DNA of 64,000 bases from assembly GCA_028751075.1 (NCBI GenBank), contig JAQZDA010000010.1, positions 1-64,000 on the forward strand, in the 5' to 3' direction. The translations under genes and the position numbers were made by a program. This DNA comes from Euryarchaeota archaeon Ods02 (GTDB lineage: Archaea > Halobacteriota > Halobacteria > Halobacteriales > Halorutilaceae). This document shows, piece after piece, positions 1-64,000 of the stretch. Each line of letters opens with the position of its first letter. Within the stretch, counting starts at the first letter, position 1. The notes under the pieces were generated by a model. That model searched no databases. It was not told the DNA's origin and saw only the letters and a list, made by a program, of their open reading frames with translations.

Positions 1-77
<77 letters not shown>

Positions 78-116
78 CCAACAAACCCCTCCGGGGGCGG
101 TGTTCAGCCGCGTCGA

Positions 117-1043
117 TTAGGCCGGTTCATCTCCATCGGCGTCGTCTTCTTCGTCTCCATCGGCGTCATCTGTTCCTTCCTCTGTGTCGTCCGTCTCTCC
201 GTCATCGTCGGCTTCGGCTGTCTCCGCATCGTCTTCACCGTCTGCTTCCGCATCGTCTTCATCGTCTTCATCGTCGGCTTCACTTGCTTCCTCCTGCATC
301 CGCTCTCTCTCCGCCTCTATAGCGGACGCCATCTGCTCTTCGAAGTCCTCCTCGAGACCGGTTATCACTCTATCTCCGACGACGAATCCAGGTGTACTGG
401 TTGCTCCCTCCGCCCGTGCCTGGCTGTTCATCTCGTTGACGAGCTGCTGGTGGTCTCCAGCTTCGACGCTAGCCGCCACACCCGCTGCGTCGATACCTTC
501 GACAGGTTCCGTCATGCTCTCTATGTTGTCAGGGCTCGCCCAGCCGGTGTGTCCCTCCTGGTTCAGGAACACCTGACTGTGCCACTGCGGCCAGTCCGAG
601 GGACTGTCCTCCCAGACTGCGTAGTGCGCCATACCCAGGTTGAAGGCGTCACCCTGTATCCCGCCGTCGGTGAACGACACCGGCTTCACCACGAACTTGA
701 CGTCACCCGTCTCCACGTGGTCAGCGATGAACAGGTCCTTGAACTGTTGGTCGAACGCCGCACACACGGGGCAGCCGTAGTCGGTGTAGTACACGACCTC
801 CACCATCTCTTCGGCGTCTTCGGCGGTGTATCCGTCACCTATCACCGTCGGATGCTCCTCGTCCTCCAGCACCGTCACTCCGTCCCACGGCGACGCCGTA
901 GCGGTTCCGCCTCCCGTCGCGAAGAACCAGAAAAGCCCCGCGACTATCACCGCGATACCACCGAGTATGAGGTACGAGCTGAGGTCCGACTCTTCCTTCT
1001 TCTGCTGCTTCTTCTCCTGTTTCTTCTCGTCTATCCTTCCCAT
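117..1043 (-). CDS. DsbA-family membrane-anchored thiol oxidoreductase
   Basis: Thioredoxin-fold disulfide oxidoreductase of the DsbA family, expected to oxidise or isomerise thiols outside the membrane. A lysine-rich N-terminus (1-18) precedes one membrane segment (about 23-43). The redox motif CPVC lies at about 91-94, and the cis-proline segment TSTPGF at about 215-220. The last 60 or so residues are nearly all Asp, Glu, Gly and Ala; this tail is not part of the fold and probably faces the high-salt exterior. The gene is divergent from dsbB, its expected electron acceptor. A TATA-like element sits about 27 bp ahead of the ATG inside an inverted repeat. The family is certain; the exact substrate is not. 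Confidence 0.88.
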   Translation of the reverse strand: MGRIDEKKQEKKQQKKEESDLSSYLILGGIAVIVAGLFWFFATGGGTATASPWDGVTVLEDEEHPTVIGDGYTAEDAEEMVEVVYYTDYGCPVCAAFDQQFKDLFIADHVETGDVKFVVKPVSFTDGGIQGDAFNLGMAHYAVWEDSPSDWPQWHSQVFLNQEGHTGWASPDNIESMTEPVEGIDAAGVAASVEAGDHQQLVNEMNSQARAEGATSTPGFVVGDRVITGLEEDFEEQMASAIEAERERMQEEASEADDEDDEDDAEADGEDDAETAEADDDGETDDTEEGTDDADGDEEDDADGDEPA

Positions 1044-1065
1044 ACGAGGGATGTAGCGCGCGCCG

Positions 1066-1082
1066 GAACAAAACTCTTGTTC
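1066..1082 (-). promoter_or_regulatory. dsbA-like promoter with overlapping dyad
   Basis: GAACAA-N5-TTGTTC is a perfect 6-bp inverted repeat. On the minus strand it covers the TATA-like AGTTTTGT about 27 bp ahead of the start codon. The position would let a bound repressor block TBP. The operator role is inferred. Confidence 0.5.
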
Positions 1083-1155
1083 AAAGCTTCGTCACGGGGC
1101 CCAGCCGAACACAGTCGGGGAAGAACCTATACGAAACCGCTCGATCCACCTAAGA

Positions 1156-1163
1156 CATAAATC
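1156..1163 (+). promoter_or_regulatory. TATA box for dsbB, leaderless
   Basis: CATAAATC is centred about 27 bp before the dsbB ATG, the spacing expected for a leaderless archaeal transcript. Confidence 0.6.
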
Positions 1164-1186
1164 CGCGGCCAACGTCAGATACCCTG

Positions 1187-1630
1187 ATGGAGAAGCCAGC
1201 GGCGCTAGATCGACTGGAGGTAGGGCACAAGCGGTTCAGCCTCGTCGTCGCATCGGTCGCCACCGTCGGCAGCCTGTACTTCAGCCTCGGCATGGGTCTC
1301 GTGCCCTGCGACCTCTGCTGGTACCAGCGCATACTGATGTACCCTCTCGTCGTCGTCATCGCAGTCGGCATCTGGACCGGCGACAGACTCGACTACTACG
1401 TGCTTCCGTTCAGCGTCTCAGGCCTCGTCATAGCCGCTTACCACAACTACCTACAGATGACGCCGGCTTCGACCGGAGCGTGCACCGGCGACGTCCCCTG
1501 CGAGGTGCCGCAGTACAGGTTCTTCAGCGAGATAGTCGCAGGCGGAGTCACGATACCGCAGATGAGCTTCACGGCGTTCGCCCTGATAACCCTGGCTTTC
1601 GTGGTTCCATTGGCGTCCGAATACAGGTAG
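1187..1630 (+). CDS. dsbB: DsbB-like disulfide bond formation protein
   Basis: Four-helix membrane quinone reductase that reoxidises DsbA. The first extracellular loop carries the family signature CDLCWYQR (Cys41, Cys44), and the second redox pair is Cys99/Cys105 in ACTGDVPC. At 147 residues it has the usual length for short DsbB proteins. It is divergent from the DsbA-like gene, so the two form a complete oxidative-folding pair. A TATA element 27 bp upstream supports the chosen ATG. rsmA follows after 40 bp on the same strand and may be co-transcribed. Confidence 0.92.
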   Translation: MEKPAALDRLEVGHKRFSLVVASVATVGSLYFSLGMGLVPCDLCWYQRILMYPLVVVIAVGIWTGDRLDYYVLPFSVSGLVIAAYHNYLQMTPASTGACTGDVPCEVPQYRFFSEIVAGGVTIPQMSFTAFALITLAFVVPLASEYR

Positions 1631-1670
1631 TACTACGAGCCCGGGTACGAAGGCGGGTTCACGGAGAAAG

Positions 1671-2450
1671 ATGAAGGACACGGAAACCCTGATAGACGAA
1701 GCCGACGTCCACCCCCGCGGCGACAGCGACCAGCACTTCCTCGTCGACGAACGAGTTCTCGACCGCATCGCAGGGTACACGCCGGAAGACGCCGAACACG
1801 TGCTAGAGATAGGCGGAGGCGTCGGCAACCTCACCGGGAGGCTGCTGAAGAACCACGATGTCACCGTCGTCGAACTCGACCGCGAGCTCGCCAGACACCT
1901 CGGCGACGAGTACCCTGAGGCCGAACTGATACAGGGTGACGCCGCCTCCGTCGACCTCCCGGACTTCGACGCCTGCGTCAGCAACCTCCCCTACAGCGTC
2001 AGCAGCCCCGTCCTGTTCCGCCTCCTCCCCCGACGCAGACCCCTCGTGCTGCTGCTGCAGAAGGAGTTCGCGGAACGCGCCGCAGCCGAACCAGGGACCG
2101 ACAGCTACGGCAGGCTCTCCGTCACCGCAGGACAGTACGCCGACGTCGAACTGCTGGAGACCGTGCCGCCATCGGCGTTCCGGCCGGAACCCGAGGTAGA
2201 GAGCGCCGTCGCCCGGTTCACGCCGACGGAGGGCTACACCGTCGACGACGAGGAGATGTTCCGGGACGTCGTACGCGCAGCGTTCACCCAGCGCCGGAAG
2301 ACCCTCAGGAACGCACTCAGGAACACCACACACATCACGGGTATAGACGAGGACGCCGTCGACGACCTCCCCGAAGACCTCCTCCGGAAACGCCCCGGGA
2401 AGATGACGCCGGAGGAGTACGTGGAGGTGACCGAAGGTCTCACCCGATGA
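1671..2450 (+). CDS. rsmA: 16S rRNA (adenine dimethyl) transferase RsmA/KsgA
   Basis: SAM-dependent enzyme that dimethylates two adjacent adenines in the 3' hairpin of 16S rRNA late in 30S maturation. Visible motifs are the SAM-binding VLEIGGGVGNLT (about 43-54), the acidic end of strand 2 (VVELD), and the catalytic NLPYSVSSPV (about 104-113). The C-terminal part contains FTQRRKTLRNAL, typical of the rRNA-binding lobe. Length 259 is normal. The stop overlaps an ATGA at the start of the next gene, a common archaeal rsmA-hemK arrangement. Confidence 0.95.
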   Translation: MKDTETLIDEADVHPRGDSDQHFLVDERVLDRIAGYTPEDAEHVLEIGGGVGNLTGRLLKNHDVTVVELDRELARHLGDEYPEAELIQGDAASVDLPDFDACVSNLPYSVSSPVLFRLLPRRRPLVLLLQKEFAERAAAEPGTDSYGRLSVTAGQYADVELLETVPPSAFRPEPEVESAVARFTPTEGYTVDDEEMFRDVVRAAFTQRRKTLRNALRNTTHITGIDEDAVDDLPEDLLRKRPGKMTPEEYVEVTEGLTR

Positions 2451-2991
2451 CGTACGGGAGGTCTACCCGCCGAGAGAGGACAGCACCCTCCTCTTAGAGG
2501 CCGCGGAGAATGAGATATCTCCCGGTGACCGCGTCCTCGAGGTAGGCGTCGGCAGCGGGTACGTCGCCGTGAACCTCCAGGAGTCTGCGTCGACGGTCGT
2601 CGGCACCGACGTCAACCCCGCGGCGACGCGGCGTGCGAGAGACCGCGGCGTCGAAGCCGTCACCACAGACCTCGCCCACGGACTAAAGGGCGAGTTCGAC
2701 CTCGTCGTCTTCAACCCTCCATATCTGCCGGACACAGACGAGACACCCGACGACGCATTGGACGCGGCGCTCGCGGGCGGCGAATCCGGTGTGGAGACCG
2801 CGGAACGGTTCGTCGAGGATCTGCCGCGGCTGCTCTCCCCCGAAGGCAGCGCGTTCGTGGTCGCCAGCAGCCACGGCGACGTAGACCGATTGAAGAAGAC
2901 CGCTCGAAAGAAAGGTTTCGTGGTAGACGTCGCCGCCAGAGACCGGTTCTTCTTCGAGGATATCGTGGTCCTGCATCTCGAACCCCGCTGA
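2449..2991 (+). CDS. HemK/PrmC-like N5-glutamine methyltransferase, start disrupted
   Basis: Small archaeal HemK homologue that methylates the GGQ glutamine of peptide release factor aRF1. From the first possible codon the frame reads EVYPPREDSTLLLEAA, then the SAM motif VLEVGVGSG, then the catalytic NPPYLP, all typical of the family. The frame opens after a TGA at 2428-2430, but it contains no ATG, GTG or TTG until a GTG inside motif I (2569), which is too late. The ATG that overlaps the rsmA stop (2447) is out of frame by one base. One missing base in the stretch ATGACGTACGG would restore an N-terminus. This is either a sequence error, a real frameshift or a non-canonical start. Confidence 0.8.
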   Translation, partial: DVREVYPPREDSTLLLEAAENEISPGDRVLEVGVGSGYVAVNLQESASTVVGTDVNPAATRRARDRGVEAVTTDLAHGLKGEFDLVVFNPPYLPDTDETPDDALDAALAGGESGVETAERFVEDLPRLLSPEGSAFVVASSHGDVDRLKKTARKKGFVVDVAARDRFFFEDIVVLHLEPR

Positions 2992-3070
2992 CGTCGACTT
3001 CGAATCCGTCACCGTCGGCAGGCGAGTCCAAAGCAGAAGGTAGAAGCCCCCGACGCCCCCATCCAACGCC

Positions 3071-4606
3071 ATGAGAACAGCGGGACTTACGTCGTCGACG
3101 GCGGACAACGTCTTCCACGTACACGACGAGATCAAGGAAGGCAGGATAGACGCCGAGTTCACCGGAGTATACAGCGACCGCGACAGCGAAGCCCTCGAAC
3201 TGGCGGAGAAACGCGGGCTCGAAGCCATAACTCTCGGAGATGAAGACGACTTCGAAGCAGCGTTGCTTGAGCATCTATGGGAAGCCGAAGTAGAGCTCGT
3301 CCTCGCTGACGGCTTCATGCCCATCCTGAGCGGGGAGTTCCTCGACAGCTACGAAGGAACCATCCTCAACGCCCATCCCTCGCTCTTGCCGGCTTTCCGC
3401 ACCAGCAACCCCTGGAAAGCCGCGTTAGAAGCCGGAGTCGAGGTCACCGGCTGCACCGTCCACGTCGTCACCGAGGAGATAGCCGACGGAGGCATCGTCA
3501 CCCAGGAACCCGTCAGGGTTCAGACGGACGACACCGAGGACGACCTGAGAGAACGGATCGATACGGCGGAGAGACAAGCGTACGTCCGCGCCGTCGAAGA
3601 CATCGTCGAAGGGAAGGTCGAGGTAGATGGCGGCACCGTCCACCGCGAAGCGGGAGATGGACTATCGGAGACGCGGCTGGAGTCCACGGCGAAGGAAGCC
3701 GACCTCCGGTACGGCGAGAACCCCCATCAGGACGCGGCGTTCTACCGTGACAGAGCGTTCACCGGAGCCTCCGTAGGAAAAGCCAGGCAGCATCAGGGGA
3801 AGGCGATGAGCTACAACAACTACAACGACGCCGACAGCGCGCTCTCCATCGTCCGGGAGTTCCGGGAACCCGCAGCCGTCGTCGTGAAACACACGAACCC
3901 CTGCGGCGTCGCCGTAGCCGACGACGTATCGACGGCGTACGACCGCGCGCTCGCCACCGACGAGATGAGCGCTTTCGGCGGCATCGTCGCGTTGAACCGC
4001 GAATGTACGGCGGAGACCGCGGAAGCCATCACCGACTCCTTCAAGGAGGTCGTAGTCGCACCCGACTACACCGAGGAAGCCCACGAGGTGTTCGAGGAGA
4101 AGGAGAACCTACGGGTTCTCGAGACCAGCGCATTCGAGGGAGAACGCGACGGCTGGCACACGAAGGACGTCGAAGGCGGCACACTGGTGCAGCAGCGCGA
4201 CAGCCTCGAGGTGACGCGCGACGACCTCGAACACGTCACCGAACGCACGCCGTCGGAGGCGGAGGTCGAGGACATGCTGTTCGGGTTCAAGGTCGTGAAG
4301 CACGTGAAGTCCAACGCCATAGTGCTCGTCGACGGACGGGAGACCGTCGGCGTCGGAGCCGGACAGATGAGCCGCGTCGACGCCGTCCGCCTCGCGCGGG
4401 ACAAAGCCGAGAAACCCGTGGAGGGAACCGTGCTCGCCAGCGACGCGTTCTTCCCGTTCCGCGACAACATCGACGAAGCCGCGGAAGCAGGTGTGGCGGC
4501 GGTCGTGCAGCCCGGCGGCAGCGTCAACGACGACGAAGTAGTGGAAGCCTGCGACGAACACGGGATGGCGATGGCGTTCACGGGTTCGAGGTGCTTCAAA
4601 CACTAG
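3071..4606 (+). CDS. purNH: PurN-PurH fusion (GAR and AICAR transformylases)
   Basis: Bifunctional purine enzyme. The N-terminal part (about 1-185) is phosphoribosylglycinamide formyltransferase, with the formyl-binding NAHPSLLPAF and a downstream DGGIVTQEPV strand. The C-terminal part (about 210-511) is AICAR transformylase, starting at LRYGENPHQ and including the catalytic VKHTNPCG and the AFGGIVALN segment. The MGS-like IMP cyclohydrolase domain of bacterial PurH is absent; archaea use PurO for that step. This fusion is known in haloarchaea. It lies 80 bp downstream of the HemK-like gene. Confidence 0.93.
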   Translation: MRTAGLTSSTADNVFHVHDEIKEGRIDAEFTGVYSDRDSEALELAEKRGLEAITLGDEDDFEAALLEHLWEAEVELVLADGFMPILSGEFLDSYEGTILNAHPSLLPAFRTSNPWKAALEAGVEVTGCTVHVVTEEIADGGIVTQEPVRVQTDDTEDDLRERIDTAERQAYVRAVEDIVEGKVEVDGGTVHREAGDGLSETRLESTAKEADLRYGENPHQDAAFYRDRAFTGASVGKARQHQGKAMSYNNYNDADSALSIVREFREPAAVVVKHTNPCGVAVADDVSTAYDRALATDEMSAFGGIVALNRECTAETAEAITDSFKEVVVAPDYTEEAHEVFEEKENLRVLETSAFEGERDGWHTKDVEGGTLVQQRDSLEVTRDDLEHVTERTPSEAEVEDMLFGFKVVKHVKSNAIVLVDGRETVGVGAGQMSRVDAVRLARDKAEKPVEGTVLASDAFFPFRDNIDEAAEAGVAAVVQPGGSVNDDEVVEACDEHGMAMAFTGSRCFKH

Positions 4607-4664
4607 AAGCCGTACCCTCAGGCTAAGACGCACGGGTTCAGATGAACGAGGTGAGCTTACATCG

Positions 4665-6998
4665 ATGACGGAGAAGACGCCGCGGGAAGCCGTCGACTAC
4701 CTCTACAGCCTCGACAGGTTCACCGTGAAACCCGGGTTAGAGCGCGCGGAACACCTGCTCGAACACCTCGGCAGTCCCGAGACGGAGTTCGAAGCCATAC
4801 AGGTCGGCGGCACCAACGGTAAAGGAAGCGTAGCTCGGTTCGTCGAGTCCGCTCTCCGTCAGGAGGGTTACAGCGTCGGCCTCTACACCTCCCCACACAT
4901 GCTCGACCTCGGGGAACGCATAAGGGTCGACGGCGAACTGATGCGGCGGCGGGCGATGCGGGACTACGTCCAGGAGGTCGAGCCGGCCGTCGAGGAGCTG
5001 GAGGACGAAGGCGACCCACCTACGTTCTTCGAGGTCACCACAGTGATGGCTTTGCAGGAGTTCGCACGCCGCGACGTAGACGTCGCCGTCCTCGAGGTAG
5101 GTTTAGGAGGGAGGTTCGACACCACCAGCGTCTGCACCGGGGACGTAGCCGCAGTCACCAACGTCGAACTCGAACACACGGAGACCCTTGGTGAAACCGT
5201 CGAGGAGATAGCCTGGGACGTCGCCCACGTGGTGCCGGAGGACGGCGTCTGCGTCACCGCCGCCGAAGACCAGGCGCTCGATGCGCTCGAGGAGCGCGCG
5301 CGTGAGAGGGGAGCGAGAACCGTCGAGGTAGCTGAATCCAGCTACCGCGTCACCGGCAGAACTCCAACGTCTCAGACGGTGGAGGTCGAGTACCAGGGTG
5401 ACGACGTCACGGTGGAGTCACCGCTGGTGGGCGACCATCAGGCGCGGAACACCGCTGTAGCCGCTGGCGTGCTCGACGAGATCGACGTCTCCCCGGAAGC
5501 GTTGTCCAGAGGTTTCAGGCGCGCCGACTGGCCCGGCAGGTTCGAGGTGTTCGAAGATGAACCCGACGTCGTCCTCGACGCCGCACACAACCCCTCGGGA
5601 TGTAGAGCGCTCGCCGACACCTACCGCGACGTCTACGGAGACGACGCCACCCTGGTGTTCGGTGCGATGGCGGACAAAGACGTAGAGTCCATGGTAGCAT
5701 ACCTCTCCGACGTCGCCGAATCGGTCTACGTCGCGTCGCCGTCGAAGGACCGCGCCGCACCCGTCGGCCGACTGAAGCAAGCCTTCGAACGTGAAGGCAC
5801 GCCGGTGGAGAGCCGAGACACCGTGCTCGAAGCCGTCGAAGAAGCCATCGAAGCCGGTGACACAGTACTCGTCACGGGCTCCCTCTACACCGTGGGGGAG
5901 GCGAGACGGAGGTGGACGACGAACTCGGTATCCGCGGACTACCGCAGCCCCGGGGAAGCCGAGGAAGCCTGCGGCGACCACAGGGGGTTCTCCGGCGACG
6001 ACTCGGTGACGCGTACCCGACGTCTCTGGAACCTCACTCGGCAGGAGGTCGAAGCGCTAGAGAGAGCCGCCAACCAGCGGGCATCGACGTCGACGGCGGA
6101 CGACGGCGACTACATAGACGCCGTGGTATCCGCCTCCTTCGCCGGCCACCACCGTCTGGCTGAGGAGGTCGAGCTACCGGGGTCACCGGAGGTAGACGTC
6201 GCCGGCAGGACGGAGGTGATGGCCGTCGTCAACGTCACCCCCGACAGCTTCTATGACGGCGGCCGATACAGCTCCACGGAGGAGGCCGTGGACCGCGCCC
6301 TCGAAGCCGTCGAAGAAGGCGCGGACATCGTCGACGTCGGCGGCGAGTCCACGCGTCCCGGCGCCGACCCCGTACCGGTCGACGAAGAGATAGATCGAGT
6401 GCTACCGGTCGTAGAGGAGGTCGTCAGCCGCGACGTCGACGCGGAGGTATCCGTCGACACCCGAAACCCCGAGACGGCTCAGCGGGTGCTCGATGCGGGG
6501 GCGGACTGGATAAACGACGTCACCGGTCTCGAGGACCCCGATATGCATGACGTCGTCGCCGACTCAGGCTGCCGCGTCGTCGTCATGGACTCCGTCGACG
6601 TACCCGTCGAGCCAGGTGGAGGAGCGGAGTACGACGACTACGTCGCCGACGTCGTCAGCCGACTCGACAGGAAGATAGTACTCGCTCGACGCGCCGGAGT
6701 CTCCGAGGAGGACATCGTAGTCGACCCCGGAATCGGGTTCGGGAAAGGCAGCGAAGGCGACTGGACGCTGCTCCGGCGCACCGACGAGCTGGCTTCGCTC
6801 GGCTACCCCTTGCTCGTGGGATGCAGCCGGAAGTCGTTCCTCACTGACGCCGTCGACGTACCGGAGGAGGAGCGGTTGGAGCCGACGTTGGCCGCGAACG
6901 TCGTCGCCGCACGGAAGGGGGCTCGCTACCTCCGGGTGCACGACGTCAGGGAGACCGTGAAGGCGTTGCGGACGGTGGAGTACCTCGAAGGAAGCTAA
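4665..6998 (+). CDS. folCP: FolC-FolP fusion (folylpolyglutamate and dihydropteroate synthases)
   Basis: Two folate enzymes in one 777-residue chain. The N-terminal Mur-ligase-type FolC (about 1-415) has the P-loop GGTNGKGSVA, the TSPHML segment and a C-terminal domain with LDAAHNPSGC. A charged linker (about 420-500) leads to a TIM-barrel dihydropteroate synthase (about 510-775). That domain shows VVNVTPDSFYDGG, GGESTRPGA, VSVDTRNPETA, DPGIGFGK and the late GCSRKSFL loop. It acts in the folate C1 pathway that feeds the preceding purine enzyme. The fusion matches the haloarchaeal gene. Confidence 0.93.
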   Translation: MTEKTPREAVDYLYSLDRFTVKPGLERAEHLLEHLGSPETEFEAIQVGGTNGKGSVARFVESALRQEGYSVGLYTSPHMLDLGERIRVDGELMRRRAMRDYVQEVEPAVEELEDEGDPPTFFEVTTVMALQEFARRDVDVAVLEVGLGGRFDTTSVCTGDVAAVTNVELEHTETLGETVEEIAWDVAHVVPEDGVCVTAAEDQALDALEERARERGARTVEVAESSYRVTGRTPTSQTVEVEYQGDDVTVESPLVGDHQARNTAVAAGVLDEIDVSPEALSRGFRRADWPGRFEVFEDEPDVVLDAAHNPSGCRALADTYRDVYGDDATLVFGAMADKDVESMVAYLSDVAESVYVASPSKDRAAPVGRLKQAFEREGTPVESRDTVLEAVEEAIEAGDTVLVTGSLYTVGEARRRWTTNSVSADYRSPGEAEEACGDHRGFSGDDSVTRTRRLWNLTRQEVEALERAANQRASTSTADDGDYIDAVVSASFAGHHRLAEEVELPGSPEVDVAGRTEVMAVVNVTPDSFYDGGRYSSTEEAVDRALEAVEEGADIVDVGGESTRPGADPVPVDEEIDRVLPVVEEVVSRDVDAEVSVDTRNPETAQRVLDAGADWINDVTGLEDPDMHDVVADSGCRVVVMDSVDVPVEPGGGAEYDDYVADVVSRLDRKIVLARRAGVSEEDIVVDPGIGFGKGSEGDWTLLRRTDELASLGYPLLVGCSRKSFLTDAVDVPEEERLEPTLAANVVAARKGARYLRVHDVRETVKALRTVEYLEGS

Positions 6999-7045
6999 GC
7001 TGACGCAGAAGTCGTTGGAAGGGCGGAGCGGCGTAACCCTTTCCT

Positions 7046-8263
7046 TCAGGCGAACATACGACCGCTGGCTTCGCCGTCGCTCTCCTCGCTGACCTTCTGA
7101 TACGCTTCCACGAAGTCCTTCTGCCTGACGGTGCTCTCCTCCCGACGGATCGCGAACATACCGGCTTCCGTGCAGACGGACTTCACGTCGGCGCCGCTCA
7201 TACCCTCCGTCAGGGTGGCGAGGGTCTCGTAGTCGACGTCGTCGGAGACGTTCATGTCGCGCGTGTGGATGCGGAAGATCTGCTCCCGTCCTTCCTCCTC
7301 AGGCAGCGGCACCTCGATGAGCCGGTCGAACCTTCCGGGTCGGAGGATGGCGCGGTCGAGCATGTCGAACCTGTTGGTTGCGGCGATGATCTTGACGTCT
7401 CCGCGGCTGTCGAAGCCGTCCATCTCGCTCAGGAGCTGCATCATCGTCCTCTGTACTTCGGCGTCGCCGCTGGTCTTGCTCTCCGTGCGTTTCGAGGCGA
7501 CGGCGTCTATCTCGTCTATGAACAGGACGCTGGGGCTGTTCTGTCGGGCGACCTTGAACAGGTCGCGGACGAGCCGCGCGCCTTCGCCGATGAACTTGTG
7601 CACGAGCTCGCTGCCCGCCATCTTGATGAAGGTGGCGTCGGTCTGACGGGCGACGGCTTTCGCGAGCATCGTCTTACCCGTGCCCGGTGGCCCGTGCAGG
7701 AGGACGCCGGCGGGCGGGTCGATGCCGGCTTCGTCGAACAGCTCGGGGTTCGTCAACGGCATCTCCACGGTCTCCCGGACCTCGTTGACTTGTTTCTCCA
7801 GGCCGCCGATGTCCTCGTACGTGACCTCGGGGGTCTCCGTGACCTCCATGACGCGGGCGCGGACGTCGGTGGAGTCGTCGAGGGTCTTCACGACGGAGAG
7901 GCTGTTGTTGACGGCGACCCGGCTTCCTGGCTCTATCTCCTCCTTCATCTCCTCCGTGACCTCCGTCAACGCCTCCTGGTTGTTGCCGTGTTGTTTGATG
8001 ACTATGCCTTCGTCCTCCGTCATTTCCTGGACGGTGGCGACGAACAACGGAGACTTCTTCAGCTTCTCGTTCTCGTGTTTCAGCCGCTGTATCTTCTGCT
8101 GGTACTTGTTCTTCTGGGCGTTCGCATCGAGTAGCTTGTCTCGCACGCGTTCGTTCTCGGAACGAAGCTTCTCCACCCGTTCCTCGAGCTTCTGAACTCT
8201 GTCGCCCGAGTCATCGACCTGAACGTCGTCCGGTGACTCGACCTCGTCCGTTATATCACTCAT
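7046..8263 (-). CDS. pan: Proteasome-activating nucleotidase (PAN)
   Basis: Hexameric AAA+ ATPase that unfolds substrates and feeds the 20S proteasome. An N-terminal coiled coil (about 18-72) precedes an OB domain, then the AAA module with Walker A GPPGTGKT (191-198), Walker B LFIDEID (247-253) and a Sensor/arginine-finger region ATNRFDMLD...RPGRFD. Length is 405. An upstream GTG would add seven residues, but the ATG used here sits about 30 bp after a TATA element, which suggests a leaderless mRNA. The chain ends MFA. The HbYX docking motif of many PANs has Tyr at the second last position; here it is Phe. Confidence 0.95.
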   Translation of the reverse strand: MSDITDEVESPDDVQVDDSGDRVQKLEERVEKLRSENERVRDKLLDANAQKNKYQQKIQRLKHENEKLKKSPLFVATVQEMTEDEGIVIKQHGNNQEALTEVTEEMKEEIEPGSRVAVNNSLSVVKTLDDSTDVRARVMEVTETPEVTYEDIGGLEKQVNEVRETVEMPLTNPELFDEAGIDPPAGVLLHGPPGTGKTMLAKAVARQTDATFIKMAGSELVHKFIGEGARLVRDLFKVARQNSPSVLFIDEIDAVASKRTESKTSGDAEVQRTMMQLLSEMDGFDSRGDVKIIAATNRFDMLDRAILRPGRFDRLIEVPLPEEEGREQIFRIHTRDMNVSDDVDYETLATLTEGMSGADVKSVCTEAGMFAIRREESTVRQKDFVEAYQKVSEESDGEASGRMFA

Positions 8264-8289
8264 TCTCTGGCGTAGATAGGGCACCCCGG

Positions 8290-8296
8290 TAAAAAT
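8290..8296 (-). promoter_or_regulatory. TATA box for pan
   Basis: ATTTTTA on the minus strand is about 30 bp ahead of the chosen pan ATG and only 9 bp from the alternative GTG. This favours the internal ATG as the true start. Confidence 0.55.
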
Positions 8297-8356
8297 GGGT
8301 TTGGGTTACGGCAACCTTTAACAGGCGACGGACTGTAGTCGATATCTCGGCTTCTA

Positions 8357-10066
8357 CTACATCGACTCCGGCGCTTCGACGCCTAAGAGGTCGAGCGCTG
8401 ACGCGATGGAGTTCTTCGACGCCTCCACGAGCGCGAGGCGTTCGGCTTCGACCTCGCTGTCGACGACGCGGCGTTCGCGGTAGAACTCGTTGAAGGCTTC
8501 CGCGAGCTCCCTGCTGTAGCTCGCGATACGGTGCGGCGCCAGCTCCTCCGCCGCCTCGTCGACCTCGTACGACAGCCTCGCGATCTTCTCCAGCAGCATA
8601 CGTTCCTCCGCCGAAGTCAGTCGTGCGGCGTCGAACTCCGGCTCGACGTCGCTGTTCTCGAGGATCCCCGCGGTGCGGGCGTGAACGTACTGGACGTAGG
8701 GTGCGTGCTGTCCGTCGAAGTCCAGTGCTTCCTCCCACCGGAACGTGATGGGTTTCTCCGGCTGACGGGCGACGACGTCGAACCGGACGGCGCCGACGCC
8801 GACGGCTGCAGCCGTCTCCTCTGGGGCGTCGACGTCTCTGTCTCTGTCGCCGCTGCGTTCCTCTATCTCCCTGCGCGCGCGCTCCACCGCTTCGTCCAGG
8901 AGGTCGTCGATGTCGACGACAGTTCCCTCGCGGGTGCTCATCTTGCCGTCGGGTAGGTTTACGTAGCTGTAGAAGATGGTCTCGGGGCTTCGTTCTTCGC
9001 CGACGGCGTCGAGGGCGGCGTCGAGCTGCCTGGCCTGGAGCTTGTGGTCTTCACCGAGGACGTTGACGGCGCGGTCGCACCGTTCGAACTTGTCGAGGTG
9101 GTAGGCGATGTCCCTGGTGGTGTAGAGGCTGGTGCCGTCGGCGCGTCGGAACACCAGCTCCTTGTCGATGCCTTCGTCGCTGAGGTCGAGGGCGAGCGCG
9201 TCGCCTTCGTCGTAACACCGGGGGTCTTCCTCGAGGCGGTCGGCGACGTCGTCGACGCTGCCGTCTAAGACGAACTCGCTCTCGCGGACGAAGCTGTCGT
9301 ACGACGCGTTCAACCGTTCGAGGCTCTTCAGCTGTCCGTCGAGACATCGTTCTACGGCGTCGGTGACGGCTTCGTGGGCGGCTTTCTCTCCGTCTTCGAG
9401 CCCCTGCAGCAGCCGGTCTATCTCGTCCTCCGCCCTCTCCTTCTCCTCTTCACCGTGTTCGCCTTCGAGTATTTCGTTGGCGCGGCGGTAGTACCGGACG
9501 ACGTCGTGGTCGGGTTTCTCGCGTTCGACGTCGGGGAGGCTTCCTTCGTCGAGGTTCTCGAGCGCCCAGGTGATGGTGGCGACCTGTCGGCCTACGTCGT
9601 TGACGTAGTACTCGACCTCGACAGTGTAGCCGGCTTGACGGAGGACGCGGGCTAGGCTGTCGCCGATGATGGGGTTGCGGGCGCGGCCGACGTGCAACGG
9701 CCCCGTGGGGTTGGCGGACGTGTGTTCGAGGAGTATCTCTTCGTCGCGCTCGGGAAGCAAGGGGTAGCTGTCTTCTACCGCAGCCTCCAGGGTCTCCTGG
9801 TGGTAGCGCTGGCTCGGCAGGAAGTTCACGTACGGTCCCTGCGCCTCGACGGTGTCGACGAGCTCTCCGGCGTCGTCGATCTCCTTAGTTATCTCTTCTG
9901 CGTTCTCGGTTGGGTCACCGTCTATCTGAAAAGCCACCGCGGAGGCTACGGCTGCGTCGACGTCCTCCGGCGGGTCCTCGAGCTGGAGCGAGAGGTCGCC
10001 GTAGCCGAGGCGTTCGAGGGCGTCCTCGAGAGAGGTGGCGGCGTCCCTTCGTAGACTGTAGAGCAT
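8357..10066 (-). CDS. argS: Arginyl-tRNA synthetase
   Basis: Class I aminoacyl-tRNA synthetase charging tRNA-Arg. It has an N-terminal Add-1 domain (about 1-100), then TSANPTGPLHVGRARNP. This is the HIGH-type motif, here HVGR instead of the common HVGH. A KMSTREG loop lies at about 355-361. The helical DALR anticodon-binding domain closes the chain (about 445-569), ending with SYSRELAEAFNEFYRE. Length 569 is normal. A TATA element 26 bp upstream makes the mRNA leaderless. The gene is divergent from the SIMPL protein across a repeat-bearing intergenic region. Confidence 0.94.
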   Translation of the reverse strand: MLYSLRRDAATSLEDALERLGYGDLSLQLEDPPEDVDAAVASAVAFQIDGDPTENAEEITKEIDDAGELVDTVEAQGPYVNFLPSQRYHQETLEAAVEDSYPLLPERDEEILLEHTSANPTGPLHVGRARNPIIGDSLARVLRQAGYTVEVEYYVNDVGRQVATITWALENLDEGSLPDVEREKPDHDVVRYYRRANEILEGEHGEEEKERAEDEIDRLLQGLEDGEKAAHEAVTDAVERCLDGQLKSLERLNASYDSFVRESEFVLDGSVDDVADRLEEDPRCYDEGDALALDLSDEGIDKELVFRRADGTSLYTTRDIAYHLDKFERCDRAVNVLGEDHKLQARQLDAALDAVGEERSPETIFYSYVNLPDGKMSTREGTVVDIDDLLDEAVERARREIEERSGDRDRDVDAPEETAAAVGVGAVRFDVVARQPEKPITFRWEEALDFDGQHAPYVQYVHARTAGILENSDVEPEFDAARLTSAEERMLLEKIARLSYEVDEAAEELAPHRIASYSRELAEAFNEFYRERRVVDSEVEAERLALVEASKNSIASALDLLGVEAPESM

Positions 10067-10088
10067 ACCGGGGGTTGGGGTACCCTGG

Positions 10089-10095
10089 GTTAAAC
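10089..10095 (-). promoter_or_regulatory. TATA box for argS
   Basis: GTTTAAC on the minus strand is centred 26 bp ahead of the argS ATG, consistent with leaderless transcription. Confidence 0.6.
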
Positions 10096-10121
10096 GCTGT
10101 CGAAACCCGGGCTATCGAGGC

Positions 10122-10235
10122 CGGCATAGAACCCGTGCTCGACCCGGGTTAGCTGAAACCGACCTGTCCGTCGGCGTCCACGTGGTCGTCGCGGACGCGG
10201 CATAGAACCCGTGCTCGACCCGGGTTAGCTGAAAC
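10122..10235. repeat. 38-38-38 bp repeat-spacer-repeat element
   Basis: Two identical 38-bp direct repeats (10122-10159 and 10198-10235) flank a unique 38-bp spacer. Each repeat holds an inverted repeat AACCCG-N9-CGGGTT and ends in CTGAAAC; read on the other strand it begins GTTTCAG. The element fills the space between the divergent argS and SIMPL promoters. The geometry resembles a two-repeat mini-CRISPR, but no cas genes are near. A local duplication, or an assembly artefact, is an equal alternative. Confidence 0.8.
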
Positions 10236-10258
10236 AGATGTTTTAGCTTACGTCAGAA

Positions 10259-10264
10259 CTAATG
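10259..10264 (+). promoter_or_regulatory. TATA-like box for SIMPL gene
   Basis: CTAATG is centred about 29 bp before the ATG of the SIMPL-domain gene, just after the second 38-bp repeat. Confidence 0.4.
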
Positions 10265-10290
10265 AAAGCAACCTCCTATGTCGGTTCGCG

Positions 10291-11040
10291 ATGAAACAGA
10301 TACACAGATACAGTATTGGAGCAGTGGTGATCGCCCTCGTCTTGACGGGTGCGTTCGTAGCCGCCGCCGACGAAGGCGGCCCAGAAGACGTGGACAGCTA
10401 CATAGAGGTCTCAGCCTCCGGTGAAGCGAGCGCTGAACCCGACAGAGCCGTGGTGTCGCTCGAGGTCGAAGCACGAGACGACGACGTCGAAGCCGCCCGC
10501 GACGAAGCCGCGCGGCGCGCCGACAGCGTCACCGACGCCTTAGACGGCCTTGGACTTCAGGACAGCTACGAGACCACGGGCTTCGACGTCGGGCAGACTC
10601 GGCCGATATACGCCGAACGCGGGGAGGAGATGGAGGAGCCGGAGTTCGTCGCAAGCCACAGCTACCAGGTCACGCTCGACGACCCCGACCGCGCCGGAGA
10701 GGTCATAGACGAAGCCATAGACGCAGGAGCTACCGAGGTAGACGGGGTCTCCATGACGCTGTCGGAGAGCGAACGCGAACGCGTGAAGGACCGCGCGATC
10801 GAGGACGCTATGGATGAAGCACGGAGCCAGGCCGACACCCTCGCAGCCGCCGGCGCGCTCGACGTCGTCGGAGTCCGCAACGTAGAGTCAGGTGGAGCGG
10901 GAGTGTCACCTGTACGTGGCAACTACATGATGGAGATGGCTGAAGCCGACGACGCCTTAGACGACGCACCACCGACGGAGATAGAGCACGACGACGTCGA
11001 AGTCTCCGCGAGCGTCCAGGTGGTCTACGACGTCCGGTGA
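10291..11040 (+). CDS. Secreted SIMPL-domain (DUF541) protein
   Basis: Exported protein with an N-terminal hydrophobic signal segment (about 8-26), then a SIMPL/DUF541 domain (about 37-249). It begins IEVSASGEASAEPDRAVVSLEVEA and contains the long helix EAARDEAARRADSVTDAL, as in bacterial BP26/YggE oxidative-stress proteins. No lipobox or sortase tail is seen, so it is either released or kept by an uncleaved signal anchor. Length 249 is typical. The biochemical role of the family is unknown; protection against oxidative damage is suggested only for bacterial members. Confidence 0.8.
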   Translation: MKQIHRYSIGAVVIALVLTGAFVAAADEGGPEDVDSYIEVSASGEASAEPDRAVVSLEVEARDDDVEAARDEAARRADSVTDALDGLGLQDSYETTGFDVGQTRPIYAERGEEMEEPEFVASHSYQVTLDDPDRAGEVIDEAIDAGATEVDGVSMTLSESERERVKDRAIEDAMDEARSQADTLAAAGALDVVGVRNVESGGAGVSPVRGNYMMEMAEADDALDDAPPTEIEHDDVEVSASVQVVYDVR

Positions 11041-11077
11041 CGCGGCTCCCGCTCCGTTGGGAAGCCGGCTATAAACT

Positions 11078-11084
11078 GTTAAAC
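11078..11084 (+). promoter_or_regulatory. TATA box for mrp
   Basis: GTTAAAC is centred 27 bp before the mrp ATG. A second AT-rich run, CTATAAAC, lies 9 bp further upstream. Confidence 0.55.
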
Positions 11085-11107
11085 CCGTCCACCACCTACG
11101 TGGGACG

Positions 11108-12145
11108 ATGACCGTATCACGCGACAGAGTACGTGAACGCCTGAAGGAGGTCGAGGACCCCGAGCTAGCGGAGGACGTCGTCTCGCTGGAGATGGTGGAC
11201 TCCATCGACGTCGAAGACGACGAGGTCACGGTGGCTTTCGACGTACCGAACCAGGAGGTGAAGGAGGACGTCCGGCTTCAGGCGGAGGAGGAACTCTCCG
11301 ACCTCGACTGCGACGTCTCGTTCACCTGGAGCGTCGACGAGGAAGCCGACACCTCCAGCGAGGTCGTCCCCGGAGTCGACAGCGTCATCGCAGTGTCCAG
11401 CGGAAAAGGCGGCGTCGGGAAATCGACGTTCGCCGTCAACCTCGCCGTCGCCCTCGGACGCGACCACGACGTCGGATTGCTGGACGCCGACATCTACGGC
11501 CCCAACGTCCCCCGGATGTTCGGCGACACCGAGCCACCACGGGTGACGAAGGACGAAACCATCCTGCCGACGGAGAAGTACGGTGTCAAGGTGATGTCTA
11601 TGGGCTACCTCACGAACGAGGACAGCCCGGTCGTATGGCGCGGCGCCATGGTACACAAAGCGCTGACACAGCTGTTGAACGACGTCGAATGGGGTGAGCT
11701 CGACTACCTCGTCGTCGACCTCCCGCCCGGCACCGGCGACGCTCAGCTCACCATCGCGCAGACCGTGCCCGTCACCGGCGCCGTCATCGTGACGACGCCG
11801 CAGCCGGTTTCCATCGACGACAGCCGGAAGGGCGTCGAGATGTTCCGGCGTGCGGACGTAGACGTTGCCGGAGTCGTGGAGAACATGTCGGGGTTCGTCT
11901 GCCCGGACTGCGGCGGCGAACACGAGGTCTTCGGCTCCGGTGGAGGCGAGAAGCTAGCCGACGAAGCCGAGGTACCGTTGCTTGGCTCCGTACCACTGGA
12001 TCCCGGTGTGCGGACGGCGAGCGACGAAGGCGAACCCGTGGTGGTAGCTGAAAGCTCGCCTTCTAAGGAGGCTTTGAGCGACGTCGCCGAGAGTACACGT
12101 GAACGCGTCGACGAGCTAGCGAGGCGACAGCTTCCGATGCTGTAG
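11108..12145 (+). CDS. mrp: Mrp/NBP35-type Fe-S carrier ATPase with MIP18 domain
   Basis: P-loop ATPase that holds and delivers Fe-S clusters. The N-terminal MIP18/DUF59 domain spans about 1-85. The deviant Walker A GKGGVGKST at about 98-106 is followed by DADIYGPNVPRM and VVDLPPGTGD. The cluster-binding CPDC lies at about 261-264 in the usual FVCPDCGGEH context. Length 345 is normal for archaeal two-domain Mrp. Its own TATA element suggests a leaderless single-gene transcript. Confidence 0.93.
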   Translation: MTVSRDRVRERLKEVEDPELAEDVVSLEMVDSIDVEDDEVTVAFDVPNQEVKEDVRLQAEEELSDLDCDVSFTWSVDEEADTSSEVVPGVDSVIAVSSGKGGVGKSTFAVNLAVALGRDHDVGLLDADIYGPNVPRMFGDTEPPRVTKDETILPTEKYGVKVMSMGYLTNEDSPVVWRGAMVHKALTQLLNDVEWGELDYLVVDLPPGTGDAQLTIAQTVPVTGAVIVTTPQPVSIDDSRKGVEMFRRADVDVAGVVENMSGFVCPDCGGEHEVFGSGGGEKLADEAEVPLLGSVPLDPGVRTASDEGEPVVVAESSPSKEALSDVAESTRERVDELARRQLPML

Positions 12146-12210
12146 AGACGGCGAGGAAACCTCCGGACTCTGCTGTAGCCGCGTTATCTGTCGTTGGGGA
12201 AGCGACACGG

Positions 12211-12217
12211 TTTTATG
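12211..12217 (+). promoter_or_regulatory. TATA box for guaB
   Basis: TTTTATG is centred about 25-27 bp ahead of the ATG at 12239. This identifies that ATG, rather than the upstream in-frame ATG at 12194, as the leaderless start. Confidence 0.65.
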
Positions 12218-12238
12218 CGGACCATCCATTCGACTTAC

Positions 12239-13696
12239 ATGGGGCAAGAGTTCCAGGACAAGCTCGACTGTGAGACCGCGCTCACGTTCGACGATCTACT
12301 GCTGAGGCCCGCGGAATCCGACGTAGAACCCAACGAAGCAGACGTATCCACCCGTCTAACATCCTCCGTAGAGCTCAGCATACCGGTCGTCAGCGCCGCG
12401 ATGGACACGGTGACGGAGAACGAGATGGCTGCGGAGATGGCGCGACAGGGCGGTCTCGGCGTAGTCCACCGGAACATGAGCGCGGAGAGCCAGGAAGCTC
12501 AGATAGAGAAGGTGAAGGACACCGACCGACTGGTGACCAGGGAAGTCGTGACGGCGTCACCTGACTCCACCGTCGGCGACGCCATAGAGCTCATGGAACG
12601 CGAGGGAGTGTCGGGGTTACCCGTAGTCGACGACTCCGGCCTCGTCGGCATAGTCAGCAACCGAGACCTCCGGCCGCTGTTCCACCGCAGGGAGTCGGAG
12701 GTGTCATCGGTGATGACGGAGGACGTAGTCACCGTCTCCGCGGACGTCAGCGACGACGAAGCACTCGAGCTCATGCACGAGAACCGAGTCGAACGATTGC
12801 CCGTCGTCGAAGACGGAGAGGTCGAAGGCATCGTCACGATGGACAGCATCCTCCGCCGCCGCGAACACGAGCAAGCCGTCACCGACAGCGAAGGCGGTCT
12901 CGCCGTCGCCGCCGCAGTGTCACCGTTCGACGTCGAACGCGCCGTCGGCCTGGACGAAGCCGGAGCCGACGTCCTCATGGTCGACACCGCTCACGCCCAC
13001 AACCTCAACGTCGTAGAAGGCGCCCGCGAGATAACGGAGGAGGTCGACGCCGACGTAGTCGTCGGCAACATCGCGACGCCGGAGGCCGCTGAGGAGATAG
13101 CGGGTTTCGCCGACGCCGTCAAGGTCGGCGTCGGACCCGGCAGCATCTGCACCACCCGCGTCGTCACAGGAAGCGGTATGCCGCAGATGACCGCGATATC
13201 CGGTGTGGCGGACGTCGCAGAGGAGTACGACGTACCGGTGATAGCGGACGGCGGCATCCGGTACAGCGGCGACATCGCTAAAGCCATCGCCGCCGGAGCC
13301 GACGCCGTCATGATAGGTTCGTTGCTCGCGGGCACCGACGAAGCCCCCGGCCGCACCATAACCATCCAGGGCAAACGGTACAAGCAGTACCGTGGGATGG
13401 GGAGCGTCGGCGCGATGACGGCTGGCGAGTCCAGCGACCGTTACTTCCAGGAGGGTGAGACCGAGTACGTGCCGGAGGGCATCGAAGGCGCGATACCCTA
13501 CCGCGGCGCCGTCTCGGAGCAGCTGCATCAGCTCGTCGGCGGTCTCCAGAGCGGGATGGGTTACGTCGGAGCATCAGACGTCGAGGAGCTACAGCGAGAC
13601 GCGGAGTTCGTCAGGACGACGGACGCCGGCAAGGACGAGAGCCACCCCCACGACGTCATGATAACCGACGAAGCACCGAACTACGACTCGCAGTAG
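12239..13696 (+). CDS. guaB: IMP dehydrogenase
   Basis: NAD-dependent oxidation of IMP to XMP, the committed step to GMP. The TIM barrel is split by two CBS domains (about 90-205), visible as [22 protein letters not shown] and the preceding repeat. The catalytic Cys lies in [10 protein letters not shown], followed by the flap region [10 protein letters not shown] and [10 protein letters not shown]. Length from this start is 485 residues. A longer reading beginning 45 bases upstream would start inside the TATA region. It is functionally linked to the upstream purine fusion gene. Confidence 0.95.
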
Positions 13697-13722
13697 AGAC
13701 CGCTGGACTGGATACAGTCGAC

Positions 13723-14004
13723 CTAAGCCTTCATACCTTCGAGACTGTCTACCAGTTCCCCTACCTTGTCGTCGAACGACTGGAGGAAATCCTCCGTGGA
13801 CTCAGTGCAGATGGCTCCCTGGTTCGACGGCTCTATCAGGTCCTCCTCCTCGAGCACCCTCAGGCTGTACCGTATCTTGTGGTGTGGGTAGCCTGTCTCG
13901 TTGCTCATTTTCACGATGCCGATGGGTTCGTTCTCCTCGACCATGCGGAGCACGGTGAGGTGTCGCTCCAGCATCTCGATCTCTTTTTCCAGTCTATCTA
14001 TCAT
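13723..14004 (-). CDS. Small winged-helix DNA-binding protein
   Basis: A 93-residue protein: an N-terminal helix (about 1-18, EKEIEMLERHLTVLRM), a winged-helix core with recognition-helix region MSNETGYPHHKIRYSLRVLEEEDLIEPS (about 33-60), and a C-terminal acidic helix. It looks like the compact regulators common in euryarchaea; the target is unknown. It is convergent with guaB and has its own TATA element about 25 bp ahead of the ATG. Confidence 0.75.
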   Translation of the reverse strand: MIDRLEKEIEMLERHLTVLRMVEENEPIGIVKMSNETGYPHHKIRYSLRVLEEEDLIEPSNQGAICTESTEDFLQSFDDKVGELVDSLEGMKA

Positions 14005-14024
14005 GCTTGTTTTTCTCTACCAAT

Positions 14025-14032
14025 GAATTTAC
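14025..14032 (-). promoter_or_regulatory. TATA box for small winged-helix gene
   Basis: GTAAATTC on the minus strand, about 24-28 bp ahead of the ATG, lies in a locally AT-rich stretch. Confidence 0.5.
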
Positions 14033-14109
14033 AAACGAAGGTTATCAAGCTTCCGGCGGATTCGACGGAGAAACGTCTGACGGACGTCCCTCCCCTCGGC
14101 GCTGGTGGG

Positions 14110-15783
14110 CTACAGCTTCTCGCTCGACTCAAGCGGACCATCCAGCCGCTCCATCGCCTCCTCCTCTAGCTTGAACCTCTGGACCTTCCGGGTCGCGCTC
14201 CTGGGTACCTCGTCGACGAAGAACACCCGCCGGGGGTGCGCGTACGACGGCACGTTTTCGAACGCGTACCTCCGGAGCTCCTCCTCGGAGGCGTCGGCGT
14301 CTCCCTGCAACACGACGAACGCCACAGGTGCCTGTCCCTTGACCTCGTGTGGGACGCCGGCGACGCCTGCTTCCTCCACCATGGGGTGGTCGTTGAGGGC
14401 GTTCTCTATCTGTTCGGGGTAGACGTTCTCGCCGCCGACGAGTATCATGTCGTCGGTGCGTCCCTGTATCCACAGTATGCCGTCTTCGTCGAACCTTGCG
14501 CGGTCGCCGGTGTAGAACCAGCCTTCGTCGTCGAACACCTCGTCGGTCTTCTCCGGCCTGTTGTGGTAGCCCTGGAACACCTGCGGACCCTTCACCGCTA
14601 TCTCGCCTTCACGCCCCACCCATCGCTCCTCCGGCGGCGGCGTGCTGTAGTCCACGGCCTCCGGAGGCACCACGGTGTCGCGGTCGTCGTCGACGAGCTT
14701 CGCCTCCAGGTTGTACATGGGTTTCCCGATGCAGCCGCTGGGCTTCCACATCTCCGAGCCGGGACGTTGCACGGCTCCCGCGCCAGCGGTCTCCGTCATA
14801 GCCCAGCCTTCACCCATCATCACGCCCCAGTCCTCCACGACCTCGTTCTTGATCTCCTCCGGTAACGGCGCTGCACCGCTGCCCACGAGCTCCAGCGACG
14901 ACAGATCGAACTCATCGGGGTCGCTCCGGTACTCGTCCAGCACCATCCGGAGTATCGCGGGAACGGTGGGGAAGCCGGTGACCTCGTGTTCTTCGATGGC
15001 TTCGAGGATGCTCCTGGGTTCCGGGGACGCCATCAGCACTACCTCGCCGCCGCTGTAGAGATGCGTGGTCATCAGGATGTTGAGGCCGTAGATGTGGAAC
15101 AACGGTAGAACGATGAGGAGGGTGTCGTCGGGGTCTATCTTCGTCGATGTCTTCGTGAACGACTCCAGCGACTTCAGGACGTTCTCGTGACTGAGCTTCA
15201 CGCCTTTCGGAAGCCCCGTGGTTCCGGAGGTGTACATCTGCACCGCGAGCCCTTCGTCGTTTCTCCGTATCTCTGCGTCCGCGGGGTAGCTGTCGACGTC
15301 GCCGTAGTCGACGACCTCGATTTCGTCGCTGGAGACCGCGGAGACGTAGAGCTTCTCGACGTCGGTGTCCGCGAGAAGCTCCTGAGGCGGTGACACGGTG
15401 ACGCGGTCGCGGTCGATGCCCGCCGCCAGCAACGGCGTGGAGATCACGTGTCGTACTTCGGCGTCGTCTACGATGTACTGGAGGCTTCCGTCGTCTAACA
15501 TCAGGTTCAACGGCACCGCTACACCGCCGGCCTTGATTATCCCGAAGTACGCCTCCGGGAACTCCATCGAGTTCGGGAGGTAGAGGGCGACGCGGTCACC
15601 TGGTTCGACGCCGTGGTCCCGGAGGAAGTTCGCGACCCTGTTGCTTCTGTCGTCGAGCTCCCTGTAGCTCAGCTCCCCCATGCCGCTCGCGCTCACGACG
15701 GCTCTCTTGCCCTCGTAACTCCTCGCCCCCATCAGCGGTATCTCGCCGACGTGCTCCAGGGGTTCGCTGTCGATGTACTCCAT
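14110..15783 (-). CDS. AMP-forming acyl-CoA synthetase
   Basis: ANL-superfamily ligase that activates a carboxylic acid as acyl-adenylate and then acyl-CoA. Motifs: the AMP-binding P-loop MYTSGTTGLPKGVKLSH (about 183-199), the YTGDRARFDEDG aspartate segment, the hinge GRTDDMILVGGENVYP and the C-terminal catalytic lysine region RSATRKVQRFKLEE. Length 557 is typical of medium/long-chain ligases. The next gene on the same strand is an acyl-CoA dehydrogenase read from further upstream, so both probably serve fatty- or branched-acid breakdown. Substrate not determinable. Confidence 0.9.
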   Translation of the reverse strand: MEYIDSEPLEHVGEIPLMGARSYEGKRAVVSASGMGELSYRELDDRSNRVANFLRDHGVEPGDRVALYLPNSMEFPEAYFGIIKAGGVAVPLNLMLDDGSLQYIVDDAEVRHVISTPLLAAGIDRDRVTVSPPQELLADTDVEKLYVSAVSSDEIEVVDYGDVDSYPADAEIRRNDEGLAVQMYTSGTTGLPKGVKLSHENVLKSLESFTKTSTKIDPDDTLLIVLPLFHIYGLNILMTTHLYSGGEVVLMASPEPRSILEAIEEHEVTGFPTVPAILRMVLDEYRSDPDEFDLSSLELVGSGAAPLPEEIKNEVVEDWGVMMGEGWAMTETAGAGAVQRPGSEMWKPSGCIGKPMYNLEAKLVDDDRDTVVPPEAVDYSTPPPEERWVGREGEIAVKGPQVFQGYHNRPEKTDEVFDDEGWFYTGDRARFDEDGILWIQGRTDDMILVGGENVYPEQIENALNDHPMVEEAGVAGVPHEVKGQAPVAFVVLQGDADASEEELRRYAFENVPSYAHPRRVFFVDEVPRSATRKVQRFKLEEEAMERLDGPLESSEKL

Positions 15784-15807
15784 GCGGTGGTTTTAGCTTC
15801 GGTGCGT

Positions 15808-15814
15808 GTTAAAC
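15808..15814 (-). promoter_or_regulatory. TATA box for acyl-CoA synthetase
   Basis: GTTTAAC on the minus strand is centred 28 bp ahead of the ATG. Confidence 0.6.
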
Positions 15815-15886
15815 CTGAGGCCGGACGATCTCCTTCGCAGTGACGTACGTCGACCCCTTCGATGTCGAAGGCTGCCGGTGTCTTCG

Positions 15887-17065
15887 TCAGTAAGACCGTG
15901 GAAGCCCGAGCTCGTGTTCTCCGATGAAGTTCAGAACCATCTCGTTGGGTACGGGCACGGTCTCGAACAGCCGTGCGTTCACCCAGATCGGGAACACTTC
16001 GTAGTCTCTGCTGAAGCCGTTGCCGCCGTGCGCCTGGATCGCGTCGCTAGCGGCCTCCGTCGCAGCCTCCGTCGACCTGAGCTTCGCGACGTTGGACTCC
16101 AGTCCCGCCGCCATGCCTTCGTCGTACTTCCACGCGGCCTTGTACGTCATCTCCCGCGCCGTCATCAGCTTGCTGTAGCTGTCCGCGAGAGGGTGCTGTA
16201 TCGCCTGATGGCTTCCGATGGGTGCGCCGAAGACGCTGCGGTCGTTGGCGTACTCGACTGCGAGGTCGACGGCGCGGAGACCGCTTCCTACGCTGCCGGC
16301 TGCGACCGCGATACGTTCGGTGTTCAGTGTGTCCCAGAGGTTGTACAGTGCGACGTCCCGGTTGTCTGCACCTCCGAGTATGTCGTCCTCCGTGAGCTCT
16401 AGGCCGTCGATGTCGACCTGGTACTGTGTCTCGTACCATGGAACCTCGACTTCGAGCGGCGTCAGGTTGATGCCGTCACGTTCAGCTGGGTCCTCGACTA
16501 GGAACAACGTCACTCCGTACGTGGGGTTGTTGCGGTCGAACTCCGTGGTGCGGGTTATCAGGAGCATGCCGTCTGCGTGGTCGACGCCGCTGATGAAGGT
16601 CTTCGAACCGTCGACGACGTAGCGGCCGTCTTCTACCTCGTCGGCGAAGGTGTCCATCTTCAGGAGGTTGACTCCGGCGTTCGGCTCCGTCAAACCCATG
16701 CTGAAGTGTACGTCGCCTTCCGCTATCGCCGGCAGCCAACGTTCCTTCTGCTCCTCTGTGCCGTGCTCCGTGATTCCGACGCTGCCGAAGATCGCTGTAA
16801 GCGCGAGCGCGATGCCGCCTGGGTCGCCGCCCCTGCTTAATTCCTCCAGCGCGATCGTCATCTCCAGCATACCCATGCCTGCGCCGCCGTACTCTTCGGG
16901 CACGAGAGTGCCGACCAAGCCGGTGTCGGCGAGGTCGCTCCAGTACTCCTCGGGGAACCGCTGTTCCTCGATGTACTCCTCGAAGTACATGGCGTCGTAC
17001 TCCTCCGTGAACTCCCGCACGGTCTTACGCAGCATCTCCTGCTCCTGAGTCTCCTCGAAATCCAT
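15887..17065 (-). CDS. Acyl-CoA dehydrogenase
   Basis: FAD enzyme introducing the alpha-beta double bond into acyl-CoA. The N-terminal helical domain starts MDFEETQEQEMLRKTVREF. The FAD/substrate segment MGLTEPNAG lies near residue 120, and the C-terminal half has QAHGGNGFSRDYEVFP, the family's FAD-contacting helix and loop. The ATG chosen gives 392 residues and lies 26 bp after a TATA element; two upstream in-frame starts would fall within or before the promoter. It sits upstream of the acyl-CoA synthetase on the same strand. Chain-length preference unknown. Confidence 0.92.
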   Translation of the reverse strand: MDFEETQEQEMLRKTVREFTEEYDAMYFEEYIEEQRFPEEYWSDLADTGLVGTLVPEEYGGAGMGMLEMTIALEELSRGGDPGGIALALTAIFGSVGITEHGTEEQKERWLPAIAEGDVHFSMGLTEPNAGVNLLKMDTFADEVEDGRYVVDGSKTFISGVDHADGMLLITRTTEFDRNNPTYGVTLFLVEDPAERDGINLTPLEVEVPWYETQYQVDIDGLELTEDDILGGADNRDVALYNLWDTLNTERIAVAAGSVGSGLRAVDLAVEYANDRSVFGAPIGSHQAIQHPLADSYSKLMTAREMTYKAAWKYDEGMAAGLESNVAKLRSTEAATEAASDAIQAHGGNGFSRDYEVFPIWVNARLFETVPVPNEMVLNFIGEHELGLPRSY

Positions 17066-17086
17066 GGTAAGGGGATGCATAGCAGG

Positions 17087-17095
17087 GTAGAAAAG
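17087..17095 (-). promoter_or_regulatory. TATA box for acyl-CoA dehydrogenase
   Basis: CTTTTCTAC on the minus strand is centred 26 bp from the ATG at 17065, which sets the start. Confidence 0.5.
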
Positions 17096-17197
17096 CCCGC
17101 TGCCTCTCAGCAACGGCGGATTTCGACGGAAGCCTGTCTAATGAGGCAGGAAAGATATGGTGGGGGTTGGGAGCGTGATATGACGCGTCGCTCGTCT

Positions 17198-17458
17198 TCA
17201 GTCGTCGAAGTAGTCGCTCTCCTCGATGCCTTCCATGAGGTCGTCGACGAGGCTTTCGACGCTGTCGTAGGGGAAGTCCCCCTGTCCACCCGCCTCCTGC
17301 TGCATCTCCATCGCGGTGAAGGATTCGTCCTGATACGTGAACTCCGTCTGTGGTCCCTCCGGCATCGCCGGCACGAGGTCCATCGGACTGTTCACGGGGT
17401 AGTCTGCTCCCTCGAACGCTTCCACGAACTGCTGACGGAGGTCTTCCATGTCGGACAT
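17198..17458 (-). CDS. MTH865-family small protein
   Basis: An 86-residue acidic protein matching the MTH865-like family found in methanogens and haloarchaea: LRQQFVEAFEGADYPVNSPMDLVPAMPEG, a central TEFTYQDESFTAMEM strand, and DFPYDSVESLVDDLMEGI at the end. The fold is known to be a small EF-hand-like helical domain; the function is unknown. A longer reading with 27 extra basic residues starts upstream of the TATA element and is rejected. Confidence 0.8.
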   Translation of the reverse strand: MSDMEDLRQQFVEAFEGADYPVNSPMDLVPAMPEGPQTEFTYQDESFTAMEMQQEAGGQGDFPYDSVESLVDDLMEGIEESDYFDD

Positions 17459-17485
17459 ACAAGATGGAACCTGGTCGTGCTTCCT

Positions 17486-17492
17486 CAAAAAC
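17486..17492 (-). promoter_or_regulatory. TATA box for MTH865-family gene
   Basis: GTTTTTG on the minus strand lies about 31 bp ahead of the ATG at 17458. Confidence 0.45.
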
Positions 17493-17646
17493 CTTCCGCG
17501 GAAGTAGGACGGCCGCACAGGGGTCTCCGGTGGCTTCAAACGATAGTAAGCCCTAACGTCGTCTGCGGCGATGACGAGAAGTTACCCCCACCGAGCCCGA
17601 GCGTGAACGAAAACCAGTCCCGAGCCGCAACCCCTTATCCCATAGA

Positions 17647-18921
17647 TCAGGAACCGTTGGATGCTTCCTCGACGACCTCCTCCAGCGATAGCTCGACCTC
17701 TAAGACGTCCAGAGCCTCCACCTCCGCCTCGACGTCGAGGAGGCCCGCGAGGCTCGGCGTCGACCTGCCGCCGTCGCCGGAGATCAGCTCCTTCACGTAC
17801 AGACCTCCCTCCGTCCGGAGCTCCACCGCCGCGGCTTCTCCTCCGTCCTGTAGCTCTCCGTCTGCTTCGTGGACGCGGCGCTTCCTCACTCTGTCGGCGC
17901 GCCGGCGCTCCACGCGTTCAGGCGTACGTTGCTCGACCGTTGCCTCCGAGAGAGCGTCGACGGCTTCCTCCAGCTCCTCCTCGCTGACGGCCTCCGAGAA
18001 ATCGACCTCCGCCCTGTATCGTTTGTCGGCGTCGCCTTCCTTCACCCGTTCCACGACGTCGCCCTCGACCCTCTGGAGATCCTCGACCTCGACGGCTCCA
18101 TCTGACTCCTCCGCTATCCGCTGCTCTATCGCTTCGAGATCGACGTCCCGCCTTCGAGGGTGTTTGACCTCGAGGACGAACGGTCGGCCGCTGCCGAGCA
18201 TGCGGGCGTCGACGTCCTCGCGGCCGGCTCCGTGGAACACCGCTTCCCCGCCGTCGGTGGCGTCGAGGAAAGCGGGTGCGACGTACTCCTCTACGCTGTC
18301 GTCGACCACGCAGCCGCTGCCCCCGCAAGTCTCGCAGTCGCTGCCCTCCACGGAGCCGGCTCCTCCGCAGTCGTAACACTGCCACTCCGTCTGCGCGACG
18401 CCGCGTTCTAGCTTCCTGTACCGACCGAGGTAGAAGACGGGGTTCACCTGAAGCTCCACAGCGTCACGCGTGAGGTCGCATAGTGCGACGACGTCGGGGC
18501 GTTCGAGCTCGACGTCGGCGTCCACGGATTCGCCGACGCGGCGGCCGACCTCGCGGTTGAACTCCGACTTGAACTCCTCCGCGTACTCAGCCGGCGTGAC
18601 TTCGTCGAGCAAGCGTTCGTTCTCCTCCACCAACGGCTGCGGCCGCGTCCCCACGAGGTATCCCGAGAACTCGTACCCCTCCAGACGGCTGACGACCCTC
18701 TCCGCCCAGCTGTCGACATCGGTGAAGGCGTCGTCACACACCCAGCAGCTTTCGGGTTCGGTGTAGTCCTCGTCGTCCTCCAGCGCGATGGTTGTTCGTA
18801 GGCTGCGGCCGCGTTCGTCGTTGCCGAGGCCGAAAGACAGCTTAGCGAACCTGCGGCCGAGGCAGTGGTCGCATATCTCGCCTTCCTCGAGCACCCGCCG
18901 CGCCTCTTCGAGTACGTCCAT
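17647..18921 (-). CDS. pus10: tRNA pseudouridine synthase Pus10
   Basis: Archaeal Pus10 makes pseudouridine 54 and 55 in the T-loop of tRNA. The N-terminus has a zinc-binding THUMP-related domain with paired cysteines (CDHCLGRRF near 18-26 and CWVC near 59-62). A second Cys-rich insert (CYDCGG...CETCGG) occurs near 205-225. The catalytic aspartate is in GREDVDARMLGSGRPFVLEV near 255-275. The C-terminal GGLYVKELISGDGGRSTPSLAGLL is the family's closing segment. The insert CxxC-N-CxxC between THUMP and catalytic parts is worth noting as a likely extra zinc finger. Confidence 0.92.
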   Translation of the reverse strand: MDVLEEARRVLEEGEICDHCLGRRFAKLSFGLGNDERGRSLRTTIALEDDEDYTEPESCWVCDDAFTDVDSWAERVVSRLEGYEFSGYLVGTRPQPLVEENERLLDEVTPAEYAEEFKSEFNREVGRRVGESVDADVELERPDVVALCDLTRDAVELQVNPVFYLGRYRKLERGVAQTEWQCYDCGGAGSVEGSDCETCGGSGCVVDDSVEEYVAPAFLDATDGGEAVFHGAGREDVDARMLGSGRPFVLEVKHPRRRDVDLEAIEQRIAEESDGAVEVEDLQRVEGDVVERVKEGDADKRYRAEVDFSEAVSEEELEEAVDALSEATVEQRTPERVERRRADRVRKRRVHEADGELQDGGEAAAVELRTEGGLYVKELISGDGGRSTPSLAGLLDVEAEVEALDVLEVELSLEEVVEEASNGS

Positions 18922-19014
18922 CTAACGTAAATCTGGAGCCGGCGGTGTATCAAGCTTTCAACATATCTCCCGGAGCTCCACCGAACTTACAATCGTGGAG
19001 GTGGAAAACAGGCT

Positions 19015-19548
19015 GTGTCGTACTCCGAAAGATGGCAGAACTACCGCAGGAAGACGGTGGCGGAGTTCCGCCGTGCGTTCGACGAGGACCACACGTCGCA
19101 TCAGGTCGCGCTGTCGTTCTCGATAGGTGTGTTCTTGACGGCGATGCCGACGCTCGGCACAGGTGTTCTGATGATGGTGGGGCTCGCGTACTACTTCGCC
19201 TGGATGAGCAAGGTTGCTTTGTTCTGCGCCGTCCTCATCCTCAATCCCCTGGTGAAGCCGTTCGTCTACGTCGCCAGCTACTGGCTCGGAGCCTTACTGT
19301 TCGGCACCGGCGACGTAACCTACTTCGACCGCCAGATGTTGAACTCAGCCGCCGAGATCCTCCGCAACCTCGTGCTCGGCAACCTCGCTATAGCTGTTTT
19401 CTTCGCCGTCGTCAGCTACTTCGCCGCATTAGCCGTGGTTACGGAGTACAGACGCCGTGACATCCACGTCGTAGAGGACGTCGCGGAAGAGGTAGTGGAG
19501 ACGCTTGAGGAGAAGGTCGAGGAGACGGCTGTGGAAGAGAAAAGGTAG
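19015..19548 (+). CDS. DUF2062 membrane protein
   Basis: A 177-residue integral membrane protein of the DUF2062 family. A cytoplasmic N-terminus ends in SHQVALSFSIGVFLTAMPT, then come three hydrophobic segments (about 40-70, 72-95, 118-145). The LNPLVKPFVYVASYWLG stretch is the family's best conserved part. An acidic helix follows. The GTG start has a strong Shine-Dalgarno sequence GGAGGTG (18998-19004) ten bases upstream, an exception to the leaderless habit of the neighbours. Function unknown. Convergent with rpoA2. Confidence 0.75.
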   Translation: MSYSERWQNYRRKTVAEFRRAFDEDHTSHQVALSFSIGVFLTAMPTLGTGVLMMVGLAYYFAWMSKVALFCAVLILNPLVKPFVYVASYWLGALLFGTGDVTYFDRQMLNSAAEILRNLVLGNLAIAVFFAVVSYFAALAVVTEYRRRDIHVVEDVAEEVVETLEEKVEETAVEEKR

Positions 19549-19585
19549 AGGAGACGGACCGAAAAATCTGATCTAGCTTCGGGGT

Positions 19586-20728
19586 TCAGTCGCCGCCAGG
19601 GCGTCCGACCTTCAGCTCCACGTCACCGGTTCCGATCTTGATGGGTTGGCCGACGATGACGTTCTCCGTGACTCCGTTCAGGTCGTCGTCTTCGCCGTGG
19701 ACGGCGGCGTCGAGGAGGTGGTTGACGGTGACCTCGAACGCCGCCCGCGACAGTACGCTGCCTTTCGAACCAGAGATACCGTGACGTCCGATGCTCTGGA
19801 GGTCGCCGGTCGTCGTCATCGCGTCGGCGACGAGCATCACGTGTCGTATGTCTACCTCGAGACCCTGTTCACCCAGCGTGCTCACTATCTCCTCCACCAC
19901 GGTGTTACGGGCGGCTTCGATACCCAATGCCTTCTGCATCTCGTGGAGGTTGTTGGTCTTCGTCCGCGTCGAGTCGACGCCTTCGACCTTCAGCGCTTTC
20001 TTGAACTTCGAACCCTCGGTGTACAGAACGTACTCCTCGTCGCCGTCCTCGACCTCCTCCTTCCGGATGACGACGCGTTCTACGCCGTCGATGCCTTTGA
20101 ACACGACCTCACGTAGCTCCTCCACCAATTGCAGGAGCTCGCGGTAGGACGGTGAGTCGGGGCCGAACGACATCGACTCCTCGTCCACGGATACGTCTAA
20201 CTCTTCCTCTATGGACTCCGCCACCTCCTCCCGCGAGAGCTGGCGTTCCTCCAGCGCTTCCTCGTCGAGGTCGACGGCTACCTGCATGTCGGCGACGTCG
20301 ATGGAGAGGTCGCCGATAGACAGGACGTCGGTGGCTTCGAGCTCCCAGACGACCTCCCTCGCTTTATCGCGGTCGCCCGCGTACTCGTCCTCGAGGTAGA
20401 CCGTCATCATCGGGGTGTCGGGTTCCTTCCGCGCATCCACGAGCTCTATCAACCGCGGCAGCCCCTGTGTGACGTCGATCTCGGCGACGCCGGCGTAGTG
20501 GAACGTGTTCATCGTCATCTGTGTCCCTGGTTCGCCGATGCTCTGCGCGCTCACGGTTCCAACAGGTTCTAAGGGGTCGATGCGCGTCTGCTCGTACCGT
20601 TCGTAGACGGCGTCAGCTACCTCCACCGCTTCCTCGTCGCTGAGGCTGCGTTCCTCCGCGGTAGCGCGGACCTTCTCACGGAGCCTCTCGGGTAGCTCGC
20701 TGTCGTCGAGATGTTCCTCCAGCGACAT
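19586..20728 (-). CDS. rpoA2: DNA-directed RNA polymerase subunit A''
   Basis: C-terminal part of the largest RNAP subunit, completing the jaw and trigger loop. Visible: [23 protein letters not shown], the trigger-loop region, and [15 protein letters not shown]. The chain then runs through the jaw to [18 protein letters not shown] and the C-terminal [13 protein letters not shown]. Length 380. Its ATG overlaps the rpoA1 stop by one base (TGATG), so the two are translationally coupled. It ends the operon here: the next gene is convergent, and the usual nusA-rps12-rps7-fusA run is absent. Confidence 0.97.
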
Positions 20729-23430
20729 CAGTCGTCACCTCCTGCGGGAGCTTCGTCGGCGTCTAGGACGCGGTCTGCTATGGCGTCGACGTCGACTGCG
20801 TCGCCGTCCGGCATCTTCATGGGGTCGGTTCCGTCTTCACCGTACTCGAACTGGACGATGTCGTTCTCGCTGTTCCGGACGGTTCCGTCGTACTGCGCCT
20901 CCAGCTCCTGCAGGGCGTTGATGAGACGGCGCTGGAGGTATCCGCTCTTCGACGTCCTGACGGCGGTGTCGACGAGTCCCTCGCGTCCACCCATCGCGTG
21001 GAAGAAGAACTCCCTGGGTTCCAGGCCTTCCTTGTAGCTGTGGCGGACGAAGCCGCGTGCGTCGGCGCTGAGGTCGTCTTCCTTGAAGTGCGACAGCGTC
21101 CGGTTCTCGTACCCTCGGTTGATGCGTTCGCCGCGCACCGCCTGCTGGCCGACACATCCAGCCATCTGAGTGAGGTTCAACATCGAACCTCGGGCTCCGC
21201 TGTCCGCCATCACCACTCCCGGGTTGTCGTCCTCTAGGTACTGCTCCGCTATCTCACCCGCGCTGTCACGGGCTTTGCCGAGCGCCTGCATTATCTTCAT
21301 CTCCAGCGTCTCCTCCAGGCTCCGTCCAGGCAGGCTTTCGAGCTCGCCGCGTTCGTAGGTCTCGATCAGGCGTTCGACCTCTTCCTCGGCTTCCTCGATG
21401 CCGACGTCTATCTCTTCACGGGCTTCCTCCGGCAGGTCCTCGTCGCTGATGCCGAAGCTGAAGCCGAAATGCATTATCGACCGTATCGCGAGGCTGCTGA
21501 CGTCGTCGATGAACCGCGCGGTCCGGTCCATCCCGTAGATCTTAGCCACGGTCTCCACTATCTCGCCGACGAAGCTGCCGACGGCGTCTTCGTCGATGGT
21601 TCCTTCGAGGAGCTCGCCGTCCTCGATGACGACGGTGTCGCCGGCGCTGCTCTCGAACTCCATGTCGAGGCCGTCCGGCAAGAGCAAGCTGAAGACGGTG
21701 TCTCCGTACCAGTGCTCGTCTCCATCTATCTCTTCGTCGGCTTCCGGTAGCTCGGTGACGCTGGTCTTCCTGAGGAGGTCGAGCGCCTGACTTTCGTCGA
21801 ACAGCTCCTCCTCGTGCGTCAGCAGGTAGGTTCCGCTGATGTGGTCCTGTATGGCGCCGATGATGGGGCCGCCGAAACGCGGACTCAGGATGTGTTCCTG
21901 CACCTTCATCAGTACCTCGGCTTCCGCGAGCGCTTCCTCGCTCTGGACGACGTGCATGTTCATCTCGTCGCCGTCGAAGTCCGCGTTGTACGGTGGACAC
22001 ACCGTGGTGTTGAGGCGGAAGGTCTTGTACGGCATCACGACGACCTCGTGCGCCATCATCGACATCCTGTGCAGCGACGGCTGCCGGTTGAACAGCACTA
22101 CGTCGCCGTCGGTGAGATGTCGTTCCACGGTCCAGCCGAGGCCCTGCGGGTCGGCGTCGTCGTCGGACGCGCCGGCTTCTTCCTCTTCTTCGTCGCCTTC
22201 CCCGGCCATCGGACCCGCTCCCTCGGGCGTCAGCATCCGTTCGGCGAGCGCCTCCGCGTTCTTGTCCTTCACCTTGAGTCGGCGGCCGTCCTCGCGTTTC
22301 ACGTAGTTCGCGCCGGGGTGGTCTTCGGGTCCGCGTCGGACGTACTCGACTATCTCCTCGATGTTGTTCTCCGTGACCTTCACCTTCAACGTCATCTCCT
22401 TCGCTATCTCCTCGGGCACCCCTACCTCGTTCACGGATATCGTGGGGTCGGGGCTGATGACGGTGCGCGAGCTGAAGTTCACGCGTTTACCCGACAGCGA
22501 GCCGCGGAACCGGCCTTCCTTGCCCTTCAATCTCTGGCTCAGGGTCTTCAGCGGGCGGCCGCTGCGGTGGTGCGCCGGCGGGGTGCCGCTTATCTCGTTG
22601 TCGACGAACGTGGTGACGTGGTACTGCAGCAGCTCCCAGAGGTCCTCGATTATCAGCTGCGGCGACCCCGCTTCGCGGTTCTCCATGAACCGCTGGTTGA
22701 TGCGGATGATGTCGACGAGCTTGTGGGTCAGGTCGTCTTCGCTGCGTTGGCCGCTGTCGAGGGTTATGCTGGGTCGCGCGGTCACCGGCGGCACCGGCAG
22801 CACGGTGAGTATCATCCACTCGGGTCGTGCGCGGTCCGCGTTGATGCCGAGAACCCTGAGGTCGTCGTCGGGGATGCGTTCGAACCTGTCGCGGATGTCG
22901 CTCGGCATCAGCTTCTGCCCGTCCTCGTAGTACGTCGTGGGTTTGTCGTGTTTGACGTCCTTCTGCTCGGCTTCGCAGTGCGGGCAGGTGCCGGCTTTCC
23001 GCGCGCTCCGTATCGCGCTTTTCATGACGTCGCTGACGTCCTCCTCTAGCTCGCGAGCGGTCTCGAGCTTCTCCCTGTACTCCTCTTGTTGGCTGTCGTC
23101 GAGGAGGAGGCGGGCGCAGTCGTGACAGGTGCCGCGGAGGAGGCGGCGGATGAGCTTGCTGAAGCCCGGGTGGACGACGGGCGCCGCTAGCTCGATGTGG
23201 CCGAAATGCCCCTCGCACCGTCCAGACCGTTTGCCGCAGGTCTTGCACTGTAAGCCGGGGTCGATGACTCCGAGACGTGGGTCCATCAGTCCCATGTCGA
23301 TGGGGAATCCGTCGTCGTCGTAGGTGTCGGCGGTGATTATCTTCGTCACCGACATGTTCCTGTACTCCTCCGGACTCATGAGTCCGAACTCGATGGTCTC
23401 GATCGTCTTGGGGGTGGTTCTCTGACTCAT
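20728..23430 (-). CDS. rpoA1: DNA-directed RNA polymerase subunit A'
   Basis: N-terminal two-thirds of the largest RNAP subunit. Zinc-binding clamp residues occur in [17 protein letters not shown] (about 62-78), with further CxxC pairs near 100 and 149. The catalytic loop [10 protein letters not shown] binds the active-site magnesium. The bridge helix region lies near [17 protein letters not shown]. An acidic insert [18 protein letters not shown] (about 400-420) is specific to this lineage or to halophiles. Length 900. It starts one base after the rpoB1 stop. Confidence 0.97.
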
Positions 23431-23431
23431 C

Positions 23432-25252
23432 TTATACTGCGTCCTCCAGTTCTAGTCGTGGCGCTATTCCAAGCGACCTCATCTCGTCGAGCAGCAGCTT
23501 GAACGCGTAGCTCATCTCCACGCTGTGTATGTCGCTCTCTTCCTCGCAGCTCTGGCAGTAGACTCGGTTCTGTCGGACGTCCTCCGTCCCCGTCATCCCG
23601 CATTCTCCGCAGACGTAGATGTACTCGCGGTCGCTTTCGTCGAGCAACCTGTCTTTCAGCGTGAGTGCGGCGCCGTGTCCGATGAGGACGTCGCGCTCCA
23701 TCTCCCCGATACGTAGTCCGCCTTCGCGGGCGCGGCCCTCCGTAGGCTGACGGGTGAGCACCTGGACGGGGCCGTGGCTTCGGGCGTGTATCTTGTTGGA
23801 GACCATGTGGTGGAGCTTCTGGTACATGATGATGCCTGTGTACACTTCGGCTTCCACTTTCTCGCCGGTGATACCGCTGTACATCTCCTCCTTGCCGCTG
23901 TGTTTGAAGCCCCGATCTTCGAGGCCGTCGCGTAGGTCGTCCTCGTCTTCACCGGTGAAAGCTGTGCCGTCGACTCTGCGTCCTTCGAGCGCGCCGACCT
24001 TGCCGCCGAGCATCTCGAGCACGTGTCCTACGGTCATACGCGACGGTAGTGCGTGGGGGTTGATGATGAGGTCGGGGACGACGCCGTCCTTGGTGAACGG
24101 CATGTCCTCCTGCGGTGCGATGTGTCCGGTGACGCCTTTCTGTCCGTGGCGGCTGGCGAACTTGTCACCCATCTCGGGGACGCGTTGGTCGCGGACCTTG
24201 ACCTTCGCTATCTTGTTGCCTTCTTCGTTCTCCATCACGATGACGGTGTCGACGATGCCGCTTTCGTTCGACCTGACGGTGACGCTTGTTTCACGTCGTT
24301 TCTGCGGGCTGATTCCACCCATCTCGTCGGGTTCCTCGAGGAAACGCGGCGGCGACGTCTTCCCGATGAGTACGGCGTTCGAGTCCACGGGTGTCTCGGG
24401 GTTGATGAGGCCGTCTTCGTCGAGATCAGTGTAGGCTTCCTCGCCGCGGTGGCCGCGGACGTCGTCGTCGGGTATCTCGAACCTGTCTTTCTGACCGCCG
24501 GGGTAGTGCCGGCCTTCGCCTTCGTACGTCCGGAAGAAATGAGATCTGGCGAGCCCTCGTTCTATGCTGCCTTTGTTGAGGACTAGGGCGTCCTCTATGT
24601 TGAAGCCCTCGTAGCTCATGACGGCGACGACGAAGTTCTGGCCCGCGGGGCGTTCGTCGTAGTTTATCTGGTCGCTGGTCTGCGTCTTCACCATGGGTTT
24701 CTGCGGGTAGTGGAGGAGGTGGCTCTGTGTGTCGGCGCGGACGCGGTAGTTCGCGGATGGTAGGCCGAGACACTGCTTCACCATGCCGGCTCCCATGGTG
24801 ATACGTGGTGATGCGTTGTGCTCGGGGTAGGGTATCATCCCTGCTCCGATGCCGAGTATCAGCGAGGGCTCTATCTCCATGTGAGTGTGGTCCATGGTGA
24901 CCTCCGTCTCGTCGACTGCGACGAGGATGTCCTCCTCCTCGTTTGCGTCGATGTACTCGACGAGTCCGGCTTCGACGAGGTCGTCGAACTCTATCTCGCC
25001 TTCCTCCAGCATCTCGACGTGTTCTTCGTCGACGAGTGGTTCGCCGTCCTGGACTACTATGAGGGGGCGGCGGGCGCGTCCGGGTCCGGTCTCGATGAAG
25101 ACCTCATCGGTGTGGCTGTCCTTGTTGATGTTGACCTGGTTGCTTATCTCTCCTCTCCGACGCGACAGCTTCAGGCTGTCCACGAGCTTCTCCGGATCCT
25201 CGTGGGTTCCTACGAGGCTTCCGTCTACGTAGACCTTGGATTTCTCTTGCAT
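23432..25252 (-). CDS. rpoB1: DNA-directed RNA polymerase subunit B'
   Basis: C-terminal half of the second largest subunit, split from B'' as in haloarchaea and many methanogens. It carries the hybrid-binding and wall regions ([17 protein letters not shown], the [12 protein letters not shown] loop that contacts the active site) and a C-terminal zinc finger with CGECGM and CQSC pairs. Length 606 is normal. Only four bases separate it from the rpoB2 stop. Confidence 0.97.
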
Positions 25253-25256
25253 TGGT

Positions 25257-27128
25257 TCAGTCTCCTCCTGTGTCGGGGTTGGCTTCTATCTCCTCGGTGC
25301 TGGCTTCCTGGATGACCTCCTCCTCTGCTTCTCCTTCTTCCTCTGAGTCGGCTTCCTCTCCTTCGACTTCTTCTTCGGAACTCGCTTCTACGTCTTCGGC
25401 TTCCTCCTCTGCTTCGGGAACGGGTTCCTCTCCCTCCCCGGGCTCCTCGCCGTCTCCTTCCTCTGCTCCGTCTTCCTCGCCTTCTTCCTCGCCTTCTTCC
25501 TCGTCTTTTTCGTCGTCGTCCTTCCGTTCTTCCTCCTGCTTCCTCCGCATCTCCTCGGCCTCGCGTTCGCGTTTCTCCTTCGCCTCCTTCAGACGTTTAC
25601 GCTGGTCCTCGCTGACCTCGTGCGCGATGGGTTCGACGTCGAGCTCCGTCAACGTCTCCGCGAGGTTGCTGGTGTCTTCGATGCCTTTGCTGATCTCTAC
25701 GCTCTGCGCGAAGTTCTTGACGAGCCCGCAGTTCGGTCCCTCGGGGGTCTCGCCGGGGCAGATCCGTCCCCACTGCGTGCTGTGGAGGTCGCGTGCTTCG
25801 AAGTGCGGCTGCGCCCTCGAAAGCGGTGAGACGACGCGTCGGAGATGCGACAGCACGGCCATGTGGTCGGCGCGGTCGAGCAACTGGGCGACGCCGCTGC
25901 GGCCGCCGACCCAGTTACCGGTGGCGAGCGGGTGTTCGAGGCGTTCGGTGAGGACGTCGCTTCGGACGACGGTGTCGACCCTTAGCTCGCGGTTGCGCAT
26001 GTTCGCTCGTTCGAGCTGGTACTTGACGTCGCGTGCGAGCTTGTTGATGCCGACCCTGAAGAGGTCCTCCATGAGGTCGCCGCTTATCTTCAGCCGTTTG
26101 TTGCTGTAGTGGTCCTTGTCGTCGGGTGTGCGGCGTCCGAGCGCGAGCTCGAAGCAGGTCTCCGCCATCCGGCAGAGGTAGTGTGCTTTCGCGAGCCGGA
26201 CTTCGAGGTCGTCGTCGCTGACTCCGTCGAGGTGAGGGAGGAGGTATCGGTCGATGACGTAGTCCGCTCGTTTCTGCTGGTACTCCCTGGCCTGTCCGCG
26301 GGCGACCTGTTTCCCGAGCTTCTCCATCGCTTCCTCGTGGGTCTCTACCTCGGCTTCCTCGAGGTTCTCGAGCATGTACTTCACTATCTCGGGGTCGTTG
26401 CTCACGCTCTGGACGATGGCTTCGTCGGTCTCGAGCCCGAGCGCTCGGACGAGGGTGACGAAGTTTATGTTGTTGCTCACCGAGGGGAAGTTGACCTCTA
26501 GGAGGCTGTCGCGTCCGCGTTCGACGACGACGAGGGCGCGGTATCCCTGTCGGTGGCTGAAGACCTTCGCGACCTGTATCTCGTCGCCGTACTTGGTGTC
26601 TTTCTCGGCGAGGATGGTGTTGGGTGCGAGGTCCTCGCTGGTCATGAGGACGCGTTCGCTGCCGTTGACGATGAAGTAGCCGCCGGGGTCCTCGGGGTCC
26701 TCCCCGAGCTCGATTATCTCTTCGTCGCTGAGGCCTTCGAGGTTGCAGTTGTTCGACCTCATCATGATGGGGAGGTCGCCGATGTAGGTCTCCGTCGGCT
26801 CATACTCCTTGTCACCCTCGACGATCTGCATCTCCATGAACATCGGCGCGCTGTACGTTATGTTCCGGAGGCGGGCTTCCTGCGGGTACAGGGGTTCCTC
26901 GCTGCCGTCGGCTTCCTGAACCTTCGGCGTGCCCACGCGGATGTTGCCGAGGGCGACGAACACCTCTTCCTCTCCTTCCTTCTCTCCGATGTCGGTGTCG
27001 ATGGTCTCCTGTTCGTCGATGACCCTCTGCATCCCGTGTTCGAGGAAGTTGTTGAAGGACTCTATGTGGTGTTCTGCGATGCGGTCTGCGCTGAAGTAGG
27101 CGTCGGCGATCTTACGTGTCTCCATCAT
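25257..27128 (-). CDS. rpoB2: DNA-directed RNA polymerase subunit B'' with charged C-terminal tail
   Basis: N-terminal half of the second largest RNAP subunit: protrusion, lobe and fork. The core reads from the [22 protein letters not shown] start to [18 protein letters not shown], where B'' normally ends soon after, near 500-525 residues. Here about 119 further residues follow (505-623): a Lys/Arg/Glu helix ([20 protein letters not shown]) and then an almost continuous Glu/Asp/Gly run. The tail sits exactly at the B''/B' split point. The core is certain; the tail's role is unknown. Confidence 0.96.
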
Positions 27129-27171
27129 GTTTTGAGGGGGTGGTGGGGGTGGCTGCTGGGTCTGTCTGTGG

Positions 27172-27411
27172 TCATTCGTCGACGACTATCCTGTAGGCTA
27201 TGGCTTCGTCGGTGGTCCAGCTCTCGCGGACTATCTTGAGGACATCTCCGGGTTCGGCGTCGAGCTCCTTGACGGCGGCGTCCAGCCTCCCTATCTTGGG
27301 TAGGTCGGTCTTCTTGATGTCGTATCTCTCGAGCAGTTCTTCGACTTCGTCGTCGTCGAGCACGACGTGTTCCGGGACGAGCTCGTGGTCGAGTACGTCG
27401 TATCTGGCCAT
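27172..27411 (-). CDS. rpoH: DNA-directed RNA polymerase subunit H
   Basis: Archaeal RpoH, the counterpart of the C-terminal domain of eukaryotic RPB5, at the downstream DNA entry of RNAP. It has the family core LVPEHVVLDDDEVEELLERYDI, LPKIGRLDAAVKEL and a C-terminal YRIVV strand. Length 79 is standard. It is the first gene of the rpo operon, and its ATG has a Shine-Dalgarno GGAGG eight bases upstream. Confidence 0.96.
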   Translation of the reverse strand: MARYDVLDHELVPEHVVLDDDEVEELLERYDIKKTDLPKIGRLDAAVKELDAEPGDVLKIVRESWTTDEAIAYRIVVDE

Positions 27412-27416
27412 TCAGA

Positions 27417-27424
27417 CACCCTCC
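27417..27424 (-). promoter_or_regulatory. Shine-Dalgarno of rpoH
   Basis: GGAGGGTG on the minus strand, spaced for the rpoH ATG. The operon therefore has a true 5' leader of about 40 nt, unlike most genes here. Confidence 0.6.
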
Positions 27425-27470
27425 GGTGGAAAATCATCTGTCATCAGGTGTGACTTGTTAAGTCAGGCAC

Positions 27471-27486
27471 CCATTAAACTTTTATC
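27471..27486 (-). promoter_or_regulatory. Promoter of the rpo operon
   Basis: The AT-rich minus-strand stretch ATAAAAGTTTAATGG contains a TATA element and a purine-rich upstream flank of BRE type. It lies about 60-75 bp ahead of rpoH and predicts a leader holding the Shine-Dalgarno sequence. Confidence 0.55.
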
Positions 27487-27560
27487 TTTTGTACTCGTAT
27501 GGGGTTGGTTGGCGTCTGTCGCGTGGGGCCGGGTCGTCGCGAGGCCGGAGCCCCCGTATC

Positions 27561-28736
27561 TCAGAGGTCGCCCCAGGCCTTGAACGCACGCCCCCATCCG
27601 GTTACGTCGGCTATCCATCTTGCGGCCACCATCTTCTTCATGAACCGGCCGGGTAGGCCGCCGAAGGTCTCGACCGGGCAGAACATGACGTCGTGTCCGA
27701 CGGCGTCTTCTCCGACGGATATCAGGGTTCCTTTGTCCTTGTGAGTCCACTCCTTGAGCTCTCTGTCTTCGATGGTTCTGACGACGTTCTCGGCTGCGAC
27801 GGGTGCTGCTCCCCACGCCGCCTGCGCGGTGGGTGGAGCCATATCTCCGTTCTGGTCTACGAGCGCGCAGTCTCCGAGCGCGAAGATACGGCTGTCGGTG
27901 GTGGTGAAGTCCTGCGCCGCGTCGAGTCTGTTGCTGCGTTCGTCTCTTTCGACATCTATCTCCTTCGCCGCGTCGGGACCGGTGATGCCGCCCGTCCAGA
28001 GCAGGAGGTCGTAGTCGAGCTCGACCTTGTAGCTCTCTCCGTCGTCCTGCTCTCCGACGTAGACGGTCTCTTCGTCGACCTCGCCGATGAAGTCCCCTGT
28101 CATTATCTTGACGCCTCGGTCGACGAGCATGTTCGCGAGCCGTTTCTGCAGGCTGTCTCCTGCTCCTGGGAGCACGCTCTCCATACCTTCGACGAGGTAG
28201 ATGTCGATGGCTACGTCGACGTGGTCGCGGTACTCGGCGAACTCGCCGGCGCTCTGTATACCGCTCAGGCCTGCGCCGCCTACGACCACCTGCGCGGGGT
28301 CGTCTTCCGTCGCGTCTTCCGCGGCTTCGGTGACGGCTTCGTGTATCTCGAGGGCGTCGTCGAGGGACTTCAGCGTCAACGCGTGTTCCTCGAGGCCGGG
28401 GATGCCGTAGAAAGCGGTGCGGCTGCCGAGGCAGACCAGTAGGTAGTCGTACTCCACGGCGTCGCCGTCTTCCAGCTCGACCACCTGGTTCTCTTCGTCG
28501 ACGGCTTCCACGTGGCCTTCGACGAACTCCGTGGACTCGGACTTGATGTCGTCGACAGGGATGGTGATGCTCTCCTCGACGTCGGGGTCTCTGATGACCC
28601 GGTGGCTCTCGTGGAGGACGAGGTGGTAGTCGTTGTCGTCGATCCAGGTGACGTCGCCATCGTGTCGCTTCTCAAGCTTCTTGATGGCGCTGGCTCCAGC
28701 GTATCCGGCTCCAAGGACTACGACGTGGTCTGTCAT
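27561..28736 (-). CDS. NDH-2-like FAD/NAD(P)-dependent oxidoreductase
   Basis: Two-dinucleotide-binding flavoprotein of the type II NADH dehydrogenase/sulfide:quinone reductase group. The FAD motif is VVLGAGYAGASAIKKLEK at the N-terminus, the NAD(P) motif VVGGAGLSGIQSAGEFAEY near 155-173, and the second FAD segment RIFALGDCAL near 290. A C-terminal amphipathic region (WTHKDKGTLISVGEDAV onward) probably binds the membrane surface. Length 391. It may pass electrons from NADH to quinone; no cysteine pair typical of sulfide:quinone reductases is evident. Its leaderless promoter overlaps a dyad. Confidence 0.88.
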   Translation of the reverse strand: MTDHVVVLGAGYAGASAIKKLEKRHDGDVTWIDDNDYHLVLHESHRVIRDPDVEESITIPVDDIKSESTEFVEGHVEAVDEENQVVELEDGDAVEYDYLLVCLGSRTAFYGIPGLEEHALTLKSLDDALEIHEAVTEAAEDATEDDPAQVVVGGAGLSGIQSAGEFAEYRDHVDVAIDIYLVEGMESVLPGAGDSLQKRLANMLVDRGVKIMTGDFIGEVDEETVYVGEQDDGESYKVELDYDLLLWTGGITGPDAAKEIDVERDERSNRLDAAQDFTTTDSRIFALGDCALVDQNGDMAPPTAQAAWGAAPVAAENVVRTIEDRELKEWTHKDKGTLISVGEDAVGHDVMFCPVETFGGLPGRFMKKMVAARWIADVTGWGRAFKAWGDL

Positions 28737-28755
28737 GTTGGGGGGTATCCGACAC

Positions 28756-28774
28756 CCGAACGTTATAGGTTCGG
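28756..28774 (-). promoter_or_regulatory. Promoter and dyad of the NDH-2-like gene
   Basis: CCGAAC-N7-GTTCGG is a perfect 6-bp inverted repeat enclosing the TATA element (minus strand CTATAAC, about 28 bp ahead of the ATG). The layout resembles the dyad over the DsbA-like promoter. Confidence 0.5.
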
Positions 28775-28945
28775 TTTCCCCCGACCTACATCTAAGAACA
28801 TTACAGAACCGAGGTGCGGTCCGGCGACGGCGGAGTGTCGGGCTGCTCGGGCGAGTAGGTGGGGGGCTGGTCTCCGGAAGCTGTCGTCGAGCCCTGAATC
28901 TGTCGCTGTACGTGCGCTGTACGTGTCTGGAGGCGTAAGGACGAA

Positions 28946-28960
28946 GGGGGGGGGGAGGGG
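28946..28960 (+). repeat. G-rich homopolymer tract (G10-A-G4)
   Basis: Ten G, one A and four G lie just downstream of the winged-helix gene stop. The 228-bp gap here also holds an 11-bp tandem (GCTGTACGTG at 28905 and 28916). No gene or RNA is recognisable in the gap apart from the NDH promoter at its start. Confidence 0.7.
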
Positions 28961-28964
28961 TCGT

Positions 28965-29261
28965 TCAGTCCGCTTCTACCGCGTCGTCGGCTTCCGCAAC
29001 CGCGTCCTCTTCTTCGAAGCTCTCTACGTCGTAGAGGGTCCTCCGGCCGTCTGTGAGGCACGGCACCTGTTCGACGAGCCCTACCTCGCTCAACCTGTTG
29101 AGGGCGTACCTCACGGTGCGTACGGACAGACGGGTCTCGCCCGCGAGCTCCTTCTGCGTCATCTGTCCGTTGTACTCGAGGACCTTGTACACCAGCTTGG
29201 CGCTGGGTGGCAGGTCGTCTATCTTCTCCTCTACCTCACCGTCCGTGGCAAAAGCATTCAC
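28965..29261 (-). CDS. Winged-helix transcription regulator (MarR-like)
   Basis: A 98-residue regulator. The winged helix spans about 17-80 (LPPSAKLVYKVLEYNGQMTQKELAGETRLSVRTVRYALNRL, then the wing VPCLTDGRRTLYDV), followed by an acidic tail. It starts with GTG; a CAGGAG Shine-Dalgarno lies about 14 bases upstream. It precedes the NDH-2-like gene on the same strand and is divergent from a lipoprotein gene across a dyad-rich region, so either could be its target. Confidence 0.82.
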   Translation of the reverse strand: MNAFATDGEVEEKIDDLPPSAKLVYKVLEYNGQMTQKELAGETRLSVRTVRYALNRLSEVGLVEQVPCLTDGRRTLYDVESFEEEDAVAEADDAVEAD

Positions 29262-29321
29262 CAGTCATGCTCAACTCCTGTTACCCTCTTTCGGGTGCCT
29301 TCACTTAACCCTTTCCAAATC

Positions 29322-29370
29322 TTATGCTTTGCGTGAATATTCTGAAGCGGAATATTACCTGAGAGCATAA
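29322..29370. promoter_or_regulatory. Nested dyads between regulator and lipoprotein gene
   Basis: TTATGC (29322-29327) pairs with GCATAA (29365-29370). Inside lie GAATATTC (29335-29342, self-palindromic) and a second GAATATT (29350-29356), 15 bp apart. The block is AT-rich in a GC-rich genome and sits between a winged-helix regulator and its divergent neighbour. Operator function is inferred. Confidence 0.5.
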
Positions 29371-29402
29371 ACGGTTCTCTGGTGGCTGTCAACAGCGGGA
29401 AA

Positions 29403-29410
29403 GCATTAAG
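29403..29410 (+). promoter_or_regulatory. TATA-like box for lipoprotein gene
   Basis: GCATTAAG is centred about 32 bp before the ATG at 29439. It falls within the longer reading that begins at 29382, so it supports the later start. Confidence 0.45.
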
Positions 29411-29438
29411 GACTCGGGCGAAGACCAGGTCGCTAGCG

Positions 29439-30107
29439 ATGCAGGAACCTCCGACGGCGAACACCGTCCTGACCCTGGCGGCGGCCATCCTCGTCGCAGG
29501 CTGCATGGGATACATGGTCGGAGATCCCGACCTCGAGACGCTGGAACCCGTGGAAGCCGAGGTCGACCTCCAGCAGGACGAACACGGCCACTACCTGACC
29601 ATCCCCGAAGGAGAACCACTGGCCACGGAGAGCACCGCTGAACGACAGCTCCAGAACCCCGACGACGTAGAGTACCTGGAGGAAACAGGCGAGGTAACCT
29701 ATCCCATGGCGTACGAAGGCGACGAAGCAGCGGAACACGAGATCGAATCACTGTACGCGTTCAAGGACTCCATCTGCGCACGAGCCGCGAGAGACGAGTT
29801 CCCCGACGTCCTCGAACGCCGCGACCTAGACTGGGGCAGCGTCGGCCTCACGTACGTAGACACCAGATGGGCGGTCTCGATATCCGCCGACACCGGAACC
29901 AGGGTGTTCGGCGGACGCGACCCGAGCAACACCGACGACGCCGAGGCAACCGCAGAGGAAACCGGATCATCAGGTGACGGGACCGAGGAACTCGTGGAGA
30001 ACGCGCCAGAGTACGTCGAAACCCAGGTGGAGTGGCACGCCGAAGAGATGGAGTGGCGATGTACCGTACCCGTCGTCGTGAGAACCGGGTTCGAAGACTC
30101 CTCGTAG
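29439..30107 (+). CDS. Putative lipoprotein of unknown function
   Basis: A 222-residue secreted protein. The N-terminal hydrophobic stretch ends in a lipobox ILVAGC (Cys about residue 22), so it is probably lipid-anchored outside the membrane. The mature part is acidic, with one central segment ESLYAFKDSICARAARDEFPDVLERRDLDWGSVG and a C-terminal strand ending CTVPVVVRTGF, possibly a small beta-rich domain with two cysteines. No family is recognised. Convergent with serS, 6 bp apart. Confidence 0.65.
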   Translation: MQEPPTANTVLTLAAAILVAGCMGYMVGDPDLETLEPVEAEVDLQQDEHGHYLTIPEGEPLATESTAERQLQNPDDVEYLEETGEVTYPMAYEGDEAAEHEIESLYAFKDSICARAARDEFPDVLERRDLDWGSVGLTYVDTRWAVSISADTGTRVFGGRDPSNTDDAEATAEETGSSGDGTEELVENAPEYVETQVEWHAEEMEWRCTVPVVVRTGFEDSS

Positions 30108-30113
30108 ACGAAG

Positions 30114-31409
30114 TCAGTCTTCCTCTGGCTCCTCCGACAACGCACCCTCGACGAACTCGAAGTTTACGTAACCCTCGTCCACGAGAACTTCGGGAACGCG
30201 GACGCGGCCGTCCTCGGTCTGGTTCTGCTCCAGGATAGCGCATATGGTGCGCTGCGTCGCCAGCGCCGTCGAGTTCAGGGTGTGCGCAGTCCGGTTCTCC
30301 TCCCCGCGGATGCGGACGCCGAGCTTCCGCGCCTGGTAGCTCGTGCAGTTCGAACAAGACACCAGCTCCCGATACCGGTCCTGAGCGGGGAACCAGGCCT
30401 CGAGGTCGTACTTCTTCGCCGCGTTGTCGTTCATGTCGCCGGTGCAGACGTTCACCACGCGGTAATGCAGATCCAGCTCCCTGAACAACATCTCGAAGTT
30501 CCCACGTAGCTCCTCGAACACCTTCCAGCTGTCGTCGGGCTCCGAGAACACGTACTGTTCGACCTTGTCGAACTGATGCACGCGGAAGATACCCTTCGTG
30601 TCCTTCCCGTGGCTGCCGGCTTCACGGCGGAAACACGACGACACACCGGCGTACCTTAGCGGGAGCTCCGCCGGCTCCAGTATCTCGTCGAAGTGGTACG
30701 CCGCGAGCGTCTGCTCCGACGTCGCGATAAGGTACCAGGGCTCCTCCTCCACCGCGTACAGCTGCTCCTCGAAGTCGTCGAGCTCCGCCGCCGCCTCCAT
30801 CGCCTCCTCACCCAGCATCTCCGGAGTACGCATCGGCGTGAACCCCTCCTCCACCAGCCGGTCTACCGCGAACCGCTGGAGCGCCATCTCCAGCTGCACC
30901 AATTCGTTCTTCAGGTAGTACTGCCGACTCCCCGTCACCTCCGCCGCCTTCTCCGTGTCCGCGAGATCCAGCTCCTCCACGACGTCCGCGTGCGGCGTCA
31001 CCTCGAAACCATGCTCCGGAGGCTCACCCCACCGGTCGACCTCCACGTTGTCCTCCTCGTCCTCACCCTTCGGCACCGACTCGTGGAGGACGTTACCTAT
31101 CTCGTAACGCAGGCTGTCCCGCCGCTCCTTCAGCTCGCGCTCCCGCTCCTCCAGCTCCGCTATCTCCTGCTTCAGCTCCTTCACCCGTTCTATCTCCTCC
31201 TCCGCGCTCTCCCCGCTCTGCTTCTTCTCCGCAACCTCGCGCGAGAGCTCGTTGCGTTCCGCGCGGAGGTCGTCGGCGTCCTGCCGCGCCTGCCTCCACC
31301 TCTCGTCGACCTCCACCACCTCGTCGACTCGGTCGGGTTCCTTGTCGCGCCGGCGTTCGCTCTCCCGTATCTTCTCCGCGTCTTCGCGGAAGTCTTCCAT
31401 AGACAGCAA
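30114..31409 (-). CDS. serS: Seryl-tRNA synthetase
   Basis: Class II synthetase. The N-terminal coiled-coil arm that grips the tRNA-Ser variable arm spans about 27-105. Motif 2 is near SSCFRREAGSHGKDTKGIFRVHQF and motif 3 near LNSTALATQRTICAILE. The TTG start is chosen because MLSMEDFRED aligns with the usual MLD...LREN start of SerRS and lies about 30 bp after a TATA element; an ATG nine bases later is possible. Length 431. This is the common, not the rare methanogenic, form. Confidence 0.94.
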   Translation of the reverse strand: MLSMEDFREDAEKIRESERRRDKEPDRVDEVVEVDERWRQARQDADDLRAERNELSREVAEKKQSGESAEEEIERVKELKQEIAELEERERELKERRDSLRYEIGNVLHESVPKGEDEEDNVEVDRWGEPPEHGFEVTPHADVVEELDLADTEKAAEVTGSRQYYLKNELVQLEMALQRFAVDRLVEEGFTPMRTPEMLGEEAMEAAAELDDFEEQLYAVEEEPWYLIATSEQTLAAYHFDEILEPAELPLRYAGVSSCFRREAGSHGKDTKGIFRVHQFDKVEQYVFSEPDDSWKVFEELRGNFEMLFRELDLHYRVVNVCTGDMNDNAAKKYDLEAWFPAQDRYRELVSCSNCTSYQARKLGVRIRGEENRTAHTLNSTALATQRTICAILEQNQTEDGRVRVPEVLVDEGYVNFEFVEGALSEEPEED

Positions 31410-31435
31410 GGTTGCCGTAGAGTTGGACGTGTGGA

Positions 31436-31443
31436 GTTTAAAG
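31436..31443 (-). promoter_or_regulatory. TATA box for serS
   Basis: The minus strand carries CTTTAAAC, about 31 bp ahead of the TTG start. The rest of the 202-bp gap to the next gene is AT-rich and holds only a short reading frame of doubtful status. Confidence 0.5.
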
Positions 31444-31611
31444 CTTCCCTTGACGTTCCACGGGTCAGTATCGAGGTTTGCAAATTCGAATTAGTATCGG
31501 CTGGTATGGTGAAGGTTGAAGTTCCTACGGCATCAACAGGCTGGCAGCCCGGTATGGTTGAATCGCTTCTTTACGGTTTAATGGAACACAAGCATAATCT
31601 AACGACCCTAT

Positions 31612-32754
31612 TTGGCAGGGGAGTTGGGGGTAGCGCTTCTTTCGCTCGCAGTTACGTTGTTTCTCTTTATGGGAACAGTGGCGGCCGAACCAGTAGAGAT
31701 TGCGGATGCAGAAGACTTGGAGGATGTGGGGACAGACCTTACCGCGGAATACGTTCTCGTCGACGACATCGACGCGTCCGGTCTCGATAGGTTAGAACCG
31801 ATTGGAGAACGCGAGGAAGGAGAGATGTTTATGGGGTCGTTAAACGGAAACGGGTACTCTATCTATAACCTCTCCGTCAACGGCGTTGACGAAGGATACG
31901 CAGGACTCTTCGCCGCAGTCGGTGAAGAAGGACAGATTGAGAACCTCGCGTTGGAGAACGTAGAGGTCCACGGCGACGACGTGACCGGCGGCGTCGTGGG
32001 GTACAACGCCGGAACAGTAGTGGAGTCCTTTGTCTCCGGTGACGTCGAAGGTGCCCGCACCGGCGGCCTCGTAGGCTGGAACAACGGTGCCGTCGTGGAT
32101 GCTTACTCCACGGCGAACGTCTCCGGCAACGTAGCAGGAGGGTTGATTGGGGTGATAGATCTAGGTGGTGCATCGGGCTTCCTACCCGATGGGGATGTCG
32201 AGCCACAGACAGCGGTCGTCACCTCCTACACGGCAGGGGAGGTAGAAGGTGAAGATGCAGAGGGTGGGTTAGTCGGCTTCAGCGAAGTAGAGCTGTCGGA
32301 CCCTAGAACCGTCTACCACGGCGTCTACTGGGACGTCGATGTCACCGGAGTTCACTACGGCATCGGTCAAGTCGCGGGCGTCGATGTTACGAACTCAGAC
32401 GGATTCGGGGGCTCAGACGACGGTGACCTCACCATGAGCGAGCACCAGGGCACCGGTCTATCAACCGATGAGATGCAGGGAGACGCGGCGCGAGAATACA
32501 TGGAGTTGTTCGACTTCGATGGAACCTGGGCCACCACGGAAGAATACCCAGAGCTTGCGCAACGAGGAACTGCTGTTGGGGAGGTCTACCTCGACGAGAG
32601 GCTGCCGGATGCCCGGGAAGAAGATTTCCGGGATGATGGCGAAGAGATGACTGGAGATGAACGGCCAGACGATCAAGGGCTACCTGGCTTCACCGTCTGG
32701 GCTGTGGTTCTGCTTATCGTCTCGGTCGCAGTCACCAGAATGGCTAGACGCTGA
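31612..32754 (+). CDS. GLUG-repeat surface protein with PGF-CTERM anchor
   Basis: A 380-residue exported protein. The signal peptide (about 1-25) ends TVAAEP. The central beta-helical part contains GLUG-type repeats such as [18 protein letters not shown] and [18 protein letters not shown] (about 110-210). The C-terminus is acidic followed by [19 protein letters not shown] and arginines, a PGF-CTERM signal processed by archaeosortase A. It starts with TTG: an in-frame stop lies at 31600 and a TATA-like element (TTTAATG) about 30 bp upstream. Base use is visibly richer in A/T than flanking genes, suggesting transfer. Probably a surface adhesin. Confidence 0.8.
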
Positions 32755-32788
32755 GATGAAGGAGGATTCTGAGCCGGAACCAGCAACC

Positions 32789-32796
32789 TATTTATG
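32789..32796 (+). promoter_or_regulatory. TATA box for rpl39e operon
   Basis: TATTTATG is centred 27 bp before the rpl39e ATG, giving a leaderless start to the L39e-L31e-aIF6 transcript. Confidence 0.6.
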
Positions 32797-32818
32797 CTGC
32801 AGGGGACTACCGCGGGGT

Positions 32819-32971
32819 ATGAGCAAGAACTCCAAGGCGAAGAAACGCCGGCTCGCGAAGAAGAACCGGCAGAACGTCCGCGTGCCCGCATGGGTGATGA
32901 TGAAGACCGACCGCAACGTCACCAGGAACCCCAAACGCCGGAACTGGCGACGAAGCGACATAGACGAGTAG
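32819..32971 (+). CDS. rpl39e: Large-subunit ribosomal protein eL39 (L39e)
   Basis: A 50-residue very basic protein lining the ribosomal exit tunnel: [29 protein letters not shown] and [14 protein letters not shown] are the whole family signature. A longer in-frame extension upstream overlaps the GLUG gene and lacks ribosomal features. It is the first gene of the cluster; L31e follows after four bases. Confidence 0.96.
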
Positions 32972-32975
32972 AAGG

Positions 32976-33230
32976 ATGGAGGAACGCGTAATCACGGTAC
33001 CCCTGAGGGACGCGAAGGACGCGCCGAAACCCGAACGCGCCGGTAAAGCGATGAAGATAGTCAGGAGCGACCTCGCCAAGCACTTCAGCGCACCGGAAGA
33101 CGACGTCAACCTCGACGAATCCATCAACGAGGAGGTCTGGAGCCGCAGCCGGAGCAAGATACCCAGCAAGGTCCGGGTACGGGCCGCGAAGTTCGAGGAC
33201 GGAGTGGTCGAGGCCGAGCTGGCGGACTGA
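32976..33230 (+). CDS. rpl31e: Large-subunit ribosomal protein eL31 (L31e)
   Basis: An 84-residue ribosomal protein near the exit tunnel rim. Family features include RVITVPLRDAKDAPKPERAGKAMKIVRSDLAKHF and the closing VRVRAAKFEDGVVE. The stop overlaps the ATG of eif6 by one base (TGATG), so translation is coupled. Confidence 0.95.
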   Translation: MEERVITVPLRDAKDAPKPERAGKAMKIVRSDLAKHFSAPEDDVNLDESINEEVWSRSRSKIPSKVRVRAAKFEDGVVEAELAD

Positions 33231-33886
33231 TGCTGAGAGCGAACTTCAACGGAAGCCCCTTCCTCGGAGTCTTCGCGGAAGCCACGGAAGACAGCTTGCT
33301 CGTCGCAAGCGGAGTAGACCACGGGGACGTCGCCGACGAGCTCGACGTCGACGCCGTATACAGCGGAACCATAGCGAACAGCAGCGTCATCGGCAGCACA
33401 GCCGTTGCCAACAGCCACGGTGCACTCGTCACCGACGACGCACTCGACCACGAGATAGAGAAGATAGAAGACGAAGCAGACGTACCGGTTACCCGGTTCC
33501 CCGGACCCCCGAACGCCGTCGGCAACTTCGTCCTCGCGAACGACGAAGCCGCCGCCGTCAGCCCCGGCCTCGACAGCGGGCAACGGGAAGCAGTGGAAGA
33601 CGCCCTCGACGTAGACGTCGAACCCGCGACCCTCGGCGGCCTCGATGTCGTCGGAAGCGCAGCCGTCGCCACCACATCGGGAGTTCTCTGCCACCCCCGA
33701 AGCAGCGACGAAGAGCTCCGGACCATCGAGGACGTCTTCGACGTCCACGTCGACGTCGGCACCGTGAACTACGGCACGCCGCTCGTAGGCAGCGGCCTCG
33801 TCGCCAACACCAGGGGATACGTCGCCGGCACCGAGACCACCGGCCCCGAGCTCGGACGCATCGAAGAGACACTGGGGTTCGTCTGA
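33230..33886 (+). CDS. eif6: Translation initiation factor aIF6
   Basis: Ribosome anti-association factor that binds the 50S subunit. It shows the five-fold repeat of about 40-45 residues of the pentein-like fold, for example GTIANSSVIGSTAVANSHGALV, GLDVVGSAAVATTSGVLCHP and PLVGSGLVANTRGYVAGTETTGPELGRIEE. Length 218 is standard. In most archaea rpl18a, prefoldin alpha and ftsY follow directly; here a serpin gene intervenes. Confidence 0.95.
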   Translation: MLRANFNGSPFLGVFAEATEDSLLVASGVDHGDVADELDVDAVYSGTIANSSVIGSTAVANSHGALVTDDALDHEIEKIEDEADVPVTRFPGPPNAVGNFVLANDEAAAVSPGLDSGQREAVEDALDVDVEPATLGGLDVVGSAAVATTSGVLCHPRSSDEELRTIEDVFDVHVDVGTVNYGTPLVGSGLVANTRGYVAGTETTGPELGRIEETLGFV

Positions 33887-33921
33887 CCACCGAAACCCCG
33901 ACCTCCTGACCCCTGGGAGAC

Positions 33922-33937
33922 TGAAACCGCTGTTTCA
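33922..33937. promoter_or_regulatory. Inverted repeat upstream of serpin gene
   Basis: TGAAAC-N4-GTTTCA, a perfect 6-bp dyad between eif6 and the serpin promoter. It could be a weak terminator for the ribosomal transcript or an operator for the serpin. Confidence 0.4.
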
Positions 33938-33950
33938 CCCTACGTAACCG

Positions 33951-33958
33951 CCTTAACC
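33951..33958 (+). promoter_or_regulatory. TATA-like box for serpin gene
   Basis: CCTTAACC is centred about 25 bp before the serpin ATG, so the serpin probably has its own transcript. Confidence 0.45.
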
Positions 33959-33979
33959 CCACCGCACCTGGTTCTGCGT

Positions 33980-35401
33980 ATGCAGAACAGCATCGACCGC
34001 AGGAGCCTGCTCGCGTTCGCCGCATTGTCGGCGGCGTCCGGCTGCCTGCACGAACCCGACGAAGATGGCGAAGCCGACGGAACGGAAGACGCCGATACAG
34101 ATATCTCAGGTGACGGCGACGCCGACGATGCATCCGACGTCGACGTCGAAGACGTGGAGTTCCCCGTGATAGAGGAGCTATTCACTTCTCCAGACGTAGG
34201 CCTCGACGTGCTCGCGCGGCAGGTGAGGGGGAACTTCACCTTCACCCTCGACCTCCTGCGGGAGCTGGCTGACGACGAACCCGAAGCCAACGTGTTCTAC
34301 TCGCCGTACAGCGTGAGCGTCGCGCTCGCGATGGTTCAGGCGGGAGCGCGGGGCACCACCGCCGACGAGATACAGGAGACGATGCAGTACCTCGAAGGCG
34401 ACGGCTTGCACGACGCGTTCGGCGCGCTCGAACGGGAGCTCGACGCGAGGAACGAGGAAGGCAGCGAGGTACAGGATCCGATGACGCCCGACGACGCCGA
34501 CGACGGAGACGACGAGGAAGACCCGGCGTTCAGGTTGAACACCGCGAACCGGCTGTGGCCGCGCGACGACGTCGAGCTCGTCGAGAGCTACGTCGACCTT
34601 CTCGCCAGCGAGTACGACGCCGACCTCGAACCACTGGACTTCGCAGGTGCGCCGGAGGAGAGCCGCGAGCACATCAACAGCTGGGTCGCCGACGAGACCG
34701 AGGACCGAATCGAGGACCTCCTGCCGGAGGGCAGCGTCGACGGGCAGACGCCTCTGGTGTTGACGAACGCGGTGTACTTCAACGCGCTCTGGAGCTACCA
34801 GTTCGACGAGGCGAACACGAGCGCAGGCAGCTTCACCTCCATCGACGGCAGCGAACACGAGGTCGAGTTCATGAGGCAGAGCGTCGAGCTACCGTACGCG
34901 GAGGTCGACGGCCACCAGCTACTGGAGCTACCGTACGAGAACGGCGACACCAGCATGGTGCTCCTGCTGCCGGCGGAGGACGGCTATAGGGAGTTCGAAC
35001 GGGGGCTCGACGTCGACACCGTAGGTGGGTTGCTCGACGAAGCCGGGCGTCCGGAGGTGGAGATGGAGGTGCCGAAGTTCCGCGTTGAAAGCGAGTTCGC
35101 GCTGTCCGACGTCCTCCAGAGCCTCGGGATGGAGACGGCGTTCACGGCCGACGCTGACTTCAGTGGTATCGGCGACGTCGGCTGGCTCGACGAGGTGTTC
35201 CACGAATCATTCGTGGACGTCGACGAGAAGGGCACCGAGGCAGCGGCGGCGACCGCCGCGGTCTTCTTGGAGAGTGCGCCACCTGATCACGTCGAGGTAT
35301 CCTTCGACCGTCCGTTCCTGTTCTACGTCCGCGACCGGCCGACGGAGACCCCGTTGTTCTGGGGGCGCGTCGTCGACGGCGGCGACCTCGACGGCGACTA
35401 A
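33980..35401 (+). CDS. Tat-exported serpin lipoprotein
   Basis: Serine protease inhibitor of the serpin superfamily. The N-terminus has a twin-arginine motif DRRSLLAF and a lipobox AASGC, so it is likely exported folded by Tat and lipid-anchored. An acidic spacer (about 24-60) leads to the serpin domain (about 70-465). That domain contains NVFYSPYSVSVALAMVQAGARGTT, LTNAVYFNALW and the C-terminal DRPFLFYVRD. The reactive-centre hinge EKGTEAAAATAAV has the small residues needed for loop insertion, so it is predicted inhibitory. By spacing from the hinge, P1-P1' would be Ser-Ala. It stands between eif6 and rpl18a. Confidence 0.93.
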   Translation: MQNSIDRRSLLAFAALSAASGCLHEPDEDGEADGTEDADTDISGDGDADDASDVDVEDVEFPVIEELFTSPDVGLDVLARQVRGNFTFTLDLLRELADDEPEANVFYSPYSVSVALAMVQAGARGTTADEIQETMQYLEGDGLHDAFGALERELDARNEEGSEVQDPMTPDDADDGDDEEDPAFRLNTANRLWPRDDVELVESYVDLLASEYDADLEPLDFAGAPEESREHINSWVADETEDRIEDLLPEGSVDGQTPLVLTNAVYFNALWSYQFDEANTSAGSFTSIDGSEHEVEFMRQSVELPYAEVDGHQLLELPYENGDTSMVLLLPAEDGYREFERGLDVDTVGGLLDEAGRPEVEMEVPKFRVESEFALSDVLQSLGMETAFTADADFSGIGDVGWLDEVFHESFVDVDEKGTEAAAATAAVFLESAPPDHVEVSFDRPFLFYVRDRPTETPLFWGRVVDGGDLDGD

Positions 35402-35464
35402 CCCTCTCGCGAAGCCCCGGCGCCGCGTGACTCTCTCGGGACATCCGCGGTCGAACCAAGCACA

Positions 35465-35471
35465 CTTATAC
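35465..35471 (+). promoter_or_regulatory. TATA box for rpl18a-pfdA-ftsY
   Basis: CTTATAC is centred 27 bp before the rpl18a ATG. It gives the downstream half of the split ribosomal cluster its own leaderless transcript. Confidence 0.6.
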
Positions 35472-35494
35472 ATCCGAGAGCACTTCCATGAAAC

Positions 35495-35689
35495 ATGACT
35501 GAGTACGAGGTCACGGGAGAGTTCGAGCCCGGAGGAGAACGCAGGAGCTTCACCACTACGGTGGAGGCGGAGAACGAGGACGTGGCGCGCGAACGCGTCT
35601 ACAGCAACCTCGGCAGCAAACACAGGCTGAAGCGCAATCAGATAGAGATCGAAGCCGTTACAGAGGCAGCGGAAGCGGGTGCTAGCTAG
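35495..35689 (+). CDS. rpl18a: Large-subunit ribosomal protein eL18-type LX (L18Ae)
   Basis: A 64-residue archaeal ribosomal protein LX/L18Ae. It begins EYEVTGEF and carries the typical ENEDVARERVYSNLGSKHRLKRNQIEIE ending, with short additional residues after. The stop directly abuts the pfdA ATG. It normally follows eif6; the serpin separates them here. Confidence 0.93.
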   Translation: MTEYEVTGEFEPGGERRSFTTTVEAENEDVARERVYSNLGSKHRLKRNQIEIEAVTEAAEAGAS

Positions 35690-36097
35690 ATGGCGGGAGC
35701 TAACCAGGACGTACAACGGCTCAGCCAGGAGTACGAGGAGCTCGGTGAAGCCATCCAGCAGCTTCAGCAGGCGAAAGCCCAGGTGGAAGCCCAGATAAAC
35801 GGATGCGAGGGCGCGGTCGAGAGCCTGGAGTCCATCGACAGCGGCGAAGACATACTTGTCTCCCTCGGAGGCGACACCCGGATACGCGCCAACGTGGAGG
35901 ACATCGAAGAGGTGTTGGTAGGCGTCGGAGCCGACGTCACCCTGGAGCTCGAACGCGGGGAAGCCGTGGAGCAGCTGGAGGAGAAGATAGACAAGCTCGA
36001 AGCCCAGAAGAAGGATCTCGACGCGGAGATACAGGACAAGGAGGAGCGGCTTCAGGAGGTCGCTCAGCAGGCGCAGCAGGCGCAGCTCGGTAGATAG
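35690..36097 (+). CDS. pfdA: Prefoldin subunit alpha
   Basis: Alpha subunit of the hexameric chaperone prefoldin (GimC), which passes unfolded proteins to the thermosome. It has two long coiled-coil helices (about 5-48 and 88-130) joined by beta hairpins (about 50-85, ILVSLGGDTRIRANV, VGVGADVTLEL). Length 135. It lies between rpl18a and ftsY in the usual archaeal order. Confidence 0.94.
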   Translation: MAGANQDVQRLSQEYEELGEAIQQLQQAKAQVEAQINGCEGAVESLESIDSGEDILVSLGGDTRIRANVEDIEEVLVGVGADVTLELERGEAVEQLEEKIDKLEAQKKDLDAEIQDKEERLQEVAQQAQQAQLGR

Positions 36098-36102
36098 AAC
36101 AG

Positions 36103-37203
36103 ATGTTCGACGGCCTCAGAGACAAGCTCGACGAGTTCCGCGAGGACGCCGACGAAGCCGTCGAAGAAGCCGAAGACTCCGAAGACAGCTCTGAAGAGGC
36201 CGTCGAGGCGGACGTTCAGTCGGAATCAGCCGACGACGTCGACGCAGAAGCCGCCGAGGAAGCAGCTGAAGACGCTGCCGGTGAACCCGAGCCCGATGAA
36301 GCCTCGGGCTCGGGTTTCGCGGGGAAGGCGAGGAGCCTCGTCGGCGACCGCGCGTTCGTCATCGACGAGGAGAGCCTCGACGGCCTTTTGGAGGAGCTAG
36401 AGATAGCGCTGTTGAGCAGCGACGTCGAGGTCGAGGTCACCCGCGAGATCAAGGACAGGGTGCGCGACAGCTTGGTCGGCGAGAAGAAGCACTGGCGGGA
36501 GAGCAAGGAGGACCTCGTCGTCGACGCGCTCCACGACGCACTCGTCGACGTACTAGAGGTCGATGGCTTCGACTTCGACAGCTACGTACAGGACGCCGAG
36601 AAACCCGTCGTAGTCGTGTTCACCGGCGTCAACGGCGTCGGCAAAACAACCTCTATAGCGAAGATAGCGGAACGGCTGGAGAACCAGGGTCTGTCGTCGG
36701 TGATGGCGAACGGAGACACCTACCGCGCCGGCGCCAACCAGCAGATACAGGAGCACGCTGAAGCCCTCGACAAGAAGGTCATCGTCCGCGAACAAGGCAG
36801 CGACCCCACCAGCGTCATCTACGACGCCGTCGAACACGCGGAAGCCAACGACGTCGACGTAGTGTTAGGTGACACAGCCGGCCGCCTCCACACCAGCGAC
36901 GACCTCATGAAACAGCTGGAGAAGATCGAACGCGTCGTCGAACCCGACCTCACCCTGTTCGTCGACGAAGCCGTCGCAGGACAGGACGCCGTAGAACGCG
37001 CCAGGGAGTTCGACAGCGCCGCCGAGATAGACGGCGTAGTGCTCACGAAAGCCGACGCCGACGCCCAAGGCGGCGCCGCCATCAGCATCAGCCACGTCAC
37101 CGGGAAACCCATCGTCTTCCTCGGGACAGGACAGGGATACAGTGACCTCGAGGAGTTCGACGCCGAAGAGCTCGTCGACCGATTGTTGGAACGCGGCGGC
37201 TGA
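36103..37203 (+). CDS. ftsY: Signal recognition particle receptor FtsY
   Basis: SRP GTPase that docks the ribosome-SRP complex at the membrane. An acidic, low-complexity N-terminal A domain (about 1-70) precedes the N domain. The G domain has G1 GVNGVGKTTS (about 175-184), the TYRAGANQQ insertion-box region, DTAGR and TKADADAQGGAA, ending GQGYSDLEEFDAEELVDRLL. Length 366 is ordinary for halophiles. It acts with the SRP19 encoded elsewhere in this window. Confidence 0.95.
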   Translation: MFDGLRDKLDEFREDADEAVEEAEDSEDSSEEAVEADVQSESADDVDAEAAEEAAEDAAGEPEPDEASGSGFAGKARSLVGDRAFVIDEESLDGLLEELEIALLSSDVEVEVTREIKDRVRDSLVGEKKHWRESKEDLVVDALHDALVDVLEVDGFDFDSYVQDAEKPVVVVFTGVNGVGKTTSIAKIAERLENQGLSSVMANGDTYRAGANQQIQEHAEALDKKVIVREQGSDPTSVIYDAVEHAEANDVDVVLGDTAGRLHTSDDLMKQLEKIERVVEPDLTLFVDEAVAGQDAVERAREFDSAAEIDGVVLTKADADAQGGAAISISHVTGKPIVFLGTGQGYSDLEEFDAEELVDRLLERGG

Positions 37204-37217
37204 CGTAGGAGACGAAG

Positions 37218-37883
37218 CTACAGAGGTTTCGTCAGGAACGCCTTCAGCTTACGCCCACCTCCTGCGGCGAACTGACGTAAGCTGTACCTCCACGGCGTCC
37301 TCCTTCCACCGACCTCCGTCCTACAGGCTTTTATCGCCTCCATAACCTCGTCTGCCGTGGCTTCGTCGGCGTCCACGATGGTGTACGCCTGCCCCACCAT
37401 GTCGACGATGTGGGCGTCGCTTCCGGCGACGACGGGTAGATCTCGTCGGCGGGCGAACCGTCTGGCTTTCCGGTTCGACAGCCCCGTCAGCAAGCGGCTG
37501 TTGTATATCTCTACGGCGTCGCAGTTTTCGACGCCGCCGACGCCGTGACGCAGGCGCTGGAAGGGATGAGGGATGCAGGCGACGCCGCCGAGCGCGCGAA
37601 TCTCCTCGATGGTGTCCTCCACCGACCGGTTCATCTCCGGAGCTTCCTCGACGTTCCACGCTAACACGTGGCCTTTCGACGTCGACACCTCGACTCCGGG
37701 TATCGCTGTGACGTCGTACCCCTCCGCGAGCTCGACGGCCTTCAAAGAGTTCTCTATCTGATCGTGGTCGGTTACCGCGAGAACTTCGAGCCCGACTTCG
37801 TCAGCGCGAGCGAGTATCTCGTCGAGGCTTCCTTCGGCGTCGTACGACGCCTCCGAATGCAGATGTAGGTCGGCTTTCAACAT
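37218..37883 (-). CDS. PHP-domain metal-dependent phosphoesterase
   Basis: A 221-residue PHP-family protein. Metal ligands are seen in KADLHLHSEASYDA (N-terminus), TDHDQIEN, GVEVST, CIPHPF and the late GSDAHI. It resembles nucleoside or oligonucleotide phosphoesterases (the YciV type) as well as other PHP hydrolases, so the substrate is open. It follows sucD by 30 bases and may be the last gene of the sucCD transcript. The C-terminal 35 residues are basic. Confidence 0.82.
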   Translation of the reverse strand: MLKADLHLHSEASYDAEGSLDEILARADEVGLEVLAVTDHDQIENSLKAVELAEGYDVTAIPGVEVSTSKGHVLAWNVEEAPEMNRSVEDTIEEIRALGGVACIPHPFQRLRHGVGGVENCDAVEIYNSRLLTGLSNRKARRFARRRDLPVVAGSDAHIVDMVGQAYTIVDADEATADEVMEAIKACRTEVGGRRTPWRYSLRQFAAGGGRKLKAFLTKPL

Positions 37884-37913
37884 CTGTTGGAACCTCGGTA
37901 AGTGATATCTACG

Positions 37914-38783
37914 TCAGACGAGGTCTTCGACCTTCTCCGCAACCTCCATCGGCGTCTCCGCCACTTCGACGCCGGCGTCCTTCAACGCCGTCATCTTGCT
38001 TTCGGCGGTGCCGGTTCCTCCGCCGCTGACGATGGCGCCCGCGTGACCCATTCGTTTGCCAGGTGGCGCGGTGCGTCCGGCGACGAAGCCGACGACGGGT
38101 TTCGACGCGTGTTCCTCGATCCACTCCGCCGCCTGTTCCTCGTCGCTGCCGCCTATCTCGCCGACGAGGGTTATGACTTCGGTCTCGGGGTCGTCTTCGA
38201 ACGCCCTGAGCGCGTCGATGAAGTCGGTGCCGATTATTGGGTCGCCGCCGATGCCGATGACGCTGCTCTGTCCGATGCCGCGGCTGCCGAGGCTGTCCAC
38301 TAACTGGTACGTCAGGGTGCCGCTGCGGCTGACGAGTCCGACCTCGCCGCTGTCGAAGATGTCGCCGCTCATGATACCGACCTTCGCCTCCCCAGGGGTT
38401 ATGACGCCGGGGCAGTTCGGCCCCACCAGTCGGGTGTCGACCTCCTGCAGTCGGCGGTTCACCCTTATCATGTCGTGTTTGGGGATGCCTTCGGTGATGG
38501 CTACGCAGAGGTCGAGGTCAGCGTCCAGAGACTCCATGACTGCGTCGCTGGCGAACGCCGGCGGCACGAAGACGACGGAGGCGTTCGCGTCCTCCATCTC
38601 GACGGCTTCCTCGACGGTGTCGTAGACGGGTACGCCTAACACCTCTTCCCCGCCTTTACCGGGTGTGACGCCTGCGACGACGTCTGTGCCGTACTCCTGC
38701 ATCCTTTAGGCGTGGAACCCGCCTTCGTCGCCGGTGATACCCTGCACCACGAGTCGGGTGTCGTCTCCCACGAGGACGGACAT
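37914..38783 (-). CDS. sucD: Succinyl-CoA ligase alpha subunit, interrupted by in-frame stop
   Basis: Alpha subunit of succinyl-CoA synthetase (TCA cycle, substrate-level phosphorylation). The frame starts at an ATG overlapping the sucC stop (TGATG) and encodes [20 protein letters not shown], the expected CoA-binding N-terminus. At codon 26 a TAA (38706-38708) replaces the usual Glu after FHA. Two codons later an ATG (38702) opens the remaining 262 codons, which are fully conserved: [11 protein letters not shown], the [10 protein letters not shown] motif and the phosphohistidine region [10 protein letters not shown]. The stop is either a sequence error, a nonsense mutation (GAA to TAA would suffice), or a point of reinitiation. 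Confidence 0.88.
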
Positions 38784-39922
38784 CAGCTGTCACCTCCGGC
38801 GAGCTCGACGGTGCGTTGGACGGCGCCTTCGAGGCTCTGCTCAACCTCGACCTTCGACGTCAACAGCTTCCGACCTTCCTCTTCGTTCGTCCCCGTCAAC
38901 CTCACTACGAGGGGTTTCGGTAGCTCGTCGAACTCCTCCAGCGCTTCGTTGATGCCTTCCGCTACCTCGTCGCATCGGGTGATGCCGCCGAAGATGTTGA
39001 ACACCACGGCTTCGACGTTGTCGTCCTCGAAGACGAGGGAGAGGGCGTCGCGGACGCGGTCGGCTTTCGCGCCGCCGCCGATGTCGAGGAAGTTCGCCGG
39101 CGACCCTCCGTAGTGGTCGACGAGGTCGAGCGTAGTCATCACGAGTCCGGCGCCGTTGCCGATGATGCCGACGTCCCCGCTCAAACGTACGTAGTCGAAG
39201 CCTTTGTCCGAGGCTTTCGCCTCGAAGGGGTCGTCGAACGCTTCCTCCTCCATCTCCGCGAGCTCCGGTTGACGGTAGAGCGCGCTGTCGTCGATGTTGA
39301 AGACGGCGTCTGCGGCGACGACATCGCCGTCTCCGGTGACTACGAGGGGGTTTATCTCGGCGTCGTCGGCGTCCGAGCCGCTCCAGAGGGTGTAGAGGGT
39401 GTCGAGCACACCGCTCACGTCCCGCGCCACCTCGCGGTCGACGCCTGCTCCGTAGACGACGCGTCGGTTCTGGTATCCCAGGAGGTCGTACGCGGGGTCG
39501 ACGTGCTCCTTCGCTATCGCCTCCGGGTATTCCTCCGCGACCTCTTCGATGTTGACGCCTCCGCGCGACGACACCATAGCCACCGCCTCTCCTTCACCTC
39601 GGTCGAGGGTGACGCCGACGTAGAGTTCGTCGTCTATGTCGACGGCTTCCTCCACCAGGACCTCCTCGGTGAGTTTTCCTTTGATCTCCATCCCGAGTAT
39701 CTCGTCTGCGACGGTGTACGCTTCGTCGGGGGTTGATGCGAGCTTGATGCCGCCGGCTTTCCCGCGGCCGCCGACGTGCACCTGAGCCTTCACCGCGACC
39801 TCGCCACCTATCTCCTCCGCTATCTCCCTTGCTTCCTCCGGCGTTCCGGCGACGCGTCCTTCCGGCGTCGGTATGCCGGCGTCGGCGAACACCTGCTTCG
39901 CCTGGTACTCGTGCAGCCTCAT
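38783..39922 (-). CDS. sucC: Succinyl-CoA ligase beta subunit
   Basis: ADP-forming beta subunit. The ATP-grasp domain runs from MRLHEYQAKQVFADAGIP through QVHVGGRGKAGGIKLA. The C-terminal ligase domain contains NGAGLVMTTLDLVDHYGG, NFLDIGGGA and FNIFGGITRCDEVA. Length 379 is normal. A TATA element 28 bp upstream makes it leaderless. The stop overlaps the sucD start. Confidence 0.96.
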   Translation of the reverse strand: MRLHEYQAKQVFADAGIPTPEGRVAGTPEEAREIAEEIGGEVAVKAQVHVGGRGKAGGIKLASTPDEAYTVADEILGMEIKGKLTEEVLVEEAVDIDDELYVGVTLDRGEGEAVAMVSSRGGVNIEEVAEEYPEAIAKEHVDPAYDLLGYQNRRVVYGAGVDREVARDVSGVLDTLYTLWSGSDADDAEINPLVVTGDGDVVAADAVFNIDDSALYRQPELAEMEEEAFDDPFEAKASDKGFDYVRLSGDVGIIGNGAGLVMTTLDLVDHYGGSPANFLDIGGGAKADRVRDALSLVFEDDNVEAVVFNIFGGITRCDEVAEGINEALEEFDELPKPLVVRLTGTNEEEGRKLLTSKVEVEQSLEGAVQRTVELAGGDS

Positions 39923-39945
39923 GGGGTGAAGGTGTGGGGAAAACT

Positions 39946-39953
39946 CCTTAACG
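39946..39953 (-). promoter_or_regulatory. TATA box for sucCD
   Basis: CGTTAAGG on the minus strand is centred 28 bp ahead of the sucC ATG. Confidence 0.5.
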
Positions 39954-40014
39954 TTACCGTAACCTCGACGTGGTGTTCGATGGAGGATAAGCTGCTCGTC
40001 CCGGTTGCAGTCGC

Positions 40015-41151
40015 TTACCTGTAGCGGAGCATGAACAACGTCAATGCGAGCAACCCTGCTACGGCGGTGAATCCAGGCAGTCCTTCGCCGTCGTTGTCAC
40101 CGCCGTCTTCGCCGTCGTCTTCGTCGGAGGCGGTGATCTCGATGTTGCGGTCGCTGAAGTGGTCGAGCGCGACGAGCACCTGTGCGTGCGACTCCGCTGA
40201 CGTCTCACCGACGACCTTGTAAGCGGGTGCGTCGCCGTCGACTGCGGCTTCAAGGTCCGAGTACGTGTCGACCTCTGTCGCGGCTTCACCGTCTACTTCT
40301 ACGTCGAACGCCTGGCTGCTGCCGACTGCGGCTTCGCTCACCGTGGTCATCACGACTTTACCGTCGGCTTCGACGCGAGACACCTCGACCTCTACTTGGT
40401 CTCTGCCGGTGTTGCGTCCTTCGGCTTCGACGTCCTCGAGGTAGGTGGCTCCGTCGACTTCGGTGTGGTCGCCGACGAACTGAACTTCGGCGGCCGCGTT
40501 ACCGTTCGCGACGATGCGTTCCTGCCTTCTGTCGTCCTGCGTCTTTCCCTCGGTGTAGGCGCGGAACACCATGCGGGCGTCCTCACCGAGATGCGCGGTG
40601 ACGTCGCCTTCGTCGTTGACGTCTACCTCGCCGTCACCGACGACGATGTAGCTGCCTTCGACTCCGTCTTTCTCGGTGGAGACGATGACGTCTGACCTCG
40701 CTTCGGCTTCCGCGTTCGCCGGTACTTCGACCTGGACGAGCTGTTCTTCGCCGCCTGCTTCGAGCACGAGCACTGCGTTGCTGTTGTCGTGCGCGGAGAG
40801 GCCGGCAGAGCCTTCGAAGTCGACGTTCGCGCTGGTTCGCGCCGTCGCCGTCGCAGCCACGCTCGCACCAGCTATGTTGGATACTGCTCCGAGGTCGATT
40901 CCGGCGCCGATGCCGACTCCGACTCCTCCGGTGCCTCGTGCTTCGGCGTCGCTACGAGCTTCAACCTCGGCGCTGGTGAACATCTGCTGGCCGTCGACCT
41001 GGTAGTCGACGACGGCGTTGTCCGTCGTCTCGAACGATACATGGGTTCCGGCGTAGCCCTCCGCCTGCTGTGCGCTGGTTACTGCGGATGCGGCACCCAA
41101 CAGAAGGAAGGCTGTCAGGATGGCTACGGTGAACTTTCTAGTATGCGTCAT
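40015..41151 (-). CDS. PGF-CTERM surface protein, paralogue 1
   Basis: A 378-residue exported protein of unknown function. The signal peptide (about 1-28) ends SAQQ. The mature part begins GYAGTHVSFETTDNAVVDYQVDG, passes a Gly/Ala-rich stretch (GGVGVGIGAGIDLGAV, about 75-90), then beta-rich segments (NSNAVLVLEAGGEEQLVQVEVP, EKDGVEGSYIVVGDGEV). It ends with an acidic spacer and GLPGFTAVAGLLALTLFMLRYR, a PGF-CTERM archaeosortase signal. Closely related along its length to the next gene upstream. Probably a cell-surface protein. Confidence 0.8.
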   Translation of the reverse strand: MTHTRKFTVAILTAFLLLGAASAVTSAQQAEGYAGTHVSFETTDNAVVDYQVDGQQMFTSAEVEARSDAEARGTGGVGVGIGAGIDLGAVSNIAGASVAATATARTSANVDFEGSAGLSAHDNSNAVLVLEAGGEEQLVQVEVPANAEAEARSDVIVSTEKDGVEGSYIVVGDGEVDVNDEGDVTAHLGEDARMVFRAYTEGKTQDDRRQERIVANGNAAAEVQFVGDHTEVDGATYLEDVEAEGRNTGRDQVEVEVSRVEADGKVVMTTVSEAAVGSSQAFDVEVDGEAATEVDTYSDLEAAVDGDAPAYKVVGETSAESHAQVLVALDHFSDRNIEITASDEDDGEDGGDNDGEGLPGFTAVAGLLALTLFMLRYR

Positions 41152-41196
41152 CGGTGAACAGTGCCGCCCTCACCTCAAACCTGTTCGGTTGACAGT

Positions 41197-41235
41197 CCAA
41201 GTACTTGACTGACCAAGTACGCGCCGGTTACTTGG
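41197..41235. promoter_or_regulatory. Three CCAAGTA boxes upstream of paralogue 1
   Basis: CCAAGTACTTG (41197-41207), CCAAGTAC (41213-41220) and inverted TTACTTGG (41228-41235) are spaced about 16 bp apart. The same core occurs upstream of paralogue 2. They probably bind a shared regulator. Nothing else is recognised in this 180-bp gap. Confidence 0.5.
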
Positions 41236-41331
41236 TAGCTCTATGATACACGGCGGCAGTTCCTCGGTTCCGATGAACCAGACAGCAGACGTGAAACCGA
41301 CCGAGACAGGTTGAAGCTCTGGAAGCTGCGT

Positions 41332-42576
41332 CTACCGACGGCGCATGGCGAACAACGTCACCGCGAGCAACGCAGCGACGACTGTGAAGCCAGGTAGTCC
41401 CTCGTCCTCGTCGTCCACGGCTTCGTCTTCTTCATCTGCGTCGTCGACTTCCTCGTCATCTACTTCTTCGTCGTCAGTCTCCTCGTCGTCTACGTCGTCA
41501 GCTTCCCCATCGTCGTCTGCCTCGGCGTCTTCATCGTCTTCTTCGTCTGCGGAGGCCACTGTGAAGCTACGTTCGCTGAAGTGGTCGAGGGCGACGAGAA
41601 CCTGTGCGTGGGATTCCGCACTGGTTTCGCCGACGACCTTGTACGCGGGTGAGTCACCTTCAGCCGCTGCCTCTAGCTCGCTGTAGCTGTCGACCTCGAC
41701 GGCGGCTTCACCGTCTACTTCTACGTCGAACGCTTCGCTCGCTCCGACCGCGGCTTCGCTGACGGTGGTCAAGACGACCTTGCCGTCGGCCTCCACCCGG
41801 GAGACCTCGACCTCGACGCGGTCTTCACCGGGGTTCTCACCTTCAACGTTTTCTACGTCGTCGAGATACGCGGCTCCGTCCACCTCCTCGTGGTCTCCGA
41901 CGAACTGAACTTCGGCGGCGGCGTTACCGTCGGCTATTATGCGCTCCTGCTCCTCGTCGTCCTCGGATGCGCCCTCGGTGTGCGCGCGGAACACCATGCG
42001 GGCGTCCTCACCGAGATGCGCGGTGACGTCGCCTTCGTCGTTGACCGCGGCCTCGCCGTCACCGACGACGATGTAGCTGCCTTCGACTCCGTCTTTCTCG
42101 GTGGAGACGACGACGTCGCTACGTGCCTCTGCTTCAGCATCTGCGGGTACTTCGACCTCGACGAGCTGTTCTTCGCCGCCTGCTTCGAGCACGAGCACTG
42201 CGTTGCTGTTGTCGTGCGCCGACAAGGACGCCGAACCCTGGAACTCCACGTTCGCACTGGTTCGAGCCTCCGCCGTCGCCTCTATGTTAGCGCCAGCGAT
42301 ACCGGAAACTGCTCCGAGATCGACTCCTGCACCGACGCCGACACCGACACCTCCGGCGCCGCGTTCCTCGGCGTCGGTACGCGCCTCAACTTCCGCGCTG
42401 CTGAAGAGCTCCACGCCGTCGACCTGGTAGTCGACGACCGCGTTATCCGTCGTGTCGAACGACAGATGCGCTCCTGCGTATCCATCTGCTTGCTGTGCCG
42501 ATGCTGAAGCAGCCGCTGCACCCACCGCAAGAACCGCTGCTACAGCCGTAACCACCAGTATACGTCTGAAGGACAT
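41332..42576 (-). CDS. PGF-CTERM surface protein, paralogue 2
   Basis: A 414-residue tandem paralogue of the preceding surface protein, with the same signal peptide, Gly-rich segment and beta-rich body. It differs mainly in a longer C-terminal spacer: about 50 residues almost all Asp, Glu, Ala and Val before GLPGFTVVAALLAVTLFAMRRR. The spacer probably spans the cell wall after archaeosortase processing. Blocks of DNA identical to paralogue 1 alternate with diverged ones. Function unknown. Confidence 0.8.
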   Translation of the reverse strand: MSFRRILVVTAVAAVLAVGAAAASASAQQADGYAGAHLSFDTTDNAVVDYQVDGVELFSSAEVEARTDAEERGAGGVGVGVGAGVDLGAVSGIAGANIEATAEARTSANVEFQGSASLSAHDNSNAVLVLEAGGEEQLVEVEVPADAEAEARSDVVVSTEKDGVEGSYIVVGDGEAAVNDEGDVTAHLGEDARMVFRAHTEGASEDDEEQERIIADGNAAAEVQFVGDHEEVDGAAYLDDVENVEGENPGEDRVEVEVSRVEADGKVVLTTVSEAAVGASEAFDVEVDGEAAVEVDSYSELEAAAEGDSPAYKVVGETSAESHAQVLVALDHFSERSFTVASADEEDDEDAEADDDGEADDVDDEETDDEEVDDEEVDDADEEDEAVDDEDEGLPGFTVVAALLAVTLFAMRRR

Positions 42577-42597
42577 CGTATGTAAGGTAAGCTTAAC

Positions 42598-42614
42598 GGT
42601 ACTTAGTACTTGGT
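42598..42614. promoter_or_regulatory. AGTACTT boxes upstream of paralogue 2
   Basis: GGTACTTAG (42598-42606) overlaps AGTACTTGGT (42605-42614), matching the CCAAGTACT boxes ahead of paralogue 1. On the minus strand they lie directly upstream of the TATA-like CGTTAAGC. Confidence 0.45.
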
Positions 42615-42680
42615 ATGACTAACCCTTGCTTTCGATAGCTCTCCGCAACCCCTTTGTCTCCGTCATACATCTAACCCCTC

Positions 42681-43535
42681 ATGACATCTCAGGAGGTGGT
42701 CGACGAGGTCAACGAGTACTACGACGAGTGCCAGGTCGACTATGCGATGATCTGGGGCACCAACGACCATCTTTCGATGCATTACGGCTACCACGAGGAC
42801 GGAATGAGCCATGACGAAGCTGTCGTCAACCTCACCCGCGTCGTCGCCGAACGCGCAGACATCGACGCGGACGACCGGGTGCTCGACGCTGGATGTGGCG
42901 TCGGCGGAAGCGCGATATGGATAGCCGAGAACCACGGCACCGAGGTCACCGGAATCAACATCAACCAGAACCAGATCGAGAAAGCCCGGCGCGGCGCAAG
43001 CCGACACGGCGTCGAAGACCTAACTGATTTCAGGGTTATGGACTTCACCGACACGGAGTTCGAGGACGAGTCGTTCTCCGTCGTCTGGGCGGTCGAGGCT
43101 GCGTGTCACGCGGAGGACAAACAGGAGTTCCTACGGGAGATGTACCGCGTACTGGAACCAGGAGGCAGGATAGTCGTAGCTGATGGCTTCGTCGGGAAAG
43201 ACGAGCTTTCCGACAGGGAGGTGAACGGGTTGGAGGCGATGCTAGAGGGGATGGCGGCGCCGAACCTCGACACCTACGAGGAGTTCCTCGAGCACGCGGA
43301 GGAAGTGGGTTTCACGGGTGTAGAGTTCGAGGACAGGTACGACAGCGTCTACCCTTCAGCCCGCCGTATCTACCTGATGACGCTTCTGACGCTTCCGGTC
43401 GGAGTTATGCTTAGGCTCCTACGTGTGAGGTCGGAGGCGCAGATGAACCATCTGAAGGCCGCCTACCACCAGTATCCTATGCTGAAGAGCGGTGCCTGGG
43501 TTCATGGGTTGATGTACGCGGAGAAACCTGAATGA
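42681..43535 (+). CDS. SAM-dependent methyltransferase (UbiE/tocopherol MT-like)
   Basis: Class I methyltransferase of the branch that includes tocopherol, sterol and cyclopropane-type small-molecule methylases. Features: substrate-lid start NEYYDECQVDYAMIWGTNDHLSMHYGYHE, SAM motif VLDAGCGVGGSAIWIAE (about 68-84), ITGININQNQIEKARR, a FSVVWAVEAACH motif II, and LEPGGRIVVADGF. A hydrophobic segment near 230-245 suggests membrane contact, so a lipid or quinone substrate is plausible. Length 284. Exact substrate unknown. Confidence 0.82.
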   Translation: MTSQEVVDEVNEYYDECQVDYAMIWGTNDHLSMHYGYHEDGMSHDEAVVNLTRVVAERADIDADDRVLDAGCGVGGSAIWIAENHGTEVTGININQNQIEKARRGASRHGVEDLTDFRVMDFTDTEFEDESFSVVWAVEAACHAEDKQEFLREMYRVLEPGGRIVVADGFVGKDELSDREVNGLEAMLEGMAAPNLDTYEEFLEHAEEVGFTGVEFEDRYDSVYPSARRIYLMTLLTLPVGVMLRLLRVRSEAQMNHLKAAYHQYPMLKSGAWVHGLMYAEKPE

Positions 43536-43557
43536 CGGAACACAGGGGATCTCTAGT

Positions 43558-44115
43558 CTACTCGAGGCTCTCGAGCACGCGTCGGTAGTCGTCCCCTGAC
43601 ATCGAGTCCACCATCTCCCTGGTCTCGTCGGATATCTCGTCGAGCTTCTCCACGAGCTCCTGGTACTCATCGCTCGCCTCCAGCTCAGCCTCCGACTTCG
43701 ACTTCTCGAGAGCTATCTTCTTCGTCATCAAAGAGAACTGCTCCCGGGTCTTGCGGCTGTACTCGTCGGTCTGCAGCAGTCCCTCGACGGTGTCGTGGAC
43801 GTCTTCCTTGGAAACCGGCTTCGTCAGGTAGTCGTCGAAACCCATGTCTATGATGTCGAAGTCGGGTTCGACCGCAGTAACTACTGCTACCTTGCAGTCC
43901 TCCCCGCGGCTTCGTATCTCCTCGAGAACCTCGTCTCCGTTCATGTCGGGCATCCGGCGGTCCAGCAGGACCACGTCTACGTCGTTCTCCTCGACCTGCT
44001 CGAGAGCGGAGCCTCCGTCCTTGGCCTTAAGGACGTTGTAGTCGTCCTCCAGCCAGGCTCCGTACATCTCGACCACGTCGGGTTCGTCGTCGACTACCAA
44101 CACTGTTGCAGTCAA
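43558..44115 (-). CDS. Response regulator with HalX domain
   Basis: Two-component receiver: VLVVDDEPDVVEMYG with acidic pocket, phosphoacceptor Asp in VVLLDRRMPD (about 53), switch residues in VVTAVEP and the lysine of YLTKPVSKED. The C-terminal HalX domain (about 110-180, TREQFSLMTKKIALEKSKSEAEL) is a haloarchaeal coiled-coil output of unknown partner. It starts with TTG, with a GGAGGG Shine-Dalgarno about ten bases upstream. A 14-bp palindrome covers the start codon. No histidine kinase is nearby. Confidence 0.9.
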   Translation of the reverse strand: MTATVLVVDDEPDVVEMYGAWLEDDYNVLKAKDGGSALEQVEENDVDVVLLDRRMPDMNGDEVLEEIRSRGEDCKVAVVTAVEPDFDIIDMGFDDYLTKPVSKEDVHDTVEGLLQTDEYSRKTREQFSLMTKKIALEKSKSEAELEASDEYQELVEKLDEISDETREMVDSMSGDDYRRVLESLE

Positions 44116-44123
44116 GCTTGACT
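44110..44123. promoter_or_regulatory. Perfect palindrome over HalX gene start codon
   Basis: AGTCAAGCTTGACT is a perfect 14-bp palindrome whose minus-strand copy includes the TTG start. In RNA it could fold over or dimerise at the start codon; in DNA it could be a binding site. Confidence 0.55.
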
Positions 44124-44242
44124 AGCCCTCCCTCGCCGTCATAGTTAGCGCTTTCGATAGATAAATCCTTGGGGGTAGTTAGCTAGTGACGGAATACCAT
44201 GCAAGCGGTACGCTCCAGTGATTACACGTGATCCACTTCTCT

Positions 44243-44764
44243 TCAAGCCTCGGTCTTCTCCGGATGCCGGCTTTTAAGCTTATCCAGCTTCGGCTGGATG
44301 TTGATGCGGCAGTAGCCGTCACCCGGGTTCTTCCGGGAGTAATCCTGATGCTTCTCCTCGGCACGGTAGAACTCCTCCAGCGGCTCGACCTCCGTCACGA
44401 CGTCCAACCCCTCCCGCTCGAGCTCCTGTATCTTACGCTCCACCTCCTCCATCTGACCCTCCGAATGGGTGTAGACCGCGGACCTGTACTGGCTTCCGAC
44501 GTCCGGCCCCTCACGGTTCAACGTCGTCGGATCGTGGACGTCGAAGAAGACGTCCAAGAGGTCACGGTAGCTCACCTCGTCGGGGTCGTAAGACAGCTGG
44601 ACGACCTCCGCGTGACCCGTGGAACCCGAGCAGACCTCCCGGTAGCTGGGGTCCGGTGTGTCGCCGCCCGCGTACCCCGACACCCCTTCCTCGACACCCT
44701 CCACCTCCTGGAACACCGCCTCTATACACCAGAAACAGCCGCCTCCGAACGTCGCTTTCTCCAT
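44243..44764 (-). CDS. msrA: Peptide methionine sulfoxide reductase MsrA
   Basis: Repairs methionine-S-sulfoxide in proteins. The active-site motif GGGCFWC is at the N-terminus (catalytic Cys about 10), then GVSGYAGGDTPDPSYREVCSGSTGHAEVVQ and FFDVHDPTTLNREGPDVGSQYRSAVYTH, all diagnostic. The chosen ATG gives 173 residues; a longer reading would run through tRNA-Gly and is rejected. The ATG lies only four bases after the tRNA 3' end, so the message is probably released by tRNA 3' processing as a near-leaderless mRNA. Confidence 0.96.
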   Translation of the reverse strand: MEKATFGGGCFWCIEAVFQEVEGVEEGVSGYAGGDTPDPSYREVCSGSTGHAEVVQLSYDPDEVSYRDLLDVFFDVHDPTTLNREGPDVGSQYRSAVYTHSEGQMEEVERKIQELEREGLDVVTEVEPLEEFYRAEEKHQDYSRKNPGDGYCRINIQPKLDKLKSRHPEKTEA

Positions 44765-44768
44765 GTTA

Positions 44769-44839
44769 TGCGCCGACCGGGAGTCGAACCCGGGCCATGA
44801 GCTTGGGAAGCTCACGTGCTACCACTACACCACCGGCGC
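44769..44839 (-). tRNA. tRNA-Gly (CCC anticodon)
   Basis: The minus strand folds as a 71-nt cloverleaf: acceptor GCGCCGG/TCGGCGC with one G-T pair, D-arm GTGT...GCAC with AGTGGTA loop, anticodon arm TGAGC-TTCCCAA-GCTCA giving anticodon CCC. The variable loop is TGGC, the T-arm CCGGG-TTCGACT-CCCGG, and the discriminator A. CCA is not encoded. It precedes msrA by four bases. Confidence 0.95.
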
Positions 44840-44867
44840 TCCTTCACTTCGTTCAGTCGCGCCGTAC

Positions 44868-44952
44868 CTCGCGTCCCTTCGCTCCGCGAGACACCGGCGC
44901 TCAGTTGCATCAGCTCCTTCGCGCCGTACCTCGCTTCACTTTGTTCAGCGAG
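44868..44952 (-). repeat. Two covarying hairpin repeats upstream of tRNA-Gly
   Basis: Two hairpins (44868-44890 and 44930-44952), 62 bp apart, each have a 6-bp stem and 11-nt loop. Stems are CTCGCG/CGCGAG and CTCGCT/AGCGAG, a compensatory base-pair change. Both are preceded on the plus strand by CGCGCCGTAC and followed by GAGACxCCGxCGCT, the first of which repeats the tRNA acceptor 5' sequence. They occupy most of the 210-bp gap between tRNA-Gly and rnhB. Confidence 0.7.
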
Positions 44953-45019
44953 ACGCCGCCGCTCTACATCAGGTTGCATTCCCTCGTTATTCAGCTTTTC
45001 CCACAGATGTCCGTCATCC

Positions 45020-45026
45020 CTTTAAC
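45020..45026 (+). promoter_or_regulatory. TATA box for rnhB
   Basis: CTTTAAC is centred 27 bp before the rnhB ATG. Confidence 0.6.
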
Positions 45027-45049
45027 ACGCGGCGTCGACGGACCTCTCT

Positions 45050-45688
45050 ATGATAGGCGTAGACGAAGCAGGTAAAGGCCCCGTGCTCGGCGCCATGTTC
45101 GTCGCAGCCGTAGAGTACAGCGGGGCTGAAGACATCGATGTCGCCGACTCCAAACAGCTCTCCCCCGCGAGCAGACAGGAGGTCGCCGCCGAGATACGGG
45201 AGCGCTGTCAGGTAGCCGTCGTCGAACTACATCCGTCGGAGATAGACGGCTACGTCACGGGTGCCGACACCTCGATGAACGACCTCATGGTGGAGGCGCA
45301 CGCGGAAGCGCTATCGAGGCTCGACGTAGCGGGCAAAGCAGTCGTGGACGCCAGCGACACCGACGAAGAACGTTTCCGGAGACGCGTAGCATCGAAAGCA
45401 GACGGCGGGGTCGAGGTCTCCGCATTCCATGGCGCCGACGAGAACTACCCCGCCGTCTCCGCGGCGTCAGTAGTTGCGAAGGTCGCACGCGACAGCCACG
45501 TCGAAGAGATAGCCGAGAACCACGGGGTTGACGTCGGCAGCGGATACCCCGGAGACTCGCGGACAAGAAAGTTCCTCCAAACCTACGTCGAACGCCACGA
45601 CGAGCTACCCCCGGAAACCCGGGAGAGCTGGAGCACCAGCCACGACATACTCTCCGAACACCGTCAGTCCACCGTCACCGACTTCTGA
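45050..45688 (+). CDS. rnhB: Ribonuclease HII
   Basis: Cleaves RNA in RNA-DNA hybrids and at embedded ribonucleotides. N-terminal GVDEAGKGPVLGAMFVAAV holds the catalytic Asp-Glu pair. Further acidic ligands are in VVDASDTDEERF (near 100) and the SVVAKVARDSHVE region. SGYPGDSRTRKFL is the C-terminal signature. Length 212 is normal. It is convergent with secFD, an order known from other haloarchaea. Confidence 0.95.
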   Translation: MIGVDEAGKGPVLGAMFVAAVEYSGAEDIDVADSKQLSPASRQEVAAEIRERCQVAVVELHPSEIDGYVTGADTSMNDLMVEAHAEALSRLDVAGKAVVDASDTDEERFRRRVASKADGGVEVSAFHGADENYPAVSAASVVAKVARDSHVEEIAENHGVDVGSGYPGDSRTRKFLQTYVERHDELPPETRESWSTSHDILSEHRQSTVTDF

Positions 45689-45690
45689 AC

Positions 45691-47208
45691 CTACTTCTCC
45701 GTGATGAGCTCCCGGAGGAAGGAGCCGTACGCAGGCCGAGTGATCAGGACACCGATCAGCACTCCGACTATGGTCACGACCGCGAACCCGCTGATGCGTC
45801 CCAGTCCCACCCAGGCGAGCGGTAGCATCGCGCCGATGGTCGTAGTCGCAGCCATCCCTATGATGATGAACGCCCGCTTCAGCCGTTTACGGTACACCTC
45901 GGCGCTCTGCACGTGGCCTCGCTCCTGCACCTCGTCCGCTATGATGATCAGGTCGTCCACCCCCGTACCGATGACCGCGATCATCCCTGCGATGTACGCG
46001 AGATCGATGTTGAAGTTCAAAGCCGCCGACACACCGAGGAGTATCACGACCTCCGCGAGACCCGTCAACACCGTCGGCACCGCGACCCTGAGGTCTCTGT
46101 ACCGGTTGTAGACGGCGGCTCCTACCGCGAGGATAGCGAAGAACGCGACTATAAGCGAGTACTGTTTGAACAGGTCGCCCTGGAGCGGGCTGATGGTCTG
46201 CGTCGAGACGATTCGGACTGGGGCGGGCAGCTCGCCTGCGCGTAGAGCCACACTCACCAGCTGAGCCTGATCACGATCCATTCCCGTGACCCTGAGGCCT
46301 CCATCCCAGGTTCCTTCCCTCACCTGCTGCGCGAGCGATGGCTGCAGCGAACCGTTGAAAACCTCTTCGCCGTCGAAGTACATCCGCGGCGGGTGATCGC
46401 GGCGGGTGGCGTCCGACGGATCCGCTCCTCCGGTCTCTACCATGACGTCCATGAACCTCTGAGTGGTCTGGTCGTCCATCCGGAAGGAGACGTAGTAGGT
46501 GCCGTCTCCGCGGTCTTCGTCCTCGATAGGCTGTGAGACGCTGCCCTGAAGCACGCCGTCGCCGCGGCCTATCAGCTCGGTAGTGACGTTTGGCTCCGGT
46601 TCCACGGTGCCGTGTATCTCGAACCTACCTTCTTGACGTATTATGTCCGCAAGACGGTCCTCTTCATCCCGTTCACCCGGTACCTCGACCACGACGAAGC
46701 TCTCGCCCGTCAGTATGTTCGACTGAACCGCTACCTCGGCGCCCGCACCTGCACCCAGGCGGTCGTCGAGACGTAGCTGGATGGAGTCCCTCAGGTCCCC
46801 GAGTGTCTCCTGCGTAAGCTGTCGCTCGTGAGTCACCACCTCGAGCCCCTCGCCTTCTATAGCCTCCCGTATCTCCTCCTCGGGGACGTCGTCCCTAACC
46901 TCCACTTCGCCGTCTGGTGCATCGGCGTCACCCTCGATCACTATCGGCGTCACTGACACAGGTACTCCGAGCGTTTCACGTATTCGGGAAGCTACCTCCG
47001 GTGCCTCATCCTGGTCCAGCCCTCTTACTTCCGTTGTGCTGCCGACAGGTTCCAGCTGTAGAGTGGTTCCGCCTTCGAGCTCAAGACCGTACGACAGCGA
47101 GGTTAGACCGTCGTCCGCCGCCGTCGGAGCGAGAGCGAACAGCGCGAAAGACAGCGATATCAACAGCAGCCAGGTCCGCCAGTCCTTCGCGAGACGTACG
47201 TAGTTCAT
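45691..47208 (-). CDS. secD: Protein translocase subunit SecD
   Basis: Integral membrane part of SecDF, which uses ion gradients to help export through SecYEG. TM1 is near 12-30, then the D1 motif GLELEGGT, a large extracytoplasmic domain (about 40-330) and five further TMs in the C-terminal half including GTGVDDLIIIADEV and the RLKRAFIIIGMAATTTIGAMLPL segment. Length 505. Its ATG overlaps the secF stop by four bases. Confidence 0.95.
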   Translation of the reverse strand: MNYVRLAKDWRTWLLLISLSFALFALAPTAADDGLTSLSYGLELEGGTTLQLEPVGSTTEVRGLDQDEAPEVASRIRETLGVPVSVTPIVIEGDADAPDGEVEVRDDVPEEEIREAIEGEGLEVVTHERQLTQETLGDLRDSIQLRLDDRLGAGAGAEVAVQSNILTGESFVVVEVPGERDEEDRLADIIRQEGRFEIHGTVEPEPNVTTELIGRGDGVLQGSVSQPIEDEDRGDGTYYVSFRMDDQTTQRFMDVMVETGGADPSDATRRDHPPRMYFDGEEVFNGSLQPSLAQQVREGTWDGGLRVTGMDRDQAQLVSVALRAGELPAPVRIVSTQTISPLQGDLFKQYSLIVAFFAILAVGAAVYNRYRDLRVAVPTVLTGLAEVVILLGVSAALNFNIDLAYIAGMIAVIGTGVDDLIIIADEVQERGHVQSAEVYRKRLKRAFIIIGMAATTTIGAMLPLAWVGLGRISGFAVVTIVGVLIGVLITRPAYGSFLRELITEK

Positions 47209-48131
47209 CGTACCTCACCTCCGTCTGGCAGCGGTTTCAGGACGTGCCAGCGCAGTATAGCCACGTTCATCATGTATGTGTTTATCAGGTCGGTTCCGAG
47301 TCCGACGAACAGGATCAGTCCGATGTCGCGTAGCACGAAGACGTTGAAGATGTGGGCGACGATCGCCATCACGAACATTGCAGCCATCGACGTTGTCGTC
47401 ATCGTGACACCGGTACGCATCGCCGTACGGACGTTCTCGTAGTAGTCCGTGCGCTTGCCCGTGAGGGTGTTCCGTGTCAGCAAGATGTCGCTGTCGATGC
47501 TGTAACCGATCAACAGCAGCACTGCCGGAATCGTCGCGAGCGAAACGTCGATACCCACCAGCGTCATAAACGCTATCGGTACGGTCATGTCGCTGAGGGC
47601 GCTGGCGACGACCGCGGCGGACGGCACGAAGGTCCGGAAGAAGGCGAAGATAATCAGGCTCATCAACAAGAAGGCGAAAGCAACCGCACCCATGCTCTGG
47701 TACAACAACGAGGATCCGTAAGCGGCGCTAACTGAAGATAGACTCGCGTCCGGGTAGTTCTCCTGCCGGAAATCGTCCACTATCGCCTGTTCGTCCTCCG
47801 TCAATGGACCGTAACGCACCACGGCACCGCCGGTGATACCTCGAATGTTCTCCGGTTCAGGGACTCCTTCTATTCCGGTGAAGTCCTCCTCCACCTGCGA
47901 CACCGAGGTCCCGTCCTCAATCTGGATGTTGACTCCGCCGGTGAACTCGAAACCCAGACTGACCGGCGAACCCGTAAGAGCGTAGGTGATGGCGAGGATA
48001 AGGATCGCAAGCGTGAACAGTACCGTGGGGATGGCGACTAACTGCTGGAAGGAGTACTGGCTGTAGTCGATGTCGTCTATACGGCTTAGTCCCCTCGCTT
48101 CGATTTCGTCCAAACTGCTTAGACCGCGCAT
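47205..48131 (-). CDS. secF: Protein translocase subunit SecF
   Basis: Partner of SecD. It has six predicted TMs; LGFEFTGGVNIQI is the F-type version of the D1 motif after TM1, and GYSIDSDILLTRNTLTGKRTDYYENVRTAMRTG is the conserved TM4-loop region. Length 308. The gene precedes secD, and nmd3 lies 48 bases upstream on the same strand, so nmd3-secF-secD is likely one unit. Confidence 0.95.
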   Translation of the reverse strand: MRGLSSLDEIEARGLSRIDDIDYSQYSFQQLVAIPTVLFTLAILILAITYALTGSPVSLGFEFTGGVNIQIEDGTSVSQVEEDFTGIEGVPEPENIRGITGGAVVRYGPLTEDEQAIVDDFRQENYPDASLSSVSAAYGSSLLYQSMGAVAFAFLLMSLIIFAFFRTFVPSAAVVASALSDMTVPIAFMTLVGIDVSLATIPAVLLLIGYSIDSDILLTRNTLTGKRTDYYENVRTAMRTGVTMTTTSMAAMFVMAIVAHIFNVFVLRDIGLILFVGLGTDLINTYMMNVAILRWHVLKPLPDGGEVR

Positions 48132-48179
48132 TCGTTGACTACCTGAACTGGAGGAAGGACCGAGTTAAGGCTTCTTATT

Positions 48180-49247
48180 TCAGGCATCTCCCCGACGTCG
48201 GATTCCCCTTTCAGGTACCAGATAGACTCCATGGGACGTCGACACCGCTGGCACCTCGTCTGAATCGGGGGAGACGTAATCAGGTCTCGTCAACGTCACC
48301 GTCTCGTAGGTCTCGGGGTCTAGCACCTGTATCTCTCCATCTCCCTGGCTGACGACGGTCGTGTCCACGGCGTCCGAGGCAGATGCTAGCTTCGAAGCGT
48401 CCTCCACCGCAGCATCCGAGTAGCTCTCCCTTCTACCAGTCTTCAGGGAGGTGCCGCGAAGCAGGTCGTCGTTGGACTCCACGAGAAGGGCGTCGTCCTC
48501 CACCTCCACTATGTCTCCGGAGACGAAACGCGGCAGCTCGACCGCGTAGGTAACACGGTAGACCTCGTCGCCTTCACGTTCACCTACGAGGGTCGCGGAC
48601 TCCCCGACGTCGGCGCCGTACTCCTGCGACAGCTTCTCCGCAACCTGTCTCCCCGCTTTCGTCGTGCTCATGTAGACATCGACGCCGCCCTCCACCTCCT
48701 GGGTCTTCGTCACGAAGGTGTCTCTGTCGCCGTAGTCCCGGCCTGCGACGCCGTACGCCACCTCGACCGCTCTCTCTAGCTCGCTTTCGTCGGGCTCTCG
48801 GCCACTCGCCCTCACCTGCACGATGCTCTCGTAGTATCCTCCGGACCTTCGGCTGCAGGTCGTGCAGGTGGTCCGGTCGATCGACACCGACACGGCCTCC
48901 GTCTCACGTACGTGAACACCCCTTACCTTCGCAGAGAAGTCGACATCGACCTCGTACCGTCCTGTGTCTATCTGTCTGCATGCGAGGGAGATGGAGGGGT
49001 CGAGTGCGTCGACGTGAGCTTTCAGCTCCCTCTCCACGGCCTGCATCACAAGCTCCGCCTCTGGGACGGCTTCGTCCAATGAGTTCCATCCCTCTCCGAC
49101 GTCGAACGAACCGCAGCTAGAGCAGACGGAGAGCCCGACGCTGTCGGGGAGGCTGAACGCGTCGATGGAGTCGGCGTAGCATCGACTGCATAGCTCCGAC
49201 TCCGGAGCGATCTGCTTTCCACATTCGGGACATGGCACCTCTGTCAT
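48180..49247 (-). CDS. nmd3: NMD3-family protein
   Basis: Archaeal homologue of eukaryotic NMD3, the 60S-subunit export adaptor; in archaea a role in large-subunit biogenesis is inferred. The N-terminal zinc part has CPECGKQI...CSRCY (5-23), CSSCGS (about 42-47) and CTTCSRRSGGYYE (about 131-143). Beta domains resembling eL22 and SH3-like folds follow. Length 355. Promoter-like CTTTTGTAT lies about 30 bp ahead of the ATG. Confidence 0.9.
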   Translation of the reverse strand: MTEVPCPECGKQIAPESELCSRCYADSIDAFSLPDSVGLSVCSSCGSFDVGEGWNSLDEAVPEAELVMQAVERELKAHVDALDPSISLACRQIDTGRYEVDVDFSAKVRGVHVRETEAVSVSIDRTTCTTCSRRSGGYYESIVQVRASGREPDESELERAVEVAYGVAGRDYGDRDTFVTKTQEVEGGVDVYMSTTKAGRQVAEKLSQEYGADVGESATLVGEREGDEVYRVTYAVELPRFVSGDIVEVEDDALLVESNDDLLRGTSLKTGRRESYSDAAVEDASKLASASDAVDTTVVSQGDGEIQVLDPETYETVTLTRPDYVSPDSDEVPAVSTSHGVYLVPERGIRRRGDA

Positions 49248-49341
49248 TTCCGGCTCGTGACGGTAGGACTCCTGGATACAAAAGCCCTTCCTAACCCGAA
49301 GCGCTAACCGGAGTTTCCGGAAAGACCACGGCTCTCTAAAC

Positions 49342-49348
49342 CTTTATG
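49342..49348 (+). promoter_or_regulatory. TATA box for radA
   Basis: TTTATG-type element (CTTTATG) about 31 bp before the ATG at 49376. The upstream in-frame ATG overlaps this element and so is not the start. Confidence 0.6.
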
Positions 49349-49375
49349 CAACGCGGTGGCAAACACCGAGTTAAG

Positions 49376-50410
49376 ATGAGCGCAGCAGAAGACCTACAGT
49401 CCCTCGACGGCGTCGGCTCCGCCACCGCCGACAAGCTCAACGAAGCAGGGTACAACACCATCAAAGCCATCGCGGTCGCCAGCCCAGGCGAGCTAAGCGA
49501 AGGAGCAGGCATCGGAGACAGCACAGCGAGCAAGATAATCCGGTCCGCCCGTCAGGAAGCCGACGTCGGAGGCTTCGAGACCGGAAGCCAGCTGATGGAA
49601 CGCCGGCGAGAGATAGGGAAGATAAGCACCCTCGTCCCCGAGGTCGACCAGCTGCTCGGCGGCGGCATCGAGACCCAGTCCATCACGGAGACCTACGGAG
49701 AGTTCGGCAGCGGAAAGAGCCAGTTCACCCACCAGTTAAGCGTAAACGTACAGCTCCCCGAGGAACACGGCGGCCTCGGACGCAGCACGATCTTCATCGA
49801 CACCGAGGACACCTTCCGACCCGAACGCATCGGCCAGATGGTCCGCGGCCTCGACGACGAGATAATCGAGGACCTCCTCGACAACCGCGGCATCGACGGA
49901 GCTCCCGAAGACGAGGAAGCTCTCGAAGAGCTCGAGGCTTCCTTCCTCGAACACATCCACGTCGCGAAGGCGTTCAACAGCAACCACCAGATACTGCTGG
50001 CGGAGAAAGCCCGCGACATGGCCGACGACCTCAAGGACGGAGAGTTCCCCGTCGGACTCGTCACCGTCGACAGCCTCACCGCGCACTTCCGCGCGGAGTA
50101 CGTCGGCCGAGGCAACCTCGCCGACCGCCAGCAGAAGCTCAACAAGCACATGCACGACATACTCCGGATAGCGAGCCTCCACAACGCCGCAGCCGTCGTC
50201 ACCAACCAGGTGCAGTCGAACCCCGACTCGATGTTCGGCGACCCCACGAAACCCGTCGGCGGCAACATACTAGGCCACACGTCGACCTTCCGCCTCTACA
50301 TCCGGAAGAGCAAGAACGACAAACGCGTCGTCAAGCTCGTCGACGCTCCAAACCTTCCGGACGGCGAAAGCGTCCTACGTATCAAGGAAGAAGGCCTGAA
50401 GCCAGAGTAG
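49376..50410 (+). CDS. radA: DNA repair and recombination protein RadA
   Basis: Archaeal RecA/Rad51 recombinase forming filaments for strand exchange. The N-terminal helix-hairpin-helix domain spans about 5-60 ([20 protein letters not shown]). The ATPase core has Walker [10 protein letters not shown] (about 105-113), Walker [12 protein letters not shown], and loops [16 protein letters not shown] and [15 protein letters not shown] (L2). Length from this start is 344, normal for RadA. Confidence 0.97.
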
Positions 50411-50417
50411 GGATATA

Positions 50418-51092
50418 TTGCGGCACCTAGCTGTAGATGTAGACGGAACGTTGACGCGGTCGACGGAGACAGCTGCACTGCACCCCGAAGTGTTCCCCGC
50501 TCTACGAAGCTGGCCAGGCGAGGTAGTCGTCGCCACCGGCAAGGTCCTCCCGAACGCCCTTTCTATACCACGTTACGTCGGACTTCCCTTGAACGCCGTA
50601 GCGGAGAACGGAGGTGTCGTCTACGCCGATAGGGAGCTAGAGCTAGCGCCTGCAGGCGAGACAGCCAGGGAGTTCGAGCAAGACTACATCCGTCGACACG
50701 GCTCGCTCGGATGGGGTGAACACGATCTCGTCAACAGGTGGCGGGAGACCGAAATATGCGTCGCCCCAGAACACCCCCGAGAGCAGGTGGAGGAGGTCGC
50801 CGACGACCACGGCCTCGACGTCGTCTACACCGGCTACGCCTACCACGTGAAGTCACAGGAAGTCGATAAGGGAGGGGGAATCGAGACGGCCGCCGAGAAC
50901 CTCGGCCTCGACCTGGATGACTTCGTCGCGATTGGCGACAGCGAGAACGACGTCGAGATATTCCAACGTGTAGGCACGTCGTACGCCGTCGCCAACGCGG
51001 ACGACCCGGCGAAGCAGGCAGCCGACGCGGTCGTCGACGCAAACTGCTACCGCGGCTTCCTCGAAGCCCTGGACCTCGCGTCGGATCTCTGA
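50418..51092 (+). CDS. HAD-family phosphoglycolate phosphatase
   Basis: HAD phosphatase of the archaeal Cof-like/SPP type, probably removing phosphate from 2-phosphoglycolate. The nucleophile motif is DVDGTLTR at the very N-terminus, motif II VVVATGKVLPN, and motifs III/IV VDKGGGIETAAENL and FVAIGDSENDVEIFQ. Length 224 is standard. It starts with TTG seven bases after the radA stop and is probably co-transcribed with radA. Confidence 0.88.
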   Translation: MRHLAVDVDGTLTRSTETAALHPEVFPALRSWPGEVVVATGKVLPNALSIPRYVGLPLNAVAENGGVVYADRELELAPAGETAREFEQDYIRRHGSLGWGEHDLVNRWRETEICVAPEHPREQVEEVADDHGLDVVYTGYAYHVKSQEVDKGGGIETAAENLGLDLDDFVAIGDSENDVEIFQRVGTSYAVANADDPAKQAADAVVDANCYRGFLEALDLASDL

Positions 51093-51167
51093 AACCGCTT
51101 CTCCATGCTAATACGGTTCTTGGAGTCCTCCGTCAGCCTTATCCATGCTCCGAAGAGTAACAGCTCC

Positions 51168-51716
51168 ATGGCTCCCAAGGACATAGCTCTGGTCGTAGCT
51201 GGTGTAGCGACTGTCGTGGTCTTCCTCGTAGCCGCAGCCGTACTCACAGGATACATCATAGTAGACGACCCGAGTGAAGCAGCTTCCGAGGTGGTCTCCG
51301 GAGACGTAGAGACTCCACCCGTAGAGACCGGTGGATGGACGATAGACGAGGAGAGATCAGACCTAGACACCGTGGTGTTCCACGGTGAAGTCGAGATAGA
51401 CAACACGATGAACGCCGTCGGAGGCTCCGTCGACGTGATCGAGTACGAGGCCTACGCCAGCGGCAGACCCGACGAAGGATTCGAGAAGGTCGGTGAAGGA
51501 GAGATCCAAGACCTCGTCGTACCGCCAGGTGAGGTCGCGAGGGAGGAGACGTCGTTCGAATCCGACACCACGGAGTTCGTATCCGCTGTAGGAGCCACCG
51601 GGCTCGACGCAGTCGTGACTGGGGAAGCTTATCTCAGGGTCGACGGTGTCGCCCGGTTCAACTTCGGTCCGTTCTCGTTCGAGGTGGAGTTCAGTCAGAC
51701 CGATAGGCTAGCGTGA
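51168..51716 (+). CDS. Membrane-anchored protein, possibly WHy/LEA2-like
   Basis: A 182-residue protein with an N-terminal signal anchor (about 8-32, VVAGVATVVVFLVAAAVLTGYII) and an extracytoplasmic beta-rich domain. The pattern VVFHGEVEIDNTMNAVGGSVDVIEYEAYA followed by VPPGEVAREETSF and a closing GEAYLRVDGV strand resembles LEA type 2/WHy desiccation-related domains, but I am not certain of this. The start is the ATG about 30 bp after CTTATCC; 21 further upstream codons are poor coding sequence. Confidence 0.6.
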   Translation: MAPKDIALVVAGVATVVVFLVAAAVLTGYIIVDDPSEAASEVVSGDVETPPVETGGWTIDEERSDLDTVVFHGEVEIDNTMNAVGGSVDVIEYEAYASGRPDEGFEKVGEGEIQDLVVPPGEVAREETSFESDTTEFVSAVGATGLDAVVTGEAYLRVDGVARFNFGPFSFEVEFSQTDRLA

Positions 51717-51729
51717 CCTGTCTGGAAGT

Positions 51730-52734
51730 TCAGGGCTCCGGTGCGGCGCTCTGTAACGCCGTCTCCCCGACGTTCGCGCCGTAGTCCGCCGTACGGCCGA
51801 TGCTGTCCACCACCAACCCCATCTGCTGAGCCTCCCCGGGCTCCAGCCCCCTTATCAGCTGATCCGCTGTCTTCGTCCTCTCCTCCACGTCAGGGAGGGA
51901 GTCAAGGGCGGCGTTCGCCAGCTCCGTAGCTTCTCTGTCGTCGTCGCTCTCCAGAAGGCTCTCGAGAGCGTCTTCGACCACGGAGAAAGCGGCGTCGCTT
52001 GCCTCCTCGACCGCTTCAGCCACGTCGTCGTCCAGTGACCCGTCGAGCTCGACGGCGGCCTCAGCTATCTTCGTCGAGTGGTCCGCTATCCGTTCGAGCT
52101 GACGCGCGGCCGAGTAGTAGTCGAAGCACTCCTCCCGGGTGACACCTAGCTCCTCCACGGAACGTAGGTCGCGCAGCGACGCGCGGAACATCCTGTTCAC
52201 CATCGCGAACATCCTGTCGGGTTCGTCGTCGCGTTCGACGACGTCTCGCGCCAGCCCTGCGTCGTCGTCGACGAGGGCGGCCACGGAGTCCTCGAACATC
52301 CCCTTCACTATCAACCTCATCCGCGACACCGTCCGGTGCATGCTTATCTCGCCGCTGTCGAGTATCTCGTGGAAGGTGATGTGGTCGCGCGTCTCCTCCA
52401 CTACCTCCAGACCCGCCAGCCTCCGGCTCGTGTCCCTTAGGCTCCGGCGCTGGTCGCCGGTGATGTCGTCGCTCTCGAACCTCATGACGTCGAAGCCTGC
52501 GACGTACATCGTGATCACCGCACGGACGAGGTGTTCGCCGTCGACGTCGGAGATGTCCATAACCCCTTCGGTGCCGACGCCTTCACGCGCCAGCACCTCC
52601 GCTACGATGGAGCCGTTCTGAGGGAACATCCCGAGCTCCGTGCCGGCGTCAACGCCGTTCTCCTCCGCCCAATCCTTCGGCAGCGAGACGGTGTAGGTGG
52701 AGCCGCCGGTGACCTGGACCCTTCGTTTCTCCAT
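51730..52734 (-). CDS. PhoU-like regulator with AbrB N-terminal domain
   Basis: A 334-residue protein. An AbrB/SpoVT-type DNA-binding swapped-hairpin domain (about 1-45, RRVQVTGGSTYTVSLPKDWAEENGVDAGTEL) is fused to two three-helix PhoU-type repeats (about 115-330) with conserved DEPDRMFAMVNRM and ARQLERIADHSTKIAE. Such fusions are known in haloarchaea as phosphate-responsive regulators. No phosphate transporter is adjacent. AT-rich promoter sequence lies 26-45 bp upstream. Confidence 0.85.
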   Translation of the reverse strand: MEKRRVQVTGGSTYTVSLPKDWAEENGVDAGTELGMFPQNGSIVAEVLAREGVGTEGVMDISDVDGEHLVRAVITMYVAGFDVMRFESDDITGDQRRSLRDTSRRLAGLEVVEETRDHITFHEILDSGEISMHRTVSRMRLIVKGMFEDSVAALVDDDAGLARDVVERDDEPDRMFAMVNRMFRASLRDLRSVEELGVTREECFDYYSAARQLERIADHSTKIAEAAVELDGSLDDDVAEAVEEASDAAFSVVEDALESLLESDDDREATELANAALDSLPDVEERTKTADQLIRGLEPGEAQQMGLVVDSIGRTADYGANVGETALQSAAPEP

Positions 52735-52807
52735 GGAACACCCACCATCTCTACATAGAAAACTGCTTCGGCTATATATTCGACGACGGTTTCTGGAGAC
52801 TCGCCGG

Positions 52808-53026
52808 TCAGTTCACGTAGACCGGTGAACCATCTTCGACCCTGCCCTCTAGCTCTCCAACGAGCGCGTACGGACGTTCGACGGGTCCGAAGAACTCCAC
52901 GGTCTCGCCGACTCGGTCTAAGCCTTCGTCGTACACCGATACGTCGAACTCCGGCTCGAAACCCTCGACACACCGGACCACTACGACGCCGCCGGCGTCG
53001 CCGACGACCTCACCCAGACGTCTCAC
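52808..53026 (-). CDS. gar1: Gar1-like H/ACA RNP protein
   Basis: A 72-residue beta-barrel protein matching archaeal Gar1, which joins Cbf5 in H/ACA pseudouridylation complexes: VVVVRCVEGFEPEFDVSVYDEGLDRVGETVEFFGPVERPYALVGEL. It closes the srp19-PHP-gar1 run and is 48 bases after the PHP gene. The small size leaves some doubt, but the context agrees. Confidence 0.82.
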   Translation of the reverse strand: MRRLGEVVGDAGGVVVVRCVEGFEPEFDVSVYDEGLDRVGETVEFFGPVERPYALVGELEGRVEDGSPVYVN

Positions 53027-53074
53027 GCTTCACCCTTAACCCCGCCACCAGCGGGTTCATCCTTCGCCGGTTCA

Positions 53075-53725
53075 TCACTGTATCCGCTCCACGAGCCTCC
53101 GGCTGTTCCCGTCCACCACGTCGACGGCGCGCTCACGTGACAGTCCCGCGAGCCGAGCTATCTCGACCGCGCGATCCCTGGATACGAAGTCCCGGGGATG
53201 GTGGCTGTCGGTGTTCACCAGGAGGTCGGCGTCGACGTCCTCCGCGACCCGGGCGACGTGGCCGTTCGCGAGACCGTGGCCGCGTCTGCTGGTGAGCTCG
53301 AGGTAGACGTCGTTCTCCGCCGCCAGCCGAGCGTCCTCACGCGAGATCAAGCCCGGATGACCGAGGACGTCCACCCCGGCTTCGACGGCGGCGCGGTTCG
53401 TGCCCTCCTTCACCGGCTCCACCGGCGTCTCACCGTGCGCCACCACGTGGTCGGCGCCCGCAGCCCTGGCGCGTTCGACGACGCTCTCTATCTTCTCCGG
53501 AGGCACGTGAGTTACCTCGACGCCGGCGTAGATCTCGATGTTCGCGGTCTCCTTCGCCTCCAGTGCGCGTTCCACGCAGTCCTCGACGTTGGAGGCGTCG
53601 GCGTGGTCCGTGATGCCGACGGCTGAGAGACCCTGTACCTCCGCCCGTCGGGTGTGTTCCGCCGGCACTAGCTCGCCGTCGCTGGCGAACGTGTGGCTGT
53701 GGAAGTCCACCCATTCAGCGGTCAT
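53075..53725 (-). CDS. PHP-domain phosphatase (histidinol-phosphatase-like)
   Basis: A 216-residue PHP protein with [59 protein letters not shown] and the late [10 protein letters not shown], giving the full set of metal-binding histidines and acids. Euryarchaeal homologues are annotated as histidinol-phosphate phosphatase domain proteins; the true substrate is unproven. It overlaps the srp19 stop by four bases and lies between srp19 and gar1, which hints at an RNA-related role. Confidence 0.85.
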
Positions 53726-54003
53726 CCTTCACTCCTCATGGCGTCGAGGTACGCCGCCACCGCGCGGAGGACGTCGTCCTTCGAGTCGTCGGCGTCGACG
53801 GTGACGCGGCCGGTGTCCTCCCACCAGCTACGGGGGTAGCTCTTGTCGGCTTCGTACTCGAAGTCGTACCCCACCTGCTTCACCGCCTTCGCTATCTCCT
53901 TCGCGTCCGGGGAGTCGACGGCGACGTCCATCGGCACCCTGCGGCCCTCGTCCCGTGACTTCGAGGCGTCGATGTAGGCGGGCCAGATCACTGTCTCGGT
54001 CAT
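53722..54003 (-). CDS. srp19: Signal recognition particle protein SRP19
   Basis: A 93-residue SRP19 that binds the 7S RNA helices 6 and 8 and prepares the SRP54 site. Typical elements are [38 protein letters not shown] and [19 protein letters not shown]. It leads the srp19-PHP-gar1 run. No 7S RNA gene is visible in the window. Confidence 0.94.
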
Positions 54004-54042
54004 GTACCGTACCCTACCTCGGGAGGCCTTAACCCGTTTTCG

Positions 54043-54928
54043 CTACAGGAAACCCATGAAGACCTCCAGCGTGGGCGGCAGTATGAAGTAGTAGGTCACG
54101 AGGAGGAATCCGACGCCGAGCACGAGCGCCCACGAAGCCTTCTTGACGCTGTCGAGGAAGACGCCTCGGCTGCAGGCGACGTCGGAGACCACGCAGTCCG
54201 GCGTATCGGGGCCGTCCATCAAGACGACTCCTTCGGGATGCCCGGAACGACCCTGCACCGGTTGCCCGAGCACGTAGACCTCGTCCCCTGGCTCCAGCCG
54301 GCGTTCGCGGTATCTCCGGGGGTTGTCCTTCGGCAGCGAGATAGGTCCGAGCTCTACCTCGTCGTCCTGGCGGTCTAGCTCGTCGTTCCTCCGGAGGTAG
54401 CGGGCGACGTCTTCAGGAGGTTCCTCGCCGCCGTCGACCTCTATGACGTCCTCGTGATTTAGCCGCAGCTCCGCGTTCCCCTGTATCTCGGAGGCCGCGG
54501 GGTCGCCGGTGTCGACGTACACACGCCCGCTTTCGTCGCGGACGTAGAACCCCTTGGCAGCGACTACGTCCTCGACTGTTCTCCAGGCCGCGCTACGGCC
54601 GCTTCGCTGGTACTCCTCCACCATGTGCTTGAACGCCACGCACTCCGTCCGAGACACCAGGGTCTCGAGGGGTTCCTCGGCTTCGACGGTTCCCGTGACC
54701 TCGACGTACTCCGGCTTCGGGGAGAGCCGGGCTTCGCCGGCGTCCGTCGTCGGCGTCCGGAGCACCGTCCACGCGAGCCGGTACTCCAGCAGGGCGCCCA
54801 ATACCAAGACGGGTCCCGCTAAAGTGGTTGAGCCGGAGGCGGCGACGCCGATAGTTGACCAGCAGGGCGCCCAATACCAAGACGAGTCCCGCTAACGCCA
54901 CCGCGGTGGCTATGGCGGCGAGCAGCAT
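54043..54928 (-). CDS. GIDE-like membrane protein, broken by a 73-bp insertion
   Basis: Membrane protein resembling the GIDE domain of eukaryotic membrane E3 ligases and their prokaryotic relatives. An N-terminal TM is encoded from the ATG at 54928 (MLLAAIATAVALAGLVLVLG). The GIDE-like domain (SPKPEYVEVTGTVEAEEPLETLVSRTECVAFKHMVEEY) and a C-terminal TM pair follow in a different frame. A 37-bp direct repeat (54786-54822 and 54859-54895) with 36 unique bases between accounts for the shift. Removing 73 bp restores one 270-codon frame. As it stands, only a TTG at 54807 could start the downstream 254 codons, without the first TM. Confidence 0.75.
54786..54895. repeat. 37-36-37 bp direct repeat inside GIDE-like gene
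   Basis: Two 37-bp copies differ at one base and flank 36 bp of unrelated sequence. The copies encode the end of the N-terminal TM (LAGLVLVLGALL). Net insertion of 73 bp causes a frameshift. Confidence 0.9.
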
Positions 54929-55023
54929 CCAGTTTACGTAGTATTCGACGGCGTCTAAAGCCAGGAGAAACTCGAACGCGTGGATGCCATGTACAGCGAC
55001 AACCACCCCCCGCAACCCCTCCG

Positions 55024-55557
55024 TTACTCGAACTTCTCGCTGTAGAGCTCCATCGAGTGCTCGATGGCGTCGACTGCGGCGTCCCGTCCCCTGAAACCCA
55101 GGGTCTCCGTCTCCTTCCCGGGCTCCAGCGCCTTGTAGGTCTCGAAGAAATGCGATATCTCCTCCTTCAGGTGGTCGTCGACGTCGTCGACGTCCTGTAC
55201 TTCGTCGAAACGCGGGTCCTCCGACGGGACTGCGATGACCTTGTCGTCCTGTTCGCCGTCGTCGTCCATACCCATGAGGCCGACGGGCCGCGCCTCGATG
55301 ACGCAGCCGGGGAACGTCTGATCCTCGACGAGCACGAGGACGTCGAGGGGGTCGTCGTCGTCGTACCACGACCTGGGTATGAAGCCGTAGTCGCTGGGGT
55401 AGTGGACGTTAGAATGCAGGACGCGGTCGAGGACGCATCCTTCGACGTCCTTGTCGTACTCGTACTTGTTGCGCTCGCCCTTCAGGCACTCTACTACGGC
55501 GTGTATCTCCTCCGGCGGGTTCGGTCCGACCTCTATGTCAGTCCATAGGTTCGCCAT
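55024..55557 (-). CDS. ppa: Inorganic pyrophosphatase
   Basis: Soluble family I pyrophosphatase. Typical elements: VVECLKGERNKYEYDKDVEGCVLDRVLHSNVHYPSDYGFIPRSW, the metal-binding DDDDPLDVLVLVEDQTFPG, and DEQDDKVIAVPSEDPRF. C-terminal FFETYKALE also fits. Length 177 is normal. A TATA-like CTTTGTC lies about 27 bp ahead of the ATG. Confidence 0.96.
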   Translation of the reverse strand: MANLWTDIEVGPNPPEEIHAVVECLKGERNKYEYDKDVEGCVLDRVLHSNVHYPSDYGFIPRSWYDDDDPLDVLVLVEDQTFPGCVIEARPVGLMGMDDDGEQDDKVIAVPSEDPRFDEVQDVDDVDDHLKEEISHFFETYKALEPGKETETLGFRGRDAAVDAIEHSMELYSEKFE

Positions 55558-55616
55558 GTACCAGAGGCAGGCTGGATGGACAAAGAGGGTTTCGTTATCT
55601 CATCATCCGCGGTAGA

Positions 55617-55623
55617 GTTAAAC
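55617..55623 (+). promoter_or_regulatory. TATA box for moaC
   Basis: GTTAAAC is centred 27 bp before the moaC ATG. Confidence 0.6.
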
Positions 55624-55646
55624 GAACGGGACAGCCATCTTCGGGT

Positions 55647-56126
55647 ATGACCGATTCGGAGTTCACACATATCGAGGACGACGCCGCCCAGATGGTCGAC
55701 GTCACTGAAAAAGACGACGTGCGGAGGACGTCGACGGCGTCCGGAGTGATACGGCTGCAGCCCGAGACCGTAGCGGCGGTTCGGACGGGGGAAGTCCAGA
55801 AAGGCAACGTTCTGTCGACGGCGCGGGTCGCTGCGATACAGGCGGTGAAGCACACCTGGGAGGACGTACCGATGTGTCATCAGATCCCCGTCACCGATGT
55901 CGACACCGCGTTCGAGGTGATGGACGATGGAGTCAAGGCAACGGTGGAGGTGACGTCGACGGGGAAGACCGGCGTCGAGATGGAGGCGTTGAACGGCGTC
56001 ACACGTGCGCTGCTGACTGTCTGGGACATGGTGAAGAGCGCGGAGAAGGACGAGGACGGACAGTACCCTGAGACAGCGATAGATGAAGTAGGGGTGGAGG
56101 AGAAGCTCAAGGAGGCGGTGGAGTGA
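55647..56126 (+). CDS. moaC: Cyclic pyranopterin monophosphate synthase MoaC
   Basis: Second step of molybdopterin synthesis: converts the MoaA product to cPMP. Signature segments: MVDVTEKDDVRRTSTASG, KGNVLSTARVAAIQAVKHTWEDVPMCHQIPV and GKTGVEMEALNGVTRALLTVWDMVK. Length 159 is standard. It opens the molybdenum-cofactor island of this window; moaA, moaD and moaE are not in the window. Confidence 0.96.
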   Translation: MTDSEFTHIEDDAAQMVDVTEKDDVRRTSTASGVIRLQPETVAAVRTGEVQKGNVLSTARVAAIQAVKHTWEDVPMCHQIPVTDVDTAFEVMDDGVKATVEVTSTGKTGVEMEALNGVTRALLTVWDMVKSAEKDEDGQYPETAIDEVGVEEKLKEAVE

Positions 56127-56160
56127 ACGCCCTCGGACTCCACGTTCTAGCGTACAGGCC

Positions 56161-56929
56161 ATGGTAGACGACCTCCAGATAGATGACATCCAGACGAGGC
56201 ACGAGGTCGACGTCGACGGCGACACCGTAGTCGCAGTCCACCACGAATGCGGGGGCCCCCCGGTGGATCTTCTTCAGCCACGGATTCGTCAGCGACAAGG
56301 AAGGCAGCTACGAGGAAAGGTGTCGGCGCGCGGTCGACGAACGCTTCGACGCCGTCCGTTTCGACCACCGCGGCTGCGGAGAAAGCGACCTCGGGTTCGA
56401 CGCGCAGAACCTGTCGACACGCCTCACCGATCTCGCCGTCGTGGTAGATTACTTCGAGCCCGAGTCCTGTGTACTGTACGGCAGCAGCTTCGGCGGCAAG
56501 GTGGCGCTGCACGCAGCTGCAGACGACCTGCCTCCCGATTCGGCGTCGACGGTCCCTGCCGCCGTCGAAGCTGTAGTGGTCAAGGCTCCGGTGACCTACG
56601 TCGACGCGCTCGAACGGTACGCAGGCGTCGACGGCGGCGCCGCTGGAGATGGCGATGGATACGGCGTGGGTGAGGGCTTCGTCGACGACCTCCGTGGGTA
56701 CGACTTCGACGCGGTGGCCGAAGCACTCGACGTCCCCGTCGCGGTCTACCACGGCCGCGACGATGGAACCGTGCCCGTGAGACACAGCTTCGAGGCGATG
56801 CAGGATCTGTCGACCGACGTCTCATTGCACGCGTACGAAGCCGAGGGACATCGTTTCACGAGATCCGCGGAGCACCGGATGAGGGACTCTATCTTCCGGT
56901 GGCTTGAGGAGGTGCTCGAAGCCGAGTAG
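56161..56929 (+). pseudogene. Alpha/beta hydrolase, frameshifted at a C6 tract
   Basis: Serine hydrolase of the alpha/beta fold. The N-terminal 32 codons (MVDDLQIDDIQTRHEVDVDG) are in one frame. From about 56261 the protein continues in another frame with WIFFSHGFVSDKEGSYEE, FDHRGCGESD, the nucleophile elbow YGSSFGGK and the terminal catalytic histidine in EAEGHRF. The break lies in GGGGGCCCCCC (56251-56261); one C fewer restores a single reading. This is either a homopolymer sequencing error, a real frameshift or a slippery tract. It follows moaC by 34 bases. Confidence 0.85.
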
Positions 56930-56962
56930 TCCTCGAAGGTCGAAGACGCTGATACCCAGTTT

Positions 56963-57391
56963 TCAAACTCCGTAGAACTCGACTTCGCCGTCGTCGGTCA
57001 GCCCTATCTCGACGGCTTCGGCTTCGAACCTTTCGCCGTCGAACCCCTCCGACAACGTGTCGTAGACCGTGGAGTACAGCTCTGGTTTCGAGTGTTCGAC
57101 CTTCACCTGTCTGACGTCGCCGAGGTCGTACACCCTTTCTACGACGTCTTCGATGTGGTCTCCGCGTTCGACCTCGACCCTGTCGCCGGTCCTGATGTAC
57201 TTCGCGAGATCGACGGTGCGTCGGGCTTTCTCGACGTTCTTCCGCGCGGAGTTCGCTATCATGCTGACGTTGGCGGCGCTAGTGCCGAACTCCTCGGCTA
57301 TCTCCCTCTGCGTGTAGCCTTCTTCGAGACGTGCGAGGACCTCGCGCTGTCTCTCCGTGAGGAACGTGTCTTCGGCGTCCGGATGCAACAC
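56963..57391 (-). CDS. tfx: Tfx-family DNA-binding regulator
   Basis: A 142-residue regulator of the Tfx family. The helix-turn-helix (about 10-45) is LTERQREVLARLEEGYTQREIAEEFGTSAANVSMIA. The C-terminal domain ends GLTDDGEVEFYGV. In Methanothermobacter, Tfx binds near the promoter of the molybdenum formylmethanofuran dehydrogenase operon. Here it lies among molybdenum-cofactor genes, so control of molybdoenzyme or cofactor genes is a reasonable inference. It starts with GTG and is divergent from a DUF2061 gene over GGTTAA boxes. Confidence 0.9.
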   Translation of the reverse strand: MLHPDAEDTFLTERQREVLARLEEGYTQREIAEEFGTSAANVSMIANSARKNVEKARRTVDLAKYIRTGDRVEVERGDHIEDVVERVYDLGDVRQVKVEHSKPELYSTVYDTLSEGFDGERFEAEAVEIGLTDDGEVEFYGV

Positions 57392-57394
57392 GTG

Positions 57395-57434
57395 GGTTAA
57401 TCGAGTCCGGTTAACAAAAGCATTTACATTAACC
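57395..57434. promoter_or_regulatory. GGTTAA boxes in the tfx upstream region
   Basis: GGTTAA occurs at 57395-57400 and 57409-57414, with an inverted TTAACC at 57429-57434. They overlap the tfx promoter and precede the DUF2061 TATA-like ATTATATAC (57442-57450). Possible Tfx autoregulatory sites. Confidence 0.4.
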
Positions 57435-57477
57435 GCTACTCATTATATACAACGCCGATGAACGGAGGGCTTCGACC

Positions 57478-57720
57478 TTGATCCGGGCACTGCTGAACCG
57501 GATCCGGAACACCCACGAAGGCCTGGGTCGCTCGATAGTGAAGACCGCTTGCTACCGCGTGCTCATGGTGTTGATAACGATCTTCGTAGCCTTCTTCTTC
57601 ACCGACGACGCCGCAACCTCTGTAGGCATAGGGCTCGCCTCCAACGCCATCAAGACCTTCACGTACTTCGGATACGAGCGACTGTGGGCTCGCATAAGAT
57701 GGGGGTACGGAACCGAATGA
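57478..57720 (+). CDS. DUF2061 membrane protein
   Basis: An 80-residue membrane protein of the DUF2061 family. A basic N-terminus, GRSIVKTACYRVLMVLITIFVAFFFT (TM1), and GIGLASNAIKTFTYFGYERLWARIRWG (TM2) form the usual pattern. It starts with TTG, with GGAGGG nine bases upstream; an overlapping seven-codon ATG frame precedes it. Function unknown. In some bacteria the domain is encoded beside cysteine/sulfur genes, but nothing here tests that. Confidence 0.8.
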   Translation: MIRALLNRIRNTHEGLGRSIVKTACYRVLMVLITIFVAFFFTDDAATSVGIGLASNAIKTFTYFGYERLWARIRWGYGTE

Positions 57721-57745
57721 CTGACACCGAATACCTCCAGTCGAA

Positions 57746-57752
57746 CTTAACA
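57746..57752 (+). promoter_or_regulatory. TATA-like box for moeA1
   Basis: CTTAACA is centred about 27 bp before the moeA1 ATG. Confidence 0.45.
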
Positions 57753-57774
57753 ACGAGGAGCACTTGAAACACGT

Positions 57775-58971
57775 ATGAAACAGGGATTCCGAGAGAACGT
57801 ACCTCTCGACGAAGCCGTCGACAGCTTGCTCGACCTCGTGTCAGCCGTCGCCTCCAGGGAGGTGGATCTCGACGACAGCGTCGGCCGGGTTGCCGCTTGT
57901 CCGGTGGAGGCAGAGCGACCGATGCCACATTACGACCGCGCCGCCATGGATGGATACGCAGTCAAGGCGGAGGACACCCACGAAGCCACGGAGACCAAGC
58001 CCGTTAGCCTCGACGTCGTCGTAGACGAGGTCGGCGCAGGTGAAGCAAGGTACATCCACACGGGGAGCGAGGTACCCGACGGCGCCACCGCTGTGGTACG
58101 CGTGGAACGCACGACCGAGGTCGGAGACACCGTAGAGGTCGAATCCACGCTGTCGCGAGGTGAGAACGTGGCGTACGCCGGAGAGGACGTCGACACAGGT
58201 GAAGCGGTGGTCGAACGCGGCACGAGGATAGGTCCCAGCACCCAGGCGGTGATGCGGTCGGTCGGAGTCGAAACCGTCGAGGTGAGACGGAAGCCGGAGG
58301 TGGCTGTCGTACCCACCGGAGACGAAGTCGTCCAGGGGAACCCCGAACCAGGTGAGGTCGTCGGCACCAACGGCTGGATGGTCGCGGAGTACGTCCACCG
58401 ATGGGGTGGCGACGCCGAGCTCTACGACATCGTCCCCGACGACACGGACCGGCTCGAATCAACTCTCCTGGAAGCGACGTCGGACGCAGACCTCGCCGTC
58501 ACCATCGGAGGCAGCAGCGTAGGCGAAAGAGATCTGCTGCCGAAGGTCGTCGACACCGTCGGAGATATGGAGGTGCACGGCGTCGCGATAAAGCCAGGGC
58601 ATCCCGTTGGGTTCGGAGAGGTAGACGACACGGCGGTTCTGACGCTTCCTGGTTACCCGGTCTCCTGCGTCGTCAACTCCTACGAACTCCTGCGTCCCGC
58701 AGTACATGGGTTGCTCGGAGTCGACGGTGAACCGCAGGCGAAAGCCAGGGCGGTACTTCAGGAGAAGGTGGCGTCGGAGGTCGGTAAACGAACGTACACG
58801 CGCGTGGTGCTCGACGAAGAAGACGGTAAGCTGGCTGCGTGTCCGTTACGGACGAAGGGAGCAGGTGTTCTTTCGAGCGTCTCCAGATGTGATGGCTTCC
58901 TGGTGACGCCGGAGAGCCGCGAGGGATACAGCGCAGGAGAAGAGGTCGATGTAGAGTTATGGAGGGCGTAA
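57775..58971 (+). CDS. moeA: Molybdopterin molybdenumtransferase MoeA (copy 1)
   Basis: Inserts molybdate (or tungstate) into adenylylated molybdopterin. Recognisable segments: MPHYDRAAMDGYAVKAEDT, VPDGATAVVRVE, VAVVPTGDEVV, the TIGGSSVGERDLLPKVV loop and KPGHPVGFGEV...TLPGYPVSCVVNSY. The C-terminal domain IV spans about 325-398. Length 398 is standard. It is followed after one base by a second MoeA, a pairing common in archaea that may separate Mo from W or two reaction steps. Confidence 0.95.
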   Translation: MKQGFRENVPLDEAVDSLLDLVSAVASREVDLDDSVGRVAACPVEAERPMPHYDRAAMDGYAVKAEDTHEATETKPVSLDVVVDEVGAGEARYIHTGSEVPDGATAVVRVERTTEVGDTVEVESTLSRGENVAYAGEDVDTGEAVVERGTRIGPSTQAVMRSVGVETVEVRRKPEVAVVPTGDEVVQGNPEPGEVVGTNGWMVAEYVHRWGGDAELYDIVPDDTDRLESTLLEATSDADLAVTIGGSSVGERDLLPKVVDTVGDMEVHGVAIKPGHPVGFGEVDDTAVLTLPGYPVSCVVNSYELLRPAVHGLLGVDGEPQAKARAVLQEKVASEVGKRTYTRVVLDEEDGKLAACPLRTKGAGVLSSVSRCDGFLVTPESREGYSAGEEVDVELWRA

Positions 58972-58972
58972 C

Positions 58973-60787
58973 GTGAGGAAGGAGTTCCGCGACCTCGCCT
59001 CACTAGCTGAAGCCAGAGAGGTCGCCCAGGAGCTGACTCCGGAACCCACTGTGGAGGAAGTAGATATCGAGGACGCAGGAGGCATGGTGTTAGCGGAGAC
59101 TCTGAGGTCGCCGAAGGACGTACCGGGTTTCGACCGGTCGAAGATGGACGGCTACGCGTTGCAGGCGGAGGACACGTACGACGCCGACGAGGAATCTCCG
59201 GCGGAGCTCGAGTTAGCTGGGTCGGTGTCCGCGGGCGAAACCCCTGATCTCTCCGTCTCTACTGGGGTGGCTGTCGGGATAGCGACCGGTGCACCTATCC
59301 CGGAAGGCGCTGACGCGGTCGTACCTGTGGAGCGGACGGAAGCTGAGGACGACGTAGTACTCGTGCGTACGTCTCTCGCGCCAGGCGACCACGTGATGTA
59401 CGCGGGAAGCGACGTAGCCGCGGGCGAGAGAGCGCTTTCCAGTGGCACCTTGCTGACGCAGAGGGAGATAGGTCTCGCCGCCGCCACAGGTCGGGCGAAG
59501 CTCCCTGTCTACCGGCAGCCGAAGGTAGCTGTCGTCAGCACCGGCGACGAGCTCGTACGGCCGCCAGGCGTTCTCGATTCAGGTCAGATACACGACTCAA
59601 ACACGTACTCCGTCGCCGCGGCGGTGGAGTCCGCGGGAGGTGAAGCCAGGATCTACCCCCACGTTGGAGACGACTACGGCAGGATGGTGGAGGTTATAGC
59701 GGAAGCGGCAGCCGAATGCGACCTAGTGCTGTCGAGCGGCTCCACGAGCGCGAGCGACGAGGATGTGGTGTACCGCGTCGTCGAAGACGAAGGCAGCCTC
59801 CTGCTTCACGGCGTCAGCCTGAAGCCAGGGCGGCCGACGGTGTTCGGCAGCGTCGACGAGACGTCTTTCGTCGGGCTGCCAGGCAACCCCATCAGCGCGC
59901 TCTCTGTCTACCGTATGTTCGTCGAAGGCATGATCAGGGAGGCCGCGGGTCTGCCGCGTGAACCCGAGACACGGACCGTCGACGCGTCCTTCGCAGCCGA
60001 GGTTCGCACCGAAGGCGGCCGCACACGTATCCTACCTGTCGGAATGGTGGAGGATGGCTCCGGCGACTTACTGGCTTACTCGGTCGACCGCGGCAGCGGT
60101 GCCACGACGTCTCTCACCCTCGCCGACGGCTACGTAACCGTGGAATCCGAGACCAACTACGTCGACAGAGGAGAACCCGTCGAGGTCTCTGTGTTCGCCG
60201 ACGGCTCTCCACCGTCGGTGCTAGGGGCGGGTGAAGCCGACGCAGCTGTCGCTTCCGCTCTGGAGGTGGTGGACTCCCGATGGCTCGACGTCAGCTCTCG
60301 GGAGGCCGCACGCCGGCTTCGGGACGGCGTCGTCGACGTCGCCGTGGTGGCGTTGTCCAGCGAGGACCTCGACTCGCTCGGCGTATCGAGCTACAGCAGA
60401 CACAGCAGCTACCGACGACTCGTCGGGTTCGCGGGCGACCCGGAAGACGCGGAGGTATATGGAGTGGTGCCGGAGGGTTACGGCTTGAGAGGCTGGTTCG
60501 AGGACGAGGTATCCACGGACGCGGACGTCCGGGTTTACCGTTCGGAGGAGGGCGCGTACAACGCCGCCGAAGACGGAGAAGTGGATGCTGCCGCGGTCGG
60601 AGCGGACGTCGTCCCTAAAGACGGAGCCTTCGAACAGAGGGGGTGGCTCGACGTGGACCTGCTGGTCGCGGACGACAGACGGACGAAGTCAGGTGTCCAG
60701 CAGATGCTCGCAGCTGTAGACCCTGACGAATCAGATGGGTTCGAAGGACTTCAGGTCCCTGGAGATATTGGTGACGACACCGGATAG
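58973..60787 (+). CDS. moeA2: MoeA copy 2 fused to a periplasmic-binding-type domain
   Basis: A 604-residue MoeA. Residues about 1-405 are the transferase: FDRSKMDGYALQAEDT, GAPIPEGADAVVPVER, VAVVSTGDELV, KPGRPTVFGSV, GLPGNPISALSVYR. The loop usually GGxSVG reads SSGSTSASDED, so it differs from copy 1. The C-terminal 190 residues form a PBP-like domain (GEADAAVASALEVV to KSGVQQMLAAV) as in archaeal MoeA-PBP proteins, which may sense molybdate or cofactor. GTG start one base after moeA1. Confidence 0.93.
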   Translation: MRKEFRDLASLAEAREVAQELTPEPTVEEVDIEDAGGMVLAETLRSPKDVPGFDRSKMDGYALQAEDTYDADEESPAELELAGSVSAGETPDLSVSTGVAVGIATGAPIPEGADAVVPVERTEAEDDVVLVRTSLAPGDHVMYAGSDVAAGERALSSGTLLTQREIGLAAATGRAKLPVYRQPKVAVVSTGDELVRPPGVLDSGQIHDSNTYSVAAAVESAGGEARIYPHVGDDYGRMVEVIAEAAAECDLVLSSGSTSASDEDVVYRVVEDEGSLLLHGVSLKPGRPTVFGSVDETSFVGLPGNPISALSVYRMFVEGMIREAAGLPREPETRTVDASFAAEVRTEGGRTRILPVGMVEDGSGDLLAYSVDRGSGATTSLTLADGYVTVESETNYVDRGEPVEVSVFADGSPPSVLGAGEADAAVASALEVVDSRWLDVSSREAARRLRDGVVDVAVVALSSEDLDSLGVSSYSRHSSYRRLVGFAGDPEDAEVYGVVPEGYGLRGWFEDEVSTDADVRVYRSEEGAYNAAEDGEVDAAAVGADVVPKDGAFEQRGWLDVDLLVADDRRTKSGVQQMLAAVDPDESDGFEGLQVPGDIGDDTG

Positions 60788-60820
60788 GGGGCTACGCCTA
60801 AGGGGTAGGCTACCTACTAG

Positions 60821-61666
60821 ATGGCTATGGAAGCTTCGGACGTACACGAGGTGGAGGTCTATGACGCGGAGGACTTCGTGAAGTCGAACGTCTTCGAGAC
60901 GGAGAACTTCTTCTGCGACGTATACTGCTTCGAAGAAGGTCAGACGCAGGAGCCGCACGTACACGACGGATGCGACAAGGTGTATCAGGTTCTGGAGGGG
61001 GTGGTTAAGGTGTCGGTGGGTGACGAGTCGATGGTGCTGGAGGACGGCGGTGCGGTGCTGGCGTCCGCCGGCGAACGCCACGGAGTCGAAGCGGTCGAAA
61101 GGTCGCGTCTCCTGGTGTATATGTCGCCGCATCCCGCTTACCAGGAGAATGACTGCGGCCACGACGACGTAGCTTACGACGCACACGGTTTCGAGGAACG
61201 CTCACTGGATTTCGGGTTCGTCACCGTGTCGTCGTCCCGTGAGGAAGAGGAAGACGCCAGCGGGGCGAGGGCGAAGGAGATGATCGAGGACGCCGGACAC
61301 AGTGTGGAGGACTACCGTGTGGTCGGAGACGACGCCGGCGAGATAACCGAGGCGGTGGAGTCCTGTCTCGACGGCTGTGACCTAGTGGTGACGTCGGGCG
61401 GTACGGGGTTGACGGACGACGACGTCACCGCGGAGACCCTCCGGGAGCTGTTCGACAGAGAGGTAACTGGTTTCGGCGAGGAGTTCCGGCGGCGTAGCGT
61501 GGAGGACGTCGGCACCGCGGGGATGCTGTCGGACGCCACCGCAGGAGTCGTCGACGACTCCCTAGTGTTCGTGCTGCCAGGCAGCGTGGGAGCGGTGGAG
61601 ACCGGTCTGTCGCTGGCTCTCCCGGAGGCGGGTCACATGGTCGGACTCGTGGGGAGGGAACGATGA
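60821..61666 (+). CDS. Cupin-MoaB fusion (molybdopterin adenylyltransferase)
   Basis: A 281-residue two-domain protein. The N-terminal cupin (about 1-110) has PHVHDGCDKVYQVLEG as motif 1 and GERHGVEA as motif 2, giving a likely metal-binding His set. The C-terminal MoaB/MogA domain (about 126-281) has VTSGGTGLTDDDVTAE, GFGEEFRRRSVEDVGTAGMLSDATAGV and FVLPGS, which bind and adenylylate molybdopterin. Fusion to a cupin is unusual. It lies 33 bases after moeA2 and overlaps the FKBP gene by four bases. Confidence 0.88.
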   Translation: MAMEASDVHEVEVYDAEDFVKSNVFETENFFCDVYCFEEGQTQEPHVHDGCDKVYQVLEGVVKVSVGDESMVLEDGGAVLASAGERHGVEAVERSRLLVYMSPHPAYQENDCGHDDVAYDAHGFEERSLDFGFVTVSSSREEEEDASGARAKEMIEDAGHSVEDYRVVGDDAGEITEAVESCLDGCDLVVTSGGTGLTDDDVTAETLRELFDREVTGFGEEFRRRSVEDVGTAGMLSDATAGVVDDSLVFVLPGSVGAVETGLSLALPEAGHMVGLVGRER

Positions 61667-62253
61667 CCACCGGAGACGGAGGCGGCAGTGACGACGTGGT
61701 CCACGAGGGTCAGGTCGCGGTCATCCATTTCGTAGGACGGGTTGCGGAGGGCTCCAGCGAGGGTGAGGTCTTCGACACTACGGACGTCGACGTAGCTATG
61801 GATGAGGGTATCTACCACGACTACCGTGACTACAAACCCCTGGAGTTCCGCGTCGGCAAGGGCAAGGTTCTGGAGGCGTTGGACGAAGCTGTCGTCGGGA
61901 TGAGTCCGGGGGATGTTAAGACAGTGGAGGCGTCTCCGGAGGAGGCGTACGGTGAACGCGACCCCGACAGGGTGGTGGAGTACCCGAGGAGCGGTTTCGA
62001 CGATGAGGAGCAGGAGGAGCTGGAGGAGGACAGTCTCGTGGGTCTCGACGACGGTACGACGGGATGGATCGTGGAGCTCAACGAAGACACCGTGACCGTG
62101 GACTACAACCACGAGCTATCCGGTAGACGCGTGGAGTTCGAGATCCGCTTGCTCGGTGTTCACGGAGAACCCGGTGACGAGTCCGCGCGCTCCTGGGAGA
62201 AGAAGAAAGGAAGTCCCAGGGACGTGGAGGACTCGGCTGACGGAGCAAACTGA
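61663..62253 (+). CDS. FKBP-type peptidyl-prolyl isomerase (SlyD-like)
   Basis: Prolyl isomerase/chaperone. FKBP domain with an inserted flap, as in archaeal SlyD-like proteins: VAVIHFVGRVAEGSSEGEVFDTT, PLEFRVGKGKVLEALDEAVVGMSPGDVKTVEASPEEAYGE, then a linker and NHELSGRRVEFEIRLL. The C-terminal 35 residues are charged and not conserved. Length 196. Coupled to the cupin-MoaB gene, so it may assist folding of a molybdoenzyme; this is inference. Confidence 0.92.
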   Translation: MTTGDGGGSDDVVHEGQVAVIHFVGRVAEGSSEGEVFDTTDVDVAMDEGIYHDYRDYKPLEFRVGKGKVLEALDEAVVGMSPGDVKTVEASPEEAYGERDPDRVVEYPRSGFDDEEQEELEEDSLVGLDDGTTGWIVELNEDTVTVDYNHELSGRRVEFEIRLLGVHGEPGDESARSWEKKKGSPRDVEDSADGAN

Positions 62254-62283
62254 GGTACTGGTGGACCAGAGGACGACGTTTGG

Positions 62284-62390
62284 GGTCGACGAGGATGCGG
62301 GCTGAGACGTAGGGCCGCGAGGAACTGGACTGAGATGACGGCCGACGGTGGATGATGAGACGTGGTCGACGGGGATGCAGGCTGAGACGT
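62284..62390. repeat. Imperfect approximately 80-bp tandem repeat in convergent gap
   Basis: GGTCGACGAGGATGCGGGCT... at 62284-62310 recurs at 62364-62390 with two changes (27 bp, 80 bp apart), and a partial GATGAGACGT lies between. The 260-bp gap separates the FKBP gene from the convergent molybdoenzyme gene; no gene is seen in it. Confidence 0.6.
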
Positions 62391-62410
62391 CTGATAACGG
62401 TGGCGACTGA

Positions 62411-62432
62411 TAGAAAGGTGGTCCACTTTCTA
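62411..62432. terminator. Near-perfect palindrome between convergent genes
   Basis: TAGAAAG-G-TGG-T-CCA-CTTTCTA forms a 10-bp stem with one bulged G. Its place between converging transcripts suggests a bidirectional terminator, though no long T-run follows. Confidence 0.35.
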
Positions 62433-62513
62433 CCGGTGCTATTCCGCGAGTAACGACGAGTTAACGCGAAGAAGAAAGAAGAGCTAGCGGTACGAATCCG
62501 GGGTTCGTCCGGC

Positions 62514-64000
62514 CTACACGTTCTCGACGGTGACGTCGACGTCGTGGGGTTGGCTGGCGATGTTGCAGTAGCCGCCTTCCTCCCAGGGGAAGACCTCGTT
62601 CTCGCGGTCGATGGTGACGATCTCTTCGGCTTCCGCCTGTTCTGAGAGGGTCCGCGGCTGCCGGCGTCCACGGGTGTCGGTGGCGCGTGACGCCAGCGTG
62701 TACTCGCCTTCCTCCTCGGGCTCCCACATGTAACGGAACATCCGCCATCCGTAGGGTTCGCCGTTCGCGCCGAAGAACTCGGCTTCCTCCCAGGTCTCGC
62801 CTCCGTCGGTTGAGACCTCTACCATGTCGACCTCTTCGCTGTCGCCGCACCAGGCGACACCGGTGACCTCTATCATGCCGTCTTCTTCACGGGGTTCGAC
62901 GGTGGAGTCGAGGCCGGGGTAGCCTATCAACGACTTCACCAGCTGTTCGTAGATGTACGGCGGCCAGTCGACGTCTTCGTCATCGGCCTCCATGTCCCAC
63001 TGGTCCCAGGTGTCGTACTCGTCTATCTCCGCGACACGCGTCGACTCCTGTCCATCCCATTTCATCCGGTAGCTGTTCTGCTGCCAGTGGACGTACTGCT
63101 CCTCCCAGTCGGTGGCTTCGTCTTCGTCGAGGTCCTCGTGGAACCGGTCGGTGTCGTTACCTATCAGCATCCTCTCCATCACCTTGAGCTCGGTCACCCA
63201 TTTTACGTTGTTGTTGCCGTACCAGCCGGGTACGACGATCCGTACAGGGTGGCCGTGGTCGGCGGTCATCTGCTCGCCGTTGTGTTCGTATGCGAGGATG
63301 CAGTCCTCCATCACCTTGCTCATGGGGATGGAGCGCGCGAAGATACGTACGTCGTCGGGGTCGACGTCGGCGGTCAGGTGGTCGTTGCCCGCGACCATGA
63401 GCCACATGCCGTCGCCTGTCTCGGCTCCGTAGTCCTCGAGCACCTCGCTCAAGGGGGCGCCCGTCCAGTCGCCGTTTCCGACGGCTCCGAACCTCCATGG
63501 GTTGCCGCCGGGTGTCGGGTCGAAGTACGAGCGGCCGTTGCCGGAGCACTGCATCGTGTGAGTCACGGTCTCGGTGGAGTACTCGTCCTTGAGGTCGGCG
63601 ACGGTCAACGTCTCCGTTTCTCCGTCTCCTAGCTCGAGCTCTATCTCCCATTCCTCGTCCTCGCCGTCGAAACGTGGCGCGGAGTAGTGGTTGCGGATGT
63701 AGTGCTCTTCGGGGGGAGTTAGGAACTGGTCGTCGTAAGTGGAGCGTTCCCTGGCTTCCGCGTTCCCCGGCGCTACGTCGTGGAACAGCAGCCCTGGGAA
63801 GTCGTCTTCGTCTATGTCTCTCGCCGCCTGTATAGACCGAGTCATCGCGTCGACTTCATCTACGTCGTCGTCTACGTCGTCGTCGACGGGTTCTTCTCTG
63901 TCTATACAGCCGGTTATGACTCCGGTACCCGCTACCGCACCGGTCGCCGCGAGGAACCTCCGACGTCCCACGTATCTGTCGGCGTCGGTTACGCGTCTTT
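62514..64000 (-). CDS. Tat-exported sulfite-oxidase-family molybdoenzyme, start beyond window
   Basis: Molybdopterin enzyme of the sulfite oxidase/MsrP fold. A twin-arginine signal GRRRFLAATGAVAGTGVITGC ends in a lipobox, so the mature protein is probably an exported lipoprotein. An acidic linker follows. The Mo-ligating Cys is in VTHTMQCSGNGRSYFDP, followed by the oxidoreductase domain with DHGHPVRIVVPGWYG, and a Mo-co dimerisation domain (about 340-480) with EVSTDGGETWEEA. A GTG at 63971 would give 485 residues, but the frame stays open to the window edge with good coding sequence (RRVTDADRYV), so the true start is probably outside. It faces the molybdenum-cofactor genes, its likely supplier. 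Confidence 0.9.
   Translation of the reverse strand, partial: RRVTDADRYVGRRRFLAATGAVAGTGVITGCIDREEPVDDDVDDDVDEVDAMTRSIQAARDIDEDDFPGLLFHDVAPGNAEARERSTYDDQFLTPPEEHYIRNHYSAPRFDGEDEEWEIELELGDGETETLTVADLKDEYSTETVTHTMQCSGNGRSYFDPTPGGNPWRFGAVGNGDWTGAPLSEVLEDYGAETGDGMWLMVAGNDHLTADVDPDDVRIFARSIPMSKVMEDCILAYEHNGEQMTADHGHPVRIVVPGWYGNNNVKWVTELKVMERMLIGNDTDRFHEDLDEDEATDWEEQYVHWQQNSYRMKWDGQESTRVAEIDEYDTWDQWDMEADDEDVDWPPYIYEQLVKSLIGYPGLDSTVEPREEDGMIEVTGVAWCGDSEEVDMVEVSTDGGETWEEAEFFGANGEPYGWRMFRYMWEPEEEGEYTLASRATDTRGRRQPRTLSEQAEAEEIVTIDRENEVFPWEEGGYCNIASQPHDVDVTVENV

Follow-up and report, generated by a model that had tools for sequence, protein, structure and literature searches.

Genes and promoters at the eIF6-L18Ae junction

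The window, that is, the whole stretch of 64,000 nucleotides that was analyzed, carries a serpin gene at positions 33980 to 35401 that separates the genes for eIF6 and L18Ae; all window features given here by position lie on the plus strand. Upstream are rpl39e (32819 to 32971; 50 amino acids), recognized by its sequence and its conserved position before L31e, rpl31e (32976 to 33230; PF01198, 32 bits), and eif6 (33230 to 33886; PF01912, 201 bits), the last gene of the upstream unit. Downstream follow rpl18a (35495 to 35689; PF01775, 71 bits), pfdA for prefoldin alpha (35690 to 36097; PF02996, 67 bits), and ftsY (36103 to 37203; PF00448, 228 bits). A first-pass annotation of this DNA had named the same neighbors, and Pfam agrees for L31e, eIF6, L18Ae, prefoldin alpha, and FtsY, sequence and synteny for L39e. 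The open reading frame that it had called a serpin is exact as given: it starts with ATG, encodes 473 amino acids, and matches the serpin domain PF00079 with 340 bits (E = 2e-101; curated cutoff, 27), residues 85 to 466 aligning with profile positions 3 to 369 of 370. It is the sole serpin in the host genome.

The serpin promoter is read here as tripartite: the inverted repeat (16 bp; −58 to −43 relative to the ATG) is followed by a TATA-like box and then by a leaderless start. The repeat, TGAAAC-CGCT-GTTTCA (TGAAACCGCTGTTTCA), occupies positions 33922 to 33937 and ends 42 bp before the ATG; the pattern TGAAACNNNNGTTTCA is matched there with no mismatch to T[GC]AAAC-N4-GTTT[GC]A, and a flank common to the sites, CCCTAC, runs on to 33943. 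The TATA-like box CTTAAC (33952 to 33957; 24 to 29 bp before the ATG) was assigned by its position and by aligned serpin promoters (...CTACAGAAAGCGTTTA...), and with it the gene does have the TATA box of its own that had been ascribed to it. The first-pass annotation did not remark on the palindrome upstream of this box.

L18Ae has a leaderless promoter with a TATA box at 35465 to 35472. In the serpin-free loci L063 and L064, an equivalent TTATAC is found at the same distance before L18Ae, and nearly all upstream regions compared from other Halobacteria have a GGAAGNTNCTTCC-like element at this position. The promoter that the downstream half of the cluster was said to have acquired is thus real but not acquired. 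Since serpin-free relatives also possess it, two transcription units met at this junction even before the insertion; a gene with its own promoter would have landed between the units L39e-L31e-eIF6 and L18Ae-pfdA-FtsY, and no operon was broken because the insertion fell between the two. The GGAAGNTNCTTCC element is itself near-palindromic and lies about 36 to 22 bp before the L18Ae ATG in Halobacteria, with a plain TTATAC at this place in the family of the host.

A dyad at fixed distance from genes for exported proteins

The host genome (2.27 Mb) contains 10 perfect sites of TGAAACNNNNGTTTCA, compared to none for a reversed-pattern control, and allowing one mismatch adds a single site, at 10230 to 10245 in the window. 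With start codons and signals assigned by simple patterns, 8 of the 10 perfect sites have the start codon of an exported protein 42 to 46 bp downstream; these are the serpin and five more Tat lipoproteins, a protein of the Sec type, and a membrane/PGF-CTERM protein with DUF7490. The ninth precedes a further Tat lipoprotein at a distance of 79 bp, and a second partial copy stands between the two; the tenth, at L272, is ambiguous. The site with one mismatch (TGAAACAGATGTTTTA) is located 45 bp before the gene of an exported SIMPL (DUF541) protein (10291 to 11040; PF04402, 143 bits), a putative member of the same regulon. Co-regulation of the serpin with the subtilases of the host was considered and rejected, as none of the 10 perfect sites is on a subtilase contig.

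The element is conserved well beyond this genome. T[GC]AAACN4GTTT[GC]A, with up to three mismatches, was found 41 to 43 bp before an in-frame start in 62 of 85 distinct haloarchaeal serpin genes, compared to 0 to 5 of the 85 at five shifted offsets, and the aligned promoters read TGAAACNNNNGTTTCA-CYCTACAGAAAGCGTTTA-...-ATG. The serpin of the family relative G295, which resides at another locus and belongs to another serpin lineage, has a perfect copy. At SIMPL loci, the slightly looser WSAAACN4GTTTSW (up to two mismatches) was present in 16 of the 30 best-scoring loci of the class, which are not a random sample, versus about 5% of control places; in loci read by eye from printed sequences, its spacing to SIMPL is 41 to 45 bp from the likely Met start. 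A strict 22-base pattern, TSAAACNNNNGTTTSANYCTAC, too strict to measure spread, was recovered from 12 genomes of the class (control, 0); where a clear gene followed at the right distance, it encoded SIMPL, a lipoprotein, or, in one case, a membrane winged-helix protein, and some sites had no clear gene. The exact 16-mer occurs in 67 of 294 Halobacteria genomes and its reversed control in about a dozen, a weaker enrichment in other families. An exported gene follows in 9 of 30 exact sites inspected in other Halobacteria and not in the remaining 21; therefore, the 16-mer alone is an imperfect marker.

The inverted repeat is a putative binding site of a regulator, most likely of an activator (UAS), since it is located directly upstream of BRE/TATA at an invariant distance that suits contact with the basal machinery. 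It might instead be the operator of a repressor, or lipoprotein genes might carry it generally as part of their promoters; we regard these alternatives as rather unlikely. The dyad abuts BRE/TATA, where a bound protein could block TFB, and the invariant spacing of 41 to 43 bp, typical of basal-machinery contact, is yet compatible with repression. Many targets of the dyad are indeed lipoproteins, but the genome has only 10 to 11 sites, and three other Tat lipoprotein genes on the same 80-kb contig (about 75 genes kept) lack it, for which reason a general lipoprotein promoter was rejected. An activator site thus remains the preferred reading. To our knowledge, no haloarchaeal element resembles this half-site other than the GvpE-responsive UAS of the gas-vesicle promoters, an activating element just before BRE/TATA that has a TGAAAC half. 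That element is non-palindromic and specific to gas vesicles, in contrast to the perfect dyad described here before exported-protein genes. Activation by GvpE has been described, with a PpA oligonucleotide that includes TGAAAC (PMC6550001).

A predicted lipid-anchored protease inhibitor

Beyond the Pfam match, 197 distinct PDB sequences match the window serpin, the best being human SCCA1/SerpinB3-B4 (8e-64). An AlphaFold model, computed with 31 haloarchaeal sequences as input, has a mean pLDDT of 80.9, with values mostly above 90 in the serpin domain, and all of the top Foldseek matches shown were serpins, so that model and search place the protein within the serpin fold. Cleaved miropin of Tannerella forsythia, a solved bacterial serpin, superimposes on the model with a TM-score of 0.92 to 0.93 (by target length) at 30 to 31% identity; it differs in organism, ecology, and loop sequence.

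Residues 1 to 22 (MQNSIDRRSLLAFAALSAASGC; 33980 to 34045), read from the sequence, form a predicted Tat signal with the motif DRRSLL and the lipobox AASGC (Cys22). Twin arginine, hydrophobic core, and lipobox cysteine are all recognizable by inspection and by pattern (DRRSLLAFAALSAASGC), as the first-pass annotation had said. Residues 23 to 84 (34046 to 34231) are an acidic linker, by composition, and mostly predicted to be disordered, with pLDDT values below 50 across residues 1 to 70. Besides serpin homology, a predicted fold and a predicted export signal are documented here.

Hinge and reactive-center loop (residues 416 to 440, EKGTEAAAATAAVFLES|APPDHVEV; 35225 to 35299) were delimited by two alignments, one of them with SCCA1; the loop reads DEKGTEAAAATAAVFLESAPPDHVEV. 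The published inhibitory hinge consensus of serpins for P17 to P9 is ExGTEAAAA (PMC8233489), and residues 416 to 424, EKGTEAAAA, match it (x = E/K/R). With G418 as P15, counting by loop length alone places the putative P1 at S432 and P1′ at A433. Among the 84 haloarchaeal serpins whose hinge fitted the pattern, P12 to P9 are AAAA in 74 and the P1 equivalent is Ser in 50, and S-A-P around the putative P1 is kept in many haloarchaeal serpins. The host genome also encodes two exported S8 proteases (subtilases), one of them at L273:3910-5997, and these could be endogenous targets. A role as inhibitor at the cell surface is plausible and would fit the intact hinge and the two subtilases.

We infer a course of events that leads from activator binding at the dyad, by which the serpin would join a few other exported proteins in one small regulon, through anchoring to the inhibition of a target protease. 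The folded serpin would be exported by Tat and then lipid anchored at Cys22, the disordered acidic linker holding the serpin domain outside the membrane. In this position it would trap proteases by a suicide mechanism: once a subtilisin-like protease had cut the reactive loop, putatively between S432 and A433, the hinge EKGTEAAAA would allow the loop to insert into sheet A, locking the protease covalently.

Certain serpins have lost inhibition, and the window protein, a predicted inhibitor, might likewise be non-inhibitory, such as a binding or storage serpin. We consider this improbable, for its inhibitory hinge is perfect, the S-A-P is kept in many haloarchaeal serpins, and inhibition of subtilisin and chymotrypsin has been reported for the archaeal Pnserpin and Tkserpin (PMC8233489). 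These two group S serpins have both the family and the inhibitory hinge in common with the window serpin. For hub-like prokaryotic serpins, an intracellular housekeeping role has been proposed (PMC8233489); the window serpin is instead predicted to be exported and lipid anchored.

Serpins are widespread in Halobacteria

Serpins had been called uncommon, which does not hold within Halobacteria, where we found them in 73 of 294 genomes and 36 of the 78 genera sampled; one, in Natrialba magadii, was noted as early as 2012 (PMC3403918). A Tat motif and a lipobox were detected by pattern in 81 of 90 haloarchaeal serpins, and therefore a surface lipoprotein is the rule among them and no peculiarity of the window copy. 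The window serpin is a further member of this widespread, known family. Its full-length identity to the Tat-lipoprotein serpins of Natrialbaceae archaeon Tc-Br11_E2g8, Natribaculum breve, Natrialba hulunbeirensis, and Halorussus litoreus is 48 to 53%, and its core identity to Natrialbaceae/Haladaptataceae serpins reaches about 57 to 58%. The latter have, like the window serpin, the Tat motif, lipobox, acidic linker, hinge GTEAAAAT, and conserved S-A-P loop and, in most cases, the promoter dyad 41 to 43 bp before the start. The window serpin differs from them in its long separate branch and in its eIF6-L18Ae site, which is unique among the serpins examined.

Insertion at a permissive junction

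The family of the host comprises four genomes. In G295, the sole family relative with an undisturbed junction, the gap between eIF6 and L18Ae is 35 bp and contains neither a serpin nor a remnant of one; the serpin of this genome is found elsewhere, beside a fumarase-like gene. The junction of G220 also lacks a serpin and holds a different insert, and G294, which gave no eIF6 match, is too incomplete to be judged. Ribosomal-cluster genes stood beside the serpin only in the window's own copies among 173 serpin loci, in about 165 others not at all, within flanks of 1 to 1.5 kb for most genomes of the class and up to 6 kb for some. The absence of the serpin here in G295 and G220 and of any other serpin locus at the cluster makes the placement lineage specific: the serpin is a lineage-specific insertion between eIF6 and L18Ae. 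The first-pass annotation was right, for this lineage only, that a Tat-lipoprotein serpin parts the two genes; a serpin shared by all haloarchaea at this position, which by its own account would have made the gene ancestral, was looked for in the relatives and serpin loci and not found.

The gene order, described as highly conserved in archaea, is not so at this point in Halobacteria. In 49 Halobacteria loci with both genes (some genomes counted twice), the eIF6-L18Ae gap ranges from 35 bp to 3.3 kb, and the open reading frames inside, judged by inspection, are unrelated: ASCH-like (on the opposite strand), SDR dehydrogenase, ArsC-like, LD-carboxypeptidase-like, and HTH proteins. The spot is thus a permissive junction that tolerates unrelated genes throughout Halobacteria. 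At its borders, the insert of G220 (L064:1016-1448; about 430 bp) carries an 11-bp repeat of the eIF6 3′ end (CTCGGCTTCGT), and integration may have rebuilt the end of the eIF6 gene. On its opposite strand lies an open reading frame of 125 amino acids that has no Pfam match but includes a PD-(D/E)XK-like stretch (DFDVYDP..HEIEVKTG). Unlike this insert, the window serpin has no flanking repeat of the eIF6 3′ end that could be seen by eye.

A serpin phylogeny, which had been suggested as a check, grouped the window copy with Natrialbaceae/Halorussus serpins and not with that of G295. In one tree it is located within a 13-row clade with Natrialbaceae and Haladaptataceae-type (Halorussus) serpins (support, 100/100); in another it is the sister of a 28-row clade (SH-aLRT, 92). 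The branch of the window serpin is long (0.68), and there is no close donor; despite this, the serpin is most simply explained by a separate acquisition through horizontal transfer, with the choice between gain and repeated loss resting on the tree and few genomes (family n = 4; host draft about 90% complete). Alternatively, the ancestor of the family could already have carried the serpin at this junction, with later loss there in G220 and in G295, whose present serpin would be the relocated gene. With few family genomes, and G294 too incomplete to weigh in, such a history has some room, but we hold it to be improbable: a clade of the window and G295 serpins was rejected (AU P = 0.006), the 35-bp junction of G295 is free of remnants and the insert of G220 is a different one, and none of the other haloarchaeal serpin loci compared occupies the eIF6-L18Ae site. 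An assembly or binning artifact, conceivable in a draft of 56 contigs, is very improbable, given that the serpin is interior to a 79.7-kb contig, has a host-like composition (GC3 of 0.86 versus 0.80 for eIF6), and carries a promoter element (TGAAACCGCTGTTTCACCCTACGTAACC) almost identical to a host site (...CTCTACGTAACC) at C34.

A candidate cell-surface regulon

Taken together, the window gene is best explained as coding for an unexceptional inhibitory serpin, a Tat lipoprotein like most serpins of haloarchaea, with insertion at a transcription-unit boundary and a regulon dyad in its promoter; we assign this joint explanation a probability of about 0.78. The new point is the promoter, namely, a position-locked dyad common to the serpin, SIMPL, and several surface lipoprotein genes, and the serpin probably belongs to a conserved cell-surface regulon that has not been described. 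A full-text literature search, with most subscription journals outside its reach, found no description of a haloarchaeal lipoprotein or surface regulon.

As we picture this regulon, at even odds for the reading as a whole, the dyad T[GC]AAAC-N4-GTTT[GC]A, 41 to 46 bp before leaderless starts, would be its predicted controlling site, and the membrane serpin, SIMPL (DUF541), and Tat lipoproteins, one of them with a BamB-like PQQ propeller, would be its members. In some genomes, a membrane-bound winged-helix protein of the HVO_1552 type may serve as its autoregulated sensor. The partnership of SIMPL and lipoproteins suggests a function in surface quality or envelope stress, and the regulon could correspond in archaea to the envelope-stress control of bacteria, control of surface proteolysis being one of its outputs. 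If true, serpins would move between loci and lineages carrying the dyad switch with them. When and why prokaryotes deploy serpins is treated as unresolved (PMC8233489); a real regulon would offer a way to ask this for the surface serpins of archaea, and it names genes and a DNA site that are testable in genetically tractable haloarchaea.

The HVO_1552-type protein is a candidate for an autoregulated regulator. At L318:1559-2212 (G201), the dyad lies 42 bp ahead of the start of a membrane-bound winged-helix protein (HTH_20 plus HVO_1552_C), and homologs of this protein in Natrialbaceae-type genomes (L346 to L348, L360, and L361) have similar upstream dyads with 0 to 3 mismatches. The sole homolog in the host genome (L350) has no element upstream, and therefore this protein stays a weak lead.

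Several sites are more elaborate than the 16-mer. Before the SIMPL gene of the window (10120 to 10245), some 40 bp (GGCATAGAACCCGTGCTCGACCCGGGTTAGCTGAAAC) are tandemly repeated and duplicate the left part of the element, and tandem partial copies of the dyad plus flank (CACGTAGGCTGAAACAGCTGTTACGTAGGCTGAAACAGCTGTTTCA) precede a Tat lipoprotein gene at L264 (around 2961 to 3016). At L271 (around 2993 to 3024), the dyad is embedded in a longer, near-perfect palindrome, GTTTACGTAGGGTGAAAC-CGGG-GTTTCAGCCTCC (plus strand), between divergent genes for the DUF7490/PGF-CTERM protein and an XRE-type HTH protein. With this palindrome and the flanks TAGRC/GYCTA at other sites, the putative binding site may extend beyond the 16 bp of the dyad.
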